Origin: Chitinophaga pinensis
Lineage (GTDB): Bacteria; Bacteroidota; Bacteroidia; M30B66
Assembly (NCBI GenBank): GCA_945883545.1
Contig: CAMCXT010000012.1
Span: forward strand, 1-64,000
Direction: 5' to 3'
DNA: 64,000 bases
Positions 1 through 64,000 of the stretch are shown here, piece by piece. The notes beneath the pieces are model-generated. The model ran no database searches, was not told the DNA's origin, and was given only the letters and a program-made list of their open reading frames with translations. Position numbers and translations under genes: made by a program. How positions within the stretch are numbered: position 1 is the stretch's first letter; each line of letters opens with the position of its first letter.

Positions 1-456
1 CAGTCCAATTTTATTGTAAATAAAGTGCATCAACCAAACGGGTCCAATCAGGAGAAATTGGATGTCTTTTAAAAATGATGGTTTTTTCCCTTCAATGTGA
101 TGCCCAAAAAACTGACCTATCCATGCAATGACAAAAACTGCGAAACCAATAGCCCATTGAGGATAGGAAGATATTTCTTGAACTTGAAGACTCAGATAGT
201 TTAGTACAATTAGGAAAAAGGTCATTCCTACTGCCAAAGGTGGTGAAAGAAAGAAATACCAAATGATTGAAAGCCCTGAAATGATCCAAGCCCAATTGAG
301 ATGAGCATTGGCCAAGACTTCAGGAACAGGAATGGATCCAAACAATAGCACAATACTCCAAACAATGAGTGGAACACAAATCCAATGGATTGCCTTGTTG
401 GTTGAGTTCTTGTGGCTTACTGCGTATTCATCGAGCCAATCTTGAATTTGTCTCAT
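1..456 (-). CDS. Mpo1-like (DUF962/YGL010w) membrane protein, 3'-truncated by window edge
   Basis: This open frame is missing from the ORF track because it runs off the left edge without a stop; I translated it by hand. It starts at the ATG (454-456 complement) and is open for all 152 codons to base 1. The protein begins MRQIQDWLDEYAVSHKNSTN and has several hydrophobic segments. It also has the family pattern of an N-terminal H-K-N-x-x-N-K motif and later GQFFGHHIEGKKPSFLKD and GPVWLMHF. These match the DUF962/Mpo1-like family, whose yeast member is an Fe(II)-dependent dioxygenase that alpha-oxidises 2-hydroxy fatty acids; a role in lipid metabolism is inferred only from the family. Only a few residues appear to be missing. 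The ORF listed at 92-295 is a shadow inside this gene. Confidence 0.8.
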   Translation of the reverse strand, partial: MRQIQDWLDEYAVSHKNSTNKAIHWICVPLIVWSIVLLFGSIPVPEVLANAHLNWAWIISGLSIIWYFFLSPPLAVGMTFFLIVLNYLSLQVQEISSYPQWAIGFAVFVIAWIGQFFGHHIEGKKPSFLKDIQFLLIGPVWLMHFIYNKIGL

Positions 457-576
457 TTCGATCTGGCATTTGTAATATGTAAAGATATAGATTGGTTAAG
501 TTGGAATTACTGCTTGAATCAAGTATTGAAAATTTGAAGACTTGTCCATCTTTGGAATTTGACTCATACAGTATAG

Positions 577-610
577 GAGGTGAGTGGTTTTAAATCCCGC
601 CACCCCAACA
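577..610 (+). other. degenerate tRNA/tmRNA-like 3' end (T arm plus acceptor strand)
   Basis: The sequence GTGGT-TTTAAAT-CCCGC followed by CACCCCAACA has the layout of a T stem, a T loop (TTTAAAT versus the usual TTCAAAT), a T stem and a 3' acceptor strand. One stem pair is mismatched, and no pairing D arm, anticodon arm or 5' acceptor strand is found upstream. It could be the leftover 3' end of a tRNA or tmRNA, such as the duplicate left by an integrated element, or chance. No integrase or mobile gene lies nearby. Bases 457-694 hold no gene otherwise. Confidence 0.22.
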
Positions 611-694
611 AATTTCTTTATTTTAAACTTGGATCGTTTTTTCTTTTTTATGTTCCTTGATACCTAATATGACAAGTTTTTCGGGTTAAAATCC

Positions 695-702
695 TAGATT
701 TG
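695..702 (+). promoter_or_regulatory. candidate -7 box of yebC
   Basis: TAGATTTG matches the Bacteroidota -7 consensus TAnnTTTG perfectly and ends 21 bases before the yebC ATG. A clear -33 TTTG is not obvious; a run of T lies about 14 bases upstream. Confidence 0.4.
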
Positions 703-723
703 CGATACTGAATTGTTAGTTAC

Positions 724-1431
724 ATGGGACGTATTTTCGAAAAACGAAAGCATAAGATGTTTGCTCGCTACGATAAGATGGCGAAGGCATTCACAAGAAT
801 CGGAAAAGAAATTGCCATTGCGGTAAAACAGGGCGGACCTGATCCTGATGGAAATCCGCGCTTGCGAGCCGCGATGAGAAATGCTAAGTCATTGAATATG
901 CCGAAAGATAGAATTGAGGCAGCAATTAAACGCGCAGTTTCTAAAGATGCGGGCGATTTCTCGGAAGTTGTATACGAAGGTTATGGTCCATATGGAGTAG
1001 CAATTCTTATTGAAACGGCTACCGACAACACTACAAGAACTGTTGCTAACGTGAGGATGCACCTTACCCGTGGCGATGGATCATTGGGTAAAACTGGATC
1101 TTTGGACTTTATCTTCGAGCGTAAAGCTCTTTTTAATCTGAATGCTGAAGGCTTGGATGTTGAAGAACTTGAGCTTGAACTGATCGACCATGGTTTAGAA
1201 GAGATCAACTTGGACGAAGGCACCATTTTTATTTACACTGCATTTACAGATTATCACAAAATGCAAACTGAACTTGAGCGAAGAAATCTTAATATTTCGG
1301 GTTCAGAATTGGTGAGAATTCCACTAACAACAGTGGAACTAACCGAAGAGCAGGAAGAGGAAATTAACGAGTTGGTTGAAAAGATCGAGGAAGACGAAGA
1401 TGTTCAGCAGGTTTTTATTAACGTGAAATAA
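724..1431 (+). CDS. yebC: YebC/PmpR family translation/transcription factor
   Basis: This 235-residue protein has the YebC/TACO1 family length and signature. It begins MGRIFEKRKHKMFARYDKMA and continues with a basic first domain (GGPDPDGNPRLRAAMRNAK, then NMPKDRIEAAIKRA). An acidic C-terminal domain ends in EEQEEEINELVEKIEEDEDV. The first two residues differ from the textbook MAGHSKW start, as is usual in Bacteroidota. Family members bind DNA in some reports (PmpR), and more recently have been tied to relief of ribosome stalling at proline-rich stretches. The gene is monocistronic, behind a candidate TAnnTTTG promoter. Its last 14 bases overlap the 3' end of the convergent FG-GAP gene, leaving no room for an intrinsic terminator. 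Confidence 0.93.
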   Translation: MGRIFEKRKHKMFARYDKMAKAFTRIGKEIAIAVKQGGPDPDGNPRLRAAMRNAKSLNMPKDRIEAAIKRAVSKDAGDFSEVVYEGYGPYGVAILIETATDNTTRTVANVRMHLTRGDGSLGKTGSLDFIFERKALFNLNAEGLDVEELELELIDHGLEEINLDEGTIFIYTAFTDYHKMQTELERRNLNISGSELVRIPLTTVELTEEQEEEINELVEKIEEDEDVQQVFINVK

Positions 1432-3613
1432 TCAATTTGCTAAAGCTGGATTTTTTGGAATCCATAACTTGAATTATATAAATGCCATTTGAGAAGCCGG
1501 AGAGATGAATAGTTGCTCCGGCTTTTTCGTTTGATTTTTTAGTCATTAATAGTTTTCCACTCAAGTCGAATAATTGGATTGTTTTACTTAGGTCGTTTTG
1601 CGCATCAAATGCAATGAATACTTGATTTGTAGCAGGATTAGGAAATAGAATAATGTGCTGAATGTTTTCCTGTTTTTCGAAAGCCAATGGCTCTCCTCCA
1701 AGGTAAAGCGATAATCCTCCACGCGCGTTCCCAGTAATTAGATCGGGATATGAGTCATTGTTTAAAAGTCCTGTAGTAATTCCAGTTAACTTTCCTTCAT
1801 CAATGTTTGAAATAGTGCTGTCTAGGAGAGGAAATGAATTATCCTCGGTGATCTCCCAAGTAGAGATTGTGCCTCTTTCAGTTCCACATAAAAGATAATT
1901 TGAGCCTAGATATTCGACTATTGCAGGATTAGAATATCCATAATTACTCACACCTTCTTGAATAGTTTCTACATTTCCCCATTGTTCAATGTCTGGAGAT
2001 GCTGGGAATTGAGGGTTGTTTATCGATCCAACATTTAAAAACACTCTAACAAATCCCTGCCTAGAGCCTGAAATCAAATCGGTGAGGCCATCGTTGTTCG
2101 CGTCGAAAAATGTGGGGGCAGAAAAATCGAATGCATCAGATTGAATGCTATTTTCTGGCATCAATTGAAAATCAAAATTCCCACTAGAGCTATTGTTGTA
2201 TAATAATCTGAATTTCCCATCAAGCTGACCAACAATAATTTCTGGTAAGTTGTCGCCATTGAAGTCGCTTGCTCCAGGAGCCAAGTATTTCAAGTTTAGC
2301 GCTCGAAATCCTCCTAAATCATCTGTTCGATAAACAAAGTTTGGGGAATTGGCAGAGCCCGTATTTTCAAATAGCCAAAGTGCAGCTCTGTAATTTCCTG
2401 TAGTTGACGGAGAGATTGGCAATTCAAATTCTCCACCAGTCCCAACGATTAAATCTAGATCTCCATCATTGTCGGCATCAACTAACAGGGGAAGTGAATT
2501 TCTTCCTAAATCGGCCATTTCATGACAAAGAAACGGTTCTTCAATTTCGGTAAAGTGAAAAGAGCTTTCACTTACAGAATTGTATCTTTTCATTAGTCTC
2601 CCTGAGTTTATAGCTTGATCTTCAGTATTAGGTGCTATGATTAAATCAGGGAGATTATCGTTGTTTGTTTGTGCTCTAAAGATTCCTGGGAAAATAGGTA
2701 CACCTACATTATTCCAGTTGGGTGGATAGTTGTTGGGAGTAGGCACAATTATATCTGTAGATCCTTGAGGTTGATTGATCAGAAAAAGAGCCTCTGGAAA
2801 TGAAACATCTCCCAGAAGTAAATCGGAGTCTGTGTCTTGGTCAACATCATCTATCAAAAGTGCCGAACCACTGTGTCTGCTGCCATCAGCCATTCTTCCA
2901 CAGGAATCGTTGTAGTTAATTGAATTCGATAGTCCGTCTTCTGTAAAATTTCCCCAGTTGTCGGATTCCAATCTGAAGATCAATTCTTCATTGTTCCCAT
3001 TAATTTCTTGACTTAAATTTTTGTGATACTCAACGCAAGTTCCAAGTATGTAAAAAGTTAGAATATCAAGATCGCCATCTCCGTCAATATCGTCAATAGC
3101 AGGAATGTCAACACGACTAACGAATAGGTTCAGTGGATTTCCATAATAGTCGGAGAGCAGCAGGTTGGTGACAAGTTCGAATGATGGAGTTGGTCCTGAA
3201 TTAGGAAGTCTCTTGTAAACACTAATTCCATTGGATGCAGATACAAATAGATCGTCAAGATTATCGTTGTTATAATCGCGAATTACAAACCAGTTTGAAA
3301 TCTCAGGTAAATCTATACTTAGAGTAGGATTATATGTCCAAGATTGACGATTGTCGAAAGACTCATAAACTGAAACTTTGTTTCCAGATCTGTCTAATAC
3401 AATGAGGTCTAAATTTCCATCATTGTTTAGATCAGTTTGCTGCAATTGTGGAGCATTCATGCCACCAAACCATGCATTGGAGTAGCTAGTAAGATTGTCT
3501 TTACCAGTGAATGGGATTGAGTTGTCAAACCTAAAACCAAAAGGGATTTCTTGAGCAACAAGGGAGTTGATCAGTATGCAAAAAAAGCTTAAGGTTTTGA
3601 GGTATTTAAACAT
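1418..3613 (-). CDS. FG-GAP/VCBS repeat secreted protein with type IX sorting domain
   Basis: The product is a 731-residue secreted protein. A signal peptide (FKYLKTLSFFCILINSLVAQ) is followed by many FG-GAP/VCBS-type repeats with the calcium-loop pattern D-x-N-x-D-G-D-x-D (for example DLNNDGNLDLIV, DIDGDGDLDIL, DADNDGDLDLIVG, DFNGDNLPEIIVG). These presumably form a beta-propeller. The C-terminal ~80 residues (LFPNPATNQVFIAF, ending GIYIIQVMDSKKSSFSKLIISR) form a typical type A C-terminal sorting domain for type IX secretion, so the protein is probably exported through SprA, which is encoded in this window. The ORF-track start is a TTG; I prefer the ATG at 3611-3613, which overlaps the apt stop as TGATG and implies translational coupling. 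The ligand or substrate is unknown. Confidence 0.88.
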   Translation of the reverse strand: MFKYLKTLSFFCILINSLVAQEIPFGFRFDNSIPFTGKDNLTSYSNAWFGGMNAPQLQQTDLNNDGNLDLIVLDRSGNKVSVYESFDNRQSWTYNPTLSIDLPEISNWFVIRDYNNDNLDDLFVSASNGISVYKRLPNSGPTPSFELVTNLLLSDYYGNPLNLFVSRVDIPAIDDIDGDGDLDILTFYILGTCVEYHKNLSQEINGNNEELIFRLESDNWGNFTEDGLSNSINYNDSCGRMADGSRHSGSALLIDDVDQDTDSDLLLGDVSFPEALFLINQPQGSTDIIVPTPNNYPPNWNNVGVPIFPGIFRAQTNNDNLPDLIIAPNTEDQAINSGRLMKRYNSVSESSFHFTEIEEPFLCHEMADLGRNSLPLLVDADNDGDLDLIVGTGGEFELPISPSTTGNYRAALWLFENTGSANSPNFVYRTDDLGGFRALNLKYLAPGASDFNGDNLPEIIVGQLDGKFRLLYNNSSSGNFDFQLMPENSIQSDAFDFSAPTFFDANNDGLTDLISGSRQGFVRVFLNVGSINNPQFPASPDIEQWGNVETIQEGVSNYGYSNPAIVEYLGSNYLLCGTERGTISTWEITEDNSFPLLDSTISNIDEGKLTGITTGLLNNDSYPDLITGNARGGLSLYLGGEPLAFEKQENIQHIILFPNPATNQVFIAFDAQNDLSKTIQLFDLSGKLLMTKKSNEKAGATIHLSGFSNGIYIIQVMDSKKSSFSKLIISR

Positions 3614-4143
3614 CAATAAGTTGCCAAGCTGTTGATTTCGGAGCCATATTTAGATAAAGTATCCTTGCCATTGAGAAAAGACAGTTCAACGAGAAACGAA
3701 AATGCCTCAATTGAAGCACCTTGGCTTTTAATCAATTCTGCGGCAGCAGCGGCAGTGCCACCTGTTGCTAACAAATCATCATGCACTATCACTTTCCAAT
3801 TGGGTTTGATTGCATCAGCATGCACTTCGATTGTGGCACTCCCATATTCAAGGTCGTAAGACCATGAAACGGTTTGATATGGGAGTTTTCCAGCTTTCCG
3901 AACTGGAATAAACGGAATGTTGAGCTGCTGCGCCATGAGCATTCCAAACAAAAAGCCTCGGCTTTCAACGCCAAGAATAGCATCGATTCCAAGATCTCGA
4001 AAAGGCTCTGTTAGACTTATGGTTATTTCTCTGCAAAGAACAGGGTTTTCTAAAATGGGTGTGATGTCTTTAAATAGAATTCCAGTTTTGGGGAAGTCTG
4101 CAACATCTCTGATGGAAGCTTTTACTTTTTCTTCTATGGTCAT
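3613..4143 (-). CDS. apt: adenine phosphoribosyltransferase
   Basis: Apt joins adenine and PRPP to make AMP in purine salvage, in the cytoplasm. At 176 residues it has the family length. It shows the N-terminal DFPKTGILFKDITP block, the GVESRGFLFG segment, the KLPYQTVSWSYDLEYG loop and the PRPP-binding motif VIVHDDLLATGGTA near residues 118-131. The ATG overlaps the stop of the upstream helix-hairpin-helix gene as ATGA, and its stop overlaps the start of the FG-GAP gene as TGATG. The three genes therefore form one tightly coupled operon. Confidence 0.95.
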   Translation of the reverse strand: MTIEEKVKASIRDVADFPKTGILFKDITPILENPVLCREITISLTEPFRDLGIDAILGVESRGFLFGMLMAQQLNIPFIPVRKAGKLPYQTVSWSYDLEYGSATIEVHADAIKPNWKVIVHDDLLATGGTAAAAAELIKSQGASIEAFSFLVELSFLNGKDTLSKYGSEINSLATY

Positions 4144-5033
4144 TCAAAAGTCAGGTAGTGAACCACTCTCTCTAGCTGTTCGGGCTTTATCGCATAAATT
4201 GCCTGAAGGTCCGAGGGCTTTCGGAAGGGGCCGTGTTTGATGCGGTAATTTACGATGCTTTTTGCTACACCATACCAGAAGTAAGGATGCTTTTGTAATT
4301 CTTCAAATTTGACTTGATTGACACTGAATTTTTTAATGTTCGAGGTGTCGAGAGTTAAATAGGGTTGGATTTCTTGGTAAATACTATCGGGGAAGTTTTT
4401 AATTTCCAGTAATTGCTTCGTACTCCAAAATCCACCAAGTTGATTTCTGCGTTTAACTATTTGCGAAGCCCTAAATTTTCCTATTCCCTTTAACTGCGTA
4501 AGTTGTGTTGAATCGGCGCTATTTAAAGCGACCGTGAGTTGTTTTCGTGCAGTTTTTTGTGGGTTTATACGATTAGATTTTATTGTTGAATCGAATTGTA
4601 CATAAGGGCTTAATGCTTCATATCGCTTATCATTCATACAGTAAAGTCGTTTCAGGTCTTCCTTTTTTCTGAATCTCCCTCCCTTAGAAACGAACTTTAT
4701 TATTGATGCGCTTTCCTTGGCACTAAATCCCATAGCCTGCCAACCATCTGCATTCAGCAAATTTGGATCAAATGGCTTAAGCAGGCCAGGGATGTTTAGT
4801 TGTTTTCGACCTTGAGTTTTCCGCTGAAAAATGCTGTCACTTTCTTTTTGCTTCGTCTCTATCCAATCTTGACTAATTTCGCTGAAAAGGAGTTCTGCTG
4901 GTGGAGCTGGTGGGAATATCCTATGCCAGTTCATTCTAATGATTTCTGAGGATAACAATAGAACCACCAGAAAAATGATACCCTTCTGCTCGGTCCTAGA
5001 ATAAGTGAAGAATGCTTTCAGGTATTGCTTCAT
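4140..5033 (-). CDS. helix-hairpin-helix (ComEA-like) DNA-binding membrane protein
   Basis: This 297-residue protein has one N-terminal membrane segment (about residues 18-33) and a linker. Three helix-hairpin-helix modules of the ComEA/ComE-type repeat follow. The middle one (LNSADSTQLTQLKGIGKFRASQIVKRRNQ...) is the clearest, with the hairpin G-I-G. The first and third have weaker hairpins (LNADGWQAMGFSAKES; FEELQKHPYFWYGVAKSIVNYR). Family knowledge suggests non-specific DNA binding, possibly in DNA uptake; no other competence gene lies nearby. It is the first gene of the operon with apt. A near-consensus -7 box (TTCCTTTG) lies 8 bases before the ATG. Confidence 0.82.
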   Translation of the reverse strand: MKQYLKAFFTYSRTEQKGIIFLVVLLLSSEIIRMNWHRIFPPAPPAELLFSEISQDWIETKQKESDSIFQRKTQGRKQLNIPGLLKPFDPNLLNADGWQAMGFSAKESASIIKFVSKGGRFRKKEDLKRLYCMNDKRYEALSPYVQFDSTIKSNRINPQKTARKQLTVALNSADSTQLTQLKGIGKFRASQIVKRRNQLGGFWSTKQLLEIKNFPDSIYQEIQPYLTLDTSNIKKFSVNQVKFEELQKHPYFWYGVAKSIVNYRIKHGPFRKPSDLQAIYAIKPEQLERVVHYLTFE

Positions 5034-5230
5034 GATCCTTGCAAAGGAAAATGAAGACTTTTGAATTAATCGGCAATGAAACGGTTATAAACGATTAAAT
5101 CGGATACGTTTTATGTGTCTGAAAATCAGACCAATAAAATTGATTCATCTTTAGTGAAGTTGAGTTGGCTGTACAGATTTGGCGCATCGATCAGGCGATC
5201 AATCAGTTATGAATGAAGATGTCTGATTGA

Positions 5231-6142
5231 TTAAGACTGCGCTTTTAATTGGGTCTGAAGCACAGCTAATCCATCTTCGAAGGAATGTGGATTGTACCCT
5301 AACACGCTTCTGGATTTTGTTAAATCGAATCCAGTTCTTGGTGGTCTTTTTGCTGGTTGGTTTAACCCTGATGAGTCGGTGCGATGAACGATCGATTTGT
5401 CGAGTCCGAAATAATCAGCAACACGGTTAACCAATTCGAAGATATTCATGTAATCGGGCCCAGAAATATTGAAAATTCCATTTGCTTTTTGTGTAGCAGC
5501 GAGTAGGCAGCCTTCTGCAAGGTCTTCAGCAAGAGTAGGCATTCTATATTGGTCATCCACGACATTGATCGGACTTCCTTTTTCCAGTGCTCCTTTTGCC
5601 CATAGCACAACATTAGAGCGGCTCATGTGATCAGCTACACCATATACAAGTATTGTACGCAGGATAGCCCAGCTATTAGATTTTGCTTTGACGATGTTTT
5701 CAGCTTCTGCCTTCGACCATCCGTAATAGGAAACAGGATTAGCTTCAGCTTCTTCGGTGTAAGGGCCATTTAGTCCGTCGAAAATGAAATCAGTTGAAAC
5801 ATGCACAAGATGCGCACCTACAGAATTGCACGCTTCAACGATATAATCAACCGCATGCACATTGTTTCTTAGGCATCCATCCCGATCCGATTCGCAAGCA
5901 TCTACATTGGTCATGGCAGCTGCATGAATCACAACATCAGGTTGGAACTGTGCAATTACTGAAAGCACATTCTCTCGATCCCCAATATCCATTGGGTGAT
6001 AGGTATAACCATGTTGAGTAATTAATCGATTTTCTCCTCTAGCTGTAGCAACGAGTTCGACTTTATCGCGGTAATTACCTAGGCAGGCATAAACGATTTT
6101 TTGGCCTAACAATCCGTTACTTCCAGTGATAAGAATTTTCAT
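5231..6142 (-). CDS. RmlD-like NAD(P)-dependent sugar reductase (SDR family)
   Basis: This 303-residue protein belongs to the extended SDR family close to RmlD (dTDP-4-dehydrorhamnose reductase). The Rossmann motif ITGSNGLLGQKIV is at the N terminus, followed by HAAAMTNVDACE and the catalytic region STDFIFDG with YYGWSKAEAE (the Y-x-x-x-K pair). No RmlA, B or C genes are nearby, so the exact sugar-nucleotide substrate is not established; other Bacteroidota have this stand-alone paralogue. A TACTTTTC box lies about 40 bases upstream of the ATG. The 197 bases between this gene's stop and the helix-hairpin-helix gene hold nothing recognisable besides that promoter region. Confidence 0.82.
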   Translation of the reverse strand: MKILITGSNGLLGQKIVYACLGNYRDKVELVATARGENRLITQHGYTYHPMDIGDRENVLSVIAQFQPDVVIHAAAMTNVDACESDRDGCLRNNVHAVDYIVEACNSVGAHLVHVSTDFIFDGLNGPYTEEAEANPVSYYGWSKAEAENIVKAKSNSWAILRTILVYGVADHMSRSNVVLWAKGALEKGSPINVVDDQYRMPTLAEDLAEGCLLAATQKANGIFNISGPDYMNIFELVNRVADYFGLDKSIVHRTDSSGLNQPAKRPPRTGFDLTKSRSVLGYNPHSFEDGLAVLQTQLKAQS

Positions 6143-6190
6143 GCTTCAATGATGTGGATGGCTTTGCTGCTTAAATTGATAGAAAAGTAC

Positions 6191-6412
6191 TTAGAGATCC
6201 CAAACTCTGGTTCTACTGTTTTGGATGTATTCCTTTAATTTCAGAATAAATGCCATGTGCAGATAAACTATCAGCGGGGAGCCCAGCGTGAGAAAAGAAG
6301 CGTAAATAAAAAACAATCGAATGTTTGATCTACGCATATTGAGCTTACCACCCAACCAAGTACATACTCCAAACGCTTGACGTTCAAAGAAATTTGAGAT
6401 TGTTTGGATCAT
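6191..6412 (-). CDS. PspC domain small membrane protein
   Basis: This 73-residue protein has the PspC pattern: an N-terminal amphipathic part (RQAFGVCTWLGGKLNM) and one long hydrophobic segment (IRLFFIYASFLTLGSPLIVYLHMAFIL). In enterobacteria PspC senses envelope stress with PspA and PspB. In Bacteroidota such proteins are often small and stand-alone, so the role here is inferred as envelope related. It is divergent from pruA, with about 120 bases between the start codons. Confidence 0.75.
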   Translation of the reverse strand: MIQTISNFFERQAFGVCTWLGGKLNMRRSNIRLFFIYASFLTLGSPLIVYLHMAFILKLKEYIQNSRTRVWDL

Positions 6413-6504
6413 GTGTTGAGTGTTTTACAGCTACGCCACCAAATTACACAAATGATTCCTGATTCGAAAGTAAATTCAAGATCAACAATACATCGTTCGT
6501 TTGT

Positions 6505-6512
6505 TACTTTTG
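6505..6512 (+). promoter_or_regulatory. candidate -7 box of pruA
   Basis: TACTTTTG is a perfect TAnnTTTG match, 20 bases before the chosen pruA ATG at 6533. It lies inside the ORF-track extension, which supports the shorter start. Confidence 0.45.
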
Positions 6513-6532
6513 GGATCTCAAAACCAATCTAT

Positions 6533-8164
6533 ATGTTGAAAGGATTTTTTAATGTTCCGAAAGCTATTAATGAGCCGGTTAAGTCATATTTGCCCGGAAG
6601 TCATGAGCGTGCGGAATTGAAAGATATGCTGTCGCATTTGCAGTCGCAGCAAATTGATATTCCGATGATCATCGGTGGAAAGGAAGTTTTTACAGATCAA
6701 AAAGTAAGCCTTCGCCAGCCGCATAAAACCAAGCATGTTCTTGGACAGTTTTCTCGAGGAACAGAAGATCATGTTAAACAGGCAATTGATGAGGCTCTTT
6801 TAGCTAAATCAGCTTGGGAGAAAATGACTTGGGAGAATAGAGCAGCAATTTTTCTTAAGGCCGCTGAATTGATCGCGGGTCCATACAGAGCGCGTTTGAA
6901 CGCAGCTACTATGTTGGGTCAATCGAAGAATGTTTATCAAGCAGAGATCGATTCGGCTTGTGAAATGATCGATTTTTTAAGGTTCAATGTTCAATATATG
7001 ACGGAGATCTATGCTCAGCAACCTGCATCCTCTCCGGGAATTTGGAATCGCCTCGAACAAAGGCCATTGGAAGGATTTGTGTTTGCACTAACGCCATTTA
7101 ATTTCACTGCAATTGCTGGTAATCTGCCAACTTCGGCAGCTATGATGGGGAATGTGGTTGTATGGAAACCAGCAGATACACAAATTTATGCAGCACATGT
7201 TTTGATGGAAATTTTCAAAGCAGCTGGAGTTCCTGATGGTGTTATCAATTTGGTTTTCGTAAGTGGGCCAACGGCAGGAAAGGTGATTTTTTCGCATCCT
7301 GATTTTGCTGGAATTCACTTTACAGGATCAACAGGAGTATTTCAAAATATCTGGAAAACGATTGGAGAGAATATTCATTTATATAAAACCTATCCAAGAA
7401 TTGTTGGTGAAACAGGAGGGAAGGATTTTATTTTCGTACACAAATCGGCTGATGCTCCAGTTGTTGCCACTGCAATTTCGCGTGGAGCGTTTGAATATCA
7501 AGGACAAAAATGTTCTGCTGCCTCACGTTGCTATATTCCTGACAATATTTGGCCTGGTGTTAAGGAACATTTGATTAAAGATATTTCATCATTTAAAATT
7601 GGACCTGTAGATGATTTTAGCAATTTTATTAATGCTGTAATTGATGAAAAATCGTTCGACAAATTGGCTGCCTATATTGATCAAGCGAAACAGGATCCAG
7701 ATGCAGAAATAATTGCTGGAGGTACCTATGATAAAACCAATGGATGGTTTGTTTCTCCTACAGTTATTGTTACTAAAAATCCTCATTATACAACCATGTG
7801 TGAAGAGTTGTTTGGCCCTGTGGTGACTATTTATGTTTATCCTGCAGATGCATTTTCAGAGACATTAAAAATTGCAGATCAAACTTCCATTTATGCGTTG
7901 ACGGGCTCGATTATTTCTAACGACCGTTATGCTGTGGATGAAGCAACATTTGCTCTGCGTAATGCAGCAGGTAACTTCTACATCAACGATAAGCCAACGG
8001 GTGCAGTTGTTGGGCAGCAGCCTTTTGGAGGTGCTAGAGGTTCTGGCACAAACGACAAAGCCGGATCAATGATTAACCTTTTGCGTTGGGTTTCGCCAAG
8101 AACAATTAAAGAGACATTTGTGCCACCTACTGATTACCGTTATCCTTATTTAAATGAGGCATAA
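6533..8164 (+). CDS. pruA: L-glutamate gamma-semialdehyde (1-pyrroline-5-carboxylate) dehydrogenase
   Basis: This aldehyde dehydrogenase carries out the second step of proline breakdown, from glutamate semialdehyde to glutamate, with NAD+. The ORF-track start is a TTG at 6404. The family start MLKGFFNVPKAINEPVKSY is the ATG at 6533, giving 543 residues, the usual length. Visible motifs are FALTPFNFTAIAGNLPTSAA, VWKPADTQ, the FTGSTGVF cofactor loop, the glutamate in IVGETGGKDF and the catalytic cysteine in EYQGQKCSAASR. FFGP-type (ELFGPVVTIYVY) and QQPFGGARGSGTNDK segments close the fold. PutA/proline dehydrogenase is not in the window. A strong hairpin terminator follows. Confidence 0.95.
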   Translation: MLKGFFNVPKAINEPVKSYLPGSHERAELKDMLSHLQSQQIDIPMIIGGKEVFTDQKVSLRQPHKTKHVLGQFSRGTEDHVKQAIDEALLAKSAWEKMTWENRAAIFLKAAELIAGPYRARLNAATMLGQSKNVYQAEIDSACEMIDFLRFNVQYMTEIYAQQPASSPGIWNRLEQRPLEGFVFALTPFNFTAIAGNLPTSAAMMGNVVVWKPADTQIYAAHVLMEIFKAAGVPDGVINLVFVSGPTAGKVIFSHPDFAGIHFTGSTGVFQNIWKTIGENIHLYKTYPRIVGETGGKDFIFVHKSADAPVVATAISRGAFEYQGQKCSAASRCYIPDNIWPGVKEHLIKDISSFKIGPVDDFSNFINAVIDEKSFDKLAAYIDQAKQDPDAEIIAGGTYDKTNGWFVSPTVIVTKNPHYTTMCEELFGPVVTIYVYPADAFSETLKIADQTSIYALTGSIISNDRYAVDEATFALRNAAGNFYINDKPTGAVVGQQPFGGARGSGTNDKAGSMINLLRWVSPRTIKETFVPPTDYRYPYLNEA

Positions 8165-8190
8165 TTAGAAACGTTCTTCCGCAATAAAAT

Positions 8191-8224
8191 AAAAACGCCC
8201 GATTATTTTTAATCGGGCGTTTTT
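8191..8224. terminator. bidirectional rho-independent terminator after pruA
   Basis: A perfect 15-base inverted repeat (AAAAACGCCCGATTA / TAATCGGGCGTTTTT) with a TTTT loop is flanked by A and T runs. It serves pruA on the plus strand and can also serve the dipeptidyl peptidase III gene, which ends at 8286 on the minus strand. Confidence 0.92.
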
Positions 8225-8285
8225 ATTAATAATTAATTTGATTGATTCTTTCCGAATAGTAATTTAATCGGGCAAGTCATTCTTG

Positions 8286-10355
8286 TTAATTTTTGTTTGG
8301 CAGGAATGAATATTTTCTGCTGTATTCTAGCATTTGCTCGCTGAATGAGCTTGGGTACTCAACGTTTACATCGATTAGTTTATCATTTTGAAAAACTGGA
8401 ACCAATCGAGGCTGAATGAAACCTTTGTATGGTGCTACATTTAGTTTGGCAAAACGTTCTTTTACTTCTTTGTGAATTTCTTGGTCAATTTTCACTCCGT
8501 AATTCTCTATTAATGCTTGACCTGCAGCAAAATCTCCCTGCGATTTAATTCTCTGAATTTCCTTCAATAAATCTCCAAATAACAATCGGAGTTTAGCGTA
8601 ATCGTTGATCTTAATAAATGTTAATCCATCACGTTTCACATATTCAGCTACTTTGTCTTTAGCTCCTTTTTCCATAACCCATTTAGCAACAAGTTGGCGG
8701 TTACGCATGTGCGCTTCTTCGATTGATTTGCCTAATTCGACACGATTTAATTGCAGCATCAGACCATTAAGTAAATAGCTTTCATATTCAGCTTTCCCAA
8801 CCTCTAACGAAGGCATAACGCCAATGTCGACAAGTTTTTGATCGTAAATAAAATACAGTGCAACTAAATCAGCGCGCGCTTCTTCAAGTGCATTTTGGTA
8901 ATTTTTCAGGGTGATATCGGGCGTTGCAACTCCTGGTTCCAATTGTCCGCTAGCGTGACCGATTACTTCGTGCATATCAGTATGTAAAGCCGATGCGAGA
9001 TTTCCATATTTCACTGCTCTGTTAAGTGTTTCCTCATTTAATGAAAACTCAGATGAGGATGGAGATTTCGCGCCAGCAATATTGTAAGCTGCAACTACAT
9101 TACCCAATGCAACCGACTTTGAGCCGTGCGTTTGGCGAATCCAGTTGCTGTTTGGAAGATTGATTCCAATTGGTGTAGAAGGTGCAGAGTCGCCACTTTC
9201 AACAATTACATTGATTGACTTTCCAATAATCCCTTTAACTTCTTTTTTCTTGTGATTTGGAAAGAGTGGAGAATTGTCTTCAAACCATTGGGCATTTTTT
9301 GCAATGACTTCAATCATTTTGGTGGCTTCGAAATCTTTGATAGAAACTACAGCCTCAAAGCTTCCACGTTTGCCGAGTGCATCTTGATATACCTCAATAA
9401 ATCCATTTACATTGTCGATCGTTGAGTTTACATCACTCACCCAAGCAATATTGTATTCGTCGAATTTTTCGAGATCACCAGTTTTGTAATATTCAACCAA
9501 TAAATCCAGTGATTTCTTTTGTTCGGGAGTTTCGGCAACTGAAGCAGCCTTTTCAAGCCAATAAACAATTTTCTCGATTGCTTGAGTATACATTCCCCCG
9601 ACTTTCCATTGTTTCTCGATGATTTTGCCGTCTACTTTAATCAATTTAGAATTTAGGCCATATTCGATCGGAGACTTGTCGGCAGTATCAATTTTGGTCT
9701 CATAAAATGCTTCTACTTCTTTCTGGGTAACCCCTTCGTAAAAGTTGTTGGCAGATCCTGTGATGTTATCGATTCCAGCTTCAAGATTTACAGTTTTGGC
9801 ATCTACGTTTGGATCAAAAATAATAGGTGAAATGAAGTTTATGAATGCAGATTTTGACATTCCATTTTCCAATGGAAGTTTTTCATCTGGTGTTTCATTG
9901 AGTGCTTTGGTGAAAAAATCTTTGCTGAAATTAGGAATGATTTTCTCGCTCGCATAATGGTGGTGAATTCCATTAGAAAACCATATTCTTTTGGTGTATT
10001 CTTCGAAAGATTTATAGTTTTCGTTGTTTTTATCGCCTGAATAAGAAGTCCAGATGGCTTCTAAAGTTCTGCGAACAATTAAATTATTTCGGTATTTCTG
10101 ATCCCAAATAATGTCTCTTCCGCAAAGTGCTGCTTCGCAAAGATAGTAGGCTAATTCTTTTTGTTTGGCACTTAAAGTTTCAAATCCAGGAACCTGGTAT
10201 CTCAACACTTGGATATCGGCAAAACGATCTGCCTCTACTTTAAAAGGAACATTTATTTGCTCACTTTTTGAAGTTAATCCAGGAGTTTGTTTCTGTGCGA
10301 ATGCATGAACACAAAGCAATGTAGCCAAAGAGGCTGAGAATAAGTATTTGATCAT
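8286..10355 (-). CDS. dipeptidyl peptidase III-type zinc peptidase (M49), exported
   Basis: This 689-residue protein removes dipeptides from the N terminus of short peptides. It opens with a signal peptide (MIKYLFSASLATLLCVHAFAQ), so it acts in the periplasm or outside. The M49 zinc motif appears as HEVIGH (family HExxGH) in DMHEVIGHASGQLEPGV, and the second zinc/glutamate motif as EEARAD in NALEEARADLVALYF. The length and both motifs match Bacteroidota DPP III. It stands alone in the region and shares the downstream terminator with pruA. The 211 bases between this gene and the OstA-like gene hold only its AT-rich promoter region, with no clear TAnnTTTG match. Confidence 0.9.
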   Translation of the reverse strand: MIKYLFSASLATLLCVHAFAQKQTPGLTSKSEQINVPFKVEADRFADIQVLRYQVPGFETLSAKQKELAYYLCEAALCGRDIIWDQKYRNNLIVRRTLEAIWTSYSGDKNNENYKSFEEYTKRIWFSNGIHHHYASEKIIPNFSKDFFTKALNETPDEKLPLENGMSKSAFINFISPIIFDPNVDAKTVNLEAGIDNITGSANNFYEGVTQKEVEAFYETKIDTADKSPIEYGLNSKLIKVDGKIIEKQWKVGGMYTQAIEKIVYWLEKAASVAETPEQKKSLDLLVEYYKTGDLEKFDEYNIAWVSDVNSTIDNVNGFIEVYQDALGKRGSFEAVVSIKDFEATKMIEVIAKNAQWFEDNSPLFPNHKKKEVKGIIGKSINVIVESGDSAPSTPIGINLPNSNWIRQTHGSKSVALGNVVAAYNIAGAKSPSSSEFSLNEETLNRAVKYGNLASALHTDMHEVIGHASGQLEPGVATPDITLKNYQNALEEARADLVALYFIYDQKLVDIGVMPSLEVGKAEYESYLLNGLMLQLNRVELGKSIEEAHMRNRQLVAKWVMEKGAKDKVAEYVKRDGLTFIKINDYAKLRLLFGDLLKEIQRIKSQGDFAAGQALIENYGVKIDQEIHKEVKERFAKLNVAPYKGFIQPRLVPVFQNDKLIDVNVEYPSSFSEQMLEYSRKYSFLPNKN

Positions 10356-10566
10356 ATTGAGAAATTATTGGATAAAAATAGTGATTCCAATTGGGAATTC
10401 TCTACTTACAGAAAATACAAAACATTTCATGTTAGATAGGTGAATATAAAATGCACATTTTGATACTATTTAACTATAGATATTGAAACTTGAATAGTTG
10501 CAGCTGGTTTGAATAATATAAAAATCAAAATAATTAATTGCACATCAACCTGAACCTGAGTTTTAA

Positions 10567-12108
10567 TTAATTCAGTAAAGTTTCGGAAGGGCGGAGAAAA
10601 ATATCTTCTTTTTTACGCGGACGGAGTGCGCCAAACCACTTGAAGCCTCTTAATTGCAATTCTTTAGGTGATATTTTGTTTACAGGAATTAACTTGGCAT
10701 CAGGTTTTTTTAAGAAAGTTATTTTACTCACTTCATTTGAATCAAGATAAATAAGCATATCGCTGCAATCTGCTCTGTTGATTCCTATATATTCACCTTT
10801 TTCATCACTTGCGAAATATATCGATTGGCCATTTCCTTTTACCATCACTTTTTTCAATTCACTGTTTACGAATTGCCCAGTAATATCTCTTCCTTTTATT
10901 TGATTGTAATTCAAAGAATCGACTTCGGAAATAATAAAAGCTGCATTTTTTAAATAAAGCGTGTTCAGTTCATTGTTGGCTAACTGAATGTAAACCGAAT
11001 CTCCTAGCAATTGATTGGCTTCATTCCAGAGCACAGGATTGCCGAACAATCTCATCAAACTATCTTTTTCAGAATAGGTTAAAGAGTCGCATTTTCCCTG
11101 GAAATCTTTTTTGAAAAATCGCACATGGTGAAATGCATAAAAGGTCCTTTTTTTTGCAATTGTATCGGCAACCGACCGCAATGTATCTCCGTGCAAAAAC
11201 AAGGTGTCTTTCCCAAATATTTTTTGCATTGCAGCACTGTCTGTCATCAAGACAACTTGTTCTTTTTCAAAATAATCCGCGTAATTCCCGGTTAAGATTA
11301 CTTGGTTTACAGAATCTTTAATTGAAACATTTTTTCGGGCTTTTCCGATTCGTTTTTTCCGATCATATCGGATTTCATCACCCATTATTTCTTGGCCTTT
11401 GCTGTTGATTTTAGCATTTTTACCAAATTCTGAATTGTCTTTTTTGGTATTGTAAAATCCATTTTCACAATAAATGGTATTTTCTTCTGATCTAATCCAT
11501 GTGGGCCCTGTAAAATATGCTATTTCGGTGGTTGTATTGTACTGTAAACTATCGCAATCCATTGTGTAATCTGGATTTACTAGCTTTACATTTTTACGGA
11601 AGTAAAACATTCTTTTTGCCGACTTGTACTGCCCGAAAATACTGGTTAATTGATTCTTGTCTTTATTGCTTATAATTTTCCCGCCAGTTGTGTAAATCGC
11701 TTCCTTCGATTGAAGATTGTATTTAAGTTGGCTAGTTGTTAATGTACTTGATGGGTCTTTAAGTCTTACATTTCCAACGATATCTGCAATTTTATTTTTT
11801 CCATCATAGCTTAATCGGTTGCCTGAAACTATAACGCTATCGCTAATAATTCTCACATTAGAATAAGCTTCCATTCGGTCTGCTCCTTCGAAGAAATATG
11901 CAGAGTCGCAATACAGTAAAGCACCTTCGTGTTCAAAAATTACATTTCCTATTAGCCTTCTTGCATCTGGAACCCTTTCATCAAATTCTAATGAATTGGC
12001 GCCAACGATGCGAATCTTTTTGCTCGTCTGTCCTAGCAAAAATGCACTTGAACAAGCATACAAAATGAACAGGGTGAGGTATTTAAGCAATCCTGGTTTT
12101 TCTGGCAT
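10567..12108 (-). CDS. OstA/LptA-like periplasmic lipopolysaccharide transport protein
   Basis: This protein of about 513 residues has an N-terminal signal/anchor (LKYLTLFILYACSSAFLLGQ) and repeated beta-jellyroll strands. The strands follow the OstA-like pattern: DARRLIGNVIFEHEGALLYCDSA, MEAYSNVRI, SGNRLSYDGKNKIADIVGNV, EIMGDEIRYDRKKRIGKARKNV. Family members bridge the periplasm for lipopolysaccharide; Bacteroidota carry this longer form. The ORF-track start is a TTG at 12117; I prefer the ATG at 12106-12108. A perfect TATTTTTG box lies 6 bases upstream of that ATG. The gene is divergent from ilvE. Confidence 0.82.
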   Translation of the reverse strand: MPEKPGLLKYLTLFILYACSSAFLLGQTSKKIRIVGANSLEFDERVPDARRLIGNVIFEHEGALLYCDSAYFFEGADRMEAYSNVRIISDSVIVSGNRLSYDGKNKIADIVGNVRLKDPSSTLTTSQLKYNLQSKEAIYTTGGKIISNKDKNQLTSIFGQYKSAKRMFYFRKNVKLVNPDYTMDCDSLQYNTTTEIAYFTGPTWIRSEENTIYCENGFYNTKKDNSEFGKNAKINSKGQEIMGDEIRYDRKKRIGKARKNVSIKDSVNQVILTGNYADYFEKEQVVLMTDSAAMQKIFGKDTLFLHGDTLRSVADTIAKKRTFYAFHHVRFFKKDFQGKCDSLTYSEKDSLMRLFGNPVLWNEANQLLGDSVYIQLANNELNTLYLKNAAFIISEVDSLNYNQIKGRDITGQFVNSELKKVMVKGNGQSIYFASDEKGEYIGINRADCSDMLIYLDSNEVSKITFLKKPDAKLIPVNKISPKELQLRGFKWFGALRPRKKEDIFLRPSETLLN

Positions 12109-12114
12109 CTTTAG

Positions 12115-12122
12115 CAAAAATA
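12115..12122 (-). promoter_or_regulatory. candidate -7 box of the OstA-like gene
   Basis: TATTTTTG on the minus strand, 6 bases before the ATG at 12108. It overlaps the ORF-track TTG start codon, arguing against that start and for a very short leader. Confidence 0.45.
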
Positions 12123-12232
12123 AAGGAATATTCTTAGAGCATCTAATATTTCCTGTTCAGACTGGTTTGGAAACGAAATATAGTATCAACGTATTTCGGA
12201 TTGTTTTAGATTTACTGCCAATTATTTATTCT

Positions 12233-13285
12233 ATGAGTTTTCCTGTAAGACATACTGCTAAATCTCGCTTGAGCGAAACCGATTTCAATCACTTGCCCTT
12301 CGGAAGGATCTTTTCAGATCATATGTTTCAGGCTGATTTCAATGGACAACATTGGATAAATGCTGGGATTAGGCCTTATGCACCGTTGGAACTTCAGCCA
12401 TCATCGGCAGTGATTCATTACGGTCAATCGGTGTTTGAAGGTATGAAAGTGTATCGAAGTGCTGAAGGTGAATTGTTGCTTTTTAGGCCTATTGAGAACT
12501 TCAAAAGAATGAGGAATTCTTCCATCCGATTGAGTATGCCTTTGGTTCCTGAAGATATCTTCATGAATGGCATCATGGAATTAATCAAAGTGGATGCAAA
12601 TTGGGTTCCTTCGGGCGATGGAAAATCTCTGTATATCAGACCCGTTTATTTTGCAACCGATCCTTTGATTGGTGTGCATCCATCAGAACTGTACACGTTT
12701 TTGGTGATTACTAGCCCGACAGGTGCTTACTACACTTCAGAGTTAAAAGTGAGAATCGAAAAAACATATTCCCGCGCCAGCAGAAGCGGAACAGGATATG
12801 CAAAAGCTGCGGGTAATTATGCAGGCGCACTTTATCCAACACAATTGGCTCAGCAAGCAGGATACAATCAAGTAATTTGGACTGATGCAGCTACCAATAC
12901 CAAAGTAGAAGAATCGGGCACAATGAATCTGATGTTTGTGATTAACAATGTGTTAGTTACACCGTCCTTAAGTCCTAGTAAATTGGCTGGTATTACGCGG
13001 GATTCAATTATCGAAATTGCCCGTCATTGGGGCTATCCAGTAGAAGAACGAGATGTTTTTGTGGATGAAGTTGTTGCCGGATTGCGCGACGGATCTGTTA
13101 CTGAGGCTTTTGGTACAGGAACTGCTGCCAACATTGCCCCAATCTCTGTAATTGGGCATGAAGGAGAGGATTTTACTTTACCCATACCAACTGTAGAGTC
13201 ATTCAGTACAAAAGCGCTGAATTTCCTCGATGGTATAAAGACCGGACGAATTGCCGATCCTTTTGGATGGGTGGTAAAAATTTAA
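12233..13285 (+). CDS. ilvE: branched-chain amino acid aminotransferase
   Basis: IlvE interconverts valine, leucine and isoleucine with their 2-oxo acids, using PLP. The 350-residue form starting at MSFPVRHTAKSRLSE is the group II BCAT length. The ORF-track start at 11996 lies inside the divergent OstA-like gene and is rejected. Motifs are YGQSVFEGMKVYR, LYIRPVYFATDPLIGVHPSELYTF, the PLP lysine in GYAKAAGNYAGAL and the C-terminal EAFGTGTAANIAPI. A possible promoter is TTTG (12166-12169) with TATTTCGG (12192-12199). Its stop codon directly abuts the purA stop on the opposite strand. Confidence 0.94.
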   Translation: MSFPVRHTAKSRLSETDFNHLPFGRIFSDHMFQADFNGQHWINAGIRPYAPLELQPSSAVIHYGQSVFEGMKVYRSAEGELLLFRPIENFKRMRNSSIRLSMPLVPEDIFMNGIMELIKVDANWVPSGDGKSLYIRPVYFATDPLIGVHPSELYTFLVITSPTGAYYTSELKVRIEKTYSRASRSGTGYAKAAGNYAGALYPTQLAQQAGYNQVIWTDAATNTKVEESGTMNLMFVINNVLVTPSLSPSKLAGITRDSIIEIARHWGYPVEERDVFVDEVVAGLRDGSVTEAFGTGTAANIAPISVIGHEGEDFTLPIPTVESFSTKALNFLDGIKTGRIADPFGWVVKI

Positions 13286-14554
13286 TTAACCTCGAACGAT
13301 GGTTTGGTCTCTATCAGGACCAACTGAAACTATCGCGATAGGCACTTCGAGTTCCGCTTCTAAGAAAGTAACGTAATTCTTAAGGTTTTCTGGCAATTGG
13401 TCGAAATTCCTCATGCCTGTTAAATCTTCGCTCCAGCCTGCAATTTCCTGATAAATAGGTTGAACAAAATCGGGATGAATATCGAACGGAAGATCTTTGG
13501 TTGGACCATCGGTTGTTTGGTATTCAGTACAAATTCTGATGGTATCGAAACCGCTAAGAACATCTGCCTTAGTCATGATCAATTTGGTAACACCGTTGAG
13601 CATAATGCTGTAGCGCAGCGCTGGAAGATCCACCCAGCCGCATCTTCTTGGTCTACCAGTAGTAGCTCCGAATTCACGGCCAATACGACGGATTTCTTCG
13701 CCCGTCTCATCTTCAAGTTCGGTGGGGAATGGGCCGCTACCTACACGTGTGCAATAAGCTTTGAAAATACCGTACACCTCGCCGATTGAAGCAGGTGCAA
13801 CACCTAAGCCTGTGCAAGCTCCTGCGGCAATTGTATTTGATGAAGTAACAAATGGGTAAGAACCAAAGTCGATATCGAGCAAAGAACCTTGAGCACCTTC
13901 AGCTAGTACTTTTCTCCCTGCTTTATTGTGTGCATTGATAACATGTTCGCTATCAATCATGGTAAATTTCCTGAGGTGTTCGATGCCTTCGAAAAATGCT
14001 GGTTCTAGGTCTTCGAGATTGTGTTCGAAGTTGTAGTGACCTAACATTTCCAGATGTTTTTTCACGAGAAATTCGTATCTCTCTTTGAAGTCTGGACGAA
14101 GGATATCTCCAACACGAATGCCGTTTCTACCTGTTTTGTCCATGTATGTTGGTCCAATCCCTTTGAGGGTTGAACCAATTTTCGATAAGCCTTTTGCTGC
14201 TTCTGAGGCTGCATCGAGTAATCGGTGGGAGGGCAGAATAAGGTGAGCTTTTTTAGAAATCTGTAGATTTTCATAAACGTTTACTCCTTTTTCAACGAGC
14301 GCATCAGTTTCTTTTTTGAAAATTACAGGGTCTATTACAACACCATTGCCAACAATGTTGATGGTGGTTGGGTGAAAAATTCCAGAAGGTATTGTGTGAA
14401 GAACGTGTTTGCTTCCATTGAATTCCAAGCTATGGCCTGCATTCGGTCCGCCTTGGAACCTAGCAATTACTTGATAATGCGGCGTGAGTACGTCTACAAT
14501 TTTTCCTTTTCCTTCGTCGCCCCATTGCAGGCCGAGTAAAACATCAATTGCCAT
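13286..14554 (-). CDS. purA: adenylosuccinate synthetase
   Basis: PurA condenses IMP and aspartate with GTP, the first committed step to AMP. It has 422 residues, starting MAIDVLLGLQWGDEGKGKIV (the P-loop-like GDEGKGK). Further family blocks are QGGPNAGHSLEFNGSKHVLH, the IMP-site segment STLKGIGPTYMDKTGR, the EGAQGSLLDIDFGSYPFVTSS loop, GVGSGPFPTEL-type (CTRVGSGPFPTELED) and TGRPRRCGWVDL. Its first 11 bases overlap the end of the STAS gene, so it is the last gene of a fur-STAS-purA operon. It ends exactly beside the ilvE stop. Confidence 0.97.
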   Translation of the reverse strand: MAIDVLLGLQWGDEGKGKIVDVLTPHYQVIARFQGGPNAGHSLEFNGSKHVLHTIPSGIFHPTTINIVGNGVVIDPVIFKKETDALVEKGVNVYENLQISKKAHLILPSHRLLDAASEAAKGLSKIGSTLKGIGPTYMDKTGRNGIRVGDILRPDFKERYEFLVKKHLEMLGHYNFEHNLEDLEPAFFEGIEHLRKFTMIDSEHVINAHNKAGRKVLAEGAQGSLLDIDFGSYPFVTSSNTIAAGACTGLGVAPASIGEVYGIFKAYCTRVGSGPFPTELEDETGEEIRRIGREFGATTGRPRRCGWVDLPALRYSIMLNGVTKLIMTKADVLSGFDTIRICTEYQTTDGPTKDLPFDIHPDFVQPIYQEIAGWSEDLTGMRNFDQLPENLKNYVTFLEAELEVPIAIVSVGPDRDQTIVRG

Positions 14555-14924
14555 TTGCAGTTTTTTCTTTCGATTTGCCTTCTGAGAGAATCAGTGCAGC
14601 ATTTTCGTGACTGTTAGCTGTCGTAAAGACATTGTCGAGTCGGGTTATTATTAAAAGTTTTTTGAGTTTTTCGTTCACATTAACAAGCACAACATCTCCA
14701 CCTGCACTGCGACTTCTGGTAAGAATGCCAAGCAGAACGGCTAGTCCAGAACTGCTGAGATAATTGAAGTTTTCGAAATCAAGGATAAAGTCAACTTCAT
14801 TTCCAGCGATACATTCTTCAACCTCTGTGAGTAGTTCTTTTGCCTCATATTTTTCCATCAGGCTTCCCTGAAAAAAGATAATCGTGGCTTGGGATAATTG
14901 ATCAATTTCGAAATTAAATCCCAT
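14544..14924 (-). CDS. STAS domain protein (anti-sigma factor antagonist type)
   Basis: This 126-residue protein is a single STAS domain: a central strand-helix DFILDFENFNYLSSSGLAVLLGIL with the serine-rich loop that is phosphorylated in SpoIIAA/RsbV proteins. Then comes VVLVNVNEKLKKLLIITRLDNVF, the typical C-terminal half. A partner-switching role is known for the family, but no anti-sigma kinase or sigma factor is encoded nearby, so the partner is unknown. The ATG overlaps the fur stop (TAATG) and its 3' end overlaps purA. Confidence 0.85.
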   Translation of the reverse strand: MGFNFEIDQLSQATIIFFQGSLMEKYEAKELLTEVEECIAGNEVDFILDFENFNYLSSSGLAVLLGILTRSRSAGGDVVLVNVNEKLKKLLIITRLDNVFTTANSHENAALILSEGKSKEKTANGN

Positions 14925-15403
14925 TATTCAGCTTGATTTTTGTTTTCACAAATTCCGTTTTGAGACAATTTATCGCATTTGCCATAAAAAGTTAGCGCAT
15001 GGCTAGAGATGGTGAAATTTAAAAGTTCACTTGCCATTTTTTGTATCTGTTGAATTCTAGGATCACAGAATTCAAAAACCTTCTCGCAGTCTGAACAAAT
15101 AAGGTGATCATGCTGGCGATACTTGTACGATTTCTCAAATTGAGCTTGGTTTTTACCAAATTGGTGGCGTGTTACCAAGTTACTTGTAAGCAGAAGTTCT
15201 ATCGTGTTGTAAAGAGTAGCGCGACTCACACGATACTTTTTGTTCTTCATATAAACGTACAACGACTCAATATCGAAATGGCCGTTATGGGAGTATATCT
15301 CATCTAGAATTGCAAATCGTTCAGGAGTTTTCCTGTGGCCGTTTTGTTCTAGATAATCAGAAAAAATCTGTTTGACGGTGTCCTTTGTTTCCTGATCCGA
15401 CAT
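14924..15403 (-). CDS. Fur family transcriptional regulator
   Basis: This 159-residue regulator has an N-terminal winged helix ([49 protein letters not shown], the recognition helix containing [12 protein letters not shown]). The C-terminal metal/dimer domain contains [18 protein letters not shown], with a CxxC pair for structural zinc and histidines for the sensing metal. Whether it senses iron, zinc or peroxide cannot be told from motifs; the domain is close to Fur/PerR. It heads the operon with the STAS gene and purA, behind a perfect TACTTTTG box. Confidence 0.9.
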
Positions 15404-15423
15404 GCGTTTTGATAGAAGAGGGG

Positions 15424-15431
15424 CAAAAGTA
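15424..15431 (-). promoter_or_regulatory. candidate -7 box of the fur-STAS-purA operon
   Basis: TACTTTTG on the minus strand (perfect TAnnTTTG), 20 bases before the fur ATG. No convincing -33 element is seen at the standard spacing. Confidence 0.45.
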
Positions 15432-15548
15432 ACAAAGAATCAACAGATCATTCCCTAACAATTCAAGTAAGGAGTGGTAGATCTTCTGAAATCTCTATGC
15501 AGCTAAGTATAGCGCAGTAATAGGAATTTATCCAAACTTCTTAACATT

Positions 15549-17792
15549 TTAGTTTGTGTCGAAACGAATCACTGTGGTTACACCTTTCACTTGCTTGATT
15601 TTGCCCATCAATTCGGTGAGGTGGTTCGTATCGTGTACGAAAACCATGATTGTTCCTTCGAAAACTCCATCTAGACTATCGAAACTAATCGATCGCATAT
15701 TTACATTTAATTCATTGGAAATAATTCTGGTGATATTGTTCACGATACCGACATCATCGATTCCATTCACCCTTATTCCTGCCATGAATGCAATTTGCTG
15801 CTGATTGGTCCAACGCGCTTTGACAATTCTATAAGCATAATTCGACATCAAACTGATTGCATTTGGGCAATTTGATTTGTGAATTTTAATGCCTTCATTA
15901 ATTGTTACGAAACCGAATACTTCATCTCCAGGAATCGGGTTACAGCAAGGAGAAAGCTTGTAGTCGATCTTCTCCATATCCTCGCCAATAACAAGCATAT
16001 CGCTTTTCCCTCGAATTTCTTTAACGATATTTTCGAGGGTTGGAGGTTCATTGTTGGTCTCACTATCGCTGCTTCTGGAGAATTTGTTGCGAAGGATCTT
16101 GTACCAACTTGAGTTTTTTTCTCCGCGTGCAATTTTTGCCAGATTTTCCAATTTGATCAATCCTTCACCAATATTGAAGAAGAGATCAAGCGCACTTGGC
16201 ATTTTGTAGTGCCTTACTAGATTTCCAACTGTTGAAGAATCGAGTGGAATTTTGATCGATTTGAGCTTTTTGTCGAGAATTTCTTTTCCGGTTTCCGCAA
16301 TTGCTCTTTTCTCTTCTTTCAGTGCCGACTTTATTTTGCTTCTAGCTTTAGCTGTAACAACGAAATTGAGCCAGTCTTCCTTGGGCTTTTGTTTGTTGGA
16401 GGATAAAATTTCGATTTGGTCGCCACTTTTTAGTGTGTGGCTTAAAGGAACCAATCTGTTGTTCACTTTAGCGCCTATGCAAGACATCCCAACTTCAGAG
16501 TGTATGTCGAATGCAAAATCAAGAGCTGACGAGCCAGAAGGCAATGTTTTTAGTTCACCTTTTGGAGTAAAGACGAATATTTCCTCAGAGAATAAGTTCA
16601 GTTTAAAATCGTTGATGAAATCTAGAGCCGAAGCATCTGAGTTTTCCATCATTTCGCGAATTCTACTTAGCCAATCGTCGATGGAAGATTCGTAATCATT
16701 TTTCTCCTTGTATTTCCAATGTGCAGCGTAACCTTTTTCTGCAATTTCATCCATTCGTTTTGAACGAATTTGAACCTCTACCCATTTCCCCGTAGGGCTC
16801 ATTACAGTGGTGTGAAGCGACTCATAACCATTTGCACGTGGTGTGGAAATCCAATCGCGCAATCGATCGGGGTTGGGTTGATAGATATCCGTAATGATCG
16901 AATATACACGCCAACAGTCGGATTTTTCGGTTTCCTGCGGAGAGTCAATAATGATTCGGATTGCGAAGATGTCGAAGATTTCCTCAAAGGGAATTCCTTT
17001 GATTTTGATTTTGTTGTAAATCGAATAAATAGATTTTGGTCGGCCTTTGATATCAAAATGAAGTCCTCCCTGAACTAAGCTGGTTCTGATTGGATAAATA
17101 AACCTTGAGATGAAGCGTTTTCTCACCTCATCGGTATTTTTAAGTTTTGTGGTTATTTCCTCATAAACATCAGGTTGAGTGTATTTTAACCCAAGATCCT
17201 CCATCTCTGTTTTGATATTGTACAAGCCCAATCGGTGGGCGAGGGGAGCATAGAGGAACAGGGTTTCAGACGCGATTTTTAATTGTTTGTCGCGCGCCAT
17301 GCTTTCGAGTGTCCGCATGTTGTGCAATCGATCTGCGAGTTTTATCAGAATTACACGAACATCATCACTCAGGGTTAGTAGTACTTTTCTGAAGTTCTCA
17401 GCTTGGATAGAGGAACTTTGATCGAAGACATTCTCAATCTTTGTTAAACCATCGATGATTTTACTTTCTGTTTCTCCAAATAAATTCCGAATGTCATCTA
17501 AAGTAACGTCTGTGTCTTCAACGGTATCATGAAGAAGCGCACAAATAACCGATGTGGCACCTAATCCAATTTCAGAAGCTACAATTTGCGCAACTGCAAT
17601 CGGATGATAAATATAAGGCTCGCCAGATTTCCGCCGCATATCCTTGTGCGCATCCAAAGCCAAATCGAAAGCTTTACGGATTTGCAGTCGGTCACGTTTA
17701 TCTGCCTTCTCTCCTATTGCGCGGAGTAAAGCAATGTATCGCTTAAGAATTTCTTTTTTTTCTGCTTCCAGATCGATAGTTACGGCGGCCAT
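15549..17792 (-). CDS. bifunctional (p)ppGpp synthetase/hydrolase, RelA/SpoT family
   Basis: This long RSH enzyme makes and degrades (p)ppGpp in the stringent response. Starting at the ATG MAAVTIDLEAEKKEILKRY it has 747 residues; the ORF-track start 36 bases upstream is a TTG inside an inverted repeat. The hydrolase HD domain is intact (GEPYIYHPIAVAQIV, LLHDTVEDTDVT, KLADRLHNMRTL). The synthetase domain is also intact (IKGRPKSIYSIYNKI, FDIFAIRIII, WISTPRANGYESLHTTV, EVQIRSKRMDEIAEKGYAAHWKYK). TGS (FVFTPKGELKTLPSGSSALDFAF), a conserved-cysteine helical region (SPCCNPIPGDEVFGFVT) and an ACT domain complete it. Both activities are therefore expected. Confidence 0.95.
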   Translation of the reverse strand: MAAVTIDLEAEKKEILKRYIALLRAIGEKADKRDRLQIRKAFDLALDAHKDMRRKSGEPYIYHPIAVAQIVASEIGLGATSVICALLHDTVEDTDVTLDDIRNLFGETESKIIDGLTKIENVFDQSSSIQAENFRKVLLTLSDDVRVILIKLADRLHNMRTLESMARDKQLKIASETLFLYAPLAHRLGLYNIKTEMEDLGLKYTQPDVYEEITTKLKNTDEVRKRFISRFIYPIRTSLVQGGLHFDIKGRPKSIYSIYNKIKIKGIPFEEIFDIFAIRIIIDSPQETEKSDCWRVYSIITDIYQPNPDRLRDWISTPRANGYESLHTTVMSPTGKWVEVQIRSKRMDEIAEKGYAAHWKYKEKNDYESSIDDWLSRIREMMENSDASALDFINDFKLNLFSEEIFVFTPKGELKTLPSGSSALDFAFDIHSEVGMSCIGAKVNNRLVPLSHTLKSGDQIEILSSNKQKPKEDWLNFVVTAKARSKIKSALKEEKRAIAETGKEILDKKLKSIKIPLDSSTVGNLVRHYKMPSALDLFFNIGEGLIKLENLAKIARGEKNSSWYKILRNKFSRSSDSETNNEPPTLENIVKEIRGKSDMLVIGEDMEKIDYKLSPCCNPIPGDEVFGFVTINEGIKIHKSNCPNAISLMSNYAYRIVKARWTNQQQIAFMAGIRVNGIDDVGIVNNITRIISNELNVNMRSISFDSLDGVFEGTIMVFVHDTNHLTELMGKIKQVKGVTTVIRFDTN

Positions 17793-17801
17793 GGTTTTGC
17801 T

Positions 17802-17828
17802 TTGTTGACTTGTAAAATTAGTCAACAA
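17802..17828. promoter_or_regulatory. perfect 9-base inverted repeat at the spoT promoter
   Basis: TTGTTGACT - 9 bases - AGTCAACAA ends 10 bases upstream of the spoT ATG. On the minus strand the repeat encloses TAATTTTA, a one-mismatch -7 box. It may be an operator for a dimeric regulator or a leader hairpin; no regulator can be assigned. Confidence 0.4.
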
Positions 17829-17888
17829 CGACAGCCTGAATGCTTCACCTAAATGAATTTATAACCAAAAAAATGTTGGAGAAAAGTA

Positions 17889-19952
17889 TTAAGAATGGTT
17901 TTCCTCTTTTTCCTTTAAATACTGGTACAAATCGAGCTGAGCATTTCGTTTAGAAAGTGCTTGTGATTTTTTGAAAGTGTTGTTTTGAATTTTATTGATA
18001 TTCCGTGCTTTGGTATTGTCGCGCCACTGAATACGCATCATTTCAATGATTTCTTCCTTTAAATCCTTTTGATAAATTGGAAAGCCTACTTCGTATCTTC
18101 TGCTGAGGTTTCTTTCCATCCAATCGCCACTTGATAGAAATACACGCGGTTGGTTATCGTTGCAGAAAATGAGCACTCTGGAGTGCTCAAGGAAACGATC
18201 TACAATCGAAATAACACGGATGTTTTCACTTAATCCTTTTACACCTGGGATGAGGCAACAAATGCTTCTGATGATGAGCCTGATTTTTACACCTTCTTGG
18301 CTAGCCTCATAGAGCTTTTCGATGATGTCTTTGTCTTGAAGGCTATTGAGTTTGAGGAAAATGTAAGCAGGCTTTCCCTTCAAGGCATTTTTGATTTCAC
18401 GGTCGATCATTGAATACAAATCATGACGCATGTGATCGGGTGCAACGAGTAGGTGTCTAAATTCTCTTTTAATTCGCGTGTCGGCAAGGATGTCGAAAAC
18501 TGATGCTACTTCTCGCCCGATGTATTTATCACGCGTAAGCAAAGAAGAATCACCATATAATTTTGCGGTATTTTCGTTGAAGTTACCAGTACTTAAATAG
18601 GAATATCTCCGCAATTTATCTTCTTCAATTCTTTCGATATATACCATTTTTGAATGTACCTTGAGAATTGGGAAAGAGTAAAGCACTTTTGCCCCGGCTT
18701 CCTCGAGTTCATGGGCGTAATGGATATTTGATTCTTCATCGAAACGGGCTTTCAATTCTAGAAATGCAGTAACCTGTTTCCCGTTTTCGATTGCCTTTAA
18801 AAGCGCCTGAATAATTTTTGAGTTCGGTGCAGCGCGGTAAAGCGTAATTTTAATGCATCGAACTTTTTCATCTTCTGCCGCTTCATTCAATAGTCGGATA
18901 ACGTAATCGTAGGAATGATATGGAAAATGGAGTAAAAAGTCGCGTCGAGAGATTGCATCAAAAAGTTTTGGACTATCGTCTAATTCCTTAATTCTTAGCG
19001 CAGCTAATCCTTCATACAAAATTCCTTTTTGATCGAATTTTGGGAAATTCATTAAATCGGAAAAATTGTGATATCTGCCTCCAGGCATAAGATCTTGTGG
19101 ACCAACACCAAATACTTTTCTCAAATGCTTTAAGGAATCTTGAGGCATTGCATTGTCGTAAAGCAATCTAGTTGGAACGCCTTTTTGACGCGCTGAAAGT
19201 CCTTTCTTAATTTTCTTTAATAAACTACCTGAGAATTCATCTTCAAGTACTAATTCCGCATCCCTAGTGAGCTTAATGCTATATGCTTCAACGATTTCAT
19301 ATTGAGGAAACATTTGTTTTTGAAGACAAAGTCTCAATACATCACCTAAAATCATGACATGGTGATAACCGTCTTCTTCAGGTAATTCTAAAAAGCGTGT
19401 TAATTTTCGCGAAGGAATTTCTGTTATCACAAATTCGAAAGCTCTAGGTCCCGGTCGATCGAAATCGCACAATTTAATAGACATGTAAATCGATTTCTCA
19501 TCGAGCTGCGGCATGCCTTTTTTCTCGTTGAGGACAATGGGTTTGATGAGCGGTTTTACTTGCTCATCGAAGTAATTTCTAACGAATTGTTCTTGGTTAG
19601 CTGAGAGTTGCTTTTCATTAACAAGTCGGATTTTTCTGGTTTCTAGTTCAGCTAGAATTTGATTCCAGAAAATATCGTTGAATTCTGTTTGTTGTTTTTG
19701 GACTATGTGGTTGATTTTCCTTAGGACCATTTTGGGGTTCTCTGCAAGTACCTTTTTGGTTTTAAGGGTAAGCAAATTCAAACGCTTCCATTCGGCTACA
19801 CGAATTCTGTAAAACTCATCTAGGTTTGAAGAAAAAATCGCAAGGAATTTCATTCTTTCATAAAGAGGCACCCTTTTGTCGGCAGCCTCTTGAAGTACCC
19901 TGTGATTGAATGCTAACCAGCTTATATCTCTATTGAAAAAGATCTTAGGCAT
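17889..19952 (-). CDS. ppk1: polyphosphate kinase 1
   Basis: Ppk1 polymerises the gamma phosphate of ATP into inorganic polyphosphate at the membrane. The chosen ATG (19950-19952) gives MPKIFFNRDISWLAFNHRV, the usual family start, about 687 residues, 4 bases after the sixA stop. An upstream ATG at 19982 would add ten residues and overlap sixA. Visible parts are NLDEFYRIRVAEW, FLLHFPYHSYD, ITLYRAAPNSKI, the phosphorylated histidine in LKVHSKMVYIER and the second histidine in DRFLEHSRVLIFCND. It follows sixA and precedes spoT on the same strand. Confidence 0.95.
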   Translation of the reverse strand: MPKIFFNRDISWLAFNHRVLQEAADKRVPLYERMKFLAIFSSNLDEFYRIRVAEWKRLNLLTLKTKKVLAENPKMVLRKINHIVQKQQTEFNDIFWNQILAELETRKIRLVNEKQLSANQEQFVRNYFDEQVKPLIKPIVLNEKKGMPQLDEKSIYMSIKLCDFDRPGPRAFEFVITEIPSRKLTRFLELPEEDGYHHVMILGDVLRLCLQKQMFPQYEIVEAYSIKLTRDAELVLEDEFSGSLLKKIKKGLSARQKGVPTRLLYDNAMPQDSLKHLRKVFGVGPQDLMPGGRYHNFSDLMNFPKFDQKGILYEGLAALRIKELDDSPKLFDAISRRDFLLHFPYHSYDYVIRLLNEAAEDEKVRCIKITLYRAAPNSKIIQALLKAIENGKQVTAFLELKARFDEESNIHYAHELEEAGAKVLYSFPILKVHSKMVYIERIEEDKLRRYSYLSTGNFNENTAKLYGDSSLLTRDKYIGREVASVFDILADTRIKREFRHLLVAPDHMRHDLYSMIDREIKNALKGKPAYIFLKLNSLQDKDIIEKLYEASQEGVKIRLIIRSICCLIPGVKGLSENIRVISIVDRFLEHSRVLIFCNDNQPRVFLSSGDWMERNLSRRYEVGFPIYQKDLKEEIIEMMRIQWRDNTKARNINKIQNNTFKKSQALSKRNAQLDLYQYLKEKEENHS

Positions 19953-19956
19953 AATT

Positions 19957-20451
19957 TCAGCTGTTGTTTTTCGGGTAATCATAGTAATGAAGTTTTCCTT
20001 TTCGGGCGTTGATATCTTTCCAGCTTTCTATACTGAAATCGATCCATGCAATAGCACAGGTCGGGAATTCGTTGGGACCATCAGGTACCAAATGATTTGA
20101 AATTTGGTGTAGTCCCGGATTGTGACCGAAAAGTGCTATTTGTTTGTATTGATCAGGTAAATTGAGAATCAAATCAAGCAATGTTGTTTCTCGGGCGTCG
20201 TAAATGCGCATGTCGGTTACAATTAAGTCAGGATCGTAGGCTAACTCTCGTGAAAATCGACGGGCAGTAGAAATTGCGCGGAAGGCAGGACTGCTGATAA
20301 TTAAGTCGGGTCTAAATCCTGATTCAAAAAGTCTTCTGCCCATTTTAGGAGCATCAGAGTATCCGCGTTCATTGAGTAATCTTTCAAAATCCTCGGTGTT
20401 TTCTTCTGCCCAACTCGATTTAGCATGTCTGATCAAACAAAGCGACTTCAT
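19957..20451 (-). CDS. SixA-type histidine phosphatase
   Basis: This 164-residue member of the histidine phosphatase (phosphoglycerate mutase-like) superfamily has the catalytic motif LCLIRHAKSSW near the N terminus, ISSPAFRAISTARRF, and the second catalytic histidine in LFGHNPGLHQI. SixA dephosphorylates phosphohistidine in signalling proteins such as ArcB or PTS NPr in E. coli; the target here is unknown. The ORF-track start is a TTG; the ATG at 20449-20451 gives the standard MKSLCLIRHAK start. It is directly upstream of ppk1, suggesting a shared transcript. Confidence 0.88.
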   Translation of the reverse strand: MKSLCLIRHAKSSWAEENTEDFERLLNERGYSDAPKMGRRLFESGFRPDLIISSPAFRAISTARRFSRELAYDPDLIVTDMRIYDARETTLLDLILNLPDQYKQIALFGHNPGLHQISNHLVPDGPNEFPTCAIAWIDFSIESWKDINARKGKLHYYDYPKNNS

Positions 20452-20532
20452 TACAATTACGTTCTGATGCAATGTTAAGTAAAAAAATACCCTTTGTTTA
20501 GAGAATTTGAAAATTTAACATTGGCACTGCAG

Positions 20533-22326
20533 TTATTTCTTAGTCATGAAAATATCTCCCCAACAAATCATTTCCCATTCATTTTTTATTGAATTCCAGC
20601 GCTCTGCAAACCTTGTTTGTGCATGAAAACGGTATAAGAACTTCTTTATGTAAAGATTGCCTCCACCTTCTGCAGTTACATAGAAATATGGATCCTCAAC
20701 TTTTGGCTCCCCTCTAAATGTAAATCGAATTGAACTTTCTTGAGAATCTCTTTCATCAAAGTAATTGCTGGGATTTAGAATAAGATCTTTTTTTAATTCT
20801 TTGATCTCAGGAAATAAATTCAACGTGTCGGTATAGGTGCTGTAACTTGCAAATGGAAGAGGAAGTTCGAATGCATTTTCGGAGGCTGCACTAAGCAATT
20901 CAACCATCTGACTCTTTAACGCTAACTGGGAAATTGGAACATTATTGGCGATAATTGAAAAAGAAATCCAATGGTTATTTTTATCGTAAAAATAGCCCGC
21001 ATAAGATCTTACTTTGCTCATACTGCCGCTTTTGGCGCGCATATTTTCAATCTTGGGGAAGTTTTTCATTGTTCCTTCTTCTCCAACCTTAGGGATAGAA
21101 CCAATAAAATAGGGAGATGAAATTGATGATTTTGTTTGATTACGTAGGAATTGTGATTGAAAAGCAGTGCAAATTTGATTGTTTCGCGAAAGACCTGAAC
21201 CATCTACCAGATTTAGTGCACTATCGGCGTTCGCTTTGTAAATATTTAGTTCTTTTGTAAGATAATCTCCAGTTGGATTTGCTGATTGCCCAATCTGGTT
21301 GAAGGCGATCTTCTTCGCTATAGCTTCAGCAAAAAGATTGTTGCTCTTAAAATTTGTCTCTTTTGCCAATTCGTGCAACATTGGCGATTGAATTCTGAGC
21401 CAAACAATTCCTCTTCGAGATTCGAATTTTAATTCTCCATCGATCTCAATATTATTTGCAATTAAATATTGTTTTAATTCTAATCCAAATGCCTTTGGTG
21501 GATCTGGCAATGAAGCTCTTTCAGTAAAGCTAGAACTGTTTACCTCTGTTTCACCTTCAACAAGCACAGATTGTGAAAATGGTGCACTGAATACATAAAT
21601 CTCTCTCTCGTTATTGTAAGAGTTTTTAATGCTCTTCTCTAGTTTTAAATACTTTGCCCAAGAAGAAACAATTGCTGCTTTTGTGCTGTCGGAATTGGTT
21701 TTACCTGGAGTAAATTCAATTGTAAATTCGTTGTTGCGCCAATTTAATCCCCATGCAGCAGCTCCATAATAATTGCCGATGTCTTCCCAAATATAATTTC
21801 GAGGAATTACAGTTTGGTTGTATGGAAGGATATATGGATCAATAATTAAATCCCCTTTAATCTTTGTGATTCCAGAATCCTTCAGCATTTTTAAAATCGA
21901 ATACAACACAGAATCACCAGTCATTGATCCAGCCAAACCGCTGCCCAAAGAAGGATCTCCACTACCTTTAACTATCAAATCGCCTTTTAGCTGATGTTTT
22001 TTTATCGTTCCATCAGCCATTACAAGTGTTTCGAATTGAAAGAAATTCCCAAGTTTTTGTAAAGCGACACCTGTGGTAAATAATTTTACTGTGGATGCCG
22101 GAACCAGCAGTTTTTTCGATTGGTATGCGTCCAATTCTTGTCCTGTTTCAATATCACGAAACGACCAAGAAATATCTCCTCTATTAAAAGCTGGATTCTC
22201 GGTGATTGATTTTCTTGCTGTTTGATATCTTGTAGGAACCGTTGTAGTTTGTGCACTAGAGCATAAACTCATCACAGAAACTACTGCACTGAGCAATAAA
22301 TGTAGGCGACTTGAAAAAGTTAACAT
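20533..22326 (-). CDS. dacB: D-alanyl-D-alanine carboxypeptidase/endopeptidase (PBP4, S13)
   Basis: This 597-residue periplasmic penicillin-binding protein trims peptidoglycan cross-links. A signal peptide (HLLLSAVVSVMSLCSSAQ) is followed by the active-site SxxK in LVPASTVKLFTTGVA, the SxN motif in FKSNNLFAEAIA and a KSG version of the KTG motif in MRAKSGSMSKVRSYAGY. About 100 residues after the core (from LPLPFASYS to FMTKK) are longer than in E. coli DacB and show no known domain. A perfect TATTTTTG box ends 4 bases before the ATG, so the mRNA may be leaderless. It is divergent from aroC. Confidence 0.92.
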   Translation of the reverse strand: MLTFSSRLHLLLSAVVSVMSLCSSAQTTTVPTRYQTARKSITENPAFNRGDISWSFRDIETGQELDAYQSKKLLVPASTVKLFTTGVALQKLGNFFQFETLVMADGTIKKHQLKGDLIVKGSGDPSLGSGLAGSMTGDSVLYSILKMLKDSGITKIKGDLIIDPYILPYNQTVIPRNYIWEDIGNYYGAAAWGLNWRNNEFTIEFTPGKTNSDSTKAAIVSSWAKYLKLEKSIKNSYNNEREIYVFSAPFSQSVLVEGETEVNSSSFTERASLPDPPKAFGLELKQYLIANNIEIDGELKFESRRGIVWLRIQSPMLHELAKETNFKSNNLFAEAIAKKIAFNQIGQSANPTGDYLTKELNIYKANADSALNLVDGSGLSRNNQICTAFQSQFLRNQTKSSISSPYFIGSIPKVGEEGTMKNFPKIENMRAKSGSMSKVRSYAGYFYDKNNHWISFSIIANNVPISQLALKSQMVELLSAASENAFELPLPFASYSTYTDTLNLFPEIKELKKDLILNPSNYFDERDSQESSIRFTFRGEPKVEDPYFYVTAEGGGNLYIKKFLYRFHAQTRFAERWNSIKNEWEMICWGDIFMTKK

Positions 22327-22330
22327 TTTT

Positions 22331-22338
22331 CAAAAATA
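22331..22338 (-). promoter_or_regulatory. -7 box of dacB, 4 bases from the start codon
   Basis: TATTTTTG on the minus strand, then AAAA, then the dacB ATG. The spacing would put the transcription start at or next to the ATG. Confidence 0.55.
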
Positions 22339-22377
22339 ACTTTTTAAACTATGCAGATCTCGCTCGCTACAACAGCT

Positions 22378-22385
22378 TATTTTTG
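22378..22385 (+). promoter_or_regulatory. -7 box of aroC, 4 bases from the start codon
   Basis: TATTTTTG, then CAAT, then the aroC ATG at 22390. It is divergent from the matching dacB box, with 39 bases between the two. It lies inside the ORF-track extension of aroC and so supports the shorter start. Confidence 0.55.
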
Positions 22386-22389
22386 CAAT

Positions 22390-23466
22390 ATGGGCGGAAA
22401 CTCTTTCGGTAAGATTTTTAGTTTAACAAGCTTTGGTGAATCTCATGGATCTGCCATCGGCGGGGTGATTGATGGTTGTCCTCCGGGATTTCACATTTCC
22501 AATCTAGCAATTCAAAAACAGCTTGCTCGACGTCGTCCCGGACAAAGTACTATTTCCACTCAAAGAAATGAAGAGGATCAAGTGGAGATTTTATCGGGCT
22601 TGTTGGACGAAAAAACTACGGGCACTCCAATAGGTTTTTTGATTAGAAACAACGACCAAAAAAGTAGCGATTACAGTCAGTTGAAAGACGTTTATCGACC
22701 TTCTCATGCTGATTTTACCTATGAATCTAAGTATGGAATCCGCGATCACCGAGGTGGTGGAAGGGCTTCCGCTCGCGAGACGATTGCACGGGTTGTGGCA
22801 GGCACAATTGCTGAAGAAATCTTAAAAACAGCCCATGTAAAAATCGTTGCTTGGGTTAGTCAGGTTGGGCATCAACGTTTTGATTCTCCTCAGTTGTCGT
22901 TTCAACGTGAACAAGTTGATTCAACTTTGGTGCGATGCCCTGATTTGGCTGCATCCGAACTTATGATCCAAGCCATCGAGAAAGCAAGAGATGAAGGTGA
23001 TTCACTTGGTGGCATCATTACATGTTGCATCGAAGGTGTTCCAGCTGGTTGGGGCGATCCTGTGTTCGATAAGCTTCATGCCGACTTAGGAAAAGCAATG
23101 CTCAGCATCAATGCAGTGAAAGGGTTCTCCATCGGTTCTGGTTTCGAAGCCGCATCAATGAAAGGTTCAGAGCACAACGATCAATTTGTCTCAACCGATC
23201 AAGGCATTTCTACCTTAACAAATCATTCTGGAGGAATTCAAGGTGGTATTTCAAACGGACAGCCCATTTGGTTTCAAGTCGCTTTTAAACCTGTGGCTTC
23301 CATTGCAAAAACGCAACAAACAGTAAACCGCGATGGACAGTCGCAATCGCTTGATATTAAAGGTCGACACGATCCTTGTGTGGTTCCAAGAGCGGTGCCA
23401 ATTGTGGAATCAATGGCCGCTTTGGTTTTAATAGACCATTGGCTTCGAACCCGCGCAATAAATTAA
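22390..23466 (+). CDS. aroC: chorismate synthase
   Basis: AroC converts 5-enolpyruvylshikimate 3-phosphate to chorismate using reduced FMN, the last common step to aromatic amino acids. From the ATG at 22390 the protein is MGGNSFGKIFSLTSFGESHG..., 358 residues, the family start and length; the ORF-track start 39 bases earlier adds residues not seen in the family. Motifs include RRPGQSTISTQRNEEDQVEI, RPSHADFTYESKYGIRDHRGGGRASARET, the GSGFE region and the C-terminal GRHDPCVVPRAVPIVESM. An AsmA-like gene follows after 50 bases. Confidence 0.96.
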   Translation: MGGNSFGKIFSLTSFGESHGSAIGGVIDGCPPGFHISNLAIQKQLARRRPGQSTISTQRNEEDQVEILSGLLDEKTTGTPIGFLIRNNDQKSSDYSQLKDVYRPSHADFTYESKYGIRDHRGGGRASARETIARVVAGTIAEEILKTAHVKIVAWVSQVGHQRFDSPQLSFQREQVDSTLVRCPDLAASELMIQAIEKARDEGDSLGGIITCCIEGVPAGWGDPVFDKLHADLGKAMLSINAVKGFSIGSGFEAASMKGSEHNDQFVSTDQGISTLTNHSGGIQGGISNGQPIWFQVAFKPVASIAKTQQTVNRDGQSQSLDIKGRHDPCVVPRAVPIVESMAALVLIDHWLRTRAIN

Positions 23467-23516
23467 GCATAATCCGTTCTTTTTCAAAGAAATTTTATCA
23501 AGTTATATTCAAGTTT

Positions 23517-26219
23517 ATGGGCAAGAAAATTTTAAAGATATCATTGATTGCTTTCGGCATTTTACTGCTGTTAGCCATCGTTCTCCCATTCATGTTTAAA
23601 GGGAAAATCATAGCGAAAGTGCAAGCTGAAGCCAACAAAAACCTCAATGCCAAATTGCATTTCGAAGATGTGAGTCTTTCACTCTTCAGAAGCTTTCCCA
23701 ACTTTAGTTTAACCCTCGATCAATTGTCGATAGAAGGAATCAACGAGTTTAAAGGTGATACCCTGATCAAGGCAAAGGAAATTAGCCTCACACTCGATCT
23801 AATGAGCGTTATTTCTGGCGATCAGATCAATATCAATAAAGTTTTTCTGGATGAACCCAATATTCGACTGGTGGTTTTGAAAAACGGTAAAGCCAATTGG
23901 GATATCACTAAACCTTCTGCACCTGAAGAGAAATCTGCCCCTTCAGAGCCTTCAACTTTCAAAGCCAGTTTAGAGAAATACGGGATCAATAACGGTCACA
24001 TTGTTTACGACGATAGAACGATGCCGTTTTACACTGAGGTTTTCGGTCTAAATCATTCTGGATCGGGCGATTTTACTGCCGATAAAACCAAATTGGAAAC
24101 TGAAACTACCATCGATTCATTGGATTTGAAATATGATGGAGTGACATATTTTAACAAGGTCAATGTGAAATACGATGCAGATTTCGATCTGGATTTGGCA
24201 AACAGTATCTATCAATTTAGCGACAATGAATTGATGATAAACGATTTGGCTTTAAAGTTTGCTGGAAAGGTATCTATGCCAGCCGATGATATTGGAATCG
24301 ATCTGACTTGGGAAGCCCTTAAAAACGAAGTGAAGAGTTTTATTTCGCTCATTCCTGGTGCTTACACTGCCGATTTTAAAGATGTGAAATCTTCAGGTAA
24401 GATGGCGCTTAAAGGTTACGTGAAGGGGATTTACAACGACAAGTTGATGCCTGGTTTTGGTTTGAATCTTCTCATCGAAAACGGTACAATTCAATATCCA
24501 TCGCTTCCAAAATCGATCACAAATATCCAACTGAAAACCAATGTTGATTGCCCAAGTGGAAACTTCGATAAAACCATAGTTGATGTGTCAAAATTGCATG
24601 TTGATATGGGGCCTTTCCCATTGGATGCTCGAATTTTGGTAAAAACGCCTGTTTCAGATCCTGATGTGGATTTGACTTTGAAGTCGAATGTTGATTTGGC
24701 TGCCTTGAAGCAATTTGTGCCCATGGATAAAGGCACTGATTTGAACGGAGTGCTCAATATTGATGCTGCTTTCAAGGGTAGAATGTCGGTGGTTGAATCG
24801 GGACAATACGAAAAGTTTTATGCAGCTGGAAAAGCGGTCCTCTCCAACTTTAAATACAAGTCTGCCGATTTGCCGCAAGATGTGAATATCAGCAAAGCGG
24901 CAATGACGATAAATCCGCAATTCATAGAATTAACGGAACTTGCTGTGAAAACAGGAAAGAGCGATATACAAGCATCTGGGAAATTGTCGAATTATTTGGC
25001 TTATGCACTTCGTGATGAGGCAATAAAAGGAACACTGAATATGCGTTCTAATTTCTTGGATGTGAATCCTTTCATGACCACCACCGAAGAAGCGCCTGCG
25101 CCAGCAACAACAGGAACTCCAGCTGAAGTGAGTGGGTACATTCGTGTTCCGAAAAATATCGATTTTACACTCAATACCAGCATTTCAAAATTGATCTACG
25201 ACAATATGTCGATTTCAGATGTATCAGGAGTTTTGTTGGTAAAAGATGGAACAGTCGACCTGAATAATCTCTTGATGAATACCCTTGGTGGAAGCATTTC
25301 AATGTCGGGCTTATACGATACCCGCAATGATGCTGGACCTTTAATTGATTTGACCTTAGATCTGAAAGAATTGGATATTAAGGCTTGTGCAAAGACTTTC
25401 AACTCAATAAAGCAACTCGCTCCAATTGCTGAACATGCAACTGGAAAGGTGAGTTTGGATAATTTTCATTTTTCTGCTCAAACCGATGCTGCGTTTAATG
25501 CAACTTTAAATTCGATCAATGGTGGAGGAACTTTGCGCACTTCTTCCATCGAAATAGAAGGGTTTGAAATGATAAAACGAACCGCCGAACAACTGAAAAT
25601 CGAGAAGCTGAAAAAGTGGAAACTTGAGAAAATTCTAGCAAGTTTTACCATCGTTAACGGTCAAATTACAGTCAAGCCTTTTGATACAAAAATTGGAAGT
25701 TATAAAGCTACCATCGGTGGAAAGAGTGGTTTGGATCAATCCATCGATTATGCTGTGAATTTGGAAATTCCGAGATCAGAGTTCGGAGGCGCGGCAAATT
25801 CGGTTTTAACTTCGATGGTTTCTCGAGCCAATGCAAAAGGATTCAAGGGCAATTTAGCCGATCAGATTCCCGTTTCGGTGAGAATTACTGGAACTTTTAA
25901 AGATCCTAAAGTAACAACCGACATCAAGCAACAAGCCAACGATGTGATGAATGACCTGAAAAAACAAGCGGAAGACAAAGCGAAGGAGGAATTGGAGAAG
26001 CAGAAGAAAGCCTTAGAAGATCGAGCGAATGCTGAAAAGGAAAGACTGAAAAAGGAAGCTGAGGAAAAATTAAACAAAGAGAAGGATAAATTGAAGAGCG
26101 CTGCCGACAAAGCGAAGGCTGAAGCAGAGGCCAAAGCCAAAGCCGAAGCCGACAAAGCAAAAAAGAAGGCAGAGGAGGAAGCAAAGAAAGGATTCAATAA
26201 ATTGCTGAAAGGAAAATAG
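23517..26219 (+). CDS. AsmA-like inner-membrane/periplasmic protein
   Basis: This is an AsmA family protein of 900 residues from MGKKILKISLIAFGILLLL (single N-terminal membrane segment). The classical AsmA start follows (LNAKLHFEDVSLSLFRSFPNFSLTLDQLSIEG), then a long beta-rich region and an AsmA C-terminal-like segment (about residues 590-800). AsmA/TamB-type proteins are thought to bridge the periplasm for lipid transport. The last ~120 residues are an unusual charged, alanine/lysine/glutamate-rich predicted coiled coil (NDLKKQAEDKAKEELEKQKK and following). The ORF-track start at 23376 lies inside aroC and is rejected. The PD40-OmpA gene follows after 8 bases. Confidence 0.88.
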   Translation: MGKKILKISLIAFGILLLLAIVLPFMFKGKIIAKVQAEANKNLNAKLHFEDVSLSLFRSFPNFSLTLDQLSIEGINEFKGDTLIKAKEISLTLDLMSVISGDQININKVFLDEPNIRLVVLKNGKANWDITKPSAPEEKSAPSEPSTFKASLEKYGINNGHIVYDDRTMPFYTEVFGLNHSGSGDFTADKTKLETETTIDSLDLKYDGVTYFNKVNVKYDADFDLDLANSIYQFSDNELMINDLALKFAGKVSMPADDIGIDLTWEALKNEVKSFISLIPGAYTADFKDVKSSGKMALKGYVKGIYNDKLMPGFGLNLLIENGTIQYPSLPKSITNIQLKTNVDCPSGNFDKTIVDVSKLHVDMGPFPLDARILVKTPVSDPDVDLTLKSNVDLAALKQFVPMDKGTDLNGVLNIDAAFKGRMSVVESGQYEKFYAAGKAVLSNFKYKSADLPQDVNISKAAMTINPQFIELTELAVKTGKSDIQASGKLSNYLAYALRDEAIKGTLNMRSNFLDVNPFMTTTEEAPAPATTGTPAEVSGYIRVPKNIDFTLNTSISKLIYDNMSISDVSGVLLVKDGTVDLNNLLMNTLGGSISMSGLYDTRNDAGPLIDLTLDLKELDIKACAKTFNSIKQLAPIAEHATGKVSLDNFHFSAQTDAAFNATLNSINGGGTLRTSSIEIEGFEMIKRTAEQLKIEKLKKWKLEKILASFTIVNGQITVKPFDTKIGSYKATIGGKSGLDQSIDYAVNLEIPRSEFGGAANSVLTSMVSRANAKGFKGNLADQIPVSVRITGTFKDPKVTTDIKQQANDVMNDLKKQAEDKAKEELEKQKKALEDRANAEKERLKKEAEEKLNKEKDKLKSAADKAKAEAEAKAKAEADKAKKKAEEEAKKGFNKLLKGK

Positions 26220-26227
26220 AAATTAGA

Positions 26228-28183
26228 TTGAGGCATTTTCTCATCATTTTAACGCTGCTGGTTACTCAGTTGGTTCCGCTTCAAGGGCAGGAAAAGGAAG
26301 ATCCATGTCCGCTGTCTGACAATAAAAAGGCTCGGAAACTTTATGAAAAAGCGCTTGATGTTGCACGGAGCGACAAGAATGAAGCGCGCGCATTGTTAAA
26401 GGAAGCACTTGACTTGGATTCGGAATTCGGTCGCGCAAATTTTGTCATGGCTGATCTCTTGATCAAACAAAAGCGTGTAGCTGATGCTGAACCTTATTTA
26501 AGAACCGTTGCAAGGGTTTGTCCTGATTTGGATCCGATGGTATTCTATCGATTGGGAAGCATAGCGTTCGAAAACAAAAATTGGAAAGAAAGCCATACGT
26601 TTCTTAAGACTTTTGTTGAAAGCCGTTCTCGCAAGGAAGCTGAAAAAAGTGAAGCAAGAACAATGATGAAAGCTTGCGATTTTTACCTTCAAGGATATGC
26701 GAATCCAGTGCCTTTCAACCCAAATCCATTAACGGAAATCTCCACAAGTGCTGATGAATATTTGCCTGTAATTACGCCCGATAATGAAACTGCTTACTTT
26801 ACAAGAAGCACATTTCTGGAAGAAAAATTTACTGGCGGAATCAACACGGAAAGAAAAAGACAAGAGCGATTTTCATTTGCATCCATCGTGGGCAGCAATA
26901 GTTTCCAAATAGGAACGCCGATGCCCGCACCATTTAATATGAACAACAACGAAGGTGGTGCATCTCTTTCGGCTGATAACCGTTACATGTTTTTCACTAT
27001 TTGCAAGAATGATGGTGGAGATCAATTGAATTGCGACCTGTTTTACACAGTATTTTCTGGTGGAAAATGGTCGGAAATCAAAAATGCAGGACCGAACATC
27101 AATGGAAAAGACACTTGGGAATCCCAACCAAGTTTATCGAGCGATGGAAGAACCCTGTATTTCTCATCGAATCGGGCGGGAGGTTTGGGTGGAATCGACA
27201 TTTGGAAATGTGTAAAAGACGCCAAAGGAAACTGGGGAATTCCAGAGAATTTGGGGCCCCGAATCAATACTGATGGAAATGAGAAATCACCATTTTTTCA
27301 CTCCGATGGGCAAACACTCTACTTCTCATCTACCGGGCATTTAGGTTATGGTGGATACGATATTTATTTGTCGAAACTCAGCAAAGACACCGGCTGGATA
27401 GCTCCGAAAAACATTGGTTATCCGATCAATTCGGAGCGAGATGATTTGGGCTTCTTTGTGAGCACCGATGGGAAGTATGGCTATTTTGCTTCCGATAAGT
27501 TGAAGGGGAATGGAGGATGGGATGTTTATTCATTCGAACTCTACAAGGAAGCACGTCCTGAGCGTGTACTTTTCGTTTCTGGAGCCCTCCGAGATGAGAA
27601 CAATCAAGTGATTTCTGATGCCAAAGTGGAAATCAAAAACACCAAAACCCGTAAAGTAACTACTGTTGAAGTGGATTCATTAACAGGGAAATATGTTGCC
27701 GTTGTTGCATTTGATGAAGACCATATTTTAACAGTAAAGCAGCCAGGCAAGGCATTTACCTCTCAATACTTTTCAGCCGCCGATTCAACCATTGGAAAAC
27801 CCATGAAAATGGATCTTAAAGTGGAAGACATCAAAGTTGGAAAGCCCTACAAACTCAACAATATCTACTTTAAAACCAGTTCATCGTTGTTGAACGAAGA
27901 AACCATTTTCATCATTGAAGAACTGACCAAATTCTTGCAGGAAAACAAAACGGTTAGCATCGCTATTCATGGCCATACCGACAATGCAGGAAACGCCGCC
28001 GATAACCTGAAACTATCAACCGATCGGGCGAAAATGGTTTACGATCTTCTGGTACTTAACGGAATTGATGCTCAAAAGCTCAGCTATAAAGGATTTGGAG
28101 CAACAAAACCAATTGCCAGTAACATCACCGAAAAAGGGAAAGCTTTAAATAGGCGCACCGAATTTATGGTGACCGGAAAATAA
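26228..28183 (+). CDS. TPR-PD40-OmpA outer-membrane protein
   Basis: This 651-residue protein has a signal peptide (HFLIILTLLVTQLVPLQGQ), TPR-like helices (about residues 30-160) and WD40-like PD40 propeller repeats (LSSDGRTLYFSSNRAGGLGGIDIWK, FHSDGQTLYFSSTGHLGYGGYDIY). A carboxypeptidase-regulatory-like beta domain (about 445-530) precedes a C-terminal OmpA domain with the peptidoglycan-binding pattern (AIHGHTDNAGNAADNLKLSTDRA; NRRTEF). This architecture is common in Bacteroidota, including PorE-like proteins of the type IX system, but that identity is not shown here. The start is TTG: no ATG lies upstream in frame, and the next is about 75 codons in, which would remove the signal peptide. 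Confidence 0.87.
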   Translation: MRHFLIILTLLVTQLVPLQGQEKEDPCPLSDNKKARKLYEKALDVARSDKNEARALLKEALDLDSEFGRANFVMADLLIKQKRVADAEPYLRTVARVCPDLDPMVFYRLGSIAFENKNWKESHTFLKTFVESRSRKEAEKSEARTMMKACDFYLQGYANPVPFNPNPLTEISTSADEYLPVITPDNETAYFTRSTFLEEKFTGGINTERKRQERFSFASIVGSNSFQIGTPMPAPFNMNNNEGGASLSADNRYMFFTICKNDGGDQLNCDLFYTVFSGGKWSEIKNAGPNINGKDTWESQPSLSSDGRTLYFSSNRAGGLGGIDIWKCVKDAKGNWGIPENLGPRINTDGNEKSPFFHSDGQTLYFSSTGHLGYGGYDIYLSKLSKDTGWIAPKNIGYPINSERDDLGFFVSTDGKYGYFASDKLKGNGGWDVYSFELYKEARPERVLFVSGALRDENNQVISDAKVEIKNTKTRKVTTVEVDSLTGKYVAVVAFDEDHILTVKQPGKAFTSQYFSAADSTIGKPMKMDLKVEDIKVGKPYKLNNIYFKTSSSLLNEETIFIIEELTKFLQENKTVSIAIHGHTDNAGNAADNLKLSTDRAKMVYDLLVLNGIDAQKLSYKGFGATKPIASNITEKGKALNRRTEFMVTGK

Positions 28184-28185
28184 CC

Positions 28186-29100
28186 TTAAGCTGATTTTAC
28201 ATCCCAAAGCATCACACTTTGATCGTCGCTCACAGATGCCAATAAATCGGTTGAAGGGCACCAATAAATCGCATTCACTGAGTTTTTGTGGCCTTCGTTT
28301 TTTGTTGCATCAAATCTGTGAAGGACTTCGAAGCTTCCAGCACTCCAAATTTTAATCGTCTTGTCTCTGCTCGCAGTGGCCATCAGAGTTCCTGAAGCGT
28401 TGAATGCAATGCTATAAATGGCGTAATTGTGTGCTGGGATATTGTGTATCAATTCATAATCGGTTGCTGATCTCACTTGAAGATGTGCATCCTTTGTTCC
28501 GCTGATGAGATAGAGGCTGTCTGGTGAAAAAGCTACAGCATTTACAGCATCTTCATGCCCGTCGATGGTTTTAATTATTTCGAAATTTTCGGTGTTTAGA
28601 ATCCTGATTTTTTGATCGCTACATGCAAGTGCAAGTTTGCTTTCATCGGGCGAAAGTGCCATTTTACGGACTTTCAGGCTAGAGATTTTCAGTTCATGTT
28701 TACAATGAAAGTTCTCAGTGCTCCAAACTGTGAGGTTGCCATCAGCGCCACTGGCTAAAAACTCGTTTTTCGAAGGTATTTCTAGCAAATCGAAAACGCC
28801 AATGGTGTGAGCCAATAAATATTTCACTTCGGCTTTTTGAGCAAGATCAACTACATGAATGCCACCTTGGTTGTTGCCAATGAGCAGAATTGGTTCGTTT
28901 TGAAGTGCCAATAAACTGTAAACCACACCTGCCGAATGGGCAATTACGCGGGGCGGTTTGATGCCATGAAGATCCCATTCAACAATGTTTTTATCGCTAC
29001 CTGCTGTAATGATTGTATCGCGCAAAGTTCCTTTGGAAACGGTATACACAGCTGCTTGATGACCTGTTAACGCATGCACTCGGTGGGCAGAAATCTTCAT
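28186..29100 (-). CDS. WD40 repeat protein
   Basis: This 304-residue protein starts at MKISAHRVHALTGHQAAVY and consists almost wholly of seven WD40 repeats. Examples are DTIITAGSDKNIVEWDL, DAVNAVAFSPDSLYLISGTKDAHLQV and NSVNAIYWCPSTDLLASVSDDQSVMLWDV. That is one beta-propeller, likely a protein-binding scaffold; the partner is unknown. No signal peptide is present. The ORF-track extension to 29205 runs into a GC-rich non-coding block and is rejected. A canonical promoter (TTTG, 18 bases, TACCTTTG) ends 4 bases before the ATG. Confidence 0.88.
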   Translation of the reverse strand: MKISAHRVHALTGHQAAVYTVSKGTLRDTIITAGSDKNIVEWDLHGIKPPRVIAHSAGVVYSLLALQNEPILLIGNNQGGIHVVDLAQKAEVKYLLAHTIGVFDLLEIPSKNEFLASGADGNLTVWSTENFHCKHELKISSLKVRKMALSPDESKLALACSDQKIRILNTENFEIIKTIDGHEDAVNAVAFSPDSLYLISGTKDAHLQVRSATDYELIHNIPAHNYAIYSIAFNASGTLMATASRDKTIKIWSAGSFEVLHRFDATKNEGHKNSVNAIYWCPSTDLLASVSDDQSVMLWDVKSA

Positions 29101-29104
29101 CCAC

Positions 29105-29134
29105 CAAAGGTAAGCTGCTGACCCGTAACTCAAA
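29105..29134 (-). promoter_or_regulatory. promoter of the WD40 gene
   Basis: On the minus strand: -33 TTTG (29131-29134), 18-base spacer, -7 TACCTTTG (29105-29112), then GTGG and the ATG. Both boxes match the Bacteroidota consensus, making this the best-supported promoter in the window. Confidence 0.65.
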
Positions 29135-29144
29135 CATCCCATTT

Positions 29145-29226
29145 GATCGGAATGCCGCGGCAGGGGGCGAGGCAAACAGCGCACGGAGGGCCTGTAGCCG
29201 AGCACCCGACCCTTGTGGTGCCGCCC
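29145..29226. other. GC-rich non-coding block (possible dispersed repeat or structured RNA)
   Basis: About 82 bases between the WD40 gene and htpG are strikingly GC-rich in an AT-rich neighbourhood and carry no supported ORF. Self-complementary parts include TGCCGC (plus strand near 29153) with GCGGCA near the other end, GCACC/GGTGC and GGCCTGTAGCC. My recollection, unverified, is that similar blocks recur in other Bacteroidota genomes. It may be a dispersed repeat or a structured RNA. Confidence 0.4.
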
Positions 29227-29281
29227 AAATTTTAGAACGACAGATGTTAGGTCATTTTGTCAGCCAAATTCTTGCGGCATA

Positions 29282-29295
29282 GGCTTTGAAAAGCC
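29282..29295 (+). promoter_or_regulatory. small hairpin in the htpG upstream region
   Basis: GGCTT-TGAA-AAGCC lies 22 bases upstream of the htpG ATG. TAGGCTTTG (29280-29288) overlaps it and resembles a -7 box with one extra spacer base, preceded by TTTTG at 20 bases. Either a promoter or a leader hairpin. Confidence 0.25.
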
Positions 29296-29317
29296 CGGTC
29301 GACTAACATTTTAACCT

Positions 29318-31129
29318 ATGCAAACCGGAAAAATAAACGTAAACACCGAGAACATTTTCCCCATCATCAAGAAGTTTTTGTATTCTGACCACGAGATTTT
29401 CCTCCGTGAGTTGGTTTCGAATGCAGTTGATGCTACGCAAAAGTTGAAAACGCTTGCCGCAACGAGCGAATTTAAAGGAGAACTTGGAGAATTGCGTGTT
29501 GATGTTAAAATTGACAAAGAGAATAAACAGTTGATTATTAGCGATCGTGGAATTGGGATGACCGCTGAAGAAATCGATAAATATATCAACCAGATTGCCT
29601 TCTCAGGGGCTGAGGAATTTGTAGAAAAATACAAAGACAAGCCAGAAGCGCAGGCAATTATTGGGCATTTCGGTTTGGGGTTTTATTCTTCATTTATGGT
29701 TGCTGAACGGGTGGAAATCCGCAGTAAATCGCATCAAGATGGCGCTCAAGCTGCCCGTTGGGAATGTGATGGAAGTCCGCAGTTTACCCTCGAAGACGTT
29801 GAAAAAGAAGACCGTGGAACCGATATCATTTTGCATATCCATGAAGATTCGATCGAGTTTTTAGAAACTGCACGCATCGAAAATCTATTGAACAAGTACT
29901 GTAAGTTTCTTCCGGTTGCGATTTGGTTTGAAGAAAAGCAGATCAACAATACGCAGCCCGCATGGACGAAGAAGCCTGCCGAACTGACGGATGAGGATTA
30001 TGCGAGTTTTTACGAAGAATTGTACCCGTTTGCAGAAAAGCCGTTGTTTCATATTCATTTGAACGTGGATTTCCCGTTTAATTTGACGGGTATTCTTTAT
30101 TTCCCTAAGCAACCGAAGAATTTCGAGGTTCAGAAAAACAAGATTCAGCTTTATAGCAATCAAGTTTTTGTAACCGATTCGGTGGAAGGAATTGTGCCTG
30201 ATTTCCTTACCCTTTTGCATGGTGTGATTGATTCGCCAGATATTCCATTGAATGTTTCACGTTCGTATTTGCAGAGCGATGGAAATGTGAAGAAAATCAG
30301 CAGTCACATCACCAAGAAAGTAGCCGATAAGCTGGAGGAAATTTTCAAAAATAGCCGGGAAGATTTCGAATCGAAGTGGGATGATATCCGCATGTTCATC
30401 CAGTATGGAATGCTGAGCGATGAGAAATTCAACGATAAAGCTCCGAAATTCAATTTGTTTAAAAGTGCTTCGGGCAAGTTTTTCACTGCCGAAGAACTTC
30501 AAGCAGCATTAAAGCCGCTTCAAACCGACAAGAATGAGCAGCTAATTGTTCTGTATACATCGAATGAAAAGGAGCAACACAGTTTCATCGAGTCGGCAAA
30601 AGGTCGCGGCTATGAAGTGATTGTGATGGATTCACCACTTGATGCTCACTTGTTGAATATGCTCGAAGGCAAATTGGAGAAAACCAGATTTGTTCGTGTG
30701 GATTCGGATACGATCGATAAGTTGATTCAGAAGGATGAACCAATGATCTCGAAATTGAGTGAGACTGAACAAGAAACACTAAAGCAGCTTGTGGTTGATC
30801 GTGTTGAGAAGAATTTTTCGGTTCAATTGGAAGCCATGAGCGAATCGGATATGCCACTGTTGATTACCCGTCCGGAATTTATGCGTAGAATGAAAGATAT
30901 GTCGGCGCTTGGCGGTGGAAATCCATTCATGCGTGATATGCCAGAGCAATACAATTTGGTGGTAAATACAAATCATCCATTGGCGAATAAAATACTCACT
31001 GAGTCGGCGCCTGAGAAACAAGAGAACCTGATTCGTCAGGCTACAGACTTAGCGATGTTGGCTCAAAACATGCTGAAAGGCGAGGAGTTGACCAAATTCA
31101 TCAAGCGCAGTGTTGAATTGATCGACTAA
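29318..31129 (+). CDS. htpG: molecular chaperone HtpG (Hsp90)
   Basis: HtpG is the bacterial Hsp90, an ATP-driven dimeric chaperone in the cytoplasm. It has 603 residues. The GHKL ATPase domain comes first (FLRELVSNAVDATQKL, SDRGIGMTAEEIDKYINQIAFSGAEEF, IGHFGLGFYSSFMVAERVEI, DRGTDIILHI). The middle domain follows (GILYFPKQ, LYSNQVFVTD, PLNVSRSYLQSD) and then the C-terminal dimerisation region. Bacteroidota members are a little shorter than E. coli HtpG, as here. It is transcribed divergently from the WD40 gene, with a GC-rich block between, and ends at a strong terminator. Confidence 0.97.
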   Translation: MQTGKINVNTENIFPIIKKFLYSDHEIFLRELVSNAVDATQKLKTLAATSEFKGELGELRVDVKIDKENKQLIISDRGIGMTAEEIDKYINQIAFSGAEEFVEKYKDKPEAQAIIGHFGLGFYSSFMVAERVEIRSKSHQDGAQAARWECDGSPQFTLEDVEKEDRGTDIILHIHEDSIEFLETARIENLLNKYCKFLPVAIWFEEKQINNTQPAWTKKPAELTDEDYASFYEELYPFAEKPLFHIHLNVDFPFNLTGILYFPKQPKNFEVQKNKIQLYSNQVFVTDSVEGIVPDFLTLLHGVIDSPDIPLNVSRSYLQSDGNVKKISSHITKKVADKLEEIFKNSREDFESKWDDIRMFIQYGMLSDEKFNDKAPKFNLFKSASGKFFTAEELQAALKPLQTDKNEQLIVLYTSNEKEQHSFIESAKGRGYEVIVMDSPLDAHLLNMLEGKLEKTRFVRVDSDTIDKLIQKDEPMISKLSETEQETLKQLVVDRVEKNFSVQLEAMSESDMPLLITRPEFMRRMKDMSALGGGNPFMRDMPEQYNLVVNTNHPLANKILTESAPEKQENLIRQATDLAMLAQNMLKGEELTKFIKRSVELID

Positions 31130-31149
31130 TTTTCAAAGCGATTTATCTG

Positions 31150-31208
31150 AATCCCTGTTAAACGAGTTACCGAAATGGGTGCTTGTTTAACAGGGATTTT
31201 GTATTTTT
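31150..31208 (+). terminator. rho-independent terminator of htpG
   Basis: A perfect 14-base inverted repeat AATCCCTGTTAAAC / GTTTAACAGGGATT with a 21-base loop is followed by TTTGTATTTTT. It contains the TTG used as the ORF-track start of the next gene, which argues for that gene's downstream ATG. Confidence 0.82.
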
Positions 31209-31218
31209 CGACCTGAAC

Positions 31219-32115
31219 ATGAGCGATATGAAAAACAGTTTCTTTTTGTCAGTACTTCTTTTTGCAAGTATTTCAGCTACAACGGCCCAAACATTACCTG
31301 ATCCACCGGAGCAAATTTGGCCTACCAAGAATTGGAATTTTCAATCGGTTCGGTTCAATGCTTATTATAATATTTATAGTCCGAAGTTAGTTGACGCAGA
31401 CGCCTTCAAGCTATTAGCTGCGAATGTCGATTCTTTGTCTATCCCTTCAGATCTTGCTAATTTTAACCGTAGGGAAGATTCACAGCAGGGCAGTTTGGGA
31501 AATTTGGTTGTGATTGGATCGGTGGCTTTTTCTCCAAAGAGCAAAAACGATAATACTATCAATCGTCGGAAGTCAGTTCAGTTCGGATTAGGTTATCAGG
31601 ATTTATCGACCTTTGAAACGGCTTACTCGATCAATGAAAAGGTTATGGGAACAGACAGTTCTATTTCACGTGATTATTTCGTGAGTGGTCGCCAGAAAGC
31701 GCTGTTTCTGCAAGGTGCTTACATATGGAACACAGATCCTGATAAAGCGGTGAATATTTATGCGGGAGTAGGATTAGACCTAGGGTATTCGCTCAGTTCT
31801 GTGCTCGTGGAAAACACGAACAAGAGTTACATTTATACAAGCAACGACAGCACCAGCAATACGTTTTTACCGAACGAGAAAACGCTCGATGGAGTAAGCT
31901 ATTTCAATGTTGCCTTTGTGGTACCTTTCGGTTTTCACGCAAGAATTTACAAGAATTGGGGAACGACAGCAGAATTCAGATACGCTCTAAATAGAACGAC
32001 TGCACCTGGCGCTTCATCGTTGGTTCGCTCGCATTTTCAGGCTGGTTTGGGTGTGAGATACACCTTTGGAAAGTTTGCCGATAGAAAGCCAGAACAGGAA
32101 TTGGATGATCTATAA
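31219..32115 (+). CDS. exported protein of unknown function, probable outer-membrane beta-barrel
   Basis: I do not recognise the family. From the ATG at 31219 the protein has 298 residues (or 295 from the second ATG). It has a signal peptide (KNSFFLSVLLFASISATTAQ) and alternating aromatic/polar strands such as KSVQFGLGYQDLSTF, VNIYAGVGLDLGYSL and FQAGLGVRYTFGKF. These resemble transmembrane beta-strands of a small outer-membrane barrel. TATTTTTCG lies 8 bases before the ATG and may be its -7 box. The gene is flanked by the htpG terminator and the convergent cox cluster; function cannot be inferred. Confidence 0.7.
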   Translation: MSDMKNSFFLSVLLFASISATTAQTLPDPPEQIWPTKNWNFQSVRFNAYYNIYSPKLVDADAFKLLAANVDSLSIPSDLANFNRREDSQQGSLGNLVVIGSVAFSPKSKNDNTINRRKSVQFGLGYQDLSTFETAYSINEKVMGTDSSISRDYFVSGRQKALFLQGAYIWNTDPDKAVNIYAGVGLDLGYSLSSVLVENTNKSYIYTSNDSTSNTFLPNEKTLDGVSYFNVAFVVPFGFHARIYKNWGTTAEFRYALNRTTAPGASSLVRSHFQAGLGVRYTFGKFADRKPEQELDDL

Positions 32116-32122
32116 GATCGAA

Positions 32123-32377
32123 TTAGGCAGTGGTTTTATTCGTGCCACCTTTACGGTTTTTGTAGATCATGTAACCAAATCCTCCTAACACGAGGTATGG
32201 GATAGACATAAGATACAGAATGCCGTCGTTAAGACCACGCCCAACAACTTTGCCTTGACCATCAATATTCGACTCCACTTGGGTGCGGCACATAGCGCAC
32301 TGTGCAGATGCTGAAAAAGAAATCAGCTGACTAAGAATCAACATTGTCAAAAGCGCGAAATTTCTGATTGATTTCAT
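32123..32377 (-). CDS. small exported membrane protein with CxxC, end of cox cluster
   Basis: This 84-residue protein has a signal peptide (LLTMLILSQLISFSASAQ), then immediately QCAMCRTQVESN, and one C-terminal membrane helix (ILYLMSIPYLVLGGFGYMIY). The mature protein starts near a CAMC pair, which could bind copper or heme or form a disulfide on the periplasmic side. It is the last gene of the cox assembly cluster, 11 bases after the DUF420 gene, so a role in oxidase maturation is a reasonable inference. I know no named family for it. Confidence 0.75.
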   Translation of the reverse strand: MKSIRNFALLTMLILSQLISFSASAQCAMCRTQVESNIDGQGKVVGRGLNDGILYLMSIPYLVLGGFGYMIYKNRKGGTNKTTA

Positions 32378-32388
32378 GGTCGAAGGAT

Positions 32389-32931
32389 TTATTGAGGATA
32401 ATAAGGTGCAATCATCAGGTAAACAATTACTCCTGTTGAAGTAACGTAAAGCCAGAGTGGGAAGGTAATTTTGGCAATTTTTCGGTGACGATCAAATTGA
32501 GCAGTAAGTGCTCTCACGTAACTAATAAGTACCAAAGGAACAATTGCTGCAGAAAGCAGAATGTGTGTTATCAAAATGAAGTAGTAGAAGCCCTTCACAG
32601 CGCCAGTTCCGCCAAATGGAGTTGGCTCAGTGGCTGCATGGAAAAGAATATACGATACTAAGAAAACCACCGAAAGCACAATTGCAGAGGTCATCAAAGC
32701 GCGATGCAGTGGTATTTTGTTGTTTTTAATGGCAACAACAGCCGCAATCAATATAAAAAAAGTTGTTCCATTAACGATTGCATTCACCATCGGTAAAATG
32801 TGGTAATCGAAATTTCCGAGCAGACTGAACTTAGGAGCAAATGCCAATAGTGTTACCACCAAAGGAATTGCTATTGTGGCAAGAACAATTAGAGGAACGA
32901 ATTTTTTGTCTCTACCAGTGTTGGTGCTCAT
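32389..32931 (-). CDS. DUF420 membrane protein (oxidase assembly, CtaM-like)
   Basis: This 180-residue protein has about five membrane segments and the DUF420 pattern: HILPMVNAIVNGTTFFILI, HRALMTSAIVLSVVFLVSYILFH, HILLSAAIVPLVLISYVRA and HRKIAKITFPLWLYVTSTGVIVYLM, with conserved histidines in the helices. The related Staphylococcus/Bacillus protein CtaM is needed for heme A-type oxidase activity. The ATG overlaps the sco stop as ATGA, so the two are translationally coupled. Confidence 0.87.
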   Translation of the reverse strand: MSTNTGRDKKFVPLIVLATIAIPLVVTLLAFAPKFSLLGNFDYHILPMVNAIVNGTTFFILIAAVVAIKNNKIPLHRALMTSAIVLSVVFLVSYILFHAATEPTPFGGTGAVKGFYYFILITHILLSAAIVPLVLISYVRALTAQFDRHRKIAKITFPLWLYVTSTGVIVYLMIAPYYPQ

Positions 32932-33602
32932 CGGATTGGGTTCACGTTCTTTTTCAAAGCCAAGTTGTACTCAGCAACAAGTACTTTGATTTCGTCGATT
33001 AACCTTTTCATGTCGGTAGCACTTGTTCCTTCGTAGATTCCACGAATATGTCTTTCTCTATCGATGAGAAAAACGAGATCGCTATGTAGGAATCCACCAG
33101 GAGCTGCGCTATCGGCCGCCGCATTTGCCATATAACCATCGTAAGCCAGTTTGTAGATGGCATCGCGGTTTCCTGAAAGAAATTTCCAGCGGCTGGAATC
33201 TGCTCCAACTCTTCCTTCAAATTCCTTCAGTACGGCAGGTGTGTCGTTATCAGGATCAACAGTAAAAGAAACAAGCTTGAAGTCGTTTAGTTTAACAAAA
33301 TCATCTTGATCGTGAACTTTTTTCATCAGCGTCTGCATTTCGGGGCAGATGGTAGGGCATGATGTAAAAAAGAAATTGGCAACATAGATCTTATTGCTAA
33401 GGTCTTTGTCGCCAAATGGTTTATTGTCTTGATCAGTAAAAGTAAACGGAGGAATGCTGTGATAAACAGTGTCTCCGTTTGTGCTTAGTTCTTTTGGTCC
33501 GAAATAACCGAGTGGTTTGATGTTATGTTTTCCTGTTGACAGCACCAAATAAGCAATAGATGGCAGCAGCAGAATCAAGAAAAGTATAACGAATTTACGC
33601 AC
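32928..33602 (-). CDS. SCO1/SenC copper chaperone for cytochrome c oxidase
   Basis: This 224-residue, membrane-anchored thioredoxin-fold protein delivers copper to the CuA site of the oxidase. An N-terminal helix (KFVILFLILLLPSIAYLVL) precedes the copper site FFFTSCPTICPEMQTL (CxxxC) and the downstream histidine in GGFLHSDLVFLID. The start is GTG, 3 bases after the cox4 stop; no ATG is available nearby in frame. Confidence 0.93.
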   Translation of the reverse strand: MRKFVILFLILLLPSIAYLVLSTGKHNIKPLGYFGPKELSTNGDTVYHSIPPFTFTDQDNKPFGDKDLSNKIYVANFFFTSCPTICPEMQTLMKKVHDQDDFVKLNDFKLVSFTVDPDNDTPAVLKEFEGRVGADSSRWKFLSGNRDAIYKLAYDGYMANAAADSAAPGGFLHSDLVFLIDRERHIRGIYEGTSATDMKRLIDEIKVLVAEYNLALKKNVNPIR

Positions 33603-33605
33603 GGC

Positions 33606-33986
33606 TTATTTCATAAATTCTTGAACGTACTGAAGGAGTTCTTCGCCTTCGAAAAGCGCAATGAAAATTAGATAAATCACTAGAACCATCGGTAGAAGCA
33701 CGGTTGTTCTAAGATTTTTTTGTTCATCTCCAAGGTGCATAAAAACAAGAACAATGTATCCTGCTTTTACCAAGGTAAGAATGATGTAGAACCATTTAAT
33801 TAGTGTCCAAGTTCCTGGCCCAACATGGGTTTTAGAAAAGTAAATACCAATTAGAATTTCTACAACTGTAATTACAGAAAGAAGTAACGTAACCAATAGA
33901 ATTTTCTTTCTAACGGCTTTTGATTCTTCAGGCGTACGCGTGTGCGGATGACTGTATTGGAGCGATTGATCTTGAACTTCGTGCAT
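33606..33986 (-). CDS. cytochrome c oxidase subunit IV (CyoD-like)
   Basis: This 126-residue protein has three membrane helices (ILLVTLLLSVITVVEILIGIYF; WFYIILTLVKAGYIVLVFMHLGDE; VLLPMVLVIYLIFIALFEGEELL). The H-x-G-D/E after helix two is typical of prokaryotic COX4 subunits. It stabilises the oxidase. Its histidine-rich N terminus (HEVQDQSLQYSHPHTR) faces the cytoplasm. It lies between cox3 and sco in one operon. Confidence 0.88.
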   Translation of the reverse strand: MHEVQDQSLQYSHPHTRTPEESKAVRKKILLVTLLLSVITVVEILIGIYFSKTHVGPGTWTLIKWFYIILTLVKAGYIVLVFMHLGDEQKNLRTTVLLPMVLVIYLIFIALFEGEELLQYVQEFMK

Positions 33987-34005
33987 AATTGTTCAGATGA
34001 TAGGA

Positions 34006-34725
34006 TCAGAGAAGGTAGAAGAATGTAAATACGAATACCCATACAAGGTCTACAAAGTGCCAGTAGAGACCAGCCTTCTCAACCATTTCGTAGTGCCCTC
34101 GTTTTTCATAGATGCCTTGAGAAGCTTGATAAAGTACAATTGCATTGATCACAACACCAGAAAATACGTGGAATCCGTGGAAACCAGTGATGAAAAAGAA
34201 AAAGTTCGCAAACAAGGTGTGGCCATATTCATTGTTTTGAAGATTGGCACCTTGCACGAGTACTTCTTTCACTTGACCATCAACGAGTATCGATTTCATA
34301 ACTCCATCTCCACCAACTATGAAAGTGTACCATTCCCAAGCTTGAGAGCCTAAGAAAACGATACCTCCAACAACGGTAAGACCGAGCCAGAAAAGAACTC
34401 CTTTTTTGTTATTGGTGTGTCCTGCATCAACAGCGAGTACCATTGTAACGCTAGAAATGATTAGGATGAAGGTCATCAAACCTACATACAAAAGCGGCAA
34501 ATGCGCATGTGTAAATGGAAAGTGATGGAACACTTTTTCAACCAATGGCCAGCTATCAGCATGCACGTGACGCGCATAACCAAGTGCAACCAATAAAGTT
34601 GAGAATGTAAAGGCATCAGAAAGCAAGAAAAACCACATCATCAGTTTTCCGTAGCTCGCTCCGAACGGGGATGTACCACCGCCCCAAATTTTGTTAGCAG
34701 GGATGTCTAAAGTAGCCTGGGCCAT
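34006..34725 (-). CDS. cytochrome c oxidase subunit III (first copy)
   Basis: This 239-residue protein has about seven predicted helices and the heme-copper oxidase subunit III pattern: KLMMWFFLLSDAFTFSTLL near the N terminus, FFFITGFHGFHVFSGVVINAIVL and AGLYWHFVDLVWVFVFTFFYLL at the C terminus. The ORF-track start is a TTG; the ATG at 34723-34725 (MAQATLDIP) is preferred. Adjacent is a second, shorter subunit III gene, a pairing typical of Bacteroidota oxidases. A 95-base gap separates them. Confidence 0.92.
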   Translation of the reverse strand: MAQATLDIPANKIWGGGTSPFGASYGKLMMWFFLLSDAFTFSTLLVALGYARHVHADSWPLVEKVFHHFPFTHAHLPLLYVGLMTFILIISSVTMVLAVDAGHTNNKKGVLFWLGLTVVGGIVFLGSQAWEWYTFIVGGDGVMKSILVDGQVKEVLVQGANLQNNEYGHTLFANFFFFITGFHGFHVFSGVVINAIVLYQASQGIYEKRGHYEMVEKAGLYWHFVDLVWVFVFTFFYLL

Positions 34726-34820
34726 GTTCAATATTAATTTTCGGGTGCAAGTTTAACCTAAAATTTTCAATTCAAAAAACTTGTTCTATCAGTCGTATGA
34801 AAGTTTGTAATGCGTATAAA

Positions 34821-35405
34821 TTACTGCATAAACACCAGAAAGATAAATAGATAGATCCATAATCCGTCGAGGAAATGCCAATAAGTTGCGCACAAACGGA
34901 CGCCGGCGCTGCTTGCGGAAGTGTATTTTTGCTTCAGCGACTTGATTAAAACAACCAATAAAGCGATAATTCCAGACACAATATGCGCCAAGTGAAGACC
35001 TGAAAGTGCATAAATAAAACTACCTGATGGATTGGCACTTTTGCCTGCAAAGTAAATTCCGCTTTCGAGCAATTCGCCCCATCCGTAAACTTGCGAAATG
35101 CCGAAAAGGATTCCAAGCGCCAAGGTAACTCCAACAGCTTGTGTTAACTGCTTTAGGTTGTTTTTCCGAACCGAGATCACCGCCCAGTGCATCGAAATAC
35201 TTGAAGCAAGAATAATCCCACTACTAACCCAAAACATCACTGGCAATGTGAATCTTAACCACTGACCATCGGCTTGGCGAACAATGTATGCAGATGTTAA
35301 TCCTGCAAACAGCATCACAATGCTAAAAATGCCAACGTACAGTAGGTTTTTACTTACTTTTTCTTTCAGTACAAGATCTTCCGAAATTTTCATGGTTGAA
35401 TCCAT
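34821..35405 (-). CDS. cytochrome c oxidase subunit III (second, shorter copy)
   Basis: This 194-residue member of the subunit III family has five helices: LLYVGIFSIVMLFAGLTSAYIV, the conserved FVFWVSS-like segment, FIYALSGLHLAHIVSGIIALLVVL and CATYWHFLDGLWIYLFIFLVFM. It lacks the first two helices of the long form, as in CyoC-like proteins. Its first 16 bases overlap the end of ctaB, showing one transcript with the heme O synthase. Confidence 0.9.
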   Translation of the reverse strand: MDSTMKISEDLVLKEKVSKNLLYVGIFSIVMLFAGLTSAYIVRQADGQWLRFTLPVMFWVSSGIILASSISMHWAVISVRKNNLKQLTQAVGVTLALGILFGISQVYGWGELLESGIYFAGKSANPSGSFIYALSGLHLAHIVSGIIALLVVLIKSLKQKYTSASSAGVRLCATYWHFLDGLWIYLFIFLVFMQ

Positions 35406-36349
35406 AGTTTAAGCAGGTAAAGATTGTCGAACATCATTCCCAGTTGCACAACTGGTAAGTAAATGAAGGATGCAAACATGAGTTTTCGAGCATCTTTAAT
35501 ATCGAGTGTATTGTGCAGTTTAACAGCTTTGATCAGGAAATAAATCCCTGCAATCGTAATCAGGATAACCGATACAGGCGTTACCATTTTAAACATCAAT
35601 GGCAACAAACCGATTGGTACAAGTCCGGCAGTATAAATTAGAATCTGAAAAGCAGATGTTTTAGATCGGCCATCGGCAGCTGGTAGCATTCTGAATCCTG
35701 CTTTTTTGTAGTCGTCGTCGAGTACCCATGCCAATGACCAAAAATGGGGGAATTGCCAAATGAACTGAATAGCAAACAAAATCAATCCTTGGATGCCAAT
35801 TTCACCTGTCGCGGCAACCCATCCCAACATGGGAGGAATAGCGCCGGGAAATGCACCTACAAAAACTGCAAATGGAGTGATGCGCTTCAAAGGTGTGTAA
35901 ATTGCCACATACGACACCAATGCTGCAATTCCAAGCCATCCACTAAGCGGATTCATGAAATTCCAGAGGATTAAAATCCCTACAACTCCTGTTATTGTTG
36001 AAAACACGAGCGCTTCTGTGTGCGACAATCTTTGTCGAGGCATCGGTCGATTTTCGGTTCGGCTCATGAGCTTGTCCAAATCTTTTTCGATGATCTGATT
36101 GAATGCGTTCGAAGAACCTGTCACTAAAAATCCGCCCAGAGTTAGCAGAATAGGCTGATACCAAGTAAAATCGGTTCCGCCCATGAAGAATGCAGTCAAT
36201 GCGCTAAAAACCACCAACCAACTAAGCCTAAGCTTAAGTAGCTGCATGAAGTCTTTCACTTTAGAAGTGGAGATTTCATGCGACTGAACTGTTTCAGCAA
36301 TATTCTGTGACAATTTTAGGGCTTTTATTTGCGCGGCAAAAATACGCAT
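35390..36349 (-). CDS. ctaB: protoheme IX farnesyltransferase (heme O synthase)
   Basis: CtaB transfers farnesyl to heme B, making heme O for the oxidase. The 319-residue UbiA-family protein has about eight helices and both aspartate-rich sites: NAFNQIIEKDLDKLMSRT (NxxxDxxxD type) with RPMPRQRLS, and WVLDDDYKKAGFRML. IYTPLKRITPFAVFVGAFPGA is also diagnostic. It leads the minus-strand cox cluster. The catalytic subunits coxA and coxB are absent from the window and must be elsewhere. Confidence 0.95.
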   Translation of the reverse strand: MRIFAAQIKALKLSQNIAETVQSHEISTSKVKDFMQLLKLRLSWLVVFSALTAFFMGGTDFTWYQPILLTLGGFLVTGSSNAFNQIIEKDLDKLMSRTENRPMPRQRLSHTEALVFSTITGVVGILILWNFMNPLSGWLGIAALVSYVAIYTPLKRITPFAVFVGAFPGAIPPMLGWVAATGEIGIQGLILFAIQFIWQFPHFWSLAWVLDDDYKKAGFRMLPAADGRSKTSAFQILIYTAGLVPIGLLPLMFKMVTPVSVILITIAGIYFLIKAVKLHNTLDIKDARKLMFASFIYLPVVQLGMMFDNLYLLKLWIQP

Positions 36350-36394
36350 TTACCTACCTGAATTAACCCGCAATTCGCTAAAATGTTTGATAAC

Positions 36395-38032
36395 CTAAAA
36401 ATCGTAGTAACGATTCGGCAGATTTGTTCTGAAGGTAAAAAATGCCCAAGTGGTATTTTGAGAACCTGCAAAATTCTCCTGCTTCCTTCTTGATAAACTT
36501 ATTTCAATGCGCATTCCAGTTCGCGGGTTAATTAAGTAGCTCAAATTTAGGTCGGTGTACATAACAGTTTGCTCAACACCCTGAAGCATTTTGTTGCCAT
36601 AAATGGATGGCACTTCGGTTGGGCCATTTACAATTTCGGCAGTTCCTTGGAAAATGTTCTGGCCATAATTGCTAAAGTTTCCATTCGTTTTCAAAGAATC
36701 TGCTCCGTATTTAGCAAGAATGAATTTTGCTTCAACACCAAATCGTTTGTACTGCCAACGCAAGAATTGAACGTTTTCGATGAAGTTTGCTCCCAAGGGA
36801 TGGGCCATCGGCTGAGCATAATGCGTATAACTTTGTTCGCTGGTAAAATGCCCGTATGTATATGGTCTCACCACATTCAACTCGTTTTGCCAAGTGAGGT
36901 TTTTAATTCCGAGGAAACGATAAAACTTCCAGCCTAACTGTAAGCCCTGCTTATTCGCCCACCAGCCATTTCCAGCTTTCACTTCTTTGAGCGAAAATTC
37001 ATCAATCACCACTTGCCCGTAAAGCTGGTATTTCTTCAATATCAAAGCTTTTAGGTTGAAACCAATGAGCACATTGTCTGGAGATCCTCTCGAAAACTCA
37101 ACTGGGCGATAAAAAATAATGGGGTTGAGGTAATTGGGATCGAATCCCCTTCTTGCTCCAGTAGTATCGCCACCTTGCCAAATGATGCTTTCAAACAATC
37201 CTACATTGAGCCAAGGAGTTGCATTATAGCTCAAATGGTGCATTGTACTAAATTTCTGCAAGTATCCACCAACGCCGCTGTTCGAGGCATTTCCGATGTT
37301 TTGCCAAGCCATAAACAAATTGGTGTACTTGATCTTCCAGAAGTTTGTGCTGATCTTAAAATAAGGGTAATTCAACGCATTGTCGGAAAGTAGCAACGAT
37401 CTATATCCATCGCCAATGAAATTCTTGTCGTTGCCCAACTGGAAATTAAAATGCTTTGTTGGTGTATATGAAATGTATCCAGACGCAAACGCATAATCGT
37501 AACCGCTGTCGCCAAAGGGTTTCACGCGGCCTTGTCCCGGAACGACATTGTTTTTCTTCACAAAGCTATCTACATAGTTTACCATGATCGCCTGATTTTC
37601 CCAAAACGAACTATAGAATGACACCTTTTTGCCTATCGTTCCTTGTACTTGAATACCTCTGGAATTGGTCCAAGTATTTCTGCTCAGATACCTGTCTTGT
37701 CCAGCTTCAAATGAGAAAAGTGGATCGAGATAAACTTGCACATCCTCTTTTTCTAGTTTGAAAAGGTTCTCGGTGAATATTTTACGTCCTACCAGTGAAC
37801 GATAGAACTTTTTGTCTGGAAGCCTTGCGCCTGTAATGGTATCGGGATTTGCAATTTGAAGGATTTCCGACATTCTGAAAGGCTTCACCGCAGTATGCAT
37901 CGAACTTCCTTTCTTATTAAGTGATTCATCCAACAGGTTGTATTGGAAGCGATCGAATATCAAGTTGTATTCCTGCGCCCCTATGAACTTCAAGCTCATA
38001 AGGATCAAGCAAATCGTCAGAAAACTTCTCAT
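36395..38032 (-). CDS. RemB-like outer-membrane protein (gliding motility related)
   Basis: This 545-residue protein has a signal peptide (RSFLTICLILMSLKFIGAQ) and a beta-barrel-like body with many aromatic strands. It contains FQLGNDKNFIGDGYRSLLLSD, which I associate with the Bacteroidota RemB family, related to Wzi-type capsule assembly barrels. It ends in RTNLPNRYYDF with a terminal phenylalanine, as outer-membrane barrels do. In Flavobacterium johnsoniae remB is, from memory, close to sprA and contributes to gliding. Here sprA is 12 kb away, so the identity is likely but unproven. A Wzi-like capsule anchoring role is the alternative. Confidence 0.62.
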   Translation of the reverse strand: MRSFLTICLILMSLKFIGAQEYNLIFDRFQYNLLDESLNKKGSSMHTAVKPFRMSEILQIANPDTITGARLPDKKFYRSLVGRKIFTENLFKLEKEDVQVYLDPLFSFEAGQDRYLSRNTWTNSRGIQVQGTIGKKVSFYSSFWENQAIMVNYVDSFVKKNNVVPGQGRVKPFGDSGYDYAFASGYISYTPTKHFNFQLGNDKNFIGDGYRSLLLSDNALNYPYFKISTNFWKIKYTNLFMAWQNIGNASNSGVGGYLQKFSTMHHLSYNATPWLNVGLFESIIWQGGDTTGARRGFDPNYLNPIIFYRPVEFSRGSPDNVLIGFNLKALILKKYQLYGQVVIDEFSLKEVKAGNGWWANKQGLQLGWKFYRFLGIKNLTWQNELNVVRPYTYGHFTSEQSYTHYAQPMAHPLGANFIENVQFLRWQYKRFGVEAKFILAKYGADSLKTNGNFSNYGQNIFQGTAEIVNGPTEVPSIYGNKMLQGVEQTVMYTDLNLSYLINPRTGMRIEISLSRRKQENFAGSQNTTWAFFTFRTNLPNRYYDF

Positions 38033-38038
38033 TTCAAC

Positions 38039-38353
38039 TTAAAATTTCACTGCTGTTCCTGTGGCAATAACCATCAACATGCTTCCACGACCTACGGTTT
38101 CGAAGTCAAGATCAATCCCAATAATTGCATCCGCACCCATTGCTGCAGCTTTCGCTTTCATTTGGGCGAGCGACTCATTTCTTCCTTCTGCCAATACCTT
38201 TTCGTAAGCGCCAGATCTACCGCCAAAAAAATCGGTTAATCCAGCCATAAAGTCTTTAATCACATTGGCGCCAATAATTGTTTCGCCAGTTACAATGCCT
38301 AGATATTGTTGCACCGGTTTGCCTTCGATTGTATTTGTTGTAGTTAAAATCAT
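38039..38353 (-). CDS. YbjQ/UPF0145 family protein
   Basis: This 104-residue protein matches the YbjQ family along its length: MILTTTNTIEGKPVQQYLGIVTGE, then IKDFMAGLTDFFGGRSGAYEKVL and AAAMGADAIIGIDLDFETVG. The family forms pentamers and has been called heavy-metal binding, but its role is unknown. It lies 6 bases before the RemB-like start and may be co-transcribed. Confidence 0.9.
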   Translation of the reverse strand: MILTTTNTIEGKPVQQYLGIVTGETIIGANVIKDFMAGLTDFFGGRSGAYEKVLAEGRNESLAQMKAKAAAMGADAIIGIDLDFETVGRGSMLMVIATGTAVKF

Positions 38354-38391
38354 AATGGCTTATTTAGATGAAATGGGAAATAATGCGAAAA

Positions 38392-39420
38392 TCAAAGATT
38401 GCGATTCCTTTTCACTTTTTTCCAAAGAAATGCTGTGAAAATTAGCGGAACCAATGCCATCACTGTTAAGGCCAAAATTGAAGCTAACAATGGATCAAGT
38501 TTCAATGTAAATGTACTGAGGACAATTGCTGCCGTTAGAAGCGATAGTAAGGTGAGTTGAATGGTTGCACCAACATGCGACAAACCATTTTCCAATAGTA
38601 AATGGTGAAGATGGTTTCTGTCGCCTTTGAAAGGATTTTTTTTCTTCTGAAGTCGGATGAAAAAAACGCGAGCCATATCGAAAAGAGGCAAACTCATCAA
38701 CGAAAAGGCTGTAAGTGGTAAGCTCAAACGATCCATCGATGGGATAAAATCGAGGCGTGTATGGTTTATTTGTGTGAGGCTGAACGCCAATAAATAGCCC
38801 ACTGGCAAAGAGCCGCCATCTCCCATGAAGATTCTCGGTTTGAGAAAATTGTAAAAGAGAAACGCTAAGAGTGCTCCAGCCATCGAAATACACAAATGGT
38901 ATACATCTGGAGTACCTGTGATGCCCATCCCCAGCATGGCAATGAGACCGAGAGTTCCCGCCAAGCCATTGATGCCGTCAATTAAATTGTAGGCGTTCAC
39001 TGCCCAAAAAGCCATAAAAATGGTAAAAGGCCATTCTAGGGTTGAAATCCAAGCACATTGAGGAAACAAATCAGCCAATGGAATCCTGGCGAAATAGGTG
39101 AGGAGGATTACAGGAATAAACTCTCCCAATAATTTTATCACTGGTCGTGCGGGTTGAAGATCGTCCCATAAACCAACAAAAAACAAGATGAGTAATCCTG
39201 CGAGGAAATATCTGGTATTGAGGATGGTTTCAGGTCCAGCTACAAGTAGAATACTGATAATGAGTGAGCCCATGATGGCCACTCCGCCAAGCCTTGGAAT
39301 TTCAGAAGCGTGATGTTTCCTTTCGTCGGGCTTGTCGAACCAACGACGCTCGCTGGCAAAGCGGATTACCGCAGGTGTCAGGATGAAACAAATCAGAAAA
39401 GAGGTAATAAATGGTAACAA
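38392..39420 (-). CDS. WecA/TagO-like polyprenyl-phosphate sugar-phosphate transferase
   Basis: This 342-residue integral membrane enzyme (MraY/WecA superfamily, about ten helices) would start a surface polysaccharide by moving a sugar 1-phosphate to undecaprenyl phosphate. It shows KPDERKHHASEIPRLGGVAI, the aspartates in FVGLWDDLQPARP, NAYNLIDGINGLAGTLG, FMGDGGSLPVGYLLA and the histidine motif DRNHLHHLLLENG. The start must be TTG at 39418-39420: a stop lies three codons upstream and no ATG occurs for over 40 codons. It follows the epimerase gene after 23 bases. Confidence 0.9.
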   Translation of the reverse strand: MLPFITSFLICFILTPAVIRFASERRWFDKPDERKHHASEIPRLGGVAIMGSLIISILLVAGPETILNTRYFLAGLLILFFVGLWDDLQPARPVIKLLGEFIPVILLTYFARIPLADLFPQCAWISTLEWPFTIFMAFWAVNAYNLIDGINGLAGTLGLIAMLGMGITGTPDVYHLCISMAGALLAFLFYNFLKPRIFMGDGGSLPVGYLLAFSLTQINHTRLDFIPSMDRLSLPLTAFSLMSLPLFDMARVFFIRLQKKKNPFKGDRNHLHHLLLENGLSHVGATIQLTLLSLLTAAIVLSTFTLKLDPLLASILALTVMALVPLIFTAFLWKKVKRNRNL

Positions 39421-39443
39421 TCGCGCTCAGTGTGCTGGCGAAA

Positions 39444-40415
39444 TTAATTCTTTTTCATGTTGATCAGGTACCATCTAATCATCCGTTCCATACCATCACG
39501 CATTTCATGGCGCGGCTTGAAGCCTAAATCGCGGATTTTATCGGCTTTGTGATAGGTTTGAGTGCAAAGTTTCTTCACTCGTGCCGAGGAGATTTTTAAA
39601 TTTTTCCCAGTCATTTTAATGGCCAAGTCGAAAGGCAATGCTAGTCCAACTGCAACCCACAATGGAAGTTTAAGTAGGATTTTCTTCCTCAGAAATTCAG
39701 CCTGCATATTGGCGATTTCTTTGCTGCTCATCTGCGGGTAATCGACGTAATTGAAAAGCAATTCGCCCGTTGATGTTTTATCCAACCCAAATAAAGTCGC
39801 ATCTGCAATATTTTCAACATAAGCGAGCGACTTGATGTTGTTACCTTCCGAAATGTGGAAGTACAATCCTTGGTCGATTGCTTTAATCAAGTTGAGCACA
39901 TTTGCCAAATTGTGTGCGCCAAAAACAACAGTCGAACGCACCTGAACCAATCGATTTTGAGCATCGAGTAATGCCCAGTTTCTTAAAATAGCTTCAGCTT
40001 CAAGTTTCGACTTCCCATAAGCATTTGTTGGCGAAGGTTCCGTGTTTTCATCCGTTGGTCCAGGATTCCCTTTGTGCCCATAAACTGCCACCGAAGAGAA
40101 ATTAATCACCTTTCTAATGTTGTGGGTTTGGGCTACTTCAATGAGATTTTTGGCTCCTCCAACATTGGTGTCGAAATATGCAGATTCATTGATGCCAAAA
40201 TCGTGGTGCATGGCTGCCAAATGGATAATCATAGTGCATCCTTTTGCTGCATCAGAAAATGCTTTCAAGTCACGAATATCACCCAAAACATGGCTTGCAT
40301 GCGATGGGTAATCGGGTAATCGAATGTCGAATAAGACTACTTCTGCATGCTTCAAACGGTCAACAAAGTAGCGACCGATGAAACCTGAACCTCCGGTGAT
40401 AAGCACTTTTTCCAT
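39444..40415 (-). CDS. NAD-dependent sugar-nucleotide epimerase/dehydratase
   Basis: This 323-residue extended SDR protein has the Rossmann motif ITGGSGFIGRYFVDRL, LGDIRD, HLAAMHHD, FSSVAVYG and the catalytic pair in NAYGKSKLEAE. It pairs with the WecA-like transferase, so it probably supplies or modifies the sugar nucleotide for a surface glycan; the exact substrate cannot be read from sequence. A TACCTTCG box ends 7 bases before the ATG. Confidence 0.87.
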   Translation of the reverse strand: MEKVLITGGSGFIGRYFVDRLKHAEVVLFDIRLPDYPSHASHVLGDIRDLKAFSDAAKGCTMIIHLAAMHHDFGINESAYFDTNVGGAKNLIEVAQTHNIRKVINFSSVAVYGHKGNPGPTDENTEPSPTNAYGKSKLEAEAILRNWALLDAQNRLVQVRSTVVFGAHNLANVLNLIKAIDQGLYFHISEGNNIKSLAYVENIADATLFGLDKTSTGELLFNYVDYPQMSSKEIANMQAEFLRKKILLKLPLWVAVGLALPFDLAIKMTGKNLKISSARVKKLCTQTYHKADKIRDLGFKPRHEMRDGMERMIRWYLINMKKN

Positions 40416-40422
40416 GCGGTGG

Positions 40423-40430
40423 CGAAGGTA
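40423..40430 (-). promoter_or_regulatory. candidate -7 box of the epimerase-wecA operon
   Basis: TACCTTCG (TAnnTTTG with one T-to-C change) on the minus strand, 7 bases before the epimerase ATG, giving a near-leaderless transcript. Confidence 0.38.
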
Positions 40431-40456
40431 ATTGATAATTTTCTGATTGGTAGTAA

Positions 40457-41716
40457 TTAAACCGCCGATGCTGTGAGCTCCAAAACAGTGATTTCAGGTC
40501 TGATGCCAACTCTGCCTAGATATCCCAAGAAGCCCAAGCCACGGTTAACATAAAGGTGTTGGTTGCCATTTGAATAGAGGCCTGCCCATTGTGGATAAAC
40601 ATATTGCGAAGGACTCCACTTAAATCCAGGTATTTCAATTCCAAATTGGAAGCCATGGGTATGGCCCGAAAGGGTTAAATCGATCTCAGGGTGTTCCTTC
40701 AGAATTTTGGCCTCCCAATGCGATGGATCATGCGAAAGAAGAATTTTCACTGGAACATCATCCATGCCTAGTTGCGCTTTTTTCATGTCTCCTTTCCTAG
40801 GGAATCTTAACGCTGCCCCCCAATTTTCGACTCCGACTAACCCAATTTTCTCACCGTTTTTCTCGATGATTCTATGCTCGTTGCGCAAGAGATCCCAACC
40901 CATTTCTTTGTGAATCACGAACAATCTTTCCAAATTCGCTTGCTTCAACTCTGGAGTATCCCACAGCACATAATCGCCATAATCGTGATTTCCTAAAACG
41001 GAAAATATGCCTAAAGGCGCGCTCAAGTTTTTCCAAACGTTTTTGTAAGGCTCTGCTTCATCCGACCGATCATTCACCAAATCTCCAGTGAAAAAGATCA
41101 AGTCAGGTTTTTCGTTCATGATCATTTCTACTGCATTTTTAAAATGTGCATCTGAAATGAAAGAACCACTGTGAATGTCTGATATCTGGACTATTTTCAA
41201 GCCTTCAAATGCTGCAGGAAGTTTCGCGATGGGAATCTTTTTTCGCTGGATTTTAAAGTCAAAAGCGGTTTTCACCATTCCATAAATCATGGTGCCGAAA
41301 GGAATTGCTGCAAGTGTTAGTGCAGTGTAACTGATAAATTTTCCTCTGCTCATTCCACCTTTTACCGCTGGTAAGTCTGTGCCTTTGTTGAAAAAAGCAA
41401 CTATCCATTTCACACCTCTCCCAATATCTTCAAACATCAATGGCAAAGAACCAATGAGCTTCGAGATGAACAAAATCATGTAAAAACAGAAAATGTAAAG
41501 TCCAACTATTCTGTTGATCACCGGATTTTTATAGGTGATTATATTGAACAGCACGAAAATCGCCCCTGAAATTGTGATGCCCCAATAAATCCTGCTGGCT
41601 AGAATTCTTTTTGATTCCGCCCAAGTAGCTGTAACAGTTTTGAGAGATTGAAAAAAGTAAAGGTCAACTAACACGATGATCGATAAAACGATCAGAAAGC
41701 GAAAAATCATAGTCAT
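40457..41716 (-). CDS. membrane metallophosphoesterase (YaeI/UDP-diacylglucosamine-type)
   Basis: This protein has 419 residues from the ATG at 41714-41716 (a second ATG is two codons later; the ORF-track TTG is rejected). Four N-terminal membrane helices precede a calcineurin-like phosphoesterase domain with all metal-binding motifs: QISDIHSGSF, FTGDLVNDRS, VLGNHDYGDY, ILLSHDPSH and LSGHTHGFQFG. Relatives act on phospholipid or lipid-linked phosphate; the substrate here is unknown. It is divergent from the rhomboid gene. Confidence 0.88.
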   Translation of the reverse strand: MTMIFRFLIVLSIIVLVDLYFFQSLKTVTATWAESKRILASRIYWGITISGAIFVLFNIITYKNPVINRIVGLYIFCFYMILFISKLIGSLPLMFEDIGRGVKWIVAFFNKGTDLPAVKGGMSRGKFISYTALTLAAIPFGTMIYGMVKTAFDFKIQRKKIPIAKLPAAFEGLKIVQISDIHSGSFISDAHFKNAVEMIMNEKPDLIFFTGDLVNDRSDEAEPYKNVWKNLSAPLGIFSVLGNHDYGDYVLWDTPELKQANLERLFVIHKEMGWDLLRNEHRIIEKNGEKIGLVGVENWGAALRFPRKGDMKKAQLGMDDVPVKILLSHDPSHWEAKILKEHPEIDLTLSGHTHGFQFGIEIPGFKWSPSQYVYPQWAGLYSNGNQHLYVNRGLGFLGYLGRVGIRPEITVLELTASAV

Positions 41717-41784
41717 TTGTGAATGGCTGCCAGCTTGGCAAATGGCATGCAATTAGACTGCACCTTTTCTTATCTAACCGAATT

Positions 41785-42606
41785 ATGGCAGAAATTATTT
41801 CTATTAGCACTCCTAGAATGCCCGAAATACAACAAGTTCAAGATGCTGAAGTTATTAAACAAGCTGAGAAAAGAAAAGTTGTGTTTAGTGCCATATTTGC
41901 AGGGATTTTCCTGACAGCAATTTGGTTGATTTTTGCGTTCGATGCATTTTTCGATCTGCATTTGGCTCGTTTCGGACTTCAACCTAGATCATTAATAGGT
42001 TTACGTGGTGTATTATTTTCCCCATTTATTCATGGAGATCACAATCATATCGCTTCGAATAGTCTGCCATTGTTTCTGCTTTTTGCTGGCGCGATTTATT
42101 TTTATAGAGGATTAGCTTTTTCTGTGCTTTGGAAAATCTGGCTCATCACAGGGATTGCAGTATGGATTTTTGGTCGAGATAGTTTGCACATTGGGGCCAG
42201 TGGAATTGTTTACGGTTTAGCTTCATTTATGGCTATCAGCGGGATGTTGAGGAATGATACTCGACTCTTAGCAGTGTCCTTTTTAACGATATTTCTATAT
42301 GGTGGAATGGTATGGGGCGTTCTTCCACTTTTTAAGCATGTTTCATGGGAATCGCATTTGGCAGGTGCCCTTTCGGGGATTTATTGCGCTGTAATTTATC
42401 GGAAACAAGGTCCGCCGCTGCCAGTTTATTTCAAAGATGAGGAGGAATTAGAAATCCCCGAAGAGGAAATTCAAATCCCTGTAATACGCGTTAATCCTGA
42501 TGATCCTCTTCAGCATCATACCGGACAACCCGGAATTCGAATTTATTATCGTGTAATTCCAGCCGAAACAAAGATTATTGATCCACCACAGGATTCGAAT
42601 TCCTAA
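41785..42606 (+). CDS. rhomboid family intramembrane serine protease
   Basis: This 273-residue protein (ATG at 41785; the ORF-track GTG start is rejected) has about six membrane helices. It shows SPFIHGDHNHIASNSLPLFLLF, the catalytic serine in HIGASGIVYGLASF (GxSG) and the catalytic histidine in WESHLAGALSG. The dyad is complete, so it should cleave substrates within the membrane. A C-terminal acidic cytoplasmic tail of about 70 residues (FKDEEELEIPEEEIQIPVI) is extra. The ABC-F gene follows after 9 bases. Confidence 0.88.
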   Translation: MAEIISISTPRMPEIQQVQDAEVIKQAEKRKVVFSAIFAGIFLTAIWLIFAFDAFFDLHLARFGLQPRSLIGLRGVLFSPFIHGDHNHIASNSLPLFLLFAGAIYFYRGLAFSVLWKIWLITGIAVWIFGRDSLHIGASGIVYGLASFMAISGMLRNDTRLLAVSFLTIFLYGGMVWGVLPLFKHVSWESHLAGALSGIYCAVIYRKQGPPLPVYFKDEEELEIPEEEIQIPVIRVNPDDPLQHHTGQPGIRIYYRVIPAETKIIDPPQDSNS

Positions 42607-42611
42607 TTTCG
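42604..42611 (+). promoter_or_regulatory. candidate -7 box of the ABC-F gene, 4 bases from its GTG
   Basis: TAATTTCG, then CGGC, then the GTG start. Its TAA is also the rhomboid stop codon. TTG lies 23 bases upstream. Read-through from the rhomboid gene is the alternative. Confidence 0.38.
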
Positions 42612-42615
42612 CGGC

Positions 42616-44490
42616 GTGAATTACCTACAGGTCGATCAATTGACCAAAACTTACGGCGAACGGATTTTATTCCGTGATATTTCATTCGGACTACAACAAG
42701 GACAAAAAACCGCACTCGTTGCCAAAAACGGAGCAGGGAAGTCAACCTTACTGCGCATTCTAACAGGCAGAGAAGTGGCTGATAGCGGCAACGTGGTATT
42801 TAGGAACGGATTGAGTGTAGCTTACCTCGATCAACATCCACCTTTTGATCCTGAATTGACCATTCAAGAAACCGTTTTTGCATGGAAGGATCCTCGCATG
42901 GAAGCCATTCGCAAGTATGAATTTCTGCTTGAAACCAACGGTGATCCTGACGAATTGCAAAGGGTTATCCGTGAGGTTGATGATCTGAAAGCTTGGGATG
43001 TAGAAGCCAAAGTGAAAGAAATTCTTGGTCGTTTAGACATTCATGAGCTGGACCAGAAAATGGGAACGCTCTCCGGCGGGCAAAGAAAGCGTGTTTCATT
43101 GGCTGCGCTGCTTATTCGTGAGCCTGATTTGCTCATTCTCGATGAACCAACCAACCACCTCGACATCGACATGATCGAATGGTTAGAGGGTTGGTTACGC
43201 CAGTCGAATTTAACCTTGCTGATGGTAACGCACGACCGCTATTTCCTCGACAATGTTTGCAACGACATTATTGAAATGGAACGTGAATCAGTTCAGCGCT
43301 TCAAAGGAAATTACGCCTACTACCTCGAAAAGAAAGAGTCAATGCGTGAAGCTTTCAACAGCGAAGTTGAAAAGGCTCGAAATACATATACACGCGAATT
43401 AGAGTGGATGCGCAGAATGCCTAAGGCGCGCGGCACAAAGTCTAAAGCGAGAATCGATCAATTTTACGATATCAAAGACAAGGCTCACCAGCGGATCAAA
43501 GATGATCAGGTTCAGTTGAGCGTGAAAATGAACCGTTTAGGCGGGAAAATTCTTGAATTGGTAAAGGTTTCAAAGGGCTATGGCGATAGAACTTTGATAG
43601 AACCTTTTACCTACACCTTCAAAAAAGGAGAAAAAATTGGGATCGTTGGAAAGAACGGTTGCGGTAAATCAACCTTGTTGAAGATGATTACTGGAGAATT
43701 AGAGACCGATTCAGGGAAAATCACCACCGGAGAAACAGTCATTTTTGGCTATTACTCGCAGGATGGAATGAAAATGAGCGATGAGAAGCGTGTGATAGAA
43801 ATCGTGAAAGATGTAGCCGATGTTATTCCACTTGCGGATGGAAGAAGCCTCACTGCATCTCAACTGCTTCAACTTTTTCTTTTCCCACCTCAAATGCAAT
43901 ACACGCCTGTCGGAAAGTTGAGTGGAGGCGAAAAACGACGATTGTATTTGCTTACTGTTTTGATGAAGAATCCAAACTTCCTCATTCTCGATGAGCCGAC
44001 GAACGATTTGGATATCCAAACACTTAATATCCTTCAGGATTTCCTAGAAAACTTTGGTGGTTGCGTCCTCATTGTTTCCCACGACCGTTATTTCATGGAC
44101 ATTCTAGCCGATCACTTGTTTGTGTTCGAGGGAGCTGGCGTGATTCGGGATTACAATGGAAATTATACCGATTATCGTTTAGAGCTTTTAGAATTAGAAA
44201 AGGCACGCCAGAATCAGTCGTCATCAGCACCTAAGCCTGTTGTTGTTCAGGAACCTGTTGCTCCAAAGAAAGAAAAGGTAAAGCCTTCTTTCAAGGAAAC
44301 CCATGAATTCGAACAAATTGAAAAGGAACTTCCGAAACTAGAGGAGCGTATCGCAGTGCTTGCAGCAGAAATGAACAGTGGAATTTCTGATCATGTGCGG
44401 TTGAAAGAAATCAGTGAGGAAGTGAAAGCCCTTACAGAAACATTGGAGCAGAAATCAATGCGTTGGCTCGAACTCGCCGAAAAGATGTAA
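42616..44490 (+). CDS. ABC-F family ATPase (Uup-like)
   Basis: This 624-residue cytoplasmic protein has two ABC cassettes and no membrane domain, so it acts on the ribosome rather than in transport. Cassette 1 has Walker A AKNGAGKSTLLR, signature LSGGQRKR and Walker B LLILDEPTNHLD. Cassette 2 has GKNGCGKSTLLK, LSGGEKRR and FLILDEPTNDLD. The linker between them (ARNTYTRELEWMRRMPKARGTKSKARID) is the Uup type, and a C-terminal coiled coil follows. Start is GTG, with no ATG nearby in frame. Confidence 0.94.
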   Translation: MNYLQVDQLTKTYGERILFRDISFGLQQGQKTALVAKNGAGKSTLLRILTGREVADSGNVVFRNGLSVAYLDQHPPFDPELTIQETVFAWKDPRMEAIRKYEFLLETNGDPDELQRVIREVDDLKAWDVEAKVKEILGRLDIHELDQKMGTLSGGQRKRVSLAALLIREPDLLILDEPTNHLDIDMIEWLEGWLRQSNLTLLMVTHDRYFLDNVCNDIIEMERESVQRFKGNYAYYLEKKESMREAFNSEVEKARNTYTRELEWMRRMPKARGTKSKARIDQFYDIKDKAHQRIKDDQVQLSVKMNRLGGKILELVKVSKGYGDRTLIEPFTYTFKKGEKIGIVGKNGCGKSTLLKMITGELETDSGKITTGETVIFGYYSQDGMKMSDEKRVIEIVKDVADVIPLADGRSLTASQLLQLFLFPPQMQYTPVGKLSGGEKRRLYLLTVLMKNPNFLILDEPTNDLDIQTLNILQDFLENFGGCVLIVSHDRYFMDILADHLFVFEGAGVIRDYNGNYTDYRLELLELEKARQNQSSSAPKPVVVQEPVAPKKEKVKPSFKETHEFEQIEKELPKLEERIAVLAAEMNSGISDHVRLKEISEEVKALTETLEQKSMRWLELAEKM

Positions 44491-44505
44491 TCATTTTCGC
44501 ATAGG

Positions 44506-44922
44506 TTAATTGGCATTGATCACTTCGGTGCGCGACAAGGAATCTTGCCAGCCTTTTCTTTCTGGGTGAAAAAGTATAGCGATGATGCCTCCGAAAATTG
44601 CAGCAATCGAAAGGAATTTAGCTGCATTTCGGCCAATCGATTGTAGTGCATCTACCTTTTTGCCTTTGAAGTCGATTACTCTCAAACTCATCATCATTTT
44701 ACCCGGGGATGCCTGATAATCGGAGCTTTCCCAGATTGCCCAATACAGAAACAATCCGACCGTTGAAAAAATGCTTATAACTTTTTGTGCTTGAGGAGAT
44801 CCAGTGTTGCCAACTATCATGAAAACGATAGCAGCGGAAAAGATGCTCATGATAAAAGCATCGATGATATCGGCTATTGCTCTTTTGAAAAATGAAGGAT
44901 AATTAATTTGAGGCATGTTCAT
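44506..44922 (-). CDS. RDD family membrane protein
   Basis: This 138-residue protein has three membrane helices and the RDD pattern: FFKRAIADIIDAFIM (here R-A-x-x-D-x-x-D), WAIWESSDYQASPGKMMMSLRVID and RKGWQDSLSRTEVI. Its function is unknown in most bacteria. It is divergent from the DUF6340 lipoprotein gene, and a TAAATTCG box lies 18 bases before the ATG. Confidence 0.85.
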   Translation of the reverse strand: MNMPQINYPSFFKRAIADIIDAFIMSIFSAAIVFMIVGNTGSPQAQKVISIFSTVGLFLYWAIWESSDYQASPGKMMMSLRVIDFKGKKVDALQSIGRNAAKFLSIAAIFGGIIAILFHPERKGWQDSLSRTEVINAN

Positions 44923-44940
44923 TGTTTATAAATTAATATT

Positions 44941-44948
44941 CGAATTTA
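44941..44948 (-). promoter_or_regulatory. candidate -7 box of the RDD gene
   Basis: TAAATTCG on the minus strand, 18 bases before the ATG; one mismatch to TAnnTTTG. Confidence 0.3.
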
Positions 44949-44990
44949 GAATCCTCAAAAAATCAAAACTAATCTCTTAATCTCAATTCC

Positions 44991-46031
44991 ATGCAAAGAG
45001 CAATCATTCTTTTTCTGGTTTTCCTGATAATTTCTTCTTGCAAAGTAACCAATGTTTCTTATTCGGGATTGCGACCTGCCGATGTTACACTTCCAAAAGA
45101 AATTCAGAATGTAGTTTTGGTAAATCGTTACAAAGCCGATCGAAGAAATCAATGGTTAAATGTTGTGGAAGGTCTTTTTACTGGTGAGATTTTGTTTGCA
45201 GACAAAAGAGGTGTTGAGCAATCTCTTGCAGCGTTACAAACAAGACTACAAGATGGACCGAAATACAATGTAGCTATTGCCAGTGAGCAATTAACAGGCA
45301 CAGGAACTGGTATAATTCCTCCTCCACTTACATCTAACCAAATCTGGGAACTCTGTCAAATCAACAATGCCGATGCAGTTGTAGCTATTGAAAGTTTTGA
45401 CTCAGATATAAATATCACTGCCGAACCAAGGCAACGCAAGCGCACTGTTAATGGACAGGAAGTCATAGAAAATTATTTCGAGGCGATCGAACAGGTTCGA
45501 ATCAATATGACTTGGAGAACTTATAATGGGAAAAATGGAAATGTGATAGATCAACATACTATGGTGGCTCAACGTGCATTTACTGCAACAGGCTTAACGC
45601 CAGATATAGCTAGAAGAGGATTGATTTTTCCCGTGGATGCCATCATGCGAACTGCCTTTGAAGGAGGCGATTCATATGGCATTCGAATTTCCCCATCTTG
45701 GGTGAATTATGTAAGAGAGATTTATACAAAGGGTTCCCGTTCGGGACAAATGAAGGCTGCCAAGCGGATGGCTATTCGTGGAGATTGGGAAGGCGCAGCA
45801 AAGATTTGGGAAAGACTTTCACAGTCGGACAATGAAAAAATCGCTAAACGATCCTCTTACAATAGAGCTGTAGCCGCCGAATTTATGGGCAACTACGAAG
45901 AAGCTTTAACCTGGGCTAGAAAGGCAGCCGATCAATACGGACTTCGAAGAGCCGACCGATACATTTGGACGATCAAAGCCCGATTGGGTGAATTACAAAG
46001 GTTGGATCAGCAGATGGAAGATGTAAAATAA
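44991..46031 (+). CDS. DUF6340 lipoprotein
   Basis: This 346-residue protein has a lipoprotein signal (MQRAIILFLVFLIISSCKVT, lipobox ISSC), so it is anchored to an envelope membrane. It shows the DUF6340 pattern of a NVVLVNRYKADRRN segment, a central IADAVVAIE-like strand (NNADAVVAIESFDSD) and a C-terminal TPR-like region (AAKIWERLS, YEEALTWARKAADQYGLRRA). Function is unknown. It is flanked downstream by a strong terminator. Confidence 0.82.
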   Translation: MQRAIILFLVFLIISSCKVTNVSYSGLRPADVTLPKEIQNVVLVNRYKADRRNQWLNVVEGLFTGEILFADKRGVEQSLAALQTRLQDGPKYNVAIASEQLTGTGTGIIPPPLTSNQIWELCQINNADAVVAIESFDSDINITAEPRQRKRTVNGQEVIENYFEAIEQVRINMTWRTYNGKNGNVIDQHTMVAQRAFTATGLTPDIARRGLIFPVDAIMRTAFEGGDSYGIRISPSWVNYVREIYTKGSRSGQMKAAKRMAIRGDWEGAAKIWERLSQSDNEKIAKRSSYNRAVAAEFMGNYEEALTWARKAADQYGLRRADRYIWTIKARLGELQRLDQQMEDVK

Positions 46032-46168
46032 TTCTTATCCTCTGATGTGATAATTTAGGAAACCATGAAGAACTGAAGCGAATTTTCCAGGATTTCAATA
46101 AATCACTAGAACTAAACTGCCAAAAGAATTGATTACCGCATGAAGCGTGATTCAACCGCAACAAGAAT

Positions 46169-46208
46169 AAAACCCTCGATCTGGAATCATCTTCCGATCG
46201 AGGGTTTT
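46169..46208. terminator. bidirectional rho-independent terminator
   Basis: A perfect 13-base inverted repeat AAAACCCTCGATC / GATCGAGGGTTTT has a 14-base interior that can pair further (GGAA/TTCC). It lies between the DUF6340 gene and the convergent aldehyde dehydrogenase operon and can end both. The rest of 46032-46224 holds nothing else. Confidence 0.88.
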
Positions 46209-46224
46209 GTCATTTTGTGGTAAA

Positions 46225-47172
46225 TCAAATCCCAATTGGGTGCCAGGTTGTTTTTACTTCAATGAAATCTTGAATTCTGTAGGGATTTTCTTCTTTAGGT
46301 TCGAACCAATTTGATACGAATTCAATTCGCGCTCTTTTAACATTGAGCGCTGAAAGGGTTTCTACTTCTTTAATTTCCTCCGCTTTGTTGCTGTGCAGGT
46401 AGATAGCATTTACATCCATATGGTTTGCCATGTGCGCCAGCAACTCTTTTCTAGTGCCTGTGAGTATGTTTACCACGCCTGCAGGTATGTCGGAGGTTGC
46501 GATTACTTCTGCCAATGTAACGGCACTAAGCGCTTTGCTTTCAGAAGCCAAAACAACACAGGTATTTCCACCTGCGATAACTGGAGCCATCACGGAAATA
46601 AGTCCCAATAAACCACTTTCTTCGGCTGCAACAATAGTAACGACACCTGTGGGCTCGTTCGACGAAAAATTGAAATGTGATGAACTCACAGGATTTACAG
46701 AACTGAAAATAGCATTGAATTTATCGCACCAACCTGCATAATAAATTAGTCGATCGATGGCGGTTTCAGTTTCATTGATAGCAGCTTCTTTTGTAGCACC
46801 CATCAGTTGTAGTTCTTCAATGAACTGAGATGAACGGGTTTCGAGCATTTCTGCCAATCTGTAAAGGATTTGCGATTTGTTCAAGCCTGCTCGGGCTGCC
46901 CACTTTTCTTGAGCTTCTCTAGCTGCTACAACGGCATTCCGGATGTCTTTTCGCGATGAAAGGCAAAGATTCACAATGCTGCCATCGGAAAGAGTTAATG
47001 GATAATATCTTCCCGATTCGGTGCGAGGGAATTGCCCATTGATGAAAATCTTATAGGTTTTTTGCACTTTGATTCTTGAACTGCCTGTTTGCTTCTTTTC
47101 AGCCTGACCGTTGTTTTGTGCAACAACGGTCTTTTTTGCAGTTGGTTTTTTAGGTGTTGAGGTATTTGCCAT
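46225..47172 (-). CDS. half-length aldehyde dehydrogenase-like pseudo-enzyme (ALDH16 C-terminal type)
   Basis: This 315-residue ALDH-fold protein keeps the N-terminal cofactor-binding half (YKIFINGQFPRTESGRYYPL, GVVTIVAAEESGLLGLIS, GGNTCVVLASESKALSAVTLAEV, IPAGVVNILTG). It then stops, without the catalytic cysteine and glutamate motifs. Normal ALDHs have about 490 residues. The end (NPYRIQDFIEVKTTWHPIG) looks like an evolved tail, not a frameshift. It follows the full ALDH gene by 19 bases. ALDH16 proteins fuse a catalytic ALDH to a similar short inactive domain, so I infer a split ALDH16. The N-terminal ~35 residues are a lysine/glutamine-rich linker. Confidence 0.82.
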   Translation of the reverse strand: MANTSTPKKPTAKKTVVAQNNGQAEKKQTGSSRIKVQKTYKIFINGQFPRTESGRYYPLTLSDGSIVNLCLSSRKDIRNAVVAAREAQEKWAARAGLNKSQILYRLAEMLETRSSQFIEELQLMGATKEAAINETETAIDRLIYYAGWCDKFNAIFSSVNPVSSSHFNFSSNEPTGVVTIVAAEESGLLGLISVMAPVIAGGNTCVVLASESKALSAVTLAEVIATSDIPAGVVNILTGTRKELLAHMANHMDVNAIYLHSNKAEEIKEVETLSALNVKRARIEFVSNWFEPKEENPYRIQDFIEVKTTWHPIGI

Positions 47173-47191
47173 CTGAATTTTCTTAGACTGA

Positions 47192-48691
47192 TTAACGAAG
47201 ATTTAAATAAGGCAACAAGCCATGTAAGCCCCCTTCTCTGCCGAAACCGCTTTCACGAAATCCTCCAAATGGAGAAGAAGGATCAAACTTATTGTAGGTA
47301 TTTGCCCAAACAACACCAGCTTTTAGTTTGGTTGTCATGTTGAAGATCTTCGATCCTTTATCGGTCCAAACACCAGCACTTAATCCATATGGAGTGTTGT
47401 TTGCCTTTTCGATAACCTCTTCAACTGTTCTAAAAGTTTGAACAGCTAGAACAGGACCAAAGATTTCCTCTTGAACCACTCTGTGGCTTTGTGAGGTGTT
47501 TAAGAAAAGGGTTGGTTTACAGAAATATCCTTTGGATGGAATGCTACAGTTGGGTTGAAAAACCTCTCCACCTTCATTCACTCCGATCTTTAAGTATTCG
47601 TTGATTTTCTTAAGTTGCTCAGGCGAATTAATCGCACCGATGTCTGTGTTTTTGTCCATCGGATCGCCGACAATTAGCGATGCCATTCTGTCTTTAAGTT
47701 TTCGGATCACTTTATCGGCAACTCCTTCTTGTACAAAAAGTCTTGAGCCAGCGCAGCAAACGTGGCCTTGATTGAAAAAGATACCATTTACAATGCCTTC
47801 TACTGCTTGGTCGAGTGCAGCATCTTCGAAGATGATATTTGCTGCTTTTCCGCCAAGTTCAAGGGTTAATTTTTTGCCTGTTCCTGCGATGGCTTTTTGG
47901 ATCAATTTCCCTACATCGGTCGAGCCAGTAAAGGCGATTTTATCAATGTCAGGGTGATTTACAATAGCTGCTCCTGTGGCACCAGCACCAGTAACGATGT
48001 TTACAACACCTGCAGGCAATCCCGATTCTTCAATGATTTCAGCAAGTTTTAGTGCTGTGAGTGGTGTTGATTCTGCGGGTTTAAGTACAACCGTATTTCC
48101 TGCCGCAAGTGCAGGCGCGATTTTCCATGCTGCCATCAGCAATGGGAAATTCCACGGAATAATTTGACCTGCAACGCCAATCGATTCTGGATTTTTACCT
48201 GGAAATGCATATTCAAGTTTATCGGCCCAACCTGCATAATAGAAAAAGTGATTGGCTGCCAATGGAATATCAATATCTCGACTTTCGCGGATTGGTTTAC
48301 CTCCATCCATTGATTCGATTACCGCGAATTCTCTCGCTCTTTCTTGAATCAATCGAGCAATTCGGTATATGTATTTTGCTCTTTCACGAGCGGGCATTTT
48401 CGACCAAACGTTTTCGTAAGCAGCACGAGCAGCTTTCACTGCTTTGTCGACATCTTCTTGAGTGCCTTCAGCTACCTTCGCCAAAACCTGTTCTGTTGAA
48501 GGGTTGATGGTTTCAAAGTAACCTCCTTTACTTGGCTTTACCCAAGTGCCATTGATGAAGAGGTCGTATTGTTTTTTCAGGCGGATGTGTGCACTTGATT
48601 CAGGTGCGGGTGTATAGATGAGCGCTTTACTGAAGTCTAAACTTGGTTCGGCTGCCTGCTGCTGGTGTTTTTTATCTTGTTTTTTCGACAT
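47192..48691 (-). CDS. aldehyde dehydrogenase, catalytic subunit (ALDH16-like)
   Basis: This 499-residue NAD(P)-dependent aldehyde dehydrogenase has all active-site parts: GVAGQIIPWNFPLLMAAWK, GNTVVLKPAESTPL, FTGSTDVGKLI, the general base in LTLELGGKAANI and the catalytic cysteine in NQGHVCCAGSRLFV. EIFGPVLAVQTF and PFGGFRESGFGREGG follow near the end. Its place directly after deoC suggests it oxidises the acetaldehyde released from deoxyribose 5-phosphate. The N-terminal ~35 residues are a polar extension. The following gene encodes an inactive partner-like half. Confidence 0.93.
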   Translation of the reverse strand: MSKKQDKKHQQQAAEPSLDFSKALIYTPAPESSAHIRLKKQYDLFINGTWVKPSKGGYFETINPSTEQVLAKVAEGTQEDVDKAVKAARAAYENVWSKMPARERAKYIYRIARLIQERAREFAVIESMDGGKPIRESRDIDIPLAANHFFYYAGWADKLEYAFPGKNPESIGVAGQIIPWNFPLLMAAWKIAPALAAGNTVVLKPAESTPLTALKLAEIIEESGLPAGVVNIVTGAGATGAAIVNHPDIDKIAFTGSTDVGKLIQKAIAGTGKKLTLELGGKAANIIFEDAALDQAVEGIVNGIFFNQGHVCCAGSRLFVQEGVADKVIRKLKDRMASLIVGDPMDKNTDIGAINSPEQLKKINEYLKIGVNEGGEVFQPNCSIPSKGYFCKPTLFLNTSQSHRVVQEEIFGPVLAVQTFRTVEEVIEKANNTPYGLSAGVWTDKGSKIFNMTTKLKAGVVWANTYNKFDPSSPFGGFRESGFGREGGLHGLLPYLNLR

Positions 48692-48703
48692 GTGCTGTCA
48701 GGA

Positions 48704-49615
48704 TTAATCGTTGGAGAAATAATTCAGACTTTGGTAAACCCCAGTTTGGTCTTTTGCAAGTTGCATGAGAATGTCGTTCGCCAATTTTGAAGCGCCAAAT
48801 CTGAACCAATCTGGGTTCATCCAAGCTTCGCCAAGTGTTTCACGAACCATCACCAGATAATGCAATGCTAGTTTCGAGGTAGCAATTCCTCCAGCGGGTT
48901 TCATACCGATCATTTTACCAGTTTCGTAATAATAGTCACGAATAGCTTCGAGCATAACCAAAGTAACGGGCATGGTTGCAGCAGGCTGAATTTTTCCAGT
49001 AGAGGTTTTGATAAAATCGGCTCCAGCGAAAATGGCGATATCAGAAGCTTTTCGAACATTGTCGAGGGTTGAAAGTTCGCCTGTTTCGAGGATTACTTTA
49101 AGATGCGCCTTTCCACAAGCTTCCTTTACAGCAGCAATTTCATCGAATACGAGATTGAAATCTCCTTGTAAAAATCTACCTCTCGAAATCACCATATCGA
49201 TTTCATCAGCACCTTCTTCAACGGCAAATTTGGTGTCGTCGAGCTTCACTTTTAGAGGTGCCAATCCACTTGGAAATGCGGTGGCAACAGCTGCCACTTT
49301 GATGTTAGAACCCTTGAGTGCTTTTCGTGCTGTTCTCACCATTGTTGGATAAACACAAACAGCAGCAACCGTTGGGATTCCAGGCATAGCATCATGTGGA
49401 TGCATGGCTTTGTAGCACAGCTGTTTGACTTTTCCTTCAGAATCTTTTCCTTCGAGAGTAGTGAGGTCGATCATACTCAAGGCCAATTTCAAACCTGCTA
49501 CTTTGGTTTCGCCTTTAATTGATCGGCTTTGAAATCTTGCGCAGCGCTCTTCAACAGAAATTTGATCAATAGGAGGTGAGATCGATGGTTGGTAACTGAC
49601 GTTGTGATTACCCAT
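48704..49615 (-). CDS. deoC: deoxyribose-phosphate aldolase
   Basis: DeoC cleaves 2-deoxyribose 5-phosphate into acetaldehyde and glyceraldehyde 3-phosphate in deoxynucleoside breakdown. From the ATG at 49613-49615 it has 303 residues (the ORF-track TTG is rejected). It shows IDLTTLEGKD, AAVCVYPTMV, EEGADEIDMVISRG, KVILETGEL, the Schiff-base lysine in FIKTSTGK and the second active-site lysine in GMKPAGGIA. It heads the operon with two ALDH genes behind a perfect TACATTTG box. Confidence 0.95.
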   Translation of the reverse strand: MGNHNVSYQPSISPPIDQISVEERCARFQSRSIKGETKVAGLKLALSMIDLTTLEGKDSEGKVKQLCYKAMHPHDAMPGIPTVAAVCVYPTMVRTARKALKGSNIKVAAVATAFPSGLAPLKVKLDDTKFAVEEGADEIDMVISRGRFLQGDFNLVFDEIAAVKEACGKAHLKVILETGELSTLDNVRKASDIAIFAGADFIKTSTGKIQPAATMPVTLVMLEAIRDYYYETGKMIGMKPAGGIATSKLALHYLVMVRETLGEAWMNPDWFRFGASKLANDILMQLAKDQTGVYQSLNYFSND

Positions 49616-49633
49616 ATTCGGATACAATTTTAT

Positions 49634-49641
49634 CAAATGTA
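49634..49641 (-). promoter_or_regulatory. -7 box of the deoC operon
   Basis: TACATTTG on the minus strand (perfect consensus), 18 bases before the deoC ATG. No clear -33 element at standard spacing. Confidence 0.45.
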
Positions 49642-49654
49642 CAAAAGTGACAAC

Positions 49655-50011
49655 TTATCGAAGCCAGTGAGGCAAACGCATAAATACTGGCAATGCCAAA
49701 AGGCACCCCAAGGTATTGAAAATGAAATCAAAAATGTCGGAATATCGGTCGGTATAAATTGTTCCTTGTAAGATTTCAATAAGTCCGCCGTAAGCAATAC
49801 AAACTAAGGTGATACTAAGTAATCTATTGTATTTCTGGTTGAATTTGCACAACCATCTTAAGTAAAATACATTCAGGGCAAAGAAAACACCGAGGTGAGC
49901 GATTTTATCGAAATTGACAATATCGACCTTGGGTAGATCTTTGCCCGGAAGTAGTGTAAGTATGGTAATTATGAGGGTCCACAGCAGGGCAGGACCTGCG
50001 TATCGGATCAT
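49655..50011 (-). CDS. VanZ-like membrane protein
   Basis: This 118-residue protein has about four helices and the VanZ-like pattern: LLPGKDLPKVDIVNFDKIAHLGVFFAL, then YGGLIEILQGTIYTDRYSDIFDFIFNTLG. In enterococci VanZ confers teicoplanin resistance, but the wider family is of unknown function. The ATG overlaps the gcvH stop (TGATG); the ORF-track start is one TTG codon upstream. Linkage of gcvH and vanZ downstream of sprA is, from memory, common in Bacteroidota. Confidence 0.85.
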   Translation of the reverse strand: MIRYAGPALLWTLIITILTLLPGKDLPKVDIVNFDKIAHLGVFFALNVFYLRWLCKFNQKYNRLLSITLVCIAYGGLIEILQGTIYTDRYSDIFDFIFNTLGCLLALPVFMRLPHWLR

Positions 50012-50388
50012 CAATGTCCGATCAATGCCTTGTAGTCGGCTGCGTTCAATAGACCTTCACGGTTGCTGTCGGTCAATTTCACACGAATCATCCAGCCTTC
50101 ACCGTATGGATCAGCGTTTACAGTTTCAGGTGAAGCTTCAAGCCCTTCGTTAAACTCAATGATTTCGCCAGAAATTGGCATATAGAGATCCGATACGGTT
50201 TTCACTGCTTCAACAGTTCCGAAGATATCGCCAATGTTGATGGTATCGCCAACAGTATCGACTTCAACAAATACAATATCGCCAAGTTCGCCTTGTGCGA
50301 AATCTGTGATGCCTACCAATGCAGTATCACCTTCAATTTTAACCCACTCGTGGTCTTTGGTGTAGAAAAGATCTTCTGGAAAATTCAT
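50011..50388 (-). CDS. gcvH: glycine cleavage system H protein
   Basis: GcvH carries the lipoyl arm that shuttles the aminomethyl group between the P, T and L proteins. It has 125 residues, the family length, with [33 protein letters not shown] and the lipoylated lysine in [15 protein letters not shown]. The P and T genes are not in the window. It follows sprA by 98 bases and has its own perfect TACGTTTG box in that gap. Confidence 0.96.
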
Positions 50389-50405
50389 GTCTGAGATTTG
50401 AGGCT

Positions 50406-50413
50406 CAAACGTA
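50406..50413 (-). promoter_or_regulatory. -7 box of gcvH-vanZ
   Basis: TACGTTTG on the minus strand (perfect consensus) in the sprA-gcvH gap, 17 bases before the gcvH ATG, so gcvH need not depend on sprA read-through. Confidence 0.48.
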
Positions 50414-50486
50414 CCAATTTTAGATGAAATCTTGTGTGTAGAACTTCAAAAAATCAAGGCGAAACTTAAAAAATAATGGGTTAGCG

Positions 50487-53400
50487 CTATTGGTTTAAGG
50501 TAAAGCGCAAGCTCAATCCGAAATTGGTGTTTGAATTCGGGAATTGGTTAGAAATGAAAGGCTTGTTCATGATTCTATCGAAGAACAAACGAACCGTTAC
50601 TTTCTGATTGATCACATAGTCGGCAGAAACCTTAATGGAAACATTTTGCTGACCTGCGGAAAGGATTGGATCGAAAACCGTTTGACCTTCAATTGGAACC
50701 CTACGCACAACAGTTTTGTTGGTTCTCACCGATACGTCGGCACGAATGTTCAAGTCGCTTTTTATCTTCTTTCCTGAACCTTGTATCGTAAATGGAAGTT
50801 CGAAATTCTTCACGATATATCCAGTTCCAATAGTGATCTCACGCCCGTTCACTTCGGTGATTTGAGAATTTTGAAGACTCAAGGATAAATCTCTACTTCT
50901 GCGGAATTCAACTTTGGTGATCAAGCTGTTTTTCCAAGTCATGTCCACATTCAACAACGGCCCAAATTGCTCCGAAATGGAGGCCATCAAGATGTTCAGT
51001 TGAGGGATAATGTTTCCCGTTGGGTCAACTGCATTCGGGTTTTGAAGTGCCAATAAGTTCGTCGTGAATGATCCAACATTAAAGGTCGATCTAAATCCAT
51101 GACCAAGTGAAATGGACTTGAAGTACTTCTTAAAGAATGGAATTTTAGTTAATCCATCGTAGGTAATTCTCCAGTTTGGCTTCGGGATTTTTTGAAACAA
51201 CGACAATTCTTGCTGAGTTGGATCATTACCAGTGTAAGTGGCAATGAATGAAAGGAGCAATACATCTTGCTGTGTTGATCCATAGCCTGTCGGATATCCA
51301 GTTATTGGGTCAATCGCACTGCCACTTAATCGGGAAGCTATGGCTTTACGGTTGTTCAAGAAGTTATCGAATTCGCCGGAGGTGTGAAGTTTGTTGTCGA
51401 GTCTTCCAAATGCGGTTCCCCAAGTGTTTGTTGATATGGAGAATGTACCCGTTTTCAGTGTACTCAATTCCTCGAATACACCTGAATTTGCATTGTACTT
51501 ATAAATCGTGGTGAAGTTTTCAGTGTAATTTCGGTTCGCGTTCAACGTGATTCTCATACCAGGAAGCGGCTCTATCGTTGCATTCCAGGTAAGATTTCTC
51601 GCCAATGTCTTTGTGAATGCATTGTTGAATGTAGTGTCTCGAGTGAGTGCGCCTCGCTCCACCATTAAAGAACGAATATCGCGCTGACTTCCAAAAATGA
51701 ATCCAGTAGTTGGAGTGCCTGATCTCCAATCACGGCCTACATATTGGCTGGCATTCACAAAACCTGGCAATACAGTTCCGTTTGTTTCTGTGTAATTGAT
51801 GGATGCATTTTTCAGCATCATCAAAAACTTGGCTGCATTTTCCAATACGATATCGAATGCAGTTTCCTTCTTTTTGGTAGAATCTTTTTTAGCGTCTTTC
51901 GAAGGCGCCGCCGGATCTTTAGGATCTTTTTTCGGTGCTGCTTTTTTCTTTTCCTTTTGCCCTGCCTTTTTCTGATTGATTTTCTTCAGATAAGGAATCT
52001 TGTTATACAGTTGAACTAGGTTCGCCTGTCCGCTCAGGTTAATATTGGCCGAATTGGAAACGGTATTTCCGAATGGGTTTTGTGCAAATTTATCAGGATT
52101 GTTGGCGTCTCTCACCAGTGGAGCTGCCACCCAGCTGTAAGTTCCACTATATGCTACTGTACCGTTCACAAAATTCAACAATGGGATTTTCGAAAAGGGT
52201 ACCGTGTATGAAGTATTGAAATTGTGCTGGTAATTTGTATTTCGACCGCCATTGCGGAGATTTTTGATTACTGAATCGCGCTTTAAAGGCGTATTGATTT
52301 GACCAGGCTCTTCATCAACTCGGCTCATATTGGTAGCCATGAAGTCGAGTTGAAGCGATTTGGTTAATGGAAGCTTGATGTCGTAAATTCTTTGCCAAGT
52401 GAATGATTTGAAATACGTGGTATCAATTTTCAAGATGGCAACATCCGAATTGTTTCGGAGTTTTTGAGAATTGTAATCCCTCGCAACATCCGAACGAATC
52501 GACAACCGCGATGGCATCAAGTTAAAATTGAAGTCTTTGATTAAATCGAAAGCCTTCGTTTTTGCAAATAGCTTAACGCTTTTGAATGGTTCGATTGATT
52601 TTGGTTTCGGCGAAAAGGTGTACCCGATTCCTACATCATAATTTTTGGTGTAATTGAATTCTACTTCAGGCGATCGTTGGAAATTATCTGCGAAAGCGAA
52701 AGTTAAATCGAAGTTTTCGACACCATAGATTGGATTTTTGGTTTGGCCGCTTCCTTTGTTCTTTCTTACGTTGGTGAAGTTGATGCTTCTACGTTTTTGG
52801 TAAACTTGAGACAACGTTCTTAGTGAATCTCTTGCAGCATCGCTTACTTGATAATCTAAAGCAGTATTAAAACGTACGTCTGGATCAAGTGGATTGAACT
52901 GTGGGTTGCTGATGTTTTCACCAAATTCCCAATACAATGGTACGCTTAGGTTCCAGTCTTTCGGGAAGAATTTTCCCAACTCAATATTGGTAATCAAGCT
53001 GTAGGCTGAGGTATTGCTTCGGCTTCTTTCGATTGGTTTTTTCTCGATGCTTCCAAATCCGAAGGTTGATCTGCTACCTGCAATTGCCACTGTACCTAAG
53101 TCGGCTAATTTAGCAGTTACCCGAGCATTAGCAGCCCATCCACCAGGTTCAAAATATTCTGAAACGCGAAGCTCATTCACCCAAACTTCTGCGCAAGCTA
53201 CAGATCCATCGTCGGGCCAAGGATTATTCTCATCATTTTGAGGATTACGAATCCCGATCATCATGGTTTTAACACCAGATATCTGCGGAACACCCACCAC
53301 TGTAATTCGGTTGTTAGGGAATTCAGGATCTTGAGCGTAATAAGGTTCGTTGAGCTGAATGTTAGGATTGCCGGTCATTTCCCGATTTCGGGCAACTTTT

Positions 53401-56400
53401 GCGTTAGTTAATGCTTCGAGTGCAAAGTCGAAACTGTTCGACCAAACATCTTCTGCATTGGTTGTTCCATCGGGAGTTCGCTTCAATGGAATTTCATATT
53501 CGTAATAGTTGTTCACGAAATCTGTTCCCAAACGCACAAATGCAGTAACTTGATTGTCGGCCCACTGGTTTCCATTCATCGATTCAGCATGCACTTCCAT
53601 CTTGATGCGTTTGTAAGCACGAACATCGAGGTTGGTGTTTTTGTAAACTGCACGCGCCTCTCCATCTTCCAAGTTACAGATTCTCATCTGAAGAGATTGC
53701 TCATTGAGCTGTTGAAGGTTCGTAGTGGCTACATCAACTTCGCGTCGGATTTTAGGAGGAAGGATGTAGTTTACAGGGATTTTATCGCCATTCTCCTCAA
53801 TGTTTACGGTTGATACCTGGAAGTTTGTATTCAAATCGTTTCCAAGGAATAAACCTGGATCTTTTAAGCTGTATTCGAATCTTCTCCATTCTGCACGAAC
53901 CAATTCCAATCTCGCCATTCTCGCAATAACTGGTTCTTGGAAATTGTGGAAGAACATCCTTACAAAACGGATTGAACGGAAATCCGCAATAGAGCCCACT
54001 TTCGATGTAAATGAACGGATTGGAACACGGAATTGGTACCAATCAACCGCTACATCTTGACCATTGCTCAACTTGCCTTTTCCAGGCACTTTGTCGATGA
54101 TGTAGTTTTGACCAACCACCATATCCTGCGGACGCATGCTGATTTTGTACTGGAAATAACTTTCCGCAACGCTCAGGGTGTTGTCGCGATTGATGTCTTC
54201 GATATTCGGTAAAGGAGTAGCAGCAGTAGGGTAATTTTCTATTTGATCTTCACCCAATTTAGAGTTGCCTTCTAAACCATTGTACAGCGTATATCGAGTA
54301 ATGATATCAGCCTGTTGAGCATCCCAGAATTCGGTATTTCTAAAGAAGCGGTAATCATCGCCCGAAGGATCGGCTTCAAAACGTGCCAATGCATCAGGAT
54401 TTAGTGCAGTTTGAAGCTGGTTGAGGTAATTCTGGAAGAATACGCGCTCCGAATCATTTGGCAATCCATCCAAACCAACATCTTGTAAAGGTCGAGATTC
54501 TGGGTTGTTATCGAATGCGTTTACAAGTGGCGGTGCAGTTGGATATTTTCCCCAAACTGTTGTGTCGAAATTGGCATTTTCAGTAGTGATGGGCAATCCG
54601 TTTTCGAAACTTTGTTGTCCATCGCGAAGCACATCTTCGGAGATATTTCCTAGGTTGATGTAAAAATCTCCACCTGTTCCGCTGTTGATTGCAGTGCCGT
54701 CACCTAAACCATTCGCAAATGGGTCCATCATCCAAAATTCGATGTAGTCGATATTGGCCGACTCGAAATCGGTTGTTTCGATGCGGCGCATGATCCCACC
54801 CCAGCGACTTTTCGGGTTTTTTAGTGTTCCATCAACATTCAAACCAGCAGAAAATTCATTTTCAAGCACGTCGTAGTTGTATGGCCCACGTACTTTTGGA
54901 TCGAAGTGTAGATCGAGAACAGGCATGATTTGTACCTGTCCGTTTGGTCTTGCTTTATTCGGGAAGATTTCGGTTTCTACAATCTGCCGCATGAAATTGT
55001 TCGACTGCATTGGAGAATCCTGAATGTAGTCGGGCGTTGTATTTCCATTTCTGGAAAACAGTGGGTCGATGGTGTACCAGTTTAATCTTGCACGGTTGTA
55101 ATTGTATGCAAGACTGTTAAATAGGTCTCCTTCACGAAGAAGATTTTGTTGTCCACTTGGTGTTGATGCAATAAACCAATTCCCCATGTTTCGGATGTCG
55201 ATGGTTGATTCTGCACCTTCGAAATCGTCGATATATGAAAGACCTTCTTTCCCAATAATCTTAGAGTGGCCTGGGATGAGCTTAGCCATTTCCCATGTGG
55301 CTGTGATGGTAGAAGTTTCTTTGGTTGAATAGAATGGAAGTCTGTCGATCAAGCGAGTTAACCAACGTGAATCGCGTTTGATATTTCCATCGAGCCCGAT
55401 GATGGTATTCGAAATAGGTTCGTCGCCGATGTTGATTTTTTGCGTCATCGGGCGCTCGGTGAGGTTCATGATTGTAGCGCCAATACCGAAATCTTTGTCG
55501 ACCATGTAGTCGAAATGCGCACCCATCAAACGCTTACTTTGAATTGCAAAAAGCGTATTGGTTTCGAGTGAAATATTGATAGGCGTTTGAGAATTGAGCA
55601 AGCCTTGGTTGATGATTCTTACACGACCAAGTGCGTAATCGACTGTATAATCAACATTTTCGGTAAGTGGAACGCCGCCCGCTGTAACGGTTACAGAACC
55701 TTGCGGAACGTTCATGGCATTGAGAGAAATTTCTGAACCTGATGCCGATTGATAAGAACCTTGGATGTAGAATCGATTGTGTTGGGCATCCAATTGAGCA
55801 AGCGGCTGGGTGGTTACATACAGCGAGTCGAATGCGTATTTGTTTGCCAAACCAAGCTCTGCAGGAAGCTGAAACTTACTTCTCAAGAAGTTTTTGAAGG
55901 GTTCGCGCATCGGGAAAACGATACGGCCTTTGTCGGCTTGAATGGTTTTCCCTTCAATAAAGTCGAAGAAACCATCCGCTTGAGGATCGCTTTGGTTGTT
56001 TAATCGATCGAGGTTAAAGAGTTGAAGGAGGATTTTTCCATTTACATCGGCTCCTTCTGGGATGACATTCATCTTTACCGAGGTTTTTTCGTCTTGGTAA
56101 AGGATGTTTAATTTGAAATTTTCTTTGCTGATTTGGAAGCCGTTCAACGAGTAAACATTCTTCATCATCAGTTCCCAGATAGGCTTCTTGGTGAAAATCT
56201 GGGTGCCTTTTAGCATCTTTAGAACCAACGATCCAGTTCCTTGGATATCGGTGGAGAATTCACCCACCTGATACACTTGCTGTCCTTGGCTTGAATTTAC
56301 CGTGTATTGGAATGCAACGGCAAGCACTTCATCCGCGTTAAGCGATTGATTCAATGAAACATACCCTAGTAATGGATTGAGGGTGTATTCGCTTGGATTG

Positions 56401-57743
56401 AGCAATCGGGCGTTCTGCAAATATTCGAAATCGATTGCAGGAACCATTTGAGGAACAAACGAGTTCGGATTGCTCAGTACATCGTTGGTTTTGTTCCTGA
56501 AATCGGGGTGAATAGTAATAATTTGTTGGGCTTGGAGATTGTTGTTTTCGTTTCGTGGAAAAACCACAGATCCGGGCTGTTGCTGGGTGTAGGTATTTAC
56601 GCCATTGTTGAAATAGTTCGGATCAGATTCCCCGAGATCGGCAAATGCAGCGATATTTCTAACGTTGTTGGTCGCGTAGGTTCTGTTGGTGATATAAACC
56701 TCGACCCTCGTTACATTGAATGGAGATGTAACATTCGGCAAAGTCGACATTGATTGATCGTATCGGTCTTTGAACCATTGTGCGAGGAAGAAGTGCCTGT
56801 TTGCATCGTAATTAGCAGCCGAAACTTCAAATTGTTGCGTTTGAGCACCGCCTTGAACTGTAATGTTTTTACGGTCGCCTTGTTGTTGTGAGAAAATCGT
56901 AGTGGCAGTAAGTCGACCGAACTTTAACTTAGCCTTTACACCCATCAAACTTTGAGAACCGGTAATAAGTGTTCCTGTAAGTGGAAGGTTTACGTTTCCT
57001 GCTTCGAGCAATTGGATAATTTCATCTTCCTTTCCTTCGTACTTCAGGTTCACTTTGTTGTCGAAGTTGAAGCCTGTTTCAGTGTTGTAGTTGGTTTGTA
57101 GTTGGATTTTATCTCCAATTTTACCTACCAAGTTCATTTGAATTTTTTGCTGGAAGTTGAAGGCTCCAACGCGTTGTTGACGGATTGGAAGCGCTGGATT
57201 TTGTGTCCTAACGAAGTTTCCACCGAAAATAAGTTCTGCTGAACCTTGCGGTCGGATGTCGATCACATTGGAACCGAAAATACCAGCAAAGGCATCACCT
57301 GGGACAATGATTTTTGGTGCAAAGCCTTTTTGTTTGTTAACGTCATCGCCAGCAATACGGTCTCTCCAATTTTTCTTTATCGCTTGGTCGAAATCATTGT
57401 CGAGATACTCTTGCATCGTCATGTAGTCGGGATGACGATAGTTGTAGTTTCCAACCTTTTGGTTGATATCGAATTCGTTCGTCTCGGTATTGAGATCGAT
57501 GGTGGTTTGGATATTCGCTGGATCCTTTAAGAAAAGCCCATTGGGATTAGGGTCGGTTGGATCGAAGTTGTCGTCGTTGAAAGGAAACGGGAGATCAACA
57601 AGCGTATCGGTATCAGTTGTATCGCCTGGTCCTGGAGATACGCTAAACATTGAGGCATACGGTCGGCTGTTAGCACTCCATACAATGAAGAGCAGGAGTC
57701 CTGTAACAATGCTGAAAGAAAGATATTTAGCGTAGGTTTTCAA
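50487..57743 (-). CDS. sprA: SprA/Sov, outer-membrane translocon of the type IX secretion system
   Basis: SprA is the giant 36-strand outer-membrane pore through which type IX substrates leave; it is also needed for gliding in flavobacteria. At 2418 residues it has the full family length. An N-terminal signal segment (YLSFSIVTGLLLFIVWSANS) is followed by the diagnostic GSNVIDIRPQGSAELIFGGN, NFQQKIQMNLVGKIGDK, GKEGLSYIDDFEGAESTIDI, and late strand repeats ending LSLRFTLNQ. Residues ~1919-1958 are a lysine/alanine/proline-rich insert. The start is TTG: an in-frame TGA lies directly upstream and the next ATG (codon 31) would remove the signal. It lies after ruvA and before gcvH. Confidence 0.96.
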   Translation of the reverse strand: MKTYAKYLSFSIVTGLLLFIVWSANSRPYASMFSVSPGPGDTTDTDTLVDLPFPFNDDNFDPTDPNPNGLFLKDPANIQTTIDLNTETNEFDINQKVGNYNYRHPDYMTMQEYLDNDFDQAIKKNWRDRIAGDDVNKQKGFAPKIIVPGDAFAGIFGSNVIDIRPQGSAELIFGGNFVRTQNPALPIRQQRVGAFNFQQKIQMNLVGKIGDKIQLQTNYNTETGFNFDNKVNLKYEGKEDEIIQLLEAGNVNLPLTGTLITGSQSLMGVKAKLKFGRLTATTIFSQQQGDRKNITVQGGAQTQQFEVSAANYDANRHFFLAQWFKDRYDQSMSTLPNVTSPFNVTRVEVYITNRTYATNNVRNIAAFADLGESDPNYFNNGVNTYTQQQPGSVVFPRNENNNLQAQQIITIHPDFRNKTNDVLSNPNSFVPQMVPAIDFEYLQNARLLNPSEYTLNPLLGYVSLNQSLNADEVLAVAFQYTVNSSQGQQVYQVGEFSTDIQGTGSLVLKMLKGTQIFTKKPIWELMMKNVYSLNGFQISKENFKLNILYQDEKTSVKMNVIPEGADVNGKILLQLFNLDRLNNQSDPQADGFFDFIEGKTIQADKGRIVFPMREPFKNFLRSKFQLPAELGLANKYAFDSLYVTTQPLAQLDAQHNRFYIQGSYQSASGSEISLNAMNVPQGSVTVTAGGVPLTENVDYTVDYALGRVRIINQGLLNSQTPINISLETNTLFAIQSKRLMGAHFDYMVDKDFGIGATIMNLTERPMTQKINIGDEPISNTIIGLDGNIKRDSRWLTRLIDRLPFYSTKETSTITATWEMAKLIPGHSKIIGKEGLSYIDDFEGAESTIDIRNMGNWFIASTPSGQQNLLREGDLFNSLAYNYNRARLNWYTIDPLFSRNGNTTPDYIQDSPMQSNNFMRQIVETEIFPNKARPNGQVQIMPVLDLHFDPKVRGPYNYDVLENEFSAGLNVDGTLKNPKSRWGGIMRRIETTDFESANIDYIEFWMMDPFANGLGDGTAINSGTGGDFYINLGNISEDVLRDGQQSFENGLPITTENANFDTTVWGKYPTAPPLVNAFDNNPESRPLQDVGLDGLPNDSERVFFQNYLNQLQTALNPDALARFEADPSGDDYRFFRNTEFWDAQQADIITRYTLYNGLEGNSKLGEDQIENYPTAATPLPNIEDINRDNTLSVAESYFQYKISMRPQDMVVGQNYIIDKVPGKGKLSNGQDVAVDWYQFRVPIRSFTSKVGSIADFRSIRFVRMFFHNFQEPVIARMARLELVRAEWRRFEYSLKDPGLFLGNDLNTNFQVSTVNIEENGDKIPVNYILPPKIRREVDVATTNLQQLNEQSLQMRICNLEDGEARAVYKNTNLDVRAYKRIKMEVHAESMNGNQWADNQVTAFVRLGTDFVNNYYEYEIPLKRTPDGTTNAEDVWSNSFDFALEALTNAKVARNREMTGNPNIQLNEPYYAQDPEFPNNRITVVGVPQISGVKTMMIGIRNPQNDENNPWPDDGSVACAEVWVNELRVSEYFEPGGWAANARVTAKLADLGTVAIAGSRSTFGFGSIEKKPIERSRSNTSAYSLITNIELGKFFPKDWNLSVPLYWEFGENISNPQFNPLDPDVRFNTALDYQVSDAARDSLRTLSQVYQKRRSINFTNVRKNKGSGQTKNPIYGVENFDLTFAFADNFQRSPEVEFNYTKNYDVGIGYTFSPKPKSIEPFKSVKLFAKTKAFDLIKDFNFNLMPSRLSIRSDVARDYNSQKLRNNSDVAILKIDTTYFKSFTWQRIYDIKLPLTKSLQLDFMATNMSRVDEEPGQINTPLKRDSVIKNLRNGGRNTNYQHNFNTSYTVPFSKIPLLNFVNGTVAYSGTYSWVAAPLVRDANNPDKFAQNPFGNTVSNSANINLSGQANLVQLYNKIPYLKKINQKKAGQKEKKKAAPKKDPKDPAAPSKDAKKDSTKKKETAFDIVLENAAKFLMMLKNASINYTETNGTVLPGFVNASQYVGRDWRSGTPTTGFIFGSQRDIRSLMVERGALTRDTTFNNAFTKTLARNLTWNATIEPLPGMRITLNANRNYTENFTTIYKYNANSGVFEELSTLKTGTFSISTNTWGTAFGRLDNKLHTSGEFDNFLNNRKAIASRLSGSAIDPITGYPTGYGSTQQDVLLLSFIATYTGNDPTQQELSLFQKIPKPNWRITYDGLTKIPFFKKYFKSISLGHGFRSTFNVGSFTTNLLALQNPNAVDPTGNIIPQLNILMASISEQFGPLLNVDMTWKNSLITKVEFRRSRDLSLSLQNSQITEVNGREITIGTGYIVKNFELPFTIQGSGKKIKSDLNIRADVSVRTNKTVVRRVPIEGQTVFDPILSAGQQNVSIKVSADYVINQKVTVRLFFDRIMNKPFISNQFPNSNTNFGLSLRFTLNQ

Positions 57744-57778
57744 TCAGATAACTAACTTTTAGAAACGATGGTAATTCG

Positions 57779-58363
57779 TTAGATTACTTTTAAGGTTTGC
57801 TTAATAAGTTCTTCAACGCTCAACTCCGAATCTTGTGATTTTTGAACTTTATCGAGTGCTTTTTCTGCAAGATTTTTAGGGAAACCCAATAAAGTCAGTG
57901 CAGTTAACGCCTCGTTGCGTGTTGTATTGTGCAACCCAGCAAAAAGTTCAGGACTCACCGAATCGCGGTCGAACTTGCCTTTCAGATCGATAATGATCCT
58001 TTGGGCAGTTTTCTCTCCAATCCCTTTCACGGCTTTTAGAGTTCCTACTTGGTTGTTAATCACAGCATCAGCGATTTCGTTGGCAGTGAGCGAAGATAAA
58101 ATCATCCTTGCTGTTGACGCGCCCACTCCAGATACATTTATCAACATCCTAAAAGTTTCTCTCTCAGCACGCGAATGAAAACCATAGAGGGTATGCGCAT
58201 CCTCTCGAATGGCAAGGTGTGTATAGAGTTTACATTGTTCGGCACTTCCAATTTGGCTAAAAGTTGACAATGAGATATTCAAAAAATAGCCTACGCCTGC
58301 CGCTTCGATTACAGCGTAAGTGGGCGTTTTTTCAATTAGTTTACCGTTAATATAATCGAACAT
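57779..58363 (-). CDS. ruvA: Holliday junction branch migration protein RuvA
   Basis: RuvA binds Holliday junctions as a tetramer and loads the RuvB motor. It has 194 residues. An N-terminal OB fold (MFDYINGKLIEKTPTYAVIEAAGVGYFLNIS) is followed by two helix-hairpin-helix motifs (FRMLINVSGVGASTARMIL; LKAVKGIGEKTAQRIIIDL) and the C-terminal RuvB-binding domain (NEALTALTLLGFPKNLAEKAL). It sits 2 bases after maeB and 35 bases before the sprA start, so the three are probably one transcript. ruvB is not in the window. Confidence 0.96.
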   Translation of the reverse strand: MFDYINGKLIEKTPTYAVIEAAGVGYFLNISLSTFSQIGSAEQCKLYTHLAIREDAHTLYGFHSRAERETFRMLINVSGVGASTARMILSSLTANEIADAVINNQVGTLKAVKGIGEKTAQRIIIDLKGKFDRDSVSPELFAGLHNTTRNEALTALTLLGFPKNLAEKALDKVQKSQDSELSVEELIKQTLKVI

Positions 58364-58365
58364 CT

Positions 58366-60633
58366 TTAGGATTTTGCTTGTGCATCAACAACGGCAAGCG
58401 TTATCATATTTACGATTTCTCTCACTGAACTGCCTAATTGAAGCACGTGTACAGGTTTCTTCATGCCAAGCAACAACGGGCCAATGGCTTCAGATTCTCC
58501 AATTTCTTGAAGTAATTTGTAAGCAATGTTTCCAGCTGCAAGATTAGGGAAAATCAATGTGTTCACTTGATGTCCAACCAATGTAGAGAATGGAAATTGT
58601 TCCTTCAACATGTCATTGTTCACGGCAAAGTTTGCTTGGATTTCTCCATCCACTTTTAGGTGAGGATGTTTTTCATGAAGGATTTTCACTGCCTCGCGAA
58701 CTTTAATCGAATCTGGACCTTCGGATGATCCGAAGTTAGCATACGACAACATGGCGATTTTCGGAGTGATGTTTAAGTTCGAAACCGCTTGAGCAACGAG
58801 CACAGTAATGTCGGCAAGCTCTTCAGCAGTTGGATTTACGTTTACGGTGGTATCGGCGAAGAAGAACGGACCTTTTTTGGTCATCATGATGTAAAGGCCA
58901 GCAACACGCTTTACGTTCTCACGAATGCCAATTACCTGAAGTGCAGGACGAATGGTGTCAGGATATTTTCTGGTAAGGCCCGAAATAAGTGCATCAGCGT
59001 AGCCTGTTCGAACCAACATGGAACCGAAGTAGTTTCGTTCGCGCATGATTTGTTTTGCTTCGAAAATCGTGAAGCCACGGCGCTTTCTTAAATCGTAGAA
59101 TATCTCACCGAATTCAGCAACCCGAGCAGCTTCGGCTTCACTTCTTGGGTCGATAATTTCCAAGCCTTCAATATTGATTCCGAATTCACTTGCAATTGCT
59201 TCAATTTTAACCTTGTTTCCTAAAAGGATCGGGATTGCAATTCCTTCATTTCGAGCAACCTGTGCAGCTTTCAGGATTTTATAGTGATCGGCTTCAGCAA
59301 AAACAATTCGCTTCGGAGATGTTTTCGCCCTAGTGGTGATACGATCGATCAATGTATTGTCGAGACCCATCCGATGGATAAGTTCGTCTTTGTATTTTTC
59401 AAAATCGTCGATTGGTGCCATAGCCACACCTGAATCCATAGCTGCTTTCGCAACAGCTGGTGCGACAGTGGTGATCAAGCGAGGATCCAATGGTTTTGGG
59501 ATGATGTAATCTCTGCCAAATTGCAAATTGGCTTTGTTGTAAGCCATGTTTACCAACTCGGGCACTTGCTGCTTGGCCAAATCTGCAATGGCATAAACTG
59601 CTGCAAGTTTCATTTCTTCGTTGATGCATGTAGCCCGAACATCGAGCGCTCCGCGGAAGATGAATGGAAAACCAAGTACATTATTTACTTGATTCGGAAA
59701 GTCGGATCGACCTGTTGCCATGATGATATCTGGACGAGCCTCGATCGCATCATCGTATGGAATTTCTGGATTCGGGTTCGCAAGTGCGAAAACAATAGCA
59801 TTGGGAGCCATCGTTTTGATCATGTCTTTCGATACGATATTTCCCTTCGACAAACCAACGAATACATCTGCATTTTGAAGTGCTTCAGTGAGTGTTGAAA
59901 TTTGAAGATCGCGTGCAAATTTTTGTTTTTGTTCGTCCAAATCAGTGCGGCTGGTAGAAATCACACCAGTACTGTCGCACATGATCAAATTTTTTGGATC
60001 AACGCCAAGTTGCAGATATAGACTAGCACAAGAAATGGCTGAAGCTCCAGCGCCATTGAAAACCACTTTTACTTCTTTGATGCTTTTGCCTGCTATTTCC
60101 AGCGCGTTGAGCAATGCCGATCCGGTGATGATTGCCGTACCATGCTGATCATCGTGCATTACTGGGATTTTCAATGCTTCCTTTAACCGTCTTTCAATTT
60201 CGAAACACTCTGGCGCTTTGATATCTTCCAAATTAATTCCACCAAATGTTGGTGCAATCGCCTTCACCGTGTTGCAGAAAAGATCGATGTCGTTCGCATC
60301 AATTTCAATATCGAAAACATCAATATCGGCGAAGATCTTGAACAAAACGCCCTTTCCTTCCATTACGGGCTTTGAAGCTTCTGGACCGATGTTCCCAAGA
60401 CCTAATACAGCGGTGCCATTTGAAATTACAGCTACAAGGTTTCCTTTGGCAGTGTATTTATAAACATCTTCAGGGTTTGCATGAATCTCTGTGCAAGGTT
60501 CAGCTACGCCTGGAGAATATGCAAGTGATAAATCTCTTTGAGTAGAAGTAGGCTTTGTTGGCACTACTGCAATTTTTCCTGGACGCCCATTAGAGTGGTA
60601 ATCCAGCGCTTGTTTCTTTCTATAATCGTCCAT
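58366..60633 (-). CDS. maeB: NADP-dependent malic enzyme, phosphotransacetylase-fused form
   Basis: MaeB decarboxylates malate to pyruvate, making NADPH. From the ATG MDDYRKKQALDYHSNGRPGK it has 755 residues; the ORF-track TTG start is rejected. Malic N-terminal domain (SLAYSPGVAEPC, NGTAVLGLGNIG, HDDQHGTAIITGSALLNAL) and NAD(P)-binding domain (VVFNGAGASAISC, FALANPNPEIPYDDA) cover about 1-430. The rest is a phosphotransacetylase-like domain (RIVFAEADHYKILKAAQ, GMKKPVHVLQLGSSVREIVNM) thought to be regulatory. It opens the maeB-ruvA-sprA run. Confidence 0.95.
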   Translation of the reverse strand: MDDYRKKQALDYHSNGRPGKIAVVPTKPTSTQRDLSLAYSPGVAEPCTEIHANPEDVYKYTAKGNLVAVISNGTAVLGLGNIGPEASKPVMEGKGVLFKIFADIDVFDIEIDANDIDLFCNTVKAIAPTFGGINLEDIKAPECFEIERRLKEALKIPVMHDDQHGTAIITGSALLNALEIAGKSIKEVKVVFNGAGASAISCASLYLQLGVDPKNLIMCDSTGVISTSRTDLDEQKQKFARDLQISTLTEALQNADVFVGLSKGNIVSKDMIKTMAPNAIVFALANPNPEIPYDDAIEARPDIIMATGRSDFPNQVNNVLGFPFIFRGALDVRATCINEEMKLAAVYAIADLAKQQVPELVNMAYNKANLQFGRDYIIPKPLDPRLITTVAPAVAKAAMDSGVAMAPIDDFEKYKDELIHRMGLDNTLIDRITTRAKTSPKRIVFAEADHYKILKAAQVARNEGIAIPILLGNKVKIEAIASEFGINIEGLEIIDPRSEAEAARVAEFGEIFYDLRKRRGFTIFEAKQIMRERNYFGSMLVRTGYADALISGLTRKYPDTIRPALQVIGIRENVKRVAGLYIMMTKKGPFFFADTTVNVNPTAEELADITVLVAQAVSNLNITPKIAMLSYANFGSSEGPDSIKVREAVKILHEKHPHLKVDGEIQANFAVNNDMLKEQFPFSTLVGHQVNTLIFPNLAAGNIAYKLLQEIGESEAIGPLLLGMKKPVHVLQLGSSVREIVNMITLAVVDAQAKS

Positions 60634-60974
60634 AATTAACCTATTGTTCAGAGACTGGAAATAAAATAACCAACCTATTCTCAACAAACGCCAAAAATAC
60701 AGGATTTCCGATAGGCGTAGTTCGATTTTTCTTGATTTTTTCCAAATGTTTGTTAGTGTGTATTTGCTTTCAAGTCAGCGACTTGCGCAAATGCTGCCGA
60801 TTGCTTTGTAGTAATAAGTCATTGTTGCAATCCTAATTTCCCAATAATTTGGGCTTAACAACTTGTTTGATAGATCACTGCATTTTGTTTCGAGTTATTG
60901 GATGGAGGGATTTCTTAGGTTTTTGTGGATAATAAATCATTTTCAATGCGATAAATCCTTCTTAGCTTCGCACA
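60634..60974. other. 341-base intergenic region between maeB and the sirtuin gene
   Basis: This AT-rich divergent promoter region is the only gene-free stretch over 300 bases. I see no ORF or RNA gene. It holds short inverted repeats, CCCAA-TAAT-TTGGG (60840-60853) and the palindrome TTGCGCAA (60783-60790), and the sirtuin -7 box at its end. A TTTG with TTATTTTA downstream on the minus strand may serve maeB, but weakly. Confidence 0.5.
60963..60970 (+). promoter_or_regulatory. -7 box of the sirtuin gene, 4 bases from the start codon
   Basis: TAGCTTCG (one mismatch to TAnnTTTG), then CACA, then the ATG. TTTC lies 18 bases upstream in the -33 position. Confidence 0.45.
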
Positions 60975-61694
60975 ATGGACAAGCAAAATTTGCCAAAAAT
61001 AGTTGTGTTAACGGGTGCAGGGATTTCTGCAGAAAGTGGCATTCGTACCTTTAGAGATTCGGGTGGTTTGTGGGAGGAGCACGACATTATGGATGTTGCA
61101 ACTCCAGAAGGCTGGCAGAAAAATCCTGCTTTGGTTACTAAGTTTTACAATTCGCGTCGTAGTCAACTGTTGTCGGTTGAGCCGAACCCGGCGCATTTGG
61201 CATTAACACGACTGCAGCAATTTTTTGATGTTAAAATTGTAACGCAAAATGTGGATGATCTTCATGAAAGAGCAGGAAACAAGAATATTCTTCACTTGCA
61301 TGGAGAGCTCATTAAGGCGAGAAGCGAGAAACACACAGAATTGGTTTATGAGATTGGATACCGTGAAATTGCCTTAGGTGAAACCTGCGAAAAAGGATTT
61401 CAACTGCGTCCTCACATTGTTTGGTTTGGTGAAGATGTACCGTTGATTGTAGAAGCTTCAAAATATGTGGTTGATGCAGATATTTTGATCGTGATCGGTA
61501 CTTCGCTCAATGTTTATCCTGCTGCTGGATTGCTTTACCATGCACCTTATGGATGCGAGAAGTATTTGGTTGATCCAAGTGAGCATCAAGTGGATAATTT
61601 GTTCCGTCTTCGACATATAAAAACTGCGGCAGGCGAAGGCGTTCCTGCCTTAGTGGAAGAGCTCATCAATCGATATTTCTTCCAGCAGGGTTAG
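60975..61694 (+). CDS. NAD-dependent protein deacylase (sirtuin, class III-like) without zinc cysteines
   Basis: This 239-residue Sir2 protein removes acyl groups from lysines using NAD+. The NAD site is intact (VVLTGAGISAESGIRTFRDSGGLW, TQNVDDLHERAG) and the catalytic histidine is in LHLHGELIKARS. Tyr58 and Arg61 (FYNSRR) form the Y-x-x-R pair known from SIRT5/CobB to favour succinyl and malonyl groups. The usual two CxxC zinc pairs after the catalytic histidine are absent; that region has only one cysteine (GETCEKG). The gene ends overlapping the convergent TPR gene by 4 bases. Confidence 0.9.
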   Translation: MDKQNLPKIVVLTGAGISAESGIRTFRDSGGLWEEHDIMDVATPEGWQKNPALVTKFYNSRRSQLLSVEPNPAHLALTRLQQFFDVKIVTQNVDDLHERAGNKNILHLHGELIKARSEKHTELVYEIGYREIALGETCEKGFQLRPHIVWFGEDVPLIVEASKYVVDADILIVIGTSLNVYPAAGLLYHAPYGCEKYLVDPSEHQVDNLFRLRHIKTAAGEGVPALVEELINRYFFQQG

Positions 61695-62551
61695 AGCTTT
61701 TTTACGGTGAGGAGAATCTCCTGATAAATTTCGTCTTGTTTTTGGAGTTTCCTATCTGCAGCAATGTCTCCAGAACGTTTGATCCCACCGATGTAATAGC
61801 GTTGGATCCATGGAATTACCGAAACAAACGAATCCAACAAGGAGTAATTTATTGCAACGATAAAACCCACTGTGATAAATCCTCCGGTGAGTAGCAAGGA
61901 ATTGAAACCATTTTTAACATCTCCAGCATAAAACTGTCCGCTTCCTGGGATGATCATGCTGAGGATTCTTGCTGTTTTCGGATTTGGATGCTTGATGTTA
62001 GCCAAAGCATCGAAAAGGCTGTCAATTTGTGCTTCTTTAGATGGATTGACAATAGAAATAGATTTTTTGAAGGCCTTTCTGCTTTCATCGAAAGATCCAG
62101 AAGTAAATTCAGACACACCGAGCAAGAAGTATTGTTTGGCTTGAATAGAATCGGGAATATTGTCGCTCAAACCCAGCAATTCGATTTTTGCCAAAACAGC
62201 TTTATTGCCTAGGATTAAGCAAGAGGCTTGAGCTATTTTGTTTCTTAAGAAATTCTCCGAAAGTGTTGAATAATCGGCAGCTTGACTAAAAAATGAGGCC
62301 GATCTTTCATAGTCGCCATTAGCTTGATGAATTTTTCCAAGCAATTCAAAAACTTCCTCATCGTATTTTCCTTGTCCGAAGAAAATAACTCTTTCAAAAT
62401 CGAGCGATGCTGCTTGATAATTGCCTAATGCAAAATTCGCTTTGCCCGATTGATAGGTTTGTTCGAGATCTTGCCCGATCAACCCACAATTGAGCAATAC
62501 ACTAACGATAAATAGTAAAGTGCTTTTCAATGGAAGGTTGAAGTTTGGCAT
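61691..62551 (-). CDS. TPR protein with C-terminal membrane domain (first paralogue)
   Basis: This 286-residue protein has a signal peptide (STLLFIVSVLLNCGLIGQ), TPR-like helices (YQSGKANFALGNYQAASLDFERVIFF; LGKIHQANGDYERSASFFSQAADY) and a C-terminal module ILSMIIPGSGQFYAGDVKNGFNSLLLTGGF with two hydrophobic helices. That PGSGQ-Y-GD pattern resembles DUF5683/TM2-like domains. Its start overlaps the next upstream gene by 50 bases. The upstream gene encodes a protein of the same plan, so they are probably tandem paralogues. Function unknown. Confidence 0.78.
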   Translation of the reverse strand: MPNFNLPLKSTLLFIVSVLLNCGLIGQDLEQTYQSGKANFALGNYQAASLDFERVIFFGQGKYDEEVFELLGKIHQANGDYERSASFFSQAADYSTLSENFLRNKIAQASCLILGNKAVLAKIELLGLSDNIPDSIQAKQYFLLGVSEFTSGSFDESRKAFKKSISIVNPSKEAQIDSLFDALANIKHPNPKTARILSMIIPGSGQFYAGDVKNGFNSLLLTGGFITVGFIVAINYSLLDSFVSVIPWIQRYYIGGIKRSGDIAADRKLQKQDEIYQEILLTVKKL

Positions 62552-63335
62552 ATTGCCGTGAGTTGAATCGTTTTGCTGATTTTACGGAGCCGTAGATGTT
62601 TCCGAGGTAAAAGCCTGCGCCCAAACCTGCAGAAATCCATCCGTATACAGACTTTTGTCCTTCTTTCTTAAATCCTCGATAAGCCTGATAAGCCATCATA
62701 GTAATTGAAACAAAGCCAATAACAGCATCCTTTCGTTCTTTTGCATACCATTTACCAGCTCCTGGCACTGCCGTAGACAGAAGCCCTGCGAGCAACGGAC
62801 TTTTTCTCGGTAATTTTAAGGCGTCATTTTGTATCTCTGAAATTCCTGAAAATGCTTGAGATGTTTTGAAGGGTTCAGCAACATTTGCAGCTTCAGAAAA
62901 TTTGTTTTGAAGGATAAAGTTCCATGCCTTGTAATAGGCCTTTTTTTCTTCATCAAGTTGGATTGAATACGCAATGAATTGATTTGCTAAACTGTGCTTT
63001 CTGTCGGAAATCAATGCAAATGCAGCATACCCTTGCAGAGGACTGCTCAATTCAAAATTGCTTGTATTGGTTAATTGAACAGAACGGCGATAAACAGCAT
63101 CGTAGTTTTTATCCAAAATATAGCAATCCAACAAACTAAATTTTAAGCTATCGATTTCAGGTTGGAGGAAGATAAGTCGCTCAAATTCGATTGCAGCAAG
63201 TTTAGGCTGACCACTTTGATTCAAGTATTTCGCGAATTGCAAAGTGCTTTGGCTGTCGAATAGGTTTTGCGCATTCGAAGTTTGAAAGATTCCGAAAATG
63301 AAAAATAGAATTATAGGGAGGCGATTCATTTTCAT
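62502..63335 (-). CDS. TPR-like protein with C-terminal membrane domain (second paralogue)
   Basis: This 277-residue protein has a signal peptide (LPIILFFIFGIFQTSNAQ), helical repeats (YLNQSGQPKLAAIEFERLIFLQ, where AAIEFERLIF parallels AASLDFERVIF in the neighbour) and a C-terminal GLLSTAVPGAGKWYAKERKDAVIGF module with two hydrophobic helices. It matches the neighbour domain by domain. Its ATG overlaps the yidD stop (ATGA), and its 3' end overlaps the downstream paralogue by 50 bases. A second ATG two codons in is possible. Function unknown; envelope location is inferred. Confidence 0.77.
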   Translation of the reverse strand: MKMNRLPIILFFIFGIFQTSNAQNLFDSQSTLQFAKYLNQSGQPKLAAIEFERLIFLQPEIDSLKFSLLDCYILDKNYDAVYRRSVQLTNTSNFELSSPLQGYAAFALISDRKHSLANQFIAYSIQLDEEKKAYYKAWNFILQNKFSEAANVAEPFKTSQAFSGISEIQNDALKLPRKSPLLAGLLSTAVPGAGKWYAKERKDAVIGFVSITMMAYQAYRGFKKEGQKSVYGWISAGLGAGFYLGNIYGSVKSAKRFNSRQYAKLQPSIEKHFTIYR

Positions 63336-63721
63336 GGATGATCGATCAAGATCATTTGTTGTTTATCGACTTCGTATAGTTCAGGGCTTAAGCCATTGCA
63401 GCGTTGCAATCTGTCGAGGGTTGCCAACATTCCAAAGATGGTCCCATATTTTTTTACTGCAAGCAATCCGTACTCCGAACAAGAAGGATGAAATGAACAT
63501 TTGTTGGAGTCTTGCGAAGAAATGGCAAACTTGTAAAATAGGAAGAGCCCTGAAAAAATATACTGGAGCTCATTTGTATTTTTTTTAGCAAACTCCCATT
63601 TGGGCTTTTCTATTGGTTGGTAATAGGCATTTGAAAAGGTAATAGGTTCGATGGTTTGTGCAACACATCGATTACTTAGAAAGTACAGTAGGCACAGGAA
63701 AATTATAGATATTGTTCTCAT
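63332..63721 (-). CDS. yidD: YidD family protein with signal peptide
   Basis: The YidD domain is the C-terminal ~75 residues: YKFAISSQDSNKCSFHPSCSEYGLLAVKKYG and LDRLQRCNG, with the family's conserved cysteines. YidD assists membrane protein insertion with YidC. Normal YidD has about 70-85 residues. This one has 129, with an N-terminal signal or anchor (RTISIIFLCLLYFLSNRCVAQ) and a ~35-residue linker, so the domain may lie outside the cytoplasm. The ORF-track start is 60 bases upstream; I prefer the ATG at 63719-63721. rpmH/rnpA, its usual neighbours, are absent. Confidence 0.82.
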   Translation of the reverse strand: MRTISIIFLCLLYFLSNRCVAQTIEPITFSNAYYQPIEKPKWEFAKKNTNELQYIFSGLFLFYKFAISSQDSNKCSFHPSCSEYGLLAVKKYGTIFGMLATLDRLQRCNGLSPELYEVDKQQMILIDHP

Positions 63722-64000
63722 TCGGATCGTTAACGACCAAGTTTTTAAATGTCGAAATTTTGGTTCCTTTTGACTTGGCACCGTTTGCTTCGATTTTGTA
63801 GATTATTTCTGTAATTTCTTGTGGGAAGCTAATTCCAGATGCTCTAATATACCCTTTGAATATTTGCTTTTTAAGTAACTCGTCTTTTGGGGAATAAAAA
63901 GCAATGCCATACAGTTGATTATTTTTTCTAGAAATCACAACATTACCAAAGGCTTTTTTTACTCTTTCGTCGGGCACCCAAGTAGTTATAACTTGGTCGG
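63672..64000 (-). CDS. protein of unknown function, 5'-truncated by window edge (possibly LolA-like)
   Basis: The ORF track lists a GTG start at 63977, but the frame stays open to base 64000 (preceding codons read DQVITTWV), so this is the C-terminal part (109 codons) of a longer gene. The segment is beta-rich: NVVISRKNNQLYGIAFYSPK, QEITEIIYKIEANG, TKISTFKNLVVNDPNENNIYNF. The strand pattern and the ending FKNLVVND...YNF resemble outer-membrane lipoprotein-sorting (LolA-like) proteins, a weak inference. It overlaps yidD by 50 bases, so it heads or belongs to that operon. Confidence 0.65.
   Translation of the reverse strand, partial: DQVITTWVPDERVKKAFGNVVISRKNNQLYGIAFYSPKDELLKKQIFKGYIRASGISFPQEITEIIYKIEANGAKSKGTKISTFKNLVVNDPNENNIYNFPVPTVLSK

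Follow-up and report, generated by a model that had tools for sequence, protein, structure and literature searches.

Flavo-1 (RF01705) has been reported to be a candidate structured RNA without a cis-regulatory role (PMC2864571). The family is classed as sRNA in Rfam, has no known function and appears in the list of the bacterial sRNA families with the highest abundance (PMC9029176). In F. psychrophilum, its matches are located indistinctly in sense or antisense, and many of them fall outside transcribed regions, while some coincide with 5' transcribed regions (PMC9723704). A second kind of folded repeat is represented by the REP/BIME sequences associated with RAYT (TnpA_REP) transposases, which are intergenic, fold-conserved hairpins arranged in inverted pairs. 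The genes of the Bacteroidetes subclass 2.6 are reportedly flanked by atypical secondary structures, copies of which are found elsewhere in the genome, and no REPs are listed for the subclass 1.2 Y1 transposases (PMC6006769).

The window, i.e., the whole stretch of 64,000 nucleotides of Chitinophaga pinensis that was analysed, contains a GC-rich block between a WD40 gene, located on the minus strand, and htpG (Table 1). The block is better delimited at 29148-29229 than at 29145-29226, as set in the first-pass annotation; it has a GC content of 71% in a setting of about 40%, and the GC peak per 80 bases reaches 0.66 (29140-29219), most of the surrounding sequence being between 0.35 and 0.50. 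The complementary arms that had been noticed in it are indeed present: GCGGCA faces TGCCGC, and GCACC/GGTGC also lie within the element. The folding of the window copy alone is unremarkable (z of -0.76 on the plus strand and +0.72 on the minus strand), so that the arms, in this one sequence, could be a matter of chance and the proof of a structure comes from its relatives. The two open reading frames crossing the block (29013-29282 plus and 28186-29205 minus) had been considered spurious, and these extensions look so also from the comparison with relatives, in which the start codon of the WD40 protein is the ATG that corresponds to position 29100; on this basis, the true gap between the two genes is the one given in the first row of Table 1.

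Table 1. Features of the WD40-htpG intergenic region and of the element embedded in it (positions in the window).
Feature	Positions	Strand	Remarks
WD40-htpG intergenic region with inserted element	29101..29317	.	empty in G002, G003, G006, G007
Whole element, Flavo-1-like dispersed hairpin repeat	29148..29229	+	full match to model R1, 87.5 bits
P1, 5' strand, GCGGCA	29157..29162	+	covarying outer stem
P2 basal part, 5' strand, tandem G·A/A·G pairs, GGGGGCGAGGC	29163..29173	+	covariation alignments
P2 middle part, 5' strand, CAG	29177..29179	+	covariation alignments
Conserved bulged C	29180..29180	+	always C where the copy has a letter there
P2 variable tip	29181..29191	+	2-67 nt among copies, median 19
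P2 middle part, 3' strand, CTG	29192..29194	+	covariation alignments
P2 basal part, 3' strand, GCCGAGCACCC	29197..29207	+	covariation alignments
P3, short hairpin, CCCTTGTGG, weak in the window copy	29210..29218	+	covariation alignments
P1, 3' strand, TGCCGC	29219..29224	+	covariation alignments
Conserved 3' end, CCAAA	29225..29229	+	copy-to-copy similarity ends here

Searching the own genome at the DNA level returned a single copy of the block, a result that would be misleading if it were taken as the mark of a unique sequence, since the copies share their fold rather than their sequence. The weak matches retrieved in relatives have in common the pattern GGGCGAGGCAAATAGC...GCTATAGCCGAGCAC.CGACCC....GGGG..CGCCCAAA, and the structure model R1 was built from them (seven aligned copies). 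This model disclosed 10 copies in the own genome, 14 in G004, 18 in G001 and 97 in G007, and copies in 47 out of 295 genomes at the level of the class Bacteroidia; the first-pass annotation had advanced a dispersed repeat as one option and mentioned similar sequences in other Bacteroidota, and both suggestions are supported. The search for carriage by plasmids, phages and viruses did not reveal any real copy. The element is a chromosomal dispersed repeat of about 82 nt, widespread in Bacteroidia. Five of the copies of the own genome are old and have orthologues in G004, so that the movement of the element may not be current.

The alignments of the copies support a nested three-way junction, formed by an outer stem (P1), a long stem (P2) and a short third one (P3). 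In P2 there are tandem G·A pairs, a bulged C that is conserved, and a tip that varies among copies. In the alignment of seven copies, where the long tips of two of them were shortened by hand, 12 of the 24 pairs changed on both sides and 95.6% of the cells were paired, compared with 80.7% in shuffles and 29-43% with slid partners. In a second alignment of 96 copies (A3), which was fitted to the model and therefore leans towards it, 23/24 pairs covary and 95.2% of the cells are paired, the slid (30-48%) and shuffled controls remaining far below these values; the cells with double changes (555) are far more numerous than the one-sided changes. A non-canonical G·A pair is present in all the 96 copies, and an A·G/G·A swap can be observed at columns 21/144 of the same alignment. 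P1 and P3 are also paired (98.8% and 89.3%, respectively) in a distinct set of 50 copies belonging to other families. The structure anticipated from the window sequence therefore exists, and it is kept by compensating changes while most of the sequence of the element drifts. A double pseudoknot similar to that of HDV was rejected, the covariation favouring the nested junction. The idea that P3 might bear the signature of a GNA triloop (as DNA) or of a UNCG loop (as RNA) was dropped, the signature being present in just 22/96 copies.

The window copy does not match the RF01705 covariance model at E values up to 10, and thus falls short of the curated score of Flavo-1; the link with this family goes through intermediates. 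A copy of the own genome (L135) reaches 38.9 bits with RF01705, whose gathering score is 42, and the copies that R1 retrieves from other families are RF01705 matches, six of them above gathering (L121, L113, L109, L321, L316, and L328). Since the same model retrieves both, the block is very probably a divergent relative, or subtype, of Flavo-1 missed by Rfam. The two share the plan of P2 (G·A internal loops, a variable tip, and flanks of the AGC..GCC type), which reads GGGCGAGGCAAAYAGC in the element and GAUUGAAGCGGAAAUCC in Flavo-1, as well as the phylum, the intergenic location and the presence in multiple copies, and the intermediates score with both models. The Rfam model corresponds to P2 only; P1 and P3 are outside of it, and yet they are kept in the Flavo-1 matches. 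A subtype of this kind would widen the family and add to it an outer stem and a third stem.

As for the locus itself, G000 and G004 carry the element at htpG, and the four other relatives compared lack it (Table 1). Once the length of the element is subtracted, the spacer measures 135 and 131 nt in the filled sites, which is close to the 100-127 nt of the empty ones. Since the four relatives devoid of the element still keep a promoter-like box of htpG, the comparison indicates an insertion of about 82 nt between the promoter regions of WD40 and htpG. The filled and empty sites were also compared for a target-site duplication, the flanks being too diverged to read one. The promoter-like box (29254-29292) consists of two TGNCA-like repeats followed by GGCA-N5-TTTGAAA, spaced like the -24/-12 elements of a sigma-54 promoter, and is kept in six genomes of the family. 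It had been proposed that the block might regulate htpG, and a riboswitch, a thermometer or an insulator acting in cis could be envisaged, given that the element lies 88 nt upstream of the gene and that this copy is kept in two species. However, the box retained by the four relatives without the element is located between the element and htpG, and the other copies stand at unrelated places, beside unrelated genes; the proposal finds no support and such a role is highly unlikely.

According to gene calls based on a simple ORF rule, the overlap with predicted genes exceeds 30 nt in only six of the 96 copies, the other 90 staying at or below this value, and the 3' end of the element lies at a median distance of 36 nt from the nearest gene, the 5' end at 140 nt (p 4e-8, 96 copies). 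The window copy is an exception, with 47 nt to the gene on the 5' side and 88 nt on the 3' side. All the 11 pairs of copies less than 2.5 kb apart in G007 and G001 are arranged tail-out (eight of these were checked), and the orientation of the genes flanking the 3' side is not constant (52 vs 36, p 0.11). In three other genomes, the limit of shared blocks coincides with the 3' end of the element; these boundaries may reflect rRNA and paralogue repeats, and little weight is given to them. Two of these blocks were discarded as shared cargo, since that of L349/L350 holds the apparent end of a gene for a gliding-motility-type C-terminal domain, and that of L347/L348 the apparent end of an rRNA operon. 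In the latter (G331; L347 1-500 and the end of L348), the element is located downstream of what seems to be the last part of a 5S rRNA gene, and the two operon flanks cease to be homologous at the 3' end of the element.

The kind of pairs that the fold tolerates bears on whether it acts as DNA or as RNA. G·U represents 1.9% of the standard pairs of the element (38/2021) and 7.1% of those of the tRNAs (p 8e-10), the yardstick being tRNAs alone, namely 31 fetched from the own genome as those in the fetched loci were too few. Rare G·U together with double changes is what would be expected if Watson-Crick pairing were selected, as in DNA, even though this does not represent a proof. The Rfam class of Flavo-1 suggests, on the contrary, a functional RNA, either an sRNA transcribed on its own or an RNA domain that forms part of transcripts, and this is consistent with the strongly conserved fold bearing RNA-like motifs (tandem G·A, bulged C) and with the Flavo-1 matches placed at 5' transcribed regions in F. 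psychrophilum. Against it stand, besides the rarity of G·U, the up to 97 copies per genome without a constant orientation to their neighbours, the many Flavo-1 matches outside transcripts, and the lack of promoter-like or terminator-like sites tied to the element, so that a functional RNA is rather unlikely. Intrinsic terminators, i.e., a GC hairpin followed by a T run, were searched for and none was found, the conserved tail being CCCAAA. DNA is favoured because G·U is rare, close copies are always tail-out and the 3' end hugs genes, and the covariation pattern and the genome positions are better accounted for by a mobile DNA hairpin than by either an RNA or a regulator of htpG.

We therefore consider it probable, albeit with some reserve, that the Flavo-1-like repeat inserted beside htpG is a REP-like mobile DNA hairpin. 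The fold would act as DNA, in the form of a single-stranded hairpin or of a cruciform, and might represent the recognition end for a putative enzyme supplied in trans, which would place copies of the element at intergenic sites, in a manner similar to that assumed for the spread of REP elements; the position adjoining htpG would then be incidental. Integron attC sites and the ends of IS200/IS605 elements are likewise folded DNA that is recognised through its structure. The likeness to the element (folded ends, extrahelical bases, variable tip) would concern only the way of working; neither arrays of copies nor a flanking Y1 transposase were seen for the element. What speaks against a mobile hairpin is that no enzyme has been linked to it, that five copies of the own genome are old, and that the Y1_Tnp genes of the family are unflanked by the element.

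The latter point also bears on the option, already raised in the first-pass annotation, of a REP/BIME sequence. As far as the organisation is concerned, the resemblance holds: the copies are intergenic, the close ones form inverted pairs in all 11 cases, and the fold is kept over the sequence, as in REPs with a RAYT. Membership does not follow, given that the element is longer (about 82 nt), has three stems, and is not adjoined by a RAYT here, and that the GTAG/GGAG foot with a palindrome of 20-40 nt is absent from the consensus of the 96 copies. A true REP moved by a RAYT, e.g., of the Bacteroidetes subclass 2.6, whose transposase has been lost from these genomes, would account for these habits and would recall the atypical structures mentioned above. 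Nonetheless, ten genomes of the family yielded 12 Y1_Tnp genes, not one of which is flanked by the element, those that were read look like subclass 1.2 and mostly have other palindromes nearby, and no transposase of subclass 2.6 was recognised in the genomes tested here. Moreover, G007 harbors 97 copies and one Y1_Tnp gene, while G001, G002, and G003 carry copies but no Y1_Tnp; a REP that lost its transposase is thus improbable.

A broader possibility, which we regard as doubtful but worth stating, is that the whole Flavo-1 family might not be RNA but the folded DNA end (with the 3' end outward) of a mobile system specific to Bacteroidota, whose own putative recombinase would act on single-stranded hairpins and move or duplicate the DNA on the 5' side. 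Mobile DNA becomes a concrete and testable alternative in view of the rare G·U, the tail-out arrangement of pairs and the existence of both filled and empty sites; if it were true, many of the annotated Bacteroidota "sRNAs" would be mislabelled and a structure-recognising enzyme would await discovery.

A few other observations concern the neighbourhood of the copies. In G007:C8 (L164 1264-2278), an ORF6N gene is bracketed by a tail-out pair of elements, and one copy of G002 adjoins an ORF6N gene; ORF6N was rejected as a mobilising partner, since G000, G003, and G004 have copies and lack ORF6N. The loci L176, L178, L183, L184, and L185 (and also L180 and L187) contain Y1 transposase genes of the Y..NQ..HH type, similar to subclass 1.2, which are flanked by repeated short palindromes such as AGGCCTAAAGGCC and GACGGTTTAAACCGTC. 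Lastly, the sequence TACCTTTG (window 29101-29115), a TAnnTTTG-type -7 box of Bacteroidota that is kept in some relatives, directly precedes the WD40 start codon, suggesting that the WD40 mRNA may be leaderless.
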